Of a stretch of 23,612 nt of DNA, positions 1 through 23,612 are shown one piece after another. A program made the position numbers and the translations under genes. A model generated the notes under the pieces. The model was not told the DNA's origin and searched no databases. It saw only the letters and a list, made by a program, of their open reading frames with translations. Every line of letters starts with the position of its first letter. Within the stretch, counting starts at the first letter, position 1. This stretch comes from a virus: the IMG/VR virus record IMGVR_UViG_3300023210_000227, positions 1 through 23,612 of that record; one strand, 5' to 3'.

Positions 1-130
1 CTGTGTTAAGGTCTCCTGTGTTAAGGTCTCCTGTGTTCCAGTCTCCTGTGTTAAGGTCTCCTGTGTTACGGTTTCCTGTGTTACGGTTTCCTGTGTTAAG
101 GTCTCCTGTGTTAAGGTTTCCTGTGTTACT
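1..130. repeat. 15-bp tandem repeat, eight full copies plus a partial
   Basis: The unit, in plus orientation CTGTGTTAAGGTCTC, is repeated head to tail from base 1 to 120 with a partial ninth copy to 130. Variants affect the AAG triplet (AAG, ACG, CCA) and one C/T position. Because 15 is a multiple of three, every copy stays in frame with the minus-strand gene and encodes one pentapeptide. The array touches the left edge, so its full size is unknown. Confidence 0.9.
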
Positions 131-142
131 GTGAGCTATCAT
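1..142 (-). CDS. NTGxx pentapeptide-repeat protein, 3' end outside window
   Basis: Read on the minus strand, an ATG at 142 follows a strong ribosome site (GGAG, 8 bases away) and opens a frame that leaves the window at its left edge. After seven residues (MIAHSNT) come eight consecutive five-residue units of the form G-[D/N]-[L/R/W]-N-T. The unit matches the XNXGX pattern of Pentapeptide_2-type repeats. At DNA level it is a 15-bp tandem repeat whose variation is almost confined to the D/N codon and the L/R/W codon. Pentapeptide repeats generally fold as stacked coils, and some act as DNA mimics; the role here is unknown. It is preceded by its own promoter and operator-like dyad, separate from the recombination genes upstream. 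Total length cannot be judged. The repeat-protein call is firm; any function is open. Confidence 0.75.
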   Translation of the reverse strand, partial: MIAHSNTGNLNTGDLNTGNRNTGNRNTGDLNTGDWNTGDLNTGDLNT

Positions 143-220
143 CTTTATTTCTCCAAATGTTGTGCTAAAAAAATAGAAGTGTTTATAATTCATATATTTT
201 TTAACATGTTTTTTATTTTT

Positions 221-254
221 ATTGTATTTTTCTCTCTTAATTGTTTACAATTAA
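221..254 (-). promoter_or_regulatory. Promoter with overlapping 18-bp operator-like dyad
   Basis: On the minus strand TTGTAA (250-245) and TACAAT (226-221) are 18 bases apart, a fair sigma70-type promoter pointing at the pentapeptide gene. The -35 box lies inside an inverted repeat, TTAATTGT-TT-ACAATTAA (237-254), with perfect 8-bp arms. Almost the same dyad occurs at 2296-2313 in front of the gene at 2340, which suggests one repressor controls both. Binding is inferred. Confidence 0.5.
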
Positions 255-262
255 ATAAACTT

Positions 263-296
263 TGCTACTCACACTATTTATTAGGCGATGAGTAGC
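263..296 (-). terminator. Hairpin after the recombination operon, possible terminator
   Basis: Perfect 8-bp arms, GCTACTCA (263-270) and TGAGTAGC (289-296), enclose an 18-base loop. It lies downstream of the minus-strand genes 343-2064 and upstream of the next promoter, so a terminator is the natural reading. The following minus-strand bases are T-rich but not a clean U tract, so efficiency is doubtful. Confidence 0.4.
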
Positions 297-342
297 CCTT
301 CAAATTTATTCACATATTTTTATAAATAAACTCTTTAGAAAA

Positions 343-846
343 TTACTCATCACATAACTCTTTTATTATTTGTTTATTCTCGTTTGTAATAATCGCATGC
401 TTCTCTATAACATCAAAACTTTTAGATTTTTTGTATGCTGTGATTGCTCTATTCCACAATTCTTCGTTTTCAGGTACTATTTCAATCTTTTTCTTTTGAA
501 TAATTTTAGGGCTTATTCTTACACCACCAACACGAGTACCCATCAGACTTGCTGATTCATCAATATATAACTGTATTGTTAAATTACACCAGTCATCAAC
601 AAAAGAGCTTCCCGATAATTGTTTAAGAGTTTTTGAGTTGGTAGCGTTCAAAACTAAAGGTTTAATATTTTCGCTAAAATAAGCAATATTTGCATCTATT
701 TTTTTCCCCGCAACCTTTGCCCCAAATTCTTGTCTTACTTGCTTAATAGTAAAGATTAAATCACTACTTTGCTCAATAAAATCCTCTAAATCTGCACAGC
801 CCAAATGATCACTTTTAAAAACTTTTCTGTAATGTGTTTTTGACAT
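343..846 (-). CDS. Conserved phage protein paired with YqaJ exonuclease
   Basis: A 167-residue soluble protein. The start at 846 is chosen because AAGGAG sits 8 bases upstream of it; an in-frame ATG at 864 would add six residues but overlaps the stop of the preceding gene and has no comparable site. The protein begins MSKTHYRKVFKSDHLG and contains a middle segment KPLVLNATNSKTLKQLSG followed by FVDDWCNLTIQLYID. I recognise this pattern from uncharacterised phage proteins often encoded beside recombination or replication genes. It directly follows the YqaJ nuclease gene, so a part in homologous recombination, for example DNA binding or annealing, is plausible. That function rests on context only. 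No membrane segment or signal peptide is visible. Confidence 0.7.
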   Translation of the reverse strand: MSKTHYRKVFKSDHLGCADLEDFIEQSSDLIFTIKQVRQEFGAKVAGKKIDANIAYFSENIKPLVLNATNSKTLKQLSGSSFVDDWCNLTIQLYIDESASLMGTRVGGVRISPKIIQKKKIEIVPENEELWNRAITAYKKSKSFDVIEKHAIITNENKQIIKELCDE

Positions 847-863
847 CTTATTTTCTCCTTTCA

Positions 864-1499
864 TTAATAATTATCCATATTGCTATTTAATATAATTTCT
901 TTTTGATTTTCAACATAAACAATAAAACCGTTTATCCTTTCTTTCATTTCTTCAAATTCATTTTTCAAATCTTCTTTATAAAGGCGATGAATGAATATTT
1001 TTTTATTGGTGGCGTAGTTATCACAGTAACTTATATAATCAATCCATTTTCTATTAGAAGCATATAAGTTAAAGTAAACCTGCCACTTATAAGCTGGATC
1101 AACCCCCTGTCTTTTTATATTTGCAAAGTGTACAGTAGGTATAACAGATTTTACTTCTATAATTCCATCATCTTCTACCAATCCATCGGGTGAGCAACCT
1201 AATACACCATCAGAGAAAAACCCACCTTTTTTGACTTCGCAAAAGTTATATTCTTCATATAATGCTATTGCTAAAGGTTCTTGCCCATGTCCTCGAGCCA
1301 TGTGGCTATTAGTATAATCTGATTCTATTTTATTTCCTGTTATTTGCTCTATAGCTAAATTAATAGCGTATTTTTTAGCAACTTCTCCAAATGATTTTCG
1401 GATATGTGCCATGATGCAACCAATCTTAGACCCTGTAATTATTCCAGATCTTAGATCAAACCACTCATCAGAATTTTGTCTAATATCGTAAAATTTCAC
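864..1499 (-). CDS. YqaJ-family (lambda exonuclease-like) recombination nuclease
   Basis: A 211-residue PD-(D/E)XK nuclease of the YqaJ/lambda exonuclease family, which degrades one strand of duplex DNA from an end so that the exposed strand can be annealed. Visible family motifs are QNSDEWFDLRSGIITGSKIG near the N-terminus (8-27), RGHGQEP with the conserved Glu at about 74, and the catalytic block SPDGLVEDDGIIEVKS (103-118) with Asp105, Glu115 and Lys117, followed by Gln140. The length fits the family. The start is GTG at 1499, with AGAGG six bases upstream; the GTG overlaps the stop of a possible small upstream ORF. The partner annealing protein may be the product at 343-846, but that one is not a recognisable RecT or Bet. 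Confidence 0.9.
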   Translation of the reverse strand: MKFYDIRQNSDEWFDLRSGIITGSKIGCIMAHIRKSFGEVAKKYAINLAIEQITGNKIESDYTNSHMARGHGQEPLAIALYEEYNFCEVKKGGFFSDGVLGCSPDGLVEDDGIIEVKSVIPTVHFANIKRQGVDPAYKWQVYFNLYASNRKWIDYISYCDNYATNKKIFIHRLYKEDLKNEFEEMKERINGFIVYVENQKEIILNSNMDNY

Positions 1500-1585
1500 A
1501 ATTTACCTCTATAAATTTTTAAAAAATAAATGTATATTAGCCATAAACTTTGTCCTAAAAGTTTTACAGTAAACATTTTTGCCAT
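1496..1585 (-). CDS. Possible 29-residue membrane peptide before the nuclease
   Basis: A short frame with a hydrophobic middle (LWLIYIYFL) and a basic tail, whose TGA overlaps the GTG start of the nuclease gene, an arrangement typical of coupled translation. It has no clear ribosome site of its own. A separate 13-residue frame starts upstream at 1634 with GGAG seven bases away and stops at 1593; a frame change near the T5A5 run would join the two into about 45 residues. Weakly supported; the stretch 1500-1659 may simply be a leader. Confidence 0.25.
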   Translation of the reverse strand: MAKMFTVKLLGQSLWLIYIYFLKIYRGKL

Positions 1586-1659
1586 AAATATGTCATACTT
1601 CAAACTTGTTTTTATTTTTAAAAATATTTATCATTTTATTTCTCCATTATTTAATTATT

Positions 1660-2064
1660 TTAAACTCTTTTAATATTTTCAATATGTATAACTGATGCGG
1701 TATAGTCATGCACACAATAAGAGTCATAATCTCCTTCGTTAACATCCCAGTCAACCTCAAAGAATACATTCACATTAACTTCTAAAGTGATGCTGTCATT
1801 TATATAAATATAAATTTCGGGGTAATTATCTTCCCAATAACTGCTATCTAACCAGCAACTATCAAAGTCTATACTCTTCCAAACATTATAAGGACTACTT
1901 CTAAAGTAATTTTCTTGTATCGATTCCCAAATCTCTGCAATTGTGTCATTATCACAGAAGCAATCAAACAAGAATGTTTTCATCTGCTCATCATCTAGAC
2001 TAGATACTTTTATATTGTCAAGCTCATCTACATAAGCTTCACTTAAATCTAAATCGTATTTCAT
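1660..2064 (-). CDS. Highly acidic small protein, possible DNA mimic
   Basis: A 134-residue protein of no family I recognise. The start at 2064 has AAGGAG eight bases upstream. By direct count it has 31 Asp/Glu and only 7 Lys/Arg, a net charge near -24, with acidic residues spread along the whole chain and many aromatics (Trp, Tyr, Phe). It lacks signal or membrane segments. Phage proteins of this size and charge include DNA mimics such as T7 Ocr, which block restriction enzymes and other DNA-binding host proteins, and its place at the promoter-proximal end of the left minus-strand operon would suit an early anti-defence role. This is inference from composition alone; there is no sequence match to Ocr that I can see. 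Confidence 0.6.
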   Translation of the reverse strand: MKYDLDLSEAYVDELDNIKVSSLDDEQMKTFLFDCFCDNDTIAEIWESIQENYFRSSPYNVWKSIDFDSCWLDSSYWEDNYPEIYIYINDSITLEVNVNVFFEVDWDVNEGDYDSYCVHDYTASVIHIENIKRV

Positions 2065-2281
2065 AATTATTCTCCTTTGGTTAATTAACTACATTAAGTA
2101 ATAACTATTAAAATAAAGCTATTATCTAATATAATTTGTCTGCCTTGCAGATTTGAATTATTTTTTAAATATCTTTTAAACTAGCATCATTCGCTAACTT
2201 TATGGTGTAAGAATACTCCATAAAAATTCATAAGTAAAGCTTTTTTTCATAAAATTATTAATAAAATTATTAAACAATTTA

Positions 2282-2313
2282 TTTACTTTGTTAAATTAAT
2301 TGTATACAATAAT
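2282..2313 (+). promoter_or_regulatory. Promoter and operator-like dyad before the gene at 2340
   Basis: TTTACT (2282-2287) and TACAAT (2305-2310), 17 bases apart, form a moderate sigma70 promoter. The -10 box sits inside TTAATTGT-AT-ACAATAAT (2296-2313), matching the dyad at 237-254 in 14 of 16 arm bases; the inner 12 bases are a perfect palindrome. The rest of 2065-2339 is very AT-rich, with two copies of AAAATTATTAA near 2250-2275. No convincing promoter was found for the minus-strand gene at 2064. Confidence 0.5.
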
Positions 2314-2339
2314 CAAGTAAATAAACAAAAGGAAAAAAT

Positions 2340-2528
2340 ATGAGATATAAAAACATGAAAATAGAAGAGCTAGTTGAAATAATAAAGCCACAATATAAAA
2401 GTATTAGCAAAATTGCTTTAGCTTTAGATCTTACAAGAATACAACTTGATTATGCTATGAAAAAAAATAAGATGGAGTACTTAGCTCATATGAGACTTAT
2501 TCGTTTAGTTATTAAACTCAATAAATAA
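2340..2528 (+). CDS. Small helix-turn-helix-like protein
   Basis: A 62-residue basic protein with AAGGA seven bases before its ATG. Residues 12-35 (VEIIKPQYKSISKIALALDLTRIQ) have the look of a short helix-turn-helix: a helix, a turn, then a hydrophobic recognition helix, as in small Cro-like or DNA-binding phage regulators. It is the first plus-strand gene after the divergent control region and its promoter carries the shared dyad, so it may encode the regulator that binds these sites. Its end overlaps the first 67-bp direct repeat by eight bases. No family can be named with confidence. Confidence 0.6.
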   Translation: MRYKNMKIEELVEIIKPQYKSISKIALALDLTRIQLDYAMKKNKMEYLAHMRLIRLVIKLNK

Positions 2529-2587
2529 AACTTACATAAATTAAAAAACATATAAGAATAATGTATTATACTTATTGTTATACAAGT
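2521..2587. repeat. 67-bp direct repeat, copy 1
   Basis: Matches 2921-2987 at 66 of 67 positions (G at 2563 against A at 2963), exactly 400 bp apart. The repeat is AT-rich and contains a minus-strand TATAAT box (2565-2570). Copy 1 lacks a good -35 box on its outer side. The first eight bases are the end of the preceding gene. Confidence 0.95.
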
Positions 2588-2629
2588 GATAGAATATGGA
2601 TATATAAGTGATAGGATATGGATATATAG
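2586..2629. repeat. 22-bp tandem repeat, two copies
   Basis: The unit beginning GTGATAGAATATGGATATAT occurs at 2586-2607 and again at 2608-2629 with two differences. The period is two helical turns, suiting side-by-side protein binding. It abuts the first 67-bp repeat. Confidence 0.8.
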
Positions 2630-2804
2630 CAATGTTATCTATTGGCTAGTTTCTCATGTTGAACATATCATTACTTTAGAGCTGTAACTCTGAAGTAATG
2701 GGCTAAACCTATAATTAATAGATTTCGTACTACTCTACTACTCTAATACATTATACCTTCACTTATATAGATGCTTACCCATAAAAGAAAGGTAAATATC
2801 TATA
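2630..2804. other. Structured intergenic segment with two strong hairpins
   Basis: No convincing ORF covers this stretch. One hairpin has 13-bp arms CATTACTTTAGAG (2669-2681) and CTCTGAAGTAATG (2688-2700) with one G-U pair and a six-base loop. A second has 14-base arms TATAGATGCTTACC (2766-2779) and GGTAAATATCTATA (2791-2804) with one true mismatch. Neither is followed by a U tract on either strand. The second begins at the stop codon of the minus-strand peptide gene and could protect or end its mRNA. Confidence 0.55.
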
Positions 2805-2892
2805 AATAAAAGTTTATAGATGATATTTGTATAGTTACTGATGAAAAAGCAATTAAGCCTAGTATACAGTATGCTATATTTATTTTACTCAT
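2800..2892 (-). CDS. 30-residue single-span membrane peptide
   Basis: A minus-strand frame with a good ribosome site (AGGAG, nine bases before the ATG at 2892). The product starts MSKIN and continues with an uninterrupted hydrophobic stretch (IAYCILGLIAFSSVTIQI) long enough to cross the membrane once. A strong promoter lies about 75 bases upstream in the second direct repeat. The gene occupies a 333-bp cassette between the two 67-bp repeats and is oriented against both neighbours. Size, hydrophobicity, strong hairpins and isolated promoter recall type I toxin peptides, but no antisense RNA promoter could be fixed, so this remains a suggestion. A small lysis or superinfection-exclusion peptide is an alternative. 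Confidence 0.5.
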   Translation of the reverse strand: MSKINIAYCILGLIAFSSVTIQISSINFYL

Positions 2893-2920
2893 AATATTAT
2901 CTCCTAATCAATATAATAAT

Positions 2921-2987
2921 ATAAATAAAACTTACATAAATTAAAAAACATATAAGAATAATATATTATACTTATTGTTATACAAGT
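2921..2987. repeat. 67-bp direct repeat, copy 2
   Basis: Second copy of the repeat at 2521-2587, with one difference. It carries the -10 box of the minus-strand promoter for the membrane peptide; the -35 box lies just outside the copy in unique sequence. Confidence 0.95.
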
Positions 2988-2994
2988 TATACAA
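2965..2994 (-). promoter_or_regulatory. Promoter of the membrane-peptide gene
   Basis: Minus-strand TTGTAT (2994-2989) and a perfect TATAAT (2970-2965) are separated by 18 bases. Transcription would start near 2958 and give a leader of about 65 bases before the ATG at 2892. Confidence 0.55.
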
Positions 2995-3044
2995 TAGACA
3001 CATAAATTAATAAAAAGGTAAACAACAAAAAGGACAGTTAAGAA

Positions 3045-3212
3045 ATGGAAAACAAAAATACTAATACAGAAAGTTGTCATCTAAGAATGACTAAAGGAAT
3101 AAGATATCAGCTTAAACTAATTGCAGCAAAAGAAAATATTGATATGCAAGAAGCTTTGTTGATGATGATTAAGCAGTATGAATTAAACAATAAGAGCAAA
3201 AATATGTTATAA
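3045..3212 (+). CDS. Arc/CopG-like ribbon-helix-helix protein
   Basis: A 55-residue protein with AGGAC ten bases before the ATG. The segment CHLRMTKGIRYQLKLIAAKE followed by NIDMQEALLMMI fits the ribbon-helix-helix plan: a short strand (HLRMT) that would contact the DNA major groove, then two amphipathic helices. Such proteins bind operators as dimers. It sits alone between the repeat-bounded cassette and the initiator gene, and the next promoter overlaps its last codons. It is a likely regulator of the replication region, perhaps acting on that promoter, but no target can be proved. Confidence 0.65.
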   Translation: MENKNTNTESCHLRMTKGIRYQLKLIAAKENIDMQEALLMMIKQYELNNKSKNML

Positions 3213-3213
3213 T
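3205..3213 (+). promoter_or_regulatory. Extended -10 promoter of the replication module
   Basis: TGTTATAAT is a perfect extended -10 element (TG, one base, TATAAT) overlapping the stop codon of the ribbon-helix-helix gene. Transcription would begin near 3220. The same TGnTATAAT element recurs at 7516 and 15383, suggesting a shared promoter type in this phage. Confidence 0.6.
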
Positions 3214-3218
3214 ATACT

Positions 3219-3335
3219 TATCAAATTTATTGATAGCATTGAGTTGAGCCTTTGCTTTCATGTCAGTTTGGGGAGAAGTAATATTTTTTAATATTTACTT
3301 GCTCAACCTCCCCACTTCAATTGGAATATAAAATA
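3219..3335 (+). promoter_or_regulatory. Structured leader RNA with H-type pseudoknot
   Basis: From the predicted start near 3220 to the initiator ATG at 3336 the RNA can fold extensively. A 6-bp hairpin TATCAA/TTGATA lies at the 5' end (about 3219-3235). Helix 1 pairs GTTGAGC (3243-3249) with GCTCAAC (3301-3307). Helix 2 pairs TGGGGAG (3269-3275) with CTCCCCA (3308-3314). The order of strands (1, 2, 1', 2') is a pseudoknot, and the 3' strands abut so the helices could stack. A further hairpin, AAGTAATATT with AATATTTACTT (3276-3300), fits exactly between. The initiator has only a weak ribosome site, so control of its translation by this fold is plausible. No known riboswitch class was recognised. 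Confidence 0.6.
3260..3331 (+). CDS. Possible 23-residue leader peptide before the initiator
   Basis: An ATG in the pseudoknot loop opens a frame running through helix 2, the inner hairpin and both 3' strands, and stops at 3329-3331, four bases before the initiator ATG. The product begins MSVWGEVIFF and is hydrophobic. Ribosomes reading it would unfold the leader. It has no good ribosome site, so it may not be translated. The arrangement resembles repY-repZ control in IncB and ColIb-P9 plasmids, where leader translation and a pseudoknot govern initiator synthesis. Confidence 0.3.
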   Translation: MSVWGEVIFFNIYLLNLPTSIGI

Positions 3336-4127
3336 ATGATAGAAAGTAAATTAGAGGAAAGGGGTATTTTTATTCAATGGTCTGTCTTTAGAAATAAAGA
3401 AACTACATTGAGTGAAAAAGTATTATTCTTAGAAATAAATAATTTATCAATGTTGGATAAAGGTTGTATAGCATCAAATAGCCATTTTGCTGATACTTTA
3501 GGGGTAAAAAAAGAAGCTATTTCAAGGCTTATCTCATCACTAGAAAAAAAAGGGTATATTACTACTAAAATAGTTAATGGAACTAGAAATCATAGCAGAA
3601 TAATAACTATTAACAAAATGTTATCAACCGATAACAAAATGTTATTTAGGGGTAAACAAAATGTTAATACCCCCTTAACAAATTGTTTAGAGACTAAAGA
3701 GAATAAAACAATTAATAAAACAATTAATAGAACAAGTAATAATAAAAGTAAACAAAAAGAATTATGCGAGAGAGTTATATCATATTTTAATTCTAAGACT
3801 GGTAAAAATATAAAAGCTATAGATAGTAACATCAAAATTATACAATCAAGACTTAATGAGAATGAATATACATTTGAAGACTTCAAGTATGTAATTGACA
3901 TTAAATTTGCTGAATGGGTTAATGATATTAAGATGAGCAAGTATATACAGCCAAGCACGCTCTTTGGCAGAAAGTTTGATCAATATCTTAATCAAGATAT
4001 AAATCATATACAACAAGCTCTTGAAAGTGGCTTAATATCTAATTACCAAGTTGAAAATGGCAAAGATATAAATGCTTTTTTTAATAAAGCAGATAATTCA
4101 ATAAAAGGTTTAGATTATGTCAAATGA
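3336..4127 (+). CDS. Phage replication initiator (HTH plus Phg_2220_C-like domain)
   Basis: A 263-residue O-like initiator. The N-terminal third is a winged-helix domain of the HTH_36 type, with a recognition region GCIASNSHFADTLGVKKEAI followed by RLISSLEKKGYI. A polar, low-complexity linker (about residues 90-140) follows. The C-terminal part, from VISYFNSKTGKNIKAI through IKFAEWVNDIKMSKYIQPSTLFGRKF, closely resembles the conserved phage domain Phg_2220_C. The ATG at 3336 is preferred over an in-frame TTG at 3321; neither has a strong ribosome site. It would bind origin iterons and recruit the helicase loader. Four iteron-like repeats and an AT-rich tandem repeat lie within the linker-coding DNA, as the lambda origin lies in gene O. 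It overlaps the next gene by 11 bases. Confidence 0.85.
   Translation: MIESKLEERGIFIQWSVFRNKETTLSEKVLFLEINNLSMLDKGCIASNSHFADTLGVKKEAISRLISSLEKKGYITTKIVNGTRNHSRIITINKMLSTDNKMLFRGKQNVNTPLTNCLETKENKTINKTINRTSNNKSKQKELCERVISYFNSKTGKNIKAIDSNIKIIQSRLNENEYTFEDFKYVIDIKFAEWVNDIKMSKYIQPSTLFGRKFDQYLNQDINHIQQALESGLISNYQVENGKDINAFFNKADNSIKGLDYVK
3612..3689 (+). other. Candidate replication origin: four iterons inside the initiator gene
   Basis: The 12-mer AACAAAATGTTA occurs exactly at 3612, 3633 and 3655, and a fourth copy with two changes starts at 3677. The spacing is 21, 22 and 22 bases, two helical turns, so a protein would meet them on one face of the DNA. Each is an imperfect dyad (TAACA-AAA-TGTTA). 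This matches the plan of the lambda origin, which also has four iterons in the initiator gene. The AT-rich repeat at 3702 follows directly. Confidence 0.65.
3702..3737 (+). repeat. AT-rich 12-bp tandem repeat, likely DNA-unwinding element
   Basis: AATAAAACAATT is repeated at 3702-3713 and 3714-3725, with a degenerate third copy to 3737. It encodes NKTI-NKTI-NRTS in the initiator linker. Its position just after the iterons, and its A-rich strand bias, fit the easily melted region of a lambda-type origin. Confidence 0.6.
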
Positions 4128-4383
4128 TATAGCAGTTGAAAATAATATGAGCAAAGAGCAATTTTTTAAAAGTTGGTCTTTAGCATTAGAAATACTTGAT
4201 AAAAAATTTAGCTCTGATGTTGCGGAGTTTTATTATGAAACATTCAAACATATATCATTTGATAAGTTTAATTTAGCAATAAAGGAAATATTAAGATATA
4301 AGAAATACCCAAGTATACCTTTGCCGAATGAAATATTTTTAGCATTAGGAATTGACAACAATGGTTTTGATGATTGTATTTAA
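4117..4383 (+). CDS. Small helicase-loader-like protein (G39P-type pattern)
   Basis: An 88-residue protein beginning within the end of the initiator gene, with AAAGG nine bases before its ATG. The order of features, a first helix after MSKEQFFKSW, then FYYETFKHISFDKFNLAIKEI, then RYKKYPSIPLPNEIF, fits the all-helical N-terminal domain seen in phage SPP1 G39P and similar loaders, which bind the replicative helicase and bring it to the initiator. Overlap with the initiator gene implies coupled synthesis. The family call is by pattern rather than clear identity, and the protein is shorter than most loaders, so it may act together with the product of 4397-5038. Confidence 0.5.
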   Translation: MSNDIAVENNMSKEQFFKSWSLALEILDKKFSSDVAEFYYETFKHISFDKFNLAIKEILRYKKYPSIPLPNEIFLALGIDNNGFDDCI

Positions 4384-4396
4384 GGAGAAAAATAAA

Positions 4397-5038
4397 ATGG
4401 AAAGAGAACAAGTAAAGCTATTGCTTCAAAAAATAAATGTAGCTCATAATAAGTGCTATGATAAATTCACAAAAGATCAAAAAACTCAATTGATTGATAT
4501 GTTTTTTTCACATCTTAAATATTATGATAATGATGATGTTGAAAAAGCTTTCTATAATTACGAGTCTGAAAATGAATATACCCCTAAACCTGCTCATTTG
4601 AGAAAAGAATTAAATTACATGAATGTAAAGAAAAAGCATTATATCAACGAAAGTAACCATGTTAAACATGATGACTTCGACAAGGTAAGTAGACAATCAT
4701 TGCAAGATTTATTGTTTGATGAATATTGCCCAGTTTTGAAAATGAATATAATGAGTGTTGATGAAAACAAAAGAGATTTTATTTTGTTTAAGGCAAATTC
4801 TACTAGATTATCAACAATTGATTTATTAAATAATATTTGGGGGTATGTATCTGAAGTTAGTGATATATGCAATTACCATATACAAATAGCAATAAACTCA
4901 CTTCGAGGATTTAAATTTACAGTTAAAGAGTTCATGACTGAGTTAATGAGTGCATATGAATTATCTGAGAAGCTAAAAGATGTTAATGTTATGAATAACT
5001 TAAAATCTGAATATATAAAATCTACTGTAAAATCATAA
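4397..5038 (+). CDS. Replication-module protein, possible second loader subunit
   Basis: A 213-residue protein. The start at 4397 has AAGGAG nine bases upstream and is preferred to an ATG at 4352 inside the previous gene. Residues 1-75 again show the helical loader-like plan (FFSHLKYYDNDDVEKAFYNY, then EYTPKPAHLRKEL), resembling the preceding gene and suggesting related domains in tandem. The C-terminal 110 residues are of no family I recognise. A helicase-loading role in the lambda P position is inferred from order: initiator, small loader, this gene, nuclease. There is no visible Walker A motif, so it is not a DnaC-type ATPase. Confidence 0.5.
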   Translation: MEREQVKLLLQKINVAHNKCYDKFTKDQKTQLIDMFFSHLKYYDNDDVEKAFYNYESENEYTPKPAHLRKELNYMNVKKKHYINESNHVKHDDFDKVSRQSLQDLLFDEYCPVLKMNIMSVDENKRDFILFKANSTRLSTIDLLNNIWGYVSEVSDICNYHIQIAINSLRGFKFTVKEFMTELMSAYELSEKLKDVNVMNNLKSEYIKSTVKS

Positions 5039-5049
5039 AAGGGATAAAT

Positions 5050-5400
5050 ATGAAACATGAAGAGCATTATATACAATCAACTTTTGTACAGTGGTTCAGG
5101 TTGAACCATAAAAGGCATATAGTATACGCAGTGCCTAATGGAGATAAAAGGTCGATGTTGACAGCTGTGAGGCTTAAAAAGGAGGGTGTATTGGCTGGTG
5201 TACCCGACTTGCATATATTACTTGATAATGGAAAAAGTTTTTTTTTAGAAATTAAAACCGAAAAAGGAAAATTGAATAAAAATCAAAAATCAACTATTTC
5301 AGAAATAGAAAAAAGAGGGTATGAAGTTTTAGTTTGTTATGGAATTGATGATATAATCAAGCAAGTTAATAATACTATTAATAATTATTTGCAAATATAA
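5050..5400 (+). CDS. VRR-NUC domain nuclease
   Basis: A 116-residue single-domain nuclease of the VRR-NUC group in the PD-(D/E)XK superfamily. Typical features appear in order: EEHYIQSTFVQWFRL at the N-terminus, AVPNGDKRS, then GVLAGVPDLHI with the catalytic Asp, and FFLEIKTEKGKLNKNQ with the Glu-x-Lys pair. Stand-alone phage members of this length are thought to cut branched DNA such as flaps or Holliday junctions. It ends the plus-strand replication module, 11 bases after the previous stop, with AAAGGGA as ribosome site. Substrate specificity cannot be read from the sequence. Confidence 0.85.
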   Translation: MKHEEHYIQSTFVQWFRLNHKRHIVYAVPNGDKRSMLTAVRLKKEGVLAGVPDLHILLDNGKSFFLEIKTEKGKLNKNQKSTISEIEKRGYEVLVCYGIDDIIKQVNNTINNYLQI

Positions 5401-5427
5401 ATATATTTTGTATATCGTAAATTAATT

Positions 5428-5489
5428 ATCAACTTTTGCTATTTTTTTGGATAAAGTATCAATAAGCTTATATAAAGCTAAAGGTTGAT
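5428..5489. terminator. Convergent intergenic region with weak inverted repeat
   Basis: The stretch 5401-5612 separates converging genes. Its only clear structure is an ATCAAC (5428) / GTTGAT (5484) inverted repeat, extendable with T/A pairs but with a long AT-rich interior. It may end transcription from both sides, but it is not a textbook terminator. A stop-free minus-strand frame (about 5427-5555) without an ATG may be a gene remnant. Confidence 0.2.
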
Positions 5490-5612
5490 TAATAATCTTC
5501 AAACCATACAAAGACTTACATATTGAATAAAAATTCGGTGAGGGTGCCTTAAAAGTTATTTAAAGTATATTCTTGATAGGTATTTTGATTGGATTTTTTA
5601 TACAAAGGAATA

Positions 5613-5825
5613 TTATGGGATAGAATTAAAGTGATTTACTAAAAATATGATAAGTTCAACTTTTGTTACTTTTTTTATTTTGGATAAATCGTTAAATCCT
5701 TCAAGATATTTAAAATCTTTTTCATAAAAAGATATTGTTAGATTTTTTTTCTTATGCTTATTTTCATTATCGTATTTTTTTGTTGCTCTTCTTTGAGCTT
5801 CTGATGTTTTCATTTTGTTTGTCAT
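5613..5825 (-). CDS. Small basic protein, ribbon-helix-helix-like
   Basis: A 70-residue protein with a strongly basic N-terminus. The pattern SEAQRRATKKYDNENKHKKK followed by a strand (NLTISFY) and helices recurs in small phage and plasmid proteins with ribbon-helix-helix folds, where the strand contacts DNA. It is the last gene of the minus-strand accessory operon. The start is uncertain: ATG at 5825 has only a distant GAG, and a second ATG at 5813 would remove four residues. Possible role: repressor of this operon. Confidence 0.55.
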   Translation of the reverse strand: MTNKMKTSEAQRRATKKYDNENKHKKKNLTISFYEKDFKYLEGFNDLSKIKKVTKVELIIFLVNHFNSIP

Positions 5826-5828
5826 CTT

Positions 5829-5957
5829 TTATTTGTACTCTTTTTCTATACTATATTGATAATTAGTTTTTTCTTTATCAAGGTAATAATCTTTGTTATC
5901 GTAAAAATTAAAAAAATTAGATACTAATAATGCTACCCAAGTTAATGAACTAAACAT
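5829..5957 (-). CDS. Small membrane-anchored protein
   Basis: A 42-residue frame beginning at 5957, overlapping the end of the preceding gene by eight bases, with AAGG about ten bases upstream. The N-terminus (SSLTWVALLVSNFF) is hydrophobic enough to anchor the peptide; the rest is polar and rich in Tyr, Lys and Glu. Overlap and ribosome site support a real gene. Following the signal-bearing protein at 5950-6156, it might be part of an envelope or lysis function, but I do not recognise it. Confidence 0.5.
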   Translation of the reverse strand: MFSSLTWVALLVSNFFNFYDNKDYYLDKEKTNYQYSIEKEYK

Positions 5958-6156
5958 TATTTGCAACCTTTTTAAATTCTCTTTGAACTATCAAATAAGC
6001 AACATCATTATCCATCATTTGATCATGAACTTTAATTAATTTCAAATCTTTTTTCACTTCTTCCACTGTTTGTCCAGTCGCAACTGGGTAGCAAGGTTCA
6101 ACACAACTTAAAGTTTGATTGCTTATAGCAAATGCTAAAAAAATAGTTGTTAACAT
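5950..6156 (-). CDS. Small exported protein with signal peptide
   Basis: A 68-residue protein with AAGGA seven bases before the ATG at 6156. Residues 1-16 (MLTTIFLAFAISNQTL) look like a short signal sequence, followed by SCVEPCYP, which may be a lipid-attachment cysteine (though the -3 residue is Thr, not the usual Leu) or a disulfide. The mature part is a charged helix. Size, export signal and early cysteine recall outer-membrane spanin (Rz1-like) lipoproteins, but the typical proline-rich region is missing, so this is only a possibility. It sits between a TM2 protein gene and a small membrane protein gene. Confidence 0.55.
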   Translation of the reverse strand: MLTTIFLAFAISNQTLSCVEPCYPVATGQTVEEVKKDLKLIKVHDQMMDNDVAYLIVQREFKKVANNV

Positions 6157-6157
6157 A

Positions 6158-6430
6158 TTAATCCTTATTTTTGTATTTGATTAAAACTCTTCTATTTTGA
6201 ATGCTTATTTCTGAATTAACTTGAAATAAGCTATAAAAAAATAATATTATAGCTATTGGCGATAAAATAAAACTACAAAAAGTTAGTAATATAGCCCATG
6301 CTAGTTTTTTTCTTCCAATGTAGAAACAATGACCTCCGAACATTCCAAAAAAATAAGCTAGTACCCAAGCCGTAGTTTTACTTTTCATTTCTTCTTTCAT
6401 TAGTATCATATTTATATTTTCATTATTCAT
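6158..6430 (-). CDS. TM2-domain membrane protein
   Basis: A 90-residue inner-membrane protein. The segment KTTAWVLAYFFGMFGGHCFY continuing IGRKKLAWAILLTF is a clear TM2 domain: a first membrane span, the conserved G-x-x-G-x-H-x-F-Y-x-G turn, and a second span, here extended by a further hydrophobic stretch (LSPIAIILFFYSLF). The C-terminus is polar and basic. TM2 proteins occur in many bacteria and some phages and have no single established role. The start at 6430 overlaps the preceding small gene by eight bases, implying coupled translation. Later in-frame ATGs exist, so the exact N-terminus is uncertain. Confidence 0.75.
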   Translation of the reverse strand: MNNENINMILMKEEMKSKTTAWVLAYFFGMFGGHCFYIGRKKLAWAILLTFCSFILSPIAIILFFYSLFQVNSEISIQNRRVLIKYKNKD

Positions 6431-6551
6431 TATCTTTTTTAGCTAACTCAAGATTGCCATTATAGTATTTATCAAGATGGTATTGAGTAACTCCGTTTTC
6501 ATTTGATTTTTGATTTTCTAAAAAATCTTTATAATTTTTAAATAATCTCAT
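6423..6551 (-). CDS. 42-residue paralogue of the C-x-x protein N-terminus
   Basis: A short gene starting at 6551, preceded by AAGGAC at normal distance, the same leader as its neighbour. The product, MRLFKNYKDFLENQ ... ENGVTQYHLDKYYNGNLELAKKDN, aligns along its whole length with residues 1-42 of the 114-residue protein upstream (MRVFKDYRDYKENK ... ENGVTQSHLNKYYDGDLNLAKKDN). It then stops where the neighbour begins its cysteine repeats. It is either a self-sufficient domain or a duplicate that lost its repeats. Function unknown. Confidence 0.7.
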   Translation of the reverse strand: MRLFKNYKDFLENQKSNENGVTQYHLDKYYNGNLELAKKDNE

Positions 6552-6596
6552 TTTTTTTGTCCTTTTTTATTTGAGTAGTTAAGTGTTTAATATAAT

Positions 6597-6941
6597 CTAT
6601 CGCAAGTACTTGCTGTTATTGCAGTTATAGCAGTCATAGCAGTCATAGCATTTATAGCATTTATAGCATTTATAGCAGAATTTGCAGTATTTGCATTTAT
6701 AGCAGTATTTGCAGTTAAAGCAGTTAAAGCAGTAATTGCAATCATTGCAGTCTTTGCATTTACTGCAGTCTTTGCAGTTAAAGCAGTTAAAGCAGTTAAA
6801 ACAATCAATGTTACTTTTATTGTCTTTTTTAGCTAAATTAAGATCGCCATCATAGTATTTATTAAGATGGGATTGAGTAACTCCATTCTCGCCTACATTT
6901 TTATTTTCTTTGTAATCTCTGTAATCTTTAAATACTCTCAT
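6597..6941 (-). CDS. Protein with 21 consecutive C-x-x triplets
   Basis: A 114-residue protein, with AAGGAC before the ATG at 6941. Residues 1-46 form a polar domain shared with the next gene (GENGVTQSHLNKYYDGDLNL). Residues 47-109 are 21 unbroken C-x-x triplets (CFN, CKD, CYK, CYD and similar) with x drawn mostly from Tyr, Phe, Lys, Asn and Asp; a short tail SKYLR ends it. Such regular cysteines could bind metal ions or form a ladder of disulfides along a three-residue-pitch or beta-solenoid fold. I recall similar repeats in scattered phage and bacterial proteins without known function. A different frame over the same DNA gives an Ala/Thr-rich ORF, which is a shadow. Confidence 0.75.
   Translation of the reverse strand: MRVFKDYRDYKENKNVGENGVTQSHLNKYYDGDLNLAKKDNKSNIDCFNCFNCFNCKDCSKCKDCNDCNYCFNCFNCKYCYKCKYCKFCYKCYKCYKCYDCYDCYNCNNSKYLR
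6615..6803. repeat. Nine-base-related repeat array encoding C-x-x triplets
   Basis: The DNA is built from short units such as AGCAGTTAT and AGCATTTAT, giving one cysteine codon every nine bases on the minus strand. Groups of identical neighbouring units (for example CYK three times, CFN three times) suggest recent growth by slippage, so copy number may vary between relatives. Confidence 0.85.
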
Positions 6942-6957
6942 TTTGCTTGTCCTTATT

Positions 6958-7173
6958 TTATTGGTTTTTTAAAAATTCTTTATATTCAGCCATTTTATAC
7001 AAGCAATCTTCAAAAGTTCGTGCTGATTTTATTATAGAAAAACTCCCATCGCACTCATGATTTATTTTAATTATGCTAAATTCAGTATGATCATTTATAT
7101 CGCCAATACTAAACCATACACCATTTATTGATATAATTTCCTCAATAGAATTATATCTTGATGGGTATTTCAT
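6958..7173 (-). CDS. Unknown protein, probably longer than this frame
   Basis: From the first in-frame ATG (7173) the product is 71 residues, MKYPSRYNSIEEIISINGVW and onward, of no recognised family. However, the same frame stays open upstream for another 48 codons to 7317, with protein-like content (FNYLKPLINKETKVQKIIKQ, then DLTYQEFKKC), while the internal ATG has no proper ribosome site. A well-placed start exists farther up at 7373 in a different frame. The natural gene is therefore probably 6958-7373, about 135-140 residues, broken by one base change near 7308-7317. Length and start are accordingly uncertain. Confidence 0.5.
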   Translation of the reverse strand: MKYPSRYNSIEEIISINGVWFSIGDINDHTEFSIIKINHECDGSFSIIKSARTFEDCLYKMAEYKEFLKNQ

Positions 7174-7304
7174 TATTGTAGTTATATCTCTTCCAGATAT
7201 TATTTGTATACATTTTTTAAATTCTTGGTAAGTTAGGTCTTGTTTAATTATTTTTTGAACCTTAGTTTCTTTGTTAATTAATGGTTTCAGATAATTGAAT
7301 ATTT

Positions 7305-7373
7305 TTACGAACTTTGTCTACTCTTATTTGGTTTTTTTACTAGCGTATGTTTTGTGATTTCTAAGTTTTTCAT
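7305..7373 (-). pseudogene. 22-residue 5' fragment, likely frameshifted from 6958-7317
   Basis: The ATG at 7373 has AAGGAC at normal distance, the same ribosome site as two other genes in this operon, and is the first gene after the operon promoter. It encodes MKNLEITKHTLVKKPNKSRQ and two serines, then stops at 7305. The open frame 6958-7317 overlaps it by 13 bases in the -1 register, so loss or gain of one or two bases would join them. It could instead be a real short peptide. Confidence 0.45.
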
Positions 7374-7419
7374 TTTATTTGTCCTTTTTGTTGATAACCC
7401 TTTGTTAAGGTATGAGGGT

Positions 7420-7448
7420 ATTATATGACATGGCTTATATAAAATCAA
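7420..7448 (-). promoter_or_regulatory. Sigma70-type promoter of the minus-strand accessory operon
   Basis: Minus-strand TTGATT (7448-7443) and a perfect TATAAT (7425-7420) are exactly 17 bases apart, one of the best promoters in the window. Transcription would start near 7413, about 40 bases before the ATG at 7373, and read through to 5613. Confidence 0.7.
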
Positions 7449-7496
7449 TAGTTTTTCTAAATTATTTTCTATAATTTTAAGAAATATATTAAAATG

Positions 7497-7524
7497 AGTA
7501 ATTATTACTTACTTGTGATATAAT
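7497..7524 (+). promoter_or_regulatory. Extended -10 promoter with upstream dyad
   Basis: TGATATAAT (7516-7524) is a perfect extended -10 element aimed at the gene at 7554. Upstream, AGTAAT-T-ATTACT (7497-7509) is a perfect 13-base dyad over the -35 position and may be an operator, perhaps for the small HTH product encoded next. The rest of 7374-7553 holds only the divergent promoter. Confidence 0.55.
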
Positions 7525-7553
7525 GGTGACATATAAATAAAAGAATATAAAAA

Positions 7554-7766
7554 ATGGATATAAAAGAAAAATTAGATTTTATTTTGAAACAAACTAATTG
7601 CAAAAACTTAAATCAATTAAGTATAAAAACCAAAATAGATTATCAAAATTTATATCGTGCTTTTGTAAAAAATAATGGTAATTTGCACTCATCATCATTA
7701 CGAAAGATTATAAATTTAAGTAATGGTAAGCTAAGCACTTTAGATATATATGATATTAACAAATAA
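7554..7766 (+). CDS. Small Cro/CI-like helix-turn-helix regulator
   Basis: A 70-residue protein with the five-helix look of lambda repressor-like domains: LDFILKQTNCKNLNQLSIKT as helix 1 and scaffold helix, KIDYQNLYRAF as recognition helix, and SSSLRKIINLSN as a following helix. The length is that of a stand-alone Cro-like DNA-binding domain. It lies at a divergent promoter pair, with a dyad in its own promoter region, so control of the early/late switch or of the accessory operon is likely. No clear ribosome site precedes its ATG, suggesting low expression. Confidence 0.6.
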   Translation: MDIKEKLDFILKQTNCKNLNQLSIKTKIDYQNLYRAFVKNNGNLHSSSLRKIINLSNGKLSTLDIYDINK

Positions 7767-7775
7767 GGGTAAATA

Positions 7776-8000
7776 ATGTTAAGTAAAATTGTACTAAAAA
7801 AAACTAGTGATAATTATTATGTTTATGAATATAATGAAGCTTTAAGATTATATAAGGATTATTGTAAAAATTATATGGACCTAAAAGTATTTTGTATGGA
7901 TAATTTATTAACTCTAGAAAGTGGTGAAATATTGATAAAAACAATCCGTAAAAATATTACGGCAGATATGAAAAAAAATTTAAAAAGTATAAAAAGATAA
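7776..8000 (+). CDS. Unknown 74-residue protein
   Basis: Starts nine bases after the HTH gene with AAGGGT at suitable distance, so the two are probably co-transcribed. The protein is basic overall, rich in Lys, Tyr and Leu, with predicted helical segments and no membrane span. It resembles nothing I can name. Its position just before the terminase small subunit gene may mean a regulatory or packaging-related role, but only context suggests it. Confidence 0.5.
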   Translation: MLSKIVLKKTSDNYYVYEYNEALRLYKDYCKNYMDLKVFCMDNLLTLESGEILIKTIRKNITADMKKNLKSIKR

Positions 8001-8010
8001 ACATCTTGTA

Positions 8011-8016
8011 TATAAT
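8011..8016 (+). promoter_or_regulatory. Possible -10 box before the late genes
   Basis: TATAAT preceded by TTGTA lies in the 48-base gap before the small terminase gene. No matching -35 box is obvious. The gap also contains the perfect palindrome ATTATATATAAT (8037-8048) directly before the ATG. A late promoter here would be sensible, but AT richness makes chance matches common. Confidence 0.3.
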
Positions 8017-8048
8017 ATCAATTATAAATAACTTTAATTATATATAAT

Positions 8049-8570
8049 ATGAAAAGAGGTAATCAAGGTGATGGCGGTGGAAGACCGATGAGGGTTCTTA
8101 CTGATGAAGAAATTATAAAAGTTGAGGCTTTAGCATCTACGTTAACGATACCACAGCTAGCCGATTACTTAGGTATTGAAAAATCTTCTTTTTATAGTAT
8201 ATTAGAACGACAGCCAGATGTAAAAAGAAGCTATAAAAAGGGAAAGTCTTTTGTAATCAGTAATGTAGCCGATAATTTGGTATCAAAAGCTCAAGATGGT
8301 GATACAACGGCACAGATGTTTTTTTTAAAGACTCAGGCTGGTTGGAAAGAGTCTTGTGTTCGTATTAAAACTAAGCAATATAAAGATAGAAGCGATGATT
8401 TAATTTTGAAAGATATTATCTCGAGCTTACTTGATAATAAAGACAGTGATAGCGATATACATCTTGATAATCAAACACTCAATACAATTAATAACCTTAT
8501 TAAAACTAAAAATGAGTTATCAGAGTTAAAAGACTTAAAAGAAAGACTTGATGCTTTAGAGGGTAAATAA
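8049..8570 (+). CDS. Terminase small subunit
   Basis: A 173-residue DNA-packaging protein that would recognise the packaging site and deliver DNA to the large subunit. The N-terminus GNQGDGGGRPMRVLTDEEI carries the glycine-rich GGRP motif common before the DNA-binding domain; a helix-turn-helix follows (STLTIPQLADYLGIEKSSFY). The segment GDTTAQMFFLKTQAGWKE is typical of these subunits, and the C-terminus is a charged coiled coil that would form the ring. No ribosome site is visible before the ATG; an internal ATG at 8088 has GGA nearby but would remove the GGRP region. The large subunit gene is unusually far away (15601). Confidence 0.8.
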   Translation: MKRGNQGDGGGRPMRVLTDEEIIKVEALASTLTIPQLADYLGIEKSSFYSILERQPDVKRSYKKGKSFVISNVADNLVSKAQDGDTTAQMFFLKTQAGWKESCVRIKTKQYKDRSDDLILKDIISSLLDNKDSDSDIHLDNQTLNTINNLIKTKNELSELKDLKERLDALEGK

Positions 8571-9167
8571 ATGGCAGATATACAATTGATAAATAGAGTA
8601 TATAATTTGCTCGGAAGAAACCATCAAGATAGTTCTGTAAGCGATGAATGGGGTCAAATAATCAATGATACTATTGAAGCTAAATTAAAGATCATGCTTG
8701 AATCTAACACGTGGAGTTTTGCAATTAAATTTAAAGAGCTTGCTCAAAGTACATCTACCACGAATCCTGCATTTAAATATCAGTATCCACTGCCGATTGA
8801 TTGCTTTAAAGTCCTTGAAGTATATAATCCATATACTCAAGATGGTATTGTTTCTATTTCAAATCCTATAGAACAATATCTATATGAAATTTTAGGTAAT
8901 GATTTGTTTTCCGATACAGATTCTATATTGGTTAAATATAAAGTTGGTGATATAAGTATATCTGAACTATCACAATCATTTATTGACTCATTAGCGTATT
9001 TAGCTTCTAGTGAACTAGCAATGAATCTTCTAGAAAACGCACAACTTAGTCAAATGTTTTTATTCTCTTATGAAAAATATAAGTCAATAGCAAGATCTAA
9101 TGACATACAGAATGGTAAAGGCAGGAATTTTAATTCTAATTTTCACAATAATGGTAGTTTACAATAA
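8571..9167 (+). CDS. Tail tubular protein A-like (T7 gp11 family)
   Basis: A 198-residue head-tail connector component. The N-terminal helix after MADIQLINRVYNLLGRN, the segment LESNTWSFAIKFKEL, and QYPLPIDCFKVLEVYNP match the T7 gp11-like tail tube A pattern (alpha-helical bundle with a small beta region bearing PxDC). The length is normal for the family. In the virion it would form the ring below the portal and hold the nozzle made by the next gene. The ATG follows the preceding stop directly and the gene overlaps the next by one base, so these late genes are tightly coupled. Confidence 0.8.
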   Translation: MADIQLINRVYNLLGRNHQDSSVSDEWGQIINDTIEAKLKIMLESNTWSFAIKFKELAQSTSTTNPAFKYQYPLPIDCFKVLEVYNPYTQDGIVSISNPIEQYLYEILGNDLFSDTDSILVKYKVGDISISELSQSFIDSLAYLASSELAMNLLENAQLSQMFLFSYEKYKSIARSNDIQNGKGRNFNSNFHNNGSLQ

Positions 9168-11248
9168 TGGGCAATATCATACAGCAAGATAACTTTGGTA
9201 TTGGTGAAGTTGATTCTCAATTATTTAACTATACATCGCAATCGCAACAATACCTACAAGCATTGTCTAAATGCGACAATATGTATATATCATCTCAACA
9301 ACTACCACAAAAAAGACAATCGTTTAATTATATTAAACAGTATGAAAATATATCTATTGATAGTGAAATTTTAGCATTCAATCATTTTTCGTTTAGGTCA
9401 AAAGATAGCCTTTGGTATCAAGTAATATTAATTAATCAACAATCATCAGCAACAAATACAGATATATACTTAGTAAAGTTTTCCAATGATGATGTGCAAA
9501 TACCTGTAGAGACTAAAAAGTTAACTACATTTTTAAATACTCAAGTGACTAATTTTGATATTACAGCTACGGATAACTATGTTGTATTAAGTAACCCTAG
9601 ATACCACCCCCAAAAAATAGAGATTGATAGTGTAACTTTTGCTAATAGTAGCATTGCAGATATTAACTTCGCTGTCGTTCCAAGTATTGATTTCGGTGAC
9701 ATAGATTATTCTAATTATAACTTTGAACCTAAACAAAATAATGTATTTGGTGGTGCGATTGAAATAACTATCCCTACTGGAGGAGATGTTTTCACCAATG
9801 ATTGGATAGGCGGTATGATATTCGGTCGTACAGGTGCAAGTGTTGAGCAACCTATTGGTTTTGGTATTATTAAATCAGTTGGAACACTAATTTCAGGCAG
9901 ACAGATAATACTATTAACAGTACTGCAGGCATTTGGTAACAAAGACTTTAGCGAAGAGGGTCAGACATGGAGTGTTAGAAAGCCTATTTGGGGTGATAGG
10001 CTTAATGGTGATAAAGTATATCCATCATTCACTGCATTTTATCAAGGAAGATTGTGGTTTGCTAATACTCCTGACTTACCAATGGTAGTAGCTGGTTCAA
10101 AAGTAAATACCCCTAATGATTTTAATGTTAATAGTGGCGAAGATCCTGATGCGATTGTATATATATTGCAAAATTCAGAGGGTGGTGGAGTAAAACATAT
10201 ATTTGGTGGTGTAAACTTACATTTATTTACAGAGTCTCAACAACTAACAGTGATGAGTGGATACGATGTAGGAATTACCCCAGGCAATTTTAATCCACAA
10301 CTCACGAGTAGTTACTCCTCTTCATTAATGAAGCCAATAAAATATAAAAACAATATATTTTTTATTACTTCTGATGGTAAAGCATTAGTGGAAATAATAG
10401 AGCAAGATAAATCTGTATCAGCAGGGATAATTTCTAGTAACTCACAGCACTTAATAAAGAACCCAATTAAAGCGGGTGTTTATGATATTGATAATAATCA
10501 AGATCAAATATTAGCACTATTAAATAGCGATGGTTCTATCTGCATATATTCAACAGCAGAGCAATTTCAAAACAAAGCGTTCTCACAGTTTAATATTTCC
10601 ACTATTGGGAATGAGACTATAAAAGATTTAAGCGTATTGAATAATAGGTTGTATTTATTTTCTAATATAAATAATATGTTATCACCAACATCTATAAGCG
10701 ACTTCGATTATGGCAAGGATGGAATAAATATTTCTGGTAAAGTAAATTTAGATTATGAATTGGGAATTATTAGCGTTGGAGAGATGTTTGGAGTTACTGT
10801 AGAGACTAATGTACTTGGCAATATTAACTATAATTATATTGGCGAATATCCAGCTATTTTAGATGCACAAACAGGTGATTTTTATATAAATATAGACCCT
10901 ACAATTACGGGAAATATTAGAGTTGGTAAATCATTTATAGCAACTGTTAAAACTATGCCTTTGTTTAGTAGCCAATCAGGAAGTTTTAAAACTAGAAAAG
11001 TATCTCAAGCATGGTTACAATACTTTCAATCATTTAATTTTAAAGTTAATAATAAAAAAACTGGTTTAATATACTCTAATCAACTATCACCCCAATCACA
11101 ATACCCACAATTATCTACAGACACTTATAGATTTAGTTTTGCACAAGGTTCTAAACAAGATTTTACAATAGAGGTTATTCAAGATACACCATACCCAGTT
11201 AATATACAAAAAATAGCATGGCTAATACAGGAGAATATTATAATATGA
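9167..11248 (+). CDS. Tail tubular protein B-like nozzle (T7 gp12 family)
   Basis: A 693-residue beta-rich protein forming the tail nozzle. Characteristic blocks are the N-terminal FGIGEVDSQLFNYTSQSQQY with a later CDNMYI, and the central WGDRLNGDKVYPSFTAFYQG followed by RLWFANTPDLPMVVAGSK, IFGGVNLHLFTESQQLTV and IKYKNNIFFITSDGKAL, all of which recur in podovirus nozzle proteins. The length is close to the family's usual range. It follows the tube A gene as in T7-like phages, and its end overlaps the fibre gene by four bases. Confidence 0.8.
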   Translation: MGNIIQQDNFGIGEVDSQLFNYTSQSQQYLQALSKCDNMYISSQQLPQKRQSFNYIKQYENISIDSEILAFNHFSFRSKDSLWYQVILINQQSSATNTDIYLVKFSNDDVQIPVETKKLTTFLNTQVTNFDITATDNYVVLSNPRYHPQKIEIDSVTFANSSIADINFAVVPSIDFGDIDYSNYNFEPKQNNVFGGAIEITIPTGGDVFTNDWIGGMIFGRTGASVEQPIGFGIIKSVGTLISGRQIILLTVLQAFGNKDFSEEGQTWSVRKPIWGDRLNGDKVYPSFTAFYQGRLWFANTPDLPMVVAGSKVNTPNDFNVNSGEDPDAIVYILQNSEGGGVKHIFGGVNLHLFTESQQLTVMSGYDVGITPGNFNPQLTSSYSSSLMKPIKYKNNIFFITSDGKALVEIIEQDKSVSAGIISSNSQHLIKNPIKAGVYDIDNNQDQILALLNSDGSICIYSTAEQFQNKAFSQFNISTIGNETIKDLSVLNNRLYLFSNINNMLSPTSISDFDYGKDGINISGKVNLDYELGIISVGEMFGVTVETNVLGNINYNYIGEYPAILDAQTGDFYINIDPTITGNIRVGKSFIATVKTMPLFSSQSGSFKTRKVSQAWLQYFQSFNFKVNNKKTGLIYSNQLSPQSQYPQLSTDTYRFSFAQGSKQDFTIEVIQDTPYPVNIQKIAWLIQENIII

Positions 11249-12942
11249 ATAAATTTATTTCACAATATACGGCAAACGGGACTTTAAAAGAATTTGCATT
11301 TACATTTGACATAGTACAAGGTAGGTCGGTTAATGTTTATATAACTTTACCTAGTAATAGTGCTAATGAAGACAATGATTTGTTATCTATAAATTCTTAT
11401 ATTATAGAATTAACAAACCCTAATGCAGAATTGTCAAAAGGAAATATTGTATTTAATGTAGCTCCTGAAAATGGATCTATAATTACAATTACGCCTGATA
11501 ATAATACAGATGTTACTGTTAGTTTTTCTAATACAACACCACTTGATCAAGATAATTTAAATAAAGCCTATAATCAGCAATCATCAACTATCAGTCAAGA
11601 TAGTGAAAATTTCAGAGTATCATCACTTAGGTATAATATTAATGAGAATGAAGCTAATATAAGTTATAACAATAAACTTAAGCCTTTGTCGGATAAAGGG
11701 TTTTGGAGAAGATCAGGTAGTAATATTATATCTCAAGATTTTACATCTTTTGTAGAAGAGGTATCAGAAGAAGTAGCGGGTAGTGTCAAAAATCAGGTAA
11801 ATGCTAGTGCATCTAATACTAATCTTACATCTGAACTAGCATCAAACGCAATTAACACACCAGTTAGTGGTGATATACTCAAAGTAGATAATGATGGTCA
11901 AATAATTGTAGATAAAACTCTATCTAATGTTATTTCATCATTGGCGGGGGCTTATTGGGCTAAAGATTGGGCGATATCAGAACTTCAAATTAATGATGAT
12001 TACGGTAATAACGGTTTTAGTTCTAAATATTATGCAGCATTAGCTAATATAGCATCAACCGCTACAAGTGGTTTAATTGATGAGTTATATGTTTACGAAC
12101 CAACGGCTACTAGCAAAATCGATTTAATAGAATATAAATCTAATCCCAATGAACCTTGGATAGATGTTTTAGAGAATAGTTTTACCGTGTATATTGATGG
12201 TAAAATGATACAATCACCATCAGCTTATTCAGAAAATGGTGGTTCAACTGGTGGTACATATTCTTATACTGTAGATATTAAACAAAATCCGACTTTAGCT
12301 AGTCCTAGTTCTATAACTATTTCGCCTAGTGTGCCAGCGAATACTCAAATACTCATATCAAGAGGAGTAGCACAAGGTGATTCAAGTACTATGTTTGCTA
12401 CAGGGTCTAATTATAAAACTGATTCTCTTGATTCTAAGATACTAAATAGGGATGGGTCTAATCTTGATATTACCTCTGCAACATCCAAGGTACTAAATAG
12501 AAATTTAAGTAATATAGAAAATGATGGTATCAAGAATATATTAGATATATTAAAGCCTATCGGTAGTACAGAGATGATGTTAGATAATATTACCCCACCA
12601 TTACAAGGAGTACTTGGAGTTAGTTGGCAAGTAATAGATTCAGGTCAAGCTTTAATGACTGGAACTACTGATACAGTTGGCACAATTTCAGGAGATAACC
12701 TATTAGATACTGGTTCAACTAATGGTCATGCTTTAAGTATAGCAGAAATGGCTATTCATGGACATGATGTGTATGCTCATAATTCTGGTGGTGGGTCACT
12801 TACAATAAATAATAATAATGGCAGTTCAACTAATGCTATTGCTGGTGTTGAACGAAGTGGATCATCTGGTGGTGGTCAACCTCACTCACATATTTTAAAT
12901 GTTAAAAATATTAAAGTATTACTTTGGAAAAGGGTAAGTTAA
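11245..12942 (+). CDS. Tail fibre / receptor-binding protein
   Basis: A 565-residue fibre. The start at 11245 is chosen because AGGAG lies ten bases upstream and the ATGA overlaps the previous stop; an ATG at 11218 would add nine residues. The N-terminus (ISQYTANGTLKEFAFTFDIV and VNVYIT) resembles the T7 gp17-type domain that docks fibres to the connector. The middle is low-complexity, Asn/Ser-rich and repetitive, as in trimeric shafts. The C-terminus resembles collar-type fibre tips: GHALSIAEMAIHGHDVYAHN, a Gly/Ser/Asn stretch, GGQPHSHI and a final LLWKRVS. The tip would bind the host surface. Its receptor cannot be inferred. No separate chaperone gene follows. Confidence 0.75.
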   Translation: MNKFISQYTANGTLKEFAFTFDIVQGRSVNVYITLPSNSANEDNDLLSINSYIIELTNPNAELSKGNIVFNVAPENGSIITITPDNNTDVTVSFSNTTPLDQDNLNKAYNQQSSTISQDSENFRVSSLRYNINENEANISYNNKLKPLSDKGFWRRSGSNIISQDFTSFVEEVSEEVAGSVKNQVNASASNTNLTSELASNAINTPVSGDILKVDNDGQIIVDKTLSNVISSLAGAYWAKDWAISELQINDDYGNNGFSSKYYAALANIASTATSGLIDELYVYEPTATSKIDLIEYKSNPNEPWIDVLENSFTVYIDGKMIQSPSAYSENGGSTGGTYSYTVDIKQNPTLASPSSITISPSVPANTQILISRGVAQGDSSTMFATGSNYKTDSLDSKILNRDGSNLDITSATSKVLNRNLSNIENDGIKNILDILKPIGSTEMMLDNITPPLQGVLGVSWQVIDSGQALMTGTTDTVGTISGDNLLDTGSTNGHALSIAEMAIHGHDVYAHNSGGGSLTINNNNGSSTNAIAGVERSGSSGGGQPHSHILNVKNIKVLLWKRVS

Positions 12943-12944
12943 TT

Positions 12945-13160
12945 ATGTTAGATAAAAACCAAAAGATACGCCTACAATCAAAATTATTTACATTATTTAA
13001 CACTGTAGATGGTAAGGAGATACTAAGACTTTTAAAAGAGGATATGTTTACCAGTCATGATACAGCTACCGATAGGGATATATTTATTGATGAGGGAAGA
13101 AGAAGATTGATATCATATTTTGAAAATATTTTAATAAGCAAGCAAAAACAAGGTGATTAA
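12945..13160 (+). CDS. Bbp19-like small virion-module protein
   Basis: A 71-residue protein resembling Bbp19 of Bordetella phage BPP-1: KLFTLFNTVDGKEILRLLKE, then the spacer DMFTSHDTATDRDIFIDEGR and RRRLISYFENIL. The EGRR motif and length are typical. Its relatives sit among head and tail genes of podoviruses; the precise role is not established. The ATG at 12945 is preferred over a TTG at 12924, which lies inside the fibre gene. The next start follows one base after its stop. Confidence 0.7.
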   Translation: MLDKNQKIRLQSKLFTLFNTVDGKEILRLLKEDMFTSHDTATDRDIFIDEGRRRLISYFENILISKQKQGD

Positions 13161-13161
13161 T

Positions 13162-13782
13162 ATGTCAGATAACATAGAAAGTAATTTAAATAGTGGAAAT
13201 ACAGAGCAACAAGCTACAGATAAAATACTTGGCAGGTTTGAAAATCATAGTGAACTTGAGAAAGCTTATAAAGAGCTAGAATCATCATATAGTAAAAAAG
13301 AAAACTGGGAGAAAAAATATACTCAAGATTTATCAGTCCCTGAAAACTATATGCACAATGATGAAATTAAAGACATAGAAGAAGATTTCTTAAAGGATAT
13401 AGCGCAAGAATCTAAAGAACTTGGTCTTAACCAATTGCAGTTTAATAAGTATGCTAAGAGTAAATACGATATTAAAACAAAACTTGAATCTGAAAGAGAT
13501 GCTAACAAGTTTGAAATTAAAGAAAATATCAGTAAGTTTTTAAAAGAAGATATCGGATTAACAGATACCACTATTAATTTACTTAGTAAAAATGATGTTG
13601 AGATATATGAAAAAAGATATCAAGATAGTTTAAATACTAATAGCAATGTAAATAATTCTTATCATTCTTCAGATAAAGAAAAGTTAAAAAAAGAAGCTTA
13701 TAGAGAATTAAAAGAAGCTGAAAGAAGCGGTAGTCATTTTGATAAAAACAAAGCATTTAAAAAATGGTCTTCATACTTATAA
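13162..13782 (+). CDS. Head scaffold protein
   Basis: A 206-residue, highly charged, helix-rich protein typical of phage scaffolds, which fill the procapsid and are removed before packaging. LGRFENHSELEKAYKELESS is the usual early motif (a segment reading roughly 'KF..xEELxKAYxELE'), and long Lys/Glu coiled coils follow up to a basic C-terminus (KKWSSYL) that could bind the coat. The ATG at 13162 has AAGGTG six bases upstream; an in-frame GTG at 13153 is less likely. It precedes the portal gene, but no coat gene follows, which is unusual. Confidence 0.7.
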   Translation: MSDNIESNLNSGNTEQQATDKILGRFENHSELEKAYKELESSYSKKENWEKKYTQDLSVPENYMHNDEIKDIEEDFLKDIAQESKELGLNQLQFNKYAKSKYDIKTKLESERDANKFEIKENISKFLKEDIGLTDTTINLLSKNDVEIYEKRYQDSLNTNSNVNNSYHSSDKEKLKKEAYRELKEAERSGSHFDKNKAFKKWSSYL

Positions 13783-13791
13783 GGTATTAAC

Positions 13792-15378
13792 ATGAAAAAT
13801 AAAAAAATGTTTACAGATGATGAATTACAAGATTTAAGTTTAAGATATCAATCAGCTTATAATATGAATGAAAGATTTATCAATCAAATTATTAGGGCAG
13901 TTAAGTTAGTATCTCCACTATCTGATGGTTTAAATGTATTGTATGGATATAATGATACTGGAAAAAATCTTAATATAAACATCCATAATTCTACTCCTAA
14001 ATGGTGTTCAAATGCTAGGGCTAACAAATTACACAGTTTGTTGCTACCTATCAATAGAAGATGGGGTTCTGTTTACTCATCTGATCCAAAAACAGGTGAA
14101 AGCATTTATGAAGAAGAATATACAAATAAAATATTTGATGTAATAGATAAATCAAACTTGCATAGTATAGCTAAGTCATTTTTTCTTGATTTAAATATTG
14201 GGTGTGGAGCTATATGGATAGATAGCCCTAGTAAAGATAAACCTATAGTATTTAAGAATATCGCTGGTATGACACTAATGCCAGAATATAGTGATGACCC
14301 ATATAGCACTAATGTTTGGTTTAAAAAAGTTATAAACTGGCGTGATTTAAATATTATCAATCCATCGGTTGCTAAAGATAAAGATAAAAATAAAGAATAT
14401 CATATAACTTGTGGTTATATAGATATGAAAGATGAGATTGATAAATATTGTTATATTCAATTTTTAGATAACGATTTTAGCAATCCAATTAGTACCCATT
14501 TTTCACCATGGAGACAGTTAATACTTGTTAATGAAACACTAAGAGCAGGTGAATCTAGGGGGCAAGGAATAATACTTCAAATACTTGAGGACATAGAATA
14601 TTTAAATGATATAACTGGCAAATTAAAGGGTTATATTAAATATGCTGCGAATCCTGATCTATTAGTTGGCGACAATATGCCGTTCAGCTTTGGGAGAGGC
14701 GGTGGCGGAAATATCTTTCCAACTGAATTAGTCGCAGATGGTAGAATGCCTGTGCAACCGATAGAGTGGCAACTCAGTATCCAAGCAGTTGAAGGAATGA
14801 TACAAACGCTTGAGCAAAAGATAAGACAGTTCTTTAATGTTATGCCTCTCGGTATGCCTGAAAACACGCCTCATGCTACGGCTACAGAAGTTGGATATAG
14901 ACAAGCCGATGAAGAAAGACAATCAATAGCTGATTTATCGCGTGTTGCCAATGAGACACTAGGTGGACTAATGAGGTCTATCTTTGATGTTTTAAAGCAT
15001 AGAGGTATTATTGATGTTAAAGATTATAATTATGAGTTTAAGTTTGATAGCCCAGCAGTAGATATTCAAGCTCAAGATGATACAAACAGAATACTTCAAT
15101 TATCTGAATTATCAACTCAAATACTAGGTCAAGGTGCATCAAATATATATATGGACCAGCAAGCTACATTTAATGCTTTAGCTAAAAACATAAAAGTATC
15201 TAATAGTATTTTGAATACTCCAGATAAGGTTAAAGCTATAACAGATGAAATTAATAAGCAGGCAGAGCAAGCACAAGGTATGCAACAGCAAATGCAATCA
15301 CAAGCACCATCGCCTGCTGACCCTATGAATCCAACGCAATTAGGTCAATCTACAGATGTATCAGGACTTGGTATTTAA
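13792..15378 (+). CDS. Head-to-tail connecting portal protein
   Basis: A 528-residue portal of the 'head to tail connecting' family found in T7- and BPP-1-like podoviruses; twelve copies form the channel through which DNA enters and leaves. Family features in order: LSLRYQSAYNMNERFINQII near the start, the wing region with PLSDGLNVLYG, SPWRQLILVNETLRAGESRG with QILEDIEYLNDI in the centre, IRQFFNVMPLG and THATATEVGYRQADEERQ near 350-380, and a Gln-rich tail. The start has AAGG seven bases upstream, overlapping the scaffold stop. An ATG at 13807 is an alternative. Confidence 0.85.
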   Translation: MKNKKMFTDDELQDLSLRYQSAYNMNERFINQIIRAVKLVSPLSDGLNVLYGYNDTGKNLNINIHNSTPKWCSNARANKLHSLLLPINRRWGSVYSSDPKTGESIYEEEYTNKIFDVIDKSNLHSIAKSFFLDLNIGCGAIWIDSPSKDKPIVFKNIAGMTLMPEYSDDPYSTNVWFKKVINWRDLNIINPSVAKDKDKNKEYHITCGYIDMKDEIDKYCYIQFLDNDFSNPISTHFSPWRQLILVNETLRAGESRGQGIILQILEDIEYLNDITGKLKGYIKYAANPDLLVGDNMPFSFGRGGGGNIFPTELVADGRMPVQPIEWQLSIQAVEGMIQTLEQKIRQFFNVMPLGMPENTPHATATEVGYRQADEERQSIADLSRVANETLGGLMRSIFDVLKHRGIIDVKDYNYEFKFDSPAVDIQAQDDTNRILQLSELSTQILGQGASNIYMDQQATFNALAKNIKVSNSILNTPDKVKAITDEINKQAEQAQGMQQQMQSQAPSPADPMNPTQLGQSTDVSGLGI

Positions 15379-15382
15379 TATA

Positions 15383-15391
15383 TGATATAAT
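15383..15391 (+). promoter_or_regulatory. Extended -10 promoter before the small membrane gene
   Basis: TGATATAAT, the same nine bases as at 7516, lies just after the portal stop. Transcription would start near 15398, exactly at the first base of the structured leader below, and supply extra mRNA for the small membrane protein, large terminase and downstream genes. Confidence 0.55.
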
Positions 15392-15397
15392 ATTTAT

Positions 15398-15477
15398 TAT
15401 AGCTAGGTTCATTACCGAAAAGCGAATTATCACCGCCTGCTATATTTCAAAAAGATATAATAACAAGGATAAATGTT
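15398..15477 (+). promoter_or_regulatory. Structured leader RNA, possible three-way junction
   Basis: TATAGC (15398-15403) pairs with GCTATA (15439-15444). Inside, GGT/ACC and GCG/CGC can form two short hairpins, giving a compact three-way junction of about 47 bases richer in G and C than its surroundings. A ribosome site (AAGGA) follows. The helices are short and no known RNA class was recognised, so this may be only a simple stem. Confidence 0.35.
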
Positions 15478-15597
15478 ATGTTTAAATTTCTAAAAGATAA
15501 AGAAAAGCAAAAAGAATTTGCACAAGTTACATTTAATATATGTTGTGTTATTGCGTTTTTTGTATTTATTGGTACTATCCATATTAGTTTTTATTAA
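15478..15597 (+). CDS. 39-residue single-span membrane protein, holin-like
   Basis: The ATG at 15478 has AAGGA about eight bases upstream. The N-terminal 18 residues are highly charged (MFKFLKDKEKQKEF), followed by one membrane span (FNICCVIAFFVFIGTIHISF) that runs to the end. Such tiny single-span proteins occur as holins or lysis accessory proteins in podoviruses, often near the terminase gene as in T7 (gp17.5). That role is inferred from size and place. The stop lies three bases before the large terminase ATG. Confidence 0.55.
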   Translation: MFKFLKDKEKQKEFAQVTFNICCVIAFFVFIGTIHISFY

Positions 15598-15600
15598 CAT

Positions 15601-17058
15601 ATGAATATTTCATCGCTTAAAAAAGCAATATCTCAAAAGGAAAAACAACTTAACAATGATATTGGAGAGTTTAAGTTTTTTAAAGATAAGTTCTGCACAT
15701 ATAACGGTAAACCAATAATTCCATATAAATTAAGGTCTTATCAGCAGAAAGATTTAATTGATTTCAAATCAATGAAACAACCAAAGATGTATTTACATTA
15801 TCCTAGGCGTAGTGGTAAAGACACTTGGTGCTTTCCTGTTCTATTAGATTATGCTTTGGAGAATGTAGGTAATTATGCTTATATATTACCTGATAGAGAG
15901 CAAGCTTCTAAAGTCATATGGCGTGGTATGATAATTGACAGATCTGATAATATAGAAAATCCAGAAGTATTTAGATTTTTGGATATGATACCAAGCGATA
16001 TGATAGTCAAAAAGAATGACCAAGAAAAAATTATAACTTTAAAAAATGGCTCGGTAATATATTTAGGTGGTGCTACTAGGCCAGATTCATTGCGAGGTAT
16101 TAACTTGCGTGGTGTAGTATTTTCAGAATTTGGATTTTATCGTAGTTATGATGTTTACCAAGTTTTACAACCAGTTATCACACAATCTAAAGCATGGGTT
16201 TTAATCAATACAACGCCGAATGACTATAATTTTAGTTGGAGATTATTTAAGTCATTACAATATGATGATAGGTGGATTACTAGATTAGAAACAGTAGAAA
16301 CATTGGTTGATGAAAATAACAATAGATATATTACTGATAAAGATGTAGAAGATTGTAAAATAGATGGTAATATGCCCGATTATATGGTTAAGAGGGAGTT
16401 TTACTGTGAGCCTTCTCTAAATTCTGATTGTTTATATTATGCTCATGAAATGAAAGCAATAGATGATGAAGATAGAATATGTGATGTACAAATAAAGCAT
16501 AATCTCCCTATACATTTTGCTTTTGACTTGGGTAGTGATGCTACCCCTATTATAGGGTTTCAGGTTGAATTAGGTGGGACAATAAGAGTTGTTTTCTATC
16601 ATACTCCTACAACAGAAGTTTACACATATGGTTGGTACTATACCTTAATTAAAGAATATACTTTAAAAAATAATGCCATAATGGGTAAGTGTATATTGCC
16701 TCACGATTCTGTTAAAAGGCAAGTTGGCGAAACTACTATTAGTACAGCCAAGCAATCATTTAAGGATGCAGGTGCTGATGTAGTGGTACTTAAAAGATGT
16801 AATAATAAAGATGCTTTAATAAACTTATCTAAAGTATATTTAAATAAAGCAATCATAGACAAAAAAGCAACTCATCTAACTGATTCTTTATCGGCTTATA
16901 GTCGAGAATATAACGATAAGGATAAGATTTTTGGTAAAAAACCTAAACATGATTGGGCTTGTCATGCTTCTGATTGTTGGCAATATGTATCTCAATCTAT
17001 AGAAGAGGGCAATTTATCTGTAAGAAAAGTTAATCAATCTTATAAATGGGGTGGATAA
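15601..17058 (+). CDS. Terminase large subunit
   Basis: A 485-residue packaging motor. The ATPase domain has a Walker A motif YPRRSGKDT (67-75), Walker B with catalytic Glu in GVVFSEF (171-177) and the coupling motif LINTTPND (201-208). The C-terminal nuclease carries FAFDLGSDATP (Asp309), ILPHDS (Asp369) and HDWACHASDCWQY (Asp451, Asp458). The N-terminal adaptor precedes Walker A as usual, and length is typical. No ribosome site precedes the ATG; it starts three bases after the small membrane gene and is probably translated by coupling. Its stop overlaps the next start (TAATG). Confidence 0.9.
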   Translation: MNISSLKKAISQKEKQLNNDIGEFKFFKDKFCTYNGKPIIPYKLRSYQQKDLIDFKSMKQPKMYLHYPRRSGKDTWCFPVLLDYALENVGNYAYILPDREQASKVIWRGMIIDRSDNIENPEVFRFLDMIPSDMIVKKNDQEKIITLKNGSVIYLGGATRPDSLRGINLRGVVFSEFGFYRSYDVYQVLQPVITQSKAWVLINTTPNDYNFSWRLFKSLQYDDRWITRLETVETLVDENNNRYITDKDVEDCKIDGNMPDYMVKREFYCEPSLNSDCLYYAHEMKAIDDEDRICDVQIKHNLPIHFAFDLGSDATPIIGFQVELGGTIRVVFYHTPTTEVYTYGWYYTLIKEYTLKNNAIMGKCILPHDSVKRQVGETTISTAKQSFKDAGADVVVLKRCNNKDALINLSKVYLNKAIIDKKATHLTDSLSAYSREYNDKDKIFGKKPKHDWACHASDCWQYVSQSIEEGNLSVRKVNQSYKWGG

Positions 17059-17474
17059 TGAGAGTAATTACGGAAAATGATGCCGATTTTAAAGAATATT
17101 ATTTAAAATGCTTAGATATTGAGTATTTTGATACAGCTTTATTAGGTGAAACTATACCAGACATAGGTAGCATTATTATTATTGATAATGAAATATTAGG
17201 TTTGGCAATATCTTACAAAGTATCTGAACTTGATGATATTACATGGTGGACAGTTGCGTGGGCTTGTAAGCGAAAGAACTCTAAACAAATACTAAAAGTA
17301 GCAAAAGATACCATTAAAAGACATCCACCACAATCTAGGTTAGTTTCATATATTATGACAAGACACGAAAAAGATTATTTATTTTACAAAGCCTCTCTAT
17401 TTCTTTCAAAAGTTTTAGGTTTTAAAGTTATAAATAATAATGAAATATGTGATATCATAGAATATAGAGTTTAA
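17058..17474 (+). CDS. T7 gp13-like virion protein with GNAT-like fold
   Basis: A 138-residue protein. The start at 17058 overlaps the terminase stop and has GGGGTGG just upstream; an ATG at 17046 would add four residues. The order MRVITENDADFKEYY, then NEILGLAISYKVSELDDITW and a late SRLVSYIMTRHEKDYLFYKA with LSKVLGFKVI follows the plan of T7 gp13 and acetyltransferase-like virion assembly proteins: N-terminal strand, central Trp-rich region, and a 'single residue change in neighbour' helix before GF. It lies between terminase and the ejection proteins, as would suit gp13. Enzymatic activity is doubtful because no clear acetyl-CoA loop is seen. Confidence 0.55.
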   Translation: MRVITENDADFKEYYLKCLDIEYFDTALLGETIPDIGSIIIIDNEILGLAISYKVSELDDITWWTVAWACKRKNSKQILKVAKDTIKRHPPQSRLVSYIMTRHEKDYLFYKASLFLSKVLGFKVINNNEICDIIEYRV

Positions 17475-17491
17475 TATAAATTAAGTATATT

Positions 17492-17683
17492 ATGTCAGCA
17501 AAAAACAAAGCTACTCAATCAGCTAGAAAATCTAATGACTTATTACAACAACAAGTTGATACTCAAAGATTAGAGCAACAACAAAAAAAAGCTCAATTAT
17601 CAGAGCAAGAATTTAATATTATTAAAGAACAATCTGGTATGAATTGGAATGCTAATGCCCCTACAGGAATACAACCATTATGA
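17492..17683 (+). CDS. Small Gln-rich helical protein
   Basis: A 63-residue hydrophilic protein with an N-terminal basic segment and a Gln-rich helix (LLQQQVDTQRLEQQQKKAQL). No ribosome site beyond a weak TAAG is visible. Its stop overlaps the next ATG in ATGA, so it is part of the coupled late series. Similar Gln-rich short proteins accompany ejection-protein genes. No function is assigned. Confidence 0.55.
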   Translation: MSAKNKATQSARKSNDLLQQQVDTQRLEQQQKKAQLSEQEFNIIKEQSGMNWNANAPTGIQPL

Positions 17684-18126
17684 TTACATTTAAAGAATGT
17701 GAATTATTAGAAGTTGAACAATATATAACTCCAATATGCAATTTGAAAGAATTAAGTAATTTATATGCTATATACCAAAATGACATCTTAATTGGTACAT
17801 TTGGTTATATTTATACTCGTGCATTAGATGTCGATAGAATTATGGACTTAACGGTTGTCATCGACCCACAATACAGAAATAAAGGTTTATTTTCTATTAT
17901 AGGTAAAATGATTATAGAAAAGTTTATTGTTGATAGTAGAAATAATAAAGTTTGGATATTAACTAAAATGTTGAACAGAATAAGTAAATTATTTTCTAAA
18001 CATTTTTCTTTTGTTAATTTAAGGAAAGATGATTACTACTTGTATCATAATACTAATGATAATGAGTTAGCTAAAGTATTTGCTTATGAAACAATTAAAT
18101 TATTAAATAAAGTAAAAGAGGTGTAA
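17680..18126 (+). CDS. GNAT-family acetyltransferase-like protein
   Basis: A 148-residue protein whose start overlaps the preceding stop (ATGA). IMDLTVVIDPQYRNKGLFSI with IGKMII is a good GNAT motif A: a strand, then V-I-D-P-x-Y-R-x-K-G (the R-x-K-G turn that holds the pyrophosphate of acetyl-CoA), then a helix. Upstream, LIGTFGYIYTR provides the usual strand pair. It is one of two GNAT-like genes flanking the small Gln-rich gene. In T7-like phages a related fold belongs to the virion assembly protein gp13, so it may be structural or may modify a virion or host protein. Confidence 0.7.
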   Translation: MITFKECELLEVEQYITPICNLKELSNLYAIYQNDILIGTFGYIYTRALDVDRIMDLTVVIDPQYRNKGLFSIIGKMIIEKFIVDSRNNKVWILTKMLNRISKLFSKHFSFVNLRKDDYYLYHNTNDNELAKVFAYETIKLLNKVKEV

Positions 18127-18127
18127 T

Positions 18128-18634
18128 ATGGCTTTTATGGCAATGATGGCTGGTGGTGGTGGAATGGCTACCATGGCTACAATATCAGCAATTAGTACTG
18201 TAGCAGGGACAATAGCTAGTACAATGAGTGCTATATCATCTGCTCAAGCACAAGAATCAGCTATTAATACTCAAACTCTTGAAAATGAGTATAAAATAAC
18301 TAAACAAAAAAATGTAGAAATGCAAAATCTACATTTGCAACTTGCTCAAAATCAAATGCGTATAGGTATGAGAGGGTTGAGTGCTCAATCACCAACATTT
18401 AATGCTATACAAACTAATGAATTTAATAATACAGCTAAGTCATTAGAGCAAGGAACAGTAGCTTTAAAGATAAACAGTTTAAATCAACAATCAAAAGTAG
18501 CTAGTCTGCATAGTCAGCTTCATTATGCAATTGCAGGATCTGCTTTTGGTTTAGGAGCTAACTTAGCTAATACTGGTACGATGTATGAAAATATAAACAA
18601 CCGTATACCGAGTCGCAATAATAGATACCAATAA
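18128..18634 (+). CDS. Internal virion protein, T7 gp14-like
   Basis: A 168-residue protein with AGAGGTG six bases before the ATG. The N-terminus is rich in Met, Ala and Gly with small hydrophobic residues (GMATMATISAISTVAGTIAS), followed by a long Gln-rich helix (ENEYKITKQKNVEMQNLHLQ) and another Ala/Gly-rich segment near the end. This composition is that of gp14-type ejection proteins, which leave the head first and form a pore in the outer membrane. Gene order, ahead of two very large virion proteins, supports the call; sequence alone would be weaker. Confidence 0.65.
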   Translation: MAFMAMMAGGGGMATMATISAISTVAGTIASTMSAISSAQAQESAINTQTLENEYKITKQKNVEMQNLHLQLAQNQMRIGMRGLSAQSPTFNAIQTNEFNNTAKSLEQGTVALKINSLNQQSKVASLHSQLHYAIAGSAFGLGANLANTGTMYENINNRIPSRNNRYQ

Positions 18635-18650
18635 TATATGAGGTAAAATA

Positions 18651-18827
18651 ATGGAAAAAGATAATGTTTCAGATGAAATCAAATCTACTCAAGCTTATCA
18701 AAATGGTGAAGCTATTGGGGATATGTGTATATCACAATCACTACTACAGAAACAAATTAACTTGAGTGTAGAAATAAACAAAGCAAGTGGTTTAATGAAT
18801 AAAAACTTTTCAGCTTTAGGTGGTTAA
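18651..18827 (+). CDS. Small 58-residue virion-module protein
   Basis: An ORF beginning at 18651 with GAGGT seven bases upstream, ending one base before the next ATG. The product is hydrophilic with a helical middle (SQSLLQKQINLSVEINKASG) and ends in SALGG. The firm ribosome site and perfect fit between neighbours support it as a gene. No family is recognised; its place between gp14- and gp15-like genes suggests a minor ejectosome component. Confidence 0.6.
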   Translation: MEKDNVSDEIKSTQAYQNGEAIGDMCISQSLLQKQINLSVEINKASGLMNKNFSALGG

Positions 18828-18828
18828 T

Positions 18829-21036
18829 ATGTCTTTTGAAACATTTAATAAAATAAAATCTATATTAAGTCCATCACAACCCATTGTATCTACTCCAAAA
18901 AAAGATAATAATATTATTGAGAGTTCTGCGGAACAGACAATACAATCAGAACAATTAGAAGCTAATGTAGATAGTAATAATGCTAAGGTAGACCAAAGTA
19001 TTGCTAGTAGTATATCAAGTATATCTAAAGATGTGATGCAGATAGGTAGTGAGTATAATACCAACTTATATTACAATATATTAAATCAAGCTAATACATC
19101 TCATAAATTAACAAATGAATTTATTAAAGAAAGTAATGACCCAGTAGCAATATCTTCCGCATCATCTGCTAACTCTTCTCAATTACTAGGTTTAAAAAAA
19201 GCTTCTGAAAACTTAACTAAACCACAGCAAGATTCTATAAATAATATATTAGATTTATATAGCCAATCTGCTTTACAAAGTGCAACAGTTAAAAATTCAA
19301 ATATTTATGCTACAAATACGCTGAATACTGTTAGTAATGGTTTAACCCCACAAATTAATAGTTGGGAAACTCAATTAGAGAATGAAAAAGACCCAAAAAA
19401 AGTAAAGGAAATATTTGATCACATAACAGATACTACGCAAAAACTAGACGATATAAGACCTCATCTTACTACTGATAAGCAAAGAACTCATTTGGATGGT
19501 ATTGTTCATCAAATGACCGCTACAGCATTAAGATATCATCAAGAACAGCCAACTATACCTAGTTTAAATTTATCTGATGCCTTGTTAGAGTCTAGTTCAC
19601 AAACTATTGATCATGCAAAAGCATACTCTAAAGGTATAGAGGACACTTTTTATGGTGGAGACCCTAGACATGTATCTGCAGATGGGGTGAAATCAAACTA
19701 TAATTTTAACTCTGCCTATAATGCTAATATACAAACTAAAATATTAACAAATTCGTTAGGAAATTCTATGAATTTGTCACAAGACATAGATTTGATGAGA
19801 AACTCTAATGACCCAGTAGCTAAGCAAGTTGGAAATTTAGCATTTAATCTTAAAAAGAAAGGGCAAGCTGGCCAATTAGCATATATTATGAGTCCTCTAA
19901 TCAAAGAATCAGCAGATAAATTAAGCAATGCTACAACACTAGAAGAAAGACAGCAATACCAAGTAGATTACCAGCAAAACCTTAAAACTTGGATGACTAA
20001 TAGGCAATTACCTGATAGTGCTTATGACCCATTACCAGAAAAAGAGAAAAACTTTATGAATGGCTTTGCTAATATGGATAATAATGACCCTAGTATTTTA
20101 CCTCAAATGAATGCTAATGCTAATCATATATATAAAATAAGCGGTGATACTCACAAAACTATATTTGGTGGCAGTTGGGATGCTAATGCTCTTAGGAATG
20201 TAAGATTCCTTGAAGAGGATAAACATAATAATTTGTCTAACCCATCTGATGGAATTAACTTAATAAAATCATACTCCCCTGATGTTCAAAAACAGATGAA
20301 TAATGATAATATTTTATTTCAAGAAGAATCAGATAAGAGTAAAACAAAGTATAAAAATTCTAATGGCAATGATTCGGCAATAACCAATTCAGGTGATTTG
20401 CTTAAATATGTTGCTGGTAATGCTGTAAGTGGCTTTAATATTGATAAATTAACTACTTTAACAGGAAATAGTAGAGAAAGCTTAATCCGTTCAGCACAAA
20501 CTCAAATATATTTAAAAATGAAAGATGGGCAAAATTTAGATAGTGCCATTAATGATGTTAAAAATAGTAATATGCAAATGTTGATTAACCATCCTGTATA
20601 TTCAGGTAATACAAGTTCAGGAGGAAAGTTTTCCATTAATACTGATGTTGCAACTACTCATGGTTTATCAGATGTAAACCAAGGTTCATATAAATCAATT
20701 TTCGAAACATTAACTGATAATCTTTATAAAAAAGCTATTCCTAGCGATAATTTATTACCACCATTAAGTGGTAATGATAAAGTTACTCAAAAATATAATT
20801 CCGGACAAATGGCAGAAAGAAATGAAAAGTATTTAGGTGATAAAGATGATTCATACATTTATAGCTCTAATGGTAGGATGTATATAAGATATGGTAGCGG
20901 AATTACTAAACTTATAAATTCTCATGATATTGCTGTAGCTATTGATTCTACAGAATATATAACACAACGACAAGAAGCAAAAAAAACTTATTCAGAAAAA
21001 GGCATATTACCTGATTCTTCTTCAATTTGGATGTAA
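18829..21036 (+). CDS. Large internal virion protein, T7 gp15-like
   Basis: A 735-residue soluble protein. The start at 18829 has AGGTGG six bases upstream; an in-frame GTG at 18820 is less likely. The chain is mostly helical and polar, rich in Asn, Ser, Asp and Gln, with long coiled-coil-like stretches in the N-terminal third and a more varied C-terminus. Size (T7 gp15 is 747 residues) and position between gp14-like and the next giant gene suggest the gp15 role: forming the periplasmic tube during DNA entry. No enzymatic motif is visible. Confidence 0.6.
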   Translation: MSFETFNKIKSILSPSQPIVSTPKKDNNIIESSAEQTIQSEQLEANVDSNNAKVDQSIASSISSISKDVMQIGSEYNTNLYYNILNQANTSHKLTNEFIKESNDPVAISSASSANSSQLLGLKKASENLTKPQQDSINNILDLYSQSALQSATVKNSNIYATNTLNTVSNGLTPQINSWETQLENEKDPKKVKEIFDHITDTTQKLDDIRPHLTTDKQRTHLDGIVHQMTATALRYHQEQPTIPSLNLSDALLESSSQTIDHAKAYSKGIEDTFYGGDPRHVSADGVKSNYNFNSAYNANIQTKILTNSLGNSMNLSQDIDLMRNSNDPVAKQVGNLAFNLKKKGQAGQLAYIMSPLIKESADKLSNATTLEERQQYQVDYQQNLKTWMTNRQLPDSAYDPLPEKEKNFMNGFANMDNNDPSILPQMNANANHIYKISGDTHKTIFGGSWDANALRNVRFLEEDKHNNLSNPSDGINLIKSYSPDVQKQMNNDNILFQEESDKSKTKYKNSNGNDSAITNSGDLLKYVAGNAVSGFNIDKLTTLTGNSRESLIRSAQTQIYLKMKDGQNLDSAINDVKNSNMQMLINHPVYSGNTSSGGKFSINTDVATTHGLSDVNQGSYKSIFETLTDNLYKKAIPSDNLLPPLSGNDKVTQKYNSGQMAERNEKYLGDKDDSYIYSSNGRMYIRYGSGITKLINSHDIAVAIDSTEYITQRQEAKKTYSEKGILPDSSSIWM

Positions 21037-21038
21037 TT

Positions 21039-22934
21039 ATGGAAGATAACATAAAAGACAATAATTCAGAGTTAGATTTTAATCAAGAAGACAGTAATGT
21101 TATCGGTGATTATGACAAAACTAACTTTGATGAGGTTCAAAGAAGGTTAGAACCTAACCCATTACAAAGACAATTAGATATTCCACAACGAAATTACTAT
21201 GGCGGAACTCAAACAGGTTTGCTTGGTAGTGTCGGCGGTGGTATTAAAAGTGGTTTAGCTTCAGCAGGACAAGATATTTACAATGATGTTAAATGGATTG
21301 GACAAAATGTTTTTGGTGTTGAGCCAGATGAAAGCGGTTTCAATTTTGGAGATAGAATGGAGCTAGCTAAAATGAATGTGGCTTCAACTCACCCAAGCGA
21401 AGCAGTTATGTTTGGCACTCAATTTTTAGGTATGGCGGGATTAGCTGTAGCTTCTGCTCCTATAACAGAGGGTATTGCAGGTGCAGTAGGTCTTGAAAGG
21501 GCTATAGCATCTACAGCTAGTACAATAGGTAAAGTGTTAGGAGAAAGAGCTAGTGCAGGTGCTGTGGTAGATAGTGTTATTACAGAGGCAAATATTTTAA
21601 ATGAAGCTAATATTGCTAAAGCTGTTACAAGTCCATCTCAAGGTTTAATTAGAAGATTTGCTAGTTATAGCGTTCCTTTATTACCATTTGAAACAGGAGC
21701 TAATATCACTTTTAACTCTAAAGGTGAGGCACATATGGACACTGTTGGGTTTTTAAAAGACACAGCATTAAATAGTATACCTTTTGGAGTTGTTGAGGGT
21801 GTAGGAGCTTTGTATCGTTCTACTGTATCTGCTGGTAGTGAAGTTACTAAGTCAATGGATAGGATTAATCAAATACATAAAGATAATCCTAATATGGATA
21901 GAAAAACATCACCATTAAAAACAGATACTCCTTTACATACTATTAGAGAAGAGTCTCAACCATTTTTAAATGAAGAATCTCAAAATGCTAGTACGCCTGA
22001 TGAATTAATATCTTCCTCTTTTACGAAAGAAGAGCATAAACAAATTATAGACAATGTTTTAAATAAAAATAATAAGCAATCACCTGCTAGTCTTCATGCT
22101 GATATAAGATTAACTAACGAAGCTAATATAGAATATCATAATGCACTAACAAATTATTTAGATAACACTTCTAAAAGAAAATTAACACAAGCTATATTAT
22201 CTAAACATGGTGTAATTCATAACGGTAAAATAGTTAGTCTTGCTGACCCAGTATCACAAGCAGAGTTATCTACTAATATAAAAGAATTAAGAACATTTTT
22301 TGATAAAAGCGGGCAAAGAAAGGTATTATTAACAGAAGCTTATAGAAATTTACCATACAACCAAAAAGCAGATGAGTTAGTTAAAAAATTATTTAAAACA
22401 CATTCTTATTTAAATACTGGAGCAAAAAAACTAATAGATAAAGAAGATGCCTTTATAGGTGAACCAGTTAAGGGTGGATCTCAAATTGTGCATGACTATC
22501 CATTGTGGTACATGGAGATTAAAAGAGGTACGGAAGACTTACAAAGCCTAAAAGAACTTAATGCTATGTATGATAGTGGTTCTAAGCATGGTGCATTTTT
22601 AAAGTCGTTACAAGATGCTGGAGACAAGAAGTGGACTGATGATTATAGAAAGGGATTATATAACAATATTGATGACGCTATAGATAATCACATGAGTTTA
22701 GGAGATGCTGAAAGTTTAATAGATGATTATAAAAATAATAGAGGTATATTTGCCAACAAAGAATTTACTGAACAAGAAAGTGCCTTACATGATGAGGTTA
22801 TGAATTCTATTAAAAATGATGAGCATAAATTTTTTGACGATAATGACCAAAATGTATATTTTACTAAGGTTTTAAAGAAAATGCAGGCAAATAAAGAAGC
22901 TTCGGAAGCTTATTTTGCTTGTTTACTAGGATAA
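21039..22934 (+). CDS. Large virion protein, T7 gp16-like position
   Basis: A 631-residue protein. ATG at 21039 is preferred to an in-frame TTG at 21027 inside the previous gene; the ribosome site (GGA) is weak. The N-terminus is acidic, followed by a Gly/Ala-rich region with long hydrophobic segments (FGTQFLGMAGLAVASAPITE, then GIAGAVG) that could insert into or cross a membrane, as expected of proteins ejected with the genome. The C-terminal half is helical and charged. No lytic transglycosylase motif is seen. The chain ends at a TAA in a gp16-like slot although T7 gp16 is over 1,300 residues long; the next frame may continue it. Confidence 0.6.
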   Translation: MEDNIKDNNSELDFNQEDSNVIGDYDKTNFDEVQRRLEPNPLQRQLDIPQRNYYGGTQTGLLGSVGGGIKSGLASAGQDIYNDVKWIGQNVFGVEPDESGFNFGDRMELAKMNVASTHPSEAVMFGTQFLGMAGLAVASAPITEGIAGAVGLERAIASTASTIGKVLGERASAGAVVDSVITEANILNEANIAKAVTSPSQGLIRRFASYSVPLLPFETGANITFNSKGEAHMDTVGFLKDTALNSIPFGVVEGVGALYRSTVSAGSEVTKSMDRINQIHKDNPNMDRKTSPLKTDTPLHTIREESQPFLNEESQNASTPDELISSSFTKEEHKQIIDNVLNKNNKQSPASLHADIRLTNEANIEYHNALTNYLDNTSKRKLTQAILSKHGVIHNGKIVSLADPVSQAELSTNIKELRTFFDKSGQRKVLLTEAYRNLPYNQKADELVKKLFKTHSYLNTGAKKLIDKEDAFIGEPVKGGSQIVHDYPLWYMEIKRGTEDLQSLKELNAMYDSGSKHGAFLKSLQDAGDKKWTDDYRKGLYNNIDDAIDNHMSLGDAESLIDDYKNNRGIFANKEFTEQESALHDEVMNSIKNDEHKFFDDNDQNVYFTKVLKKMQANKEASEAYFACLLG

Positions 22935-22939
22935 ATGAT

Positions 22940-23612
22940 ATGAAGTGTGGACTAGAAGCTCAAAAATTAGGATTAGATGCTAACGAACAAAGTATATTGG
23001 AATCTGAAATAGATAGTGGTATAAAAAATAATGAAAAACTACAGTCTCTAATAAAAGAGAATAAAGTTGCTCAAGAACAATTATCTAGTCTAAGACTAGA
23101 AAAAAGGGAAAGAGCATTAGTTGATAAAGGAACTATAGAAAGTTATCAAGAAGCTATAAATTCTCAAAAAGATATTTTAGATAAAGAAGAGCTAAAACAG
23201 CTAAAAGAAGATAACAAACAACGAAGAGCTGAAAGGTCTGAAAAGATACAAGACTATAACCAATCTATTAGGTCTTTAATGAATGCTAAAAAGTCTTTAT
23301 TTGAGAAACAAAAAGAACTTAAAGGTTTTATAAAAGATACTCAATCTAATATGGTGAAAAAATATATTAGAGGTAATGCTGATGGTGTTAGAAAATCATT
23401 AGTATTACAGCAAATAGCTGATGGTAAGTTATCTCTTAAAGATATATTTGACCCCGCATACCAAACCCCTAATTCTTTAATGTCAATTAAACAAAGGTTA
23501 AAAAATACTATTGGTGATAACACTAGAGATCTAGTTGAAAATGCGTTAAAAAATCCCAATGACTATAATGATGCAGGTGTTAAAGCCTTACATGATAATT
23601 TAATTACTAAAA
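22940..23612 (+). CDS. Coiled-coil virion protein, 3' end outside window
   Basis: An open frame from ATG 22940 to the right edge (224 codons). AGGA lies eight bases upstream, so independent initiation is well supported. Residues 1-130 are a long charged coiled coil rich in Lys, Glu and Gln (for example KLQSLIKENKVAQEQLSSLR); thereafter comes a more mixed helical region (GVRKSLVLQQIADGKLSLKD). No family is recognised. It follows the gp16-like gene after five bases and may be a second part of one large ejection protein that was split. Confidence 0.65.
   Translation, partial: MKCGLEAQKLGLDANEQSILESEIDSGIKNNEKLQSLIKENKVAQEQLSSLRLEKRERALVDKGTIESYQEAINSQKDILDKEELKQLKEDNKQRRAERSEKIQDYNQSIRSLMNAKKSLFEKQKELKGFIKDTQSNMVKKYIRGNADGVRKSLVLQQIADGKLSLKDIFDPAYQTPNSLMSIKQRLKNTIGDNTRDLVENALKNPNDYNDAGVKALHDNLITK

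Follow-up and report, generated by a model that had tools for sequence, protein, structure and literature searches.

In the window, by which we mean the whole stretch of DNA analysed here (an AT-rich phage record of 23.6 kb with 29% GC), a leader of about 120 nt begins at an extended -10 promoter and lies between a 55-aa ORF and a replication initiator gene. What does this leader do for the phage? Our analysis points to a probable small RNA switch, employed at two places, by which lytic genes are restrained. The features on which the argument turns are as follows.

3045–3212, plus strand: 55-aa Arc-like (ribbon-helix-helix) ORF, from the ORF list; weak match to the phrog_582 Arc-like repressor (E 0.004)
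3184–3213, plus strand: leader promoter, TAAACA - 18 nt - TATAAT with a TG extension, from a consensus scan
3219–3235, plus strand: dyad TATCAA-ATTTA-TTGATA at the predicted transcript start, from alignment with L001 and the second leader
3243–3249, plus strand: segment a', 5' strand of helix S1, GUUGAGC; read from the sequence and compensated in the second copy
3260–3331, plus strand: 23-codon leader frame, from the sequence and the second-copy comparison
3269–3275, plus strand: segment b', 5' strand of helix S2, UGGGGAG; read from the sequence and compensated in the second copy
3276–3300, plus strand: hairpin P3, embedded in the pseudoknot, from the fold and the alignment
3301–3307, plus strand: target a, 3' strand of S1, GCUCAAC, from the sequence
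3308–3314, plus strand: target b, 3' strand of S2, CUCCCCA, from the sequence and a scan
3322–3327, plus strand: putative weak Shine-Dalgarno-like site of the initiator, TGGAAT, from reading the sequence
3336–4127, plus strand: replication initiator of 263 aa, with a winged-helix N-terminal part and Phg_2220_C (phrog_428, 1e-41; Pfam Phg_2220_C, 1e-22, and HTH_36)

An interlocked fold between promoter and initiator

The leader promoter combines the -10 element TGTTATAAT (3205–3213) with TAAACA (3184–3189), together a 10/12 match to the sigma-70 consensus in the scan, and the stop codon of the Arc-like ORF overlaps this -10. Promoter-like sites also occur on the minus strand near the initiator start (e.g. 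3450–3422), the total number of sites being 39, not far from the 32.4 of shuffles. Downstream of the initiator are a small ORF, a helicase-loader-like gene and a VRR-NUC nuclease gene. Within the initiator gene itself, three iteron-like repeats (AACAAAATGTTA...) are found at 3612–3683 with spacings of 21 and 22 nt, and to judge from these repeats the stretch is likely a replication origin.

The initial annotation had described two perfect 7-bp helices in the leader, and both are exact: 3243–3249 (GTTGAGC) is the reverse complement of 3301–3307 (GCTCAAC) in S1, and 3269–3275 (TGGGGAG) is that of 3308–3314 (CTCCCCA) in S2. The helices interlock as an H-type pseudoknot with loops L1, L2 and L3 of 19, 25 and 0 nt, so that the 3' strands are contiguous. 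A third hairpin, also annotated, occupies L2 exactly, with 10 bp and one bulge in the predicted fold, and a' lies mostly within the loop of a weak hairpin. The knot is placed, as had been described, between the extended -10 promoter and an initiator gene with a weak Shine-Dalgarno-like site; 21 nt separate the end of target b from the initiator AUG. Two further points concern the start of the initiator gene. The plain fold hides the start codon, and the L1 stretch 3250–3258 is complementary to initiator codons 3–5 (3342–3350) over 9 bp with one G-U, a complementarity absent from the second copy described below.

How often would such a fold arise by chance? The nested fold of the leader, computed with no knot, is unremarkable in stability (z -1.26). 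When the 117-nt leader was shuffled 20,000 times with its dinucleotides preserved, 27 of the shuffles contained a perfect 7+7 knot whose 3' strands are contiguous; any perfect 7+7 H-type knot was present in 146 of 5,000 dinucleotide-shuffled leaders. Contiguous 7+7 knots numbered 2.78 per shuffled whole AT-rich window, mostly with AT-rich helices. Under a GC-richer criterion, the window and its relative yielded only the leader copy and its relatives, vs 0.1 in simple local shuffles. Taken by itself, the fold is thus suggestive but falls short of proof. Since knots are not rare across the whole shuffled AT-rich window, where a knot lies and what bases compose it both count, and the comparison with relatives is the real test.

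A second, compensated copy in a related phage

Searching with the initiator brought up a single near relative, G001 (IMGVR_UViG_3300048504_000503; 37,957 bp), whose early region for the most part matches the window at 90–98%. Its counterpart of the window leader is identical, the whole pseudoknot included, except inside the transcript-start dyad. This identity over ~100 nt is uninformative because the block diverges by only ~2% overall. The packaging and structural genes of the two phages are unrelated (terminase phrog_2 vs phrog_38; L016/L017), and the shared early region beside unlike structural genes reflects module exchange, presumably between phages of one host.

A second leader is present in G001 at 2718–2832, with the -10, the dyad and the knot in the same order as in the window. 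The promoter stretch TATAATATAnTTATCA recurs ahead of it. In the alignment, the half-sites of the dyad are kept between the copies and the length of the spacer differs; the dyad TATCAA/TTGATA may be a 5' RNA hairpin or an operator. The second-copy knot (L016 2754–2816) has loops L1, L2 and L3 of 21, 15 and 0 nt, and its target ends 15 nt before the AUG. S1 reads GTTAGAC/GTCTAAC there vs GTTGAGC/GCTCAAC in the window, and S2 reads TGGGGTG/CACCCCA vs TGGGGAG/CTCCCCA. Of the 14 base pairs, the two copies differ in 4; both partners have changed each time, and pairing is complete in the second copy as well. By simple arithmetic, counting which 4 of the 14 positions changed and the correct base each time, coincidence would give four compensated pairs about once in 1001 x 81, or ~1 in 80,000. 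Only two distinct leader copies were present in the material searched. With all 14 pairs intact in a compensated second copy, the pairing is under selection as judged from these changes, and the exact helices and the compensated copy together confirm the pseudoknot. The loop hairpin P3, by comparison, is unrelated between the copies in sequence and length, being 15 nt long in the second.

These data bear on two simpler accounts of the helices. One is chance complementarity passed on by duplication. The frequency of contiguous knots in shuffled whole windows speaks for it, but four pairs have changed on both sides with none broken since duplication, and few shuffled leaders (the 27 above) hold such a knot; we regard it as very improbable. 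The other places the element at the level of DNA, with the inverted repeats serving as operator or origin sites and no RNA pairing involved. Both copies do share the dyad at their transcript start, and iteron-like repeats lie nearby within the initiator gene. However, two interlocked 7-bp pairs with compensated changes fit RNA better, as operators should share sequence, and the pairs sit between promoter and AUG in both copies, which leaves this account very improbable.

Behind the second copy lies a different operon. A 117-aa ORF without known function comes first, followed by the antirepressor gene ant, whose product matches phrog_63 (1e-52) and carries AntA and ANT (KilAC) domains. With an antirepressor operon behind its second copy, the element is not confined to the control of replication copy number. 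The two copies are also predicted to differ in how far their strands can be exchanged. Predicted duplex energies of a' with a are -9.0 and -7.0 kcal/mol for the own pairs and -0.6 and 0.0 kcal/mol for the cross pairs; those of b' with b are -11.9 and -11.7 vs -8.5 and -8.1 kcal/mol. On these predicted energies, a' would be a copy-specific segment and b' a common anchor. The two leaders thereby offer a natural orthogonal pair for asking which segment sets specificity.

Known leader RNAs and a model of control

The initial annotation had compared the leader with the RepY/RepZ leaders of IncB and ColIb-P9 plasmids, the latter of type IncI-alpha. The likeness that stands is an H-type pseudoknot immediately 5' of the initiator ribosome site; the leader-peptide model finds no support. 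A 23-codon frame does cross the fold and end 4 nt ahead of the initiator ATG at 3336, as annotated, and it indeed has no good ribosome site, for no Shine-Dalgarno sequence precedes it. In the second copy its ATG is replaced by ATA. With neither a Shine-Dalgarno sequence nor a kept start codon, translation of a leader peptide is not among the conserved traits of the element, and we judge the frame incidental. The window leader differs from RepY/RepZ in this respect and in that an element of its type also serves an antirepressor. As for an antisense RNA from the opposite strand, no gene was identified, the signals observed being the minus-strand promoter-like sites mentioned above. A RepY/RepZ-like mechanism, with translation of the 23-codon peptide melting or permitting a knot that then activates initiator translation, would draw on the course of the frame through the fold, its stop 4 nt before the ATG and the knot adjoining the initiator ribosome site. 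Set against the missing ribosome site, the ATA start, and an antirepressor rather than an initiator behind the second copy, it appears very improbable.

To our knowledge, few systems of RNA control in phage lysis-lysogeny have been well described (c4 of P1/P7 and CI of P4). C4 is a stable, trans-acting RNA of ~77 nt processed by RNase P. P4 CI works through premature transcription termination. The b' segment of C4 covers part of the ribosome site, and specificity comes from a' (PMC5320573). Processing of an untranslated transcript yields the P4 CI RNA, which blocks expression of the P4 replication genes (PMC4825925).

The layout of the window leader is closer to phage P1 c4 than to RepY/RepZ, although, with no Rfam match and the opposite segment order, it is not a C4 member. 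In the c4 RNA of P1 (NC_005856), b' stands at offset 36 and a' is found at offset 50. A gap of 3 nt separates this RNA from target a2 (7 nt); target b2 (8 nt) comes next and ends 10 nt before icd, which precedes ant. The window element likewise is the leader of an early phage operon, has two short segments a' and b' complementary to a target beside a ribosome site (7+7 bp in both copies), and has that target starting close behind the RNA. On predicted energies, a' is specific and b' common to the copies, as in C4, and the second copy lies ahead of an antirepressor operon that opens with a small ORF, comparable to c4-icd-ant. The differences are equally clear. The window order a', b', a, b crosses, whereas the c4 order b', a', a, b nests; a and b are contiguous in the window but 22 nt apart in C4; the predicted window fold is a hairpin, a linker and a hairpin, unlike the closed three-stem fold P1–P3; and the window's own copy precedes a replication initiator. 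The earlier statement that the leader matches no known RNA family was borne out, as no Rfam family matched it at the gathering score. C4 (RF01695) gave no match in the window or the second copy, with the P1 c4 control scoring 68.8 bits against a cut-off of 45. The leader was unmatched by c4-a1b1 (RF03163), and sRNA-Xcc1 (RF02221) had no match in the window.

With P4 CI the leader shares a likeness of layout: both are structured leader RNAs of phage replication genes, and in both a single transcript contains segments complementary to one another. Unlike CI, it has no intrinsic terminator; the only terminator-like site in the scanned interval 2000–5600 is at 4210. CI-type attenuation is thus not indicated, and translation is the likelier level of control.

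We therefore favour, at roughly even confidence, a self-pairing RNA that has been duplicated and regulates early lytic genes in this phage family, in which a'b':ab pairing would gate translation of the initiator and Ant. The segments a' (3243–3249) and b' (3269–3275) would pair with the contiguous 14-nt target ab (3301–3314) just 5' of the initiator ribosome site, in cis as the pseudoknot and perhaps in trans as well, by way of a leader RNA released by processing. The paired state may hold the initiation region of the downstream gene repressed, with activation as the other possible sign. The phage would thereby limit replication and antirepressor synthesis in lysogeny or early infection, in parallel with c4 RNA acting on ant in P1 and CI RNA acting on P4 replication genes. 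We infer these regulatory steps from anatomy and analogy. Some observations sit less well with the favoured model. The distinct copies number only two; the target ends 15–21 nt upstream of the AUG, where the ribosome footprint has its margin, which counts against the model; masking the knot strands in folding did not clearly alter access to the start region; and, because the segments cross, an RNA processed from the leader would not make one continuous duplex with the target.

A purely cis-acting knot switch, formed or melted by a ligand, a phage protein or transcription speed with no trans-acting RNA, is the other RNA reading, and we think it possible but unlikely. With the crossing order and the zero-length L3, the H-type knot is compact, forms within one molecule and encloses a hairpin; both helices covary, and no processing signal is known. 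Autoregulation by the initiator would have a parallel in T4 gene 32 protein. Yet a ligand or protein site should show conserved unpaired nucleotides, of which there are few; L2 and P3 are unrelated between the copies, no Rfam riboswitch matched, and the proteins of the two operons are unrelated, a point against autoregulation by a single product.

Returning to the self-pairing regulator, we tentatively suggest, with less than even confidence, that it represents a new class of RNAs for phage immunity or timing. Such an RNA would be a knotted leader that targets itself through two segments and serves twice in one genome, with orthogonal a'/a pairs gating initiator and antirepressor separately. 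A compact leader that holds regulator and target together, twice per genome with re-matched pairs, suggests that such controls have originated repeatedly.

Distant relatives, further searches and neighbouring sequences

At 38–50% identity, homologues do keep the initiator without both helices, a situation that the initial annotation had raised against its own reading, yet each of them has another structured leader. These alternative leaders are mutually conserved and stand before the same initiator gene.

L081, 2868–2985: alternative leader
L082, 2841–2960: alternative leader
L084, 2381–2505: alternative leader
L003, 2703–2820: alternative leader

In these leaders, a segment Y (GCGUCCAAC, GUGUCCAAGC and variants) can pair with Y'' upstream, inside a 14-bp hairpin. 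Its alternative partner, Y' (GUUGGACGC, GCUUGGACAC and variants), lies downstream in a loop. Covariation is seen between Y and Y', and the pairings of Y with Y'' and with Y' are both kept through sequence change across the four leaders. Pairing is also retained in the inner hairpin GUCC../..GGGC, with 6 additional pair types. The alternative leader looks like a two-state switch and is probably an undescribed RNA family. No such leader was found when that of L081 was compared by blastn with phage and plasmid records, and no Rfam family matched in L003, L002 or larger stretches containing them. It resembles the window leader in the gene controlled, the embedded hairpin and the two crossing complementarities, but has no evident sequence similarity to it and differs in its contiguous 5' strands (L1 = 0), its long L3 and its two alternative folds. 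A different structured leader at the same gene in distant relatives suggests wide leader-RNA control of this initiator gene.

Further copies of the window leader were sought in several ways. Pattern scans of viral contigs (leader core; dyad plus helix core; promoter plus dyad; b'/ab core) returned no copy beyond G001, an initiator search of genome contigs gave one distant Clostridia match, and blastn of the leader against phages gave short, weak matches only. L079 shares the promoter and the dyad but has only a terminator-like hairpin. A crossing pair upstream of Ant in L054 was rejected as a third member, as it belongs to an sRNA-Xcc1 RNA, and was treated as chance, being lost in other sRNA-Xcc1-like copies. 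An HDV-like ribozyme reading of the leader was also set aside, because S1' and S2' abut and leave no room for the catalytic cytosine of J4/2.

The sRNA-Xcc1 RNAs, best known from Xanthomonas integrons, were encountered in phage contexts here. Rfam matches to RF02221 were obtained in L054 (1902–1988 and 2144–2229) and in the record of L056; L089 and L092 are further loci of this kind, and blastn found similar sequence in Haemophilus phage Aaphi23 (L095), Escherichia phage Rac-SA53 (L097) and Pasteurella phage Pmp3 (L098). These RNAs lie directly upstream of antirepressor or Ant-like genes, a position that suggests sRNA-Xcc1 to be a c4-like phage immunity RNA.

Elsewhere in the window, 76-nt direct repeats 400 nt apart (2521–2996) enclose non-coding sequence. 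A strong hairpin lies there at ~2668–2699, and a short tandem repeat in this region has one extra unit in G001; a second regulatory RNA or an origin region is possible there. On the minus strand at 6597–6941, a cysteine-rich tandem-repeat ORF (NCFNCFNCKDC...) was observed, with a shorter relative in G001 (L017 10723–11022, minus strand).
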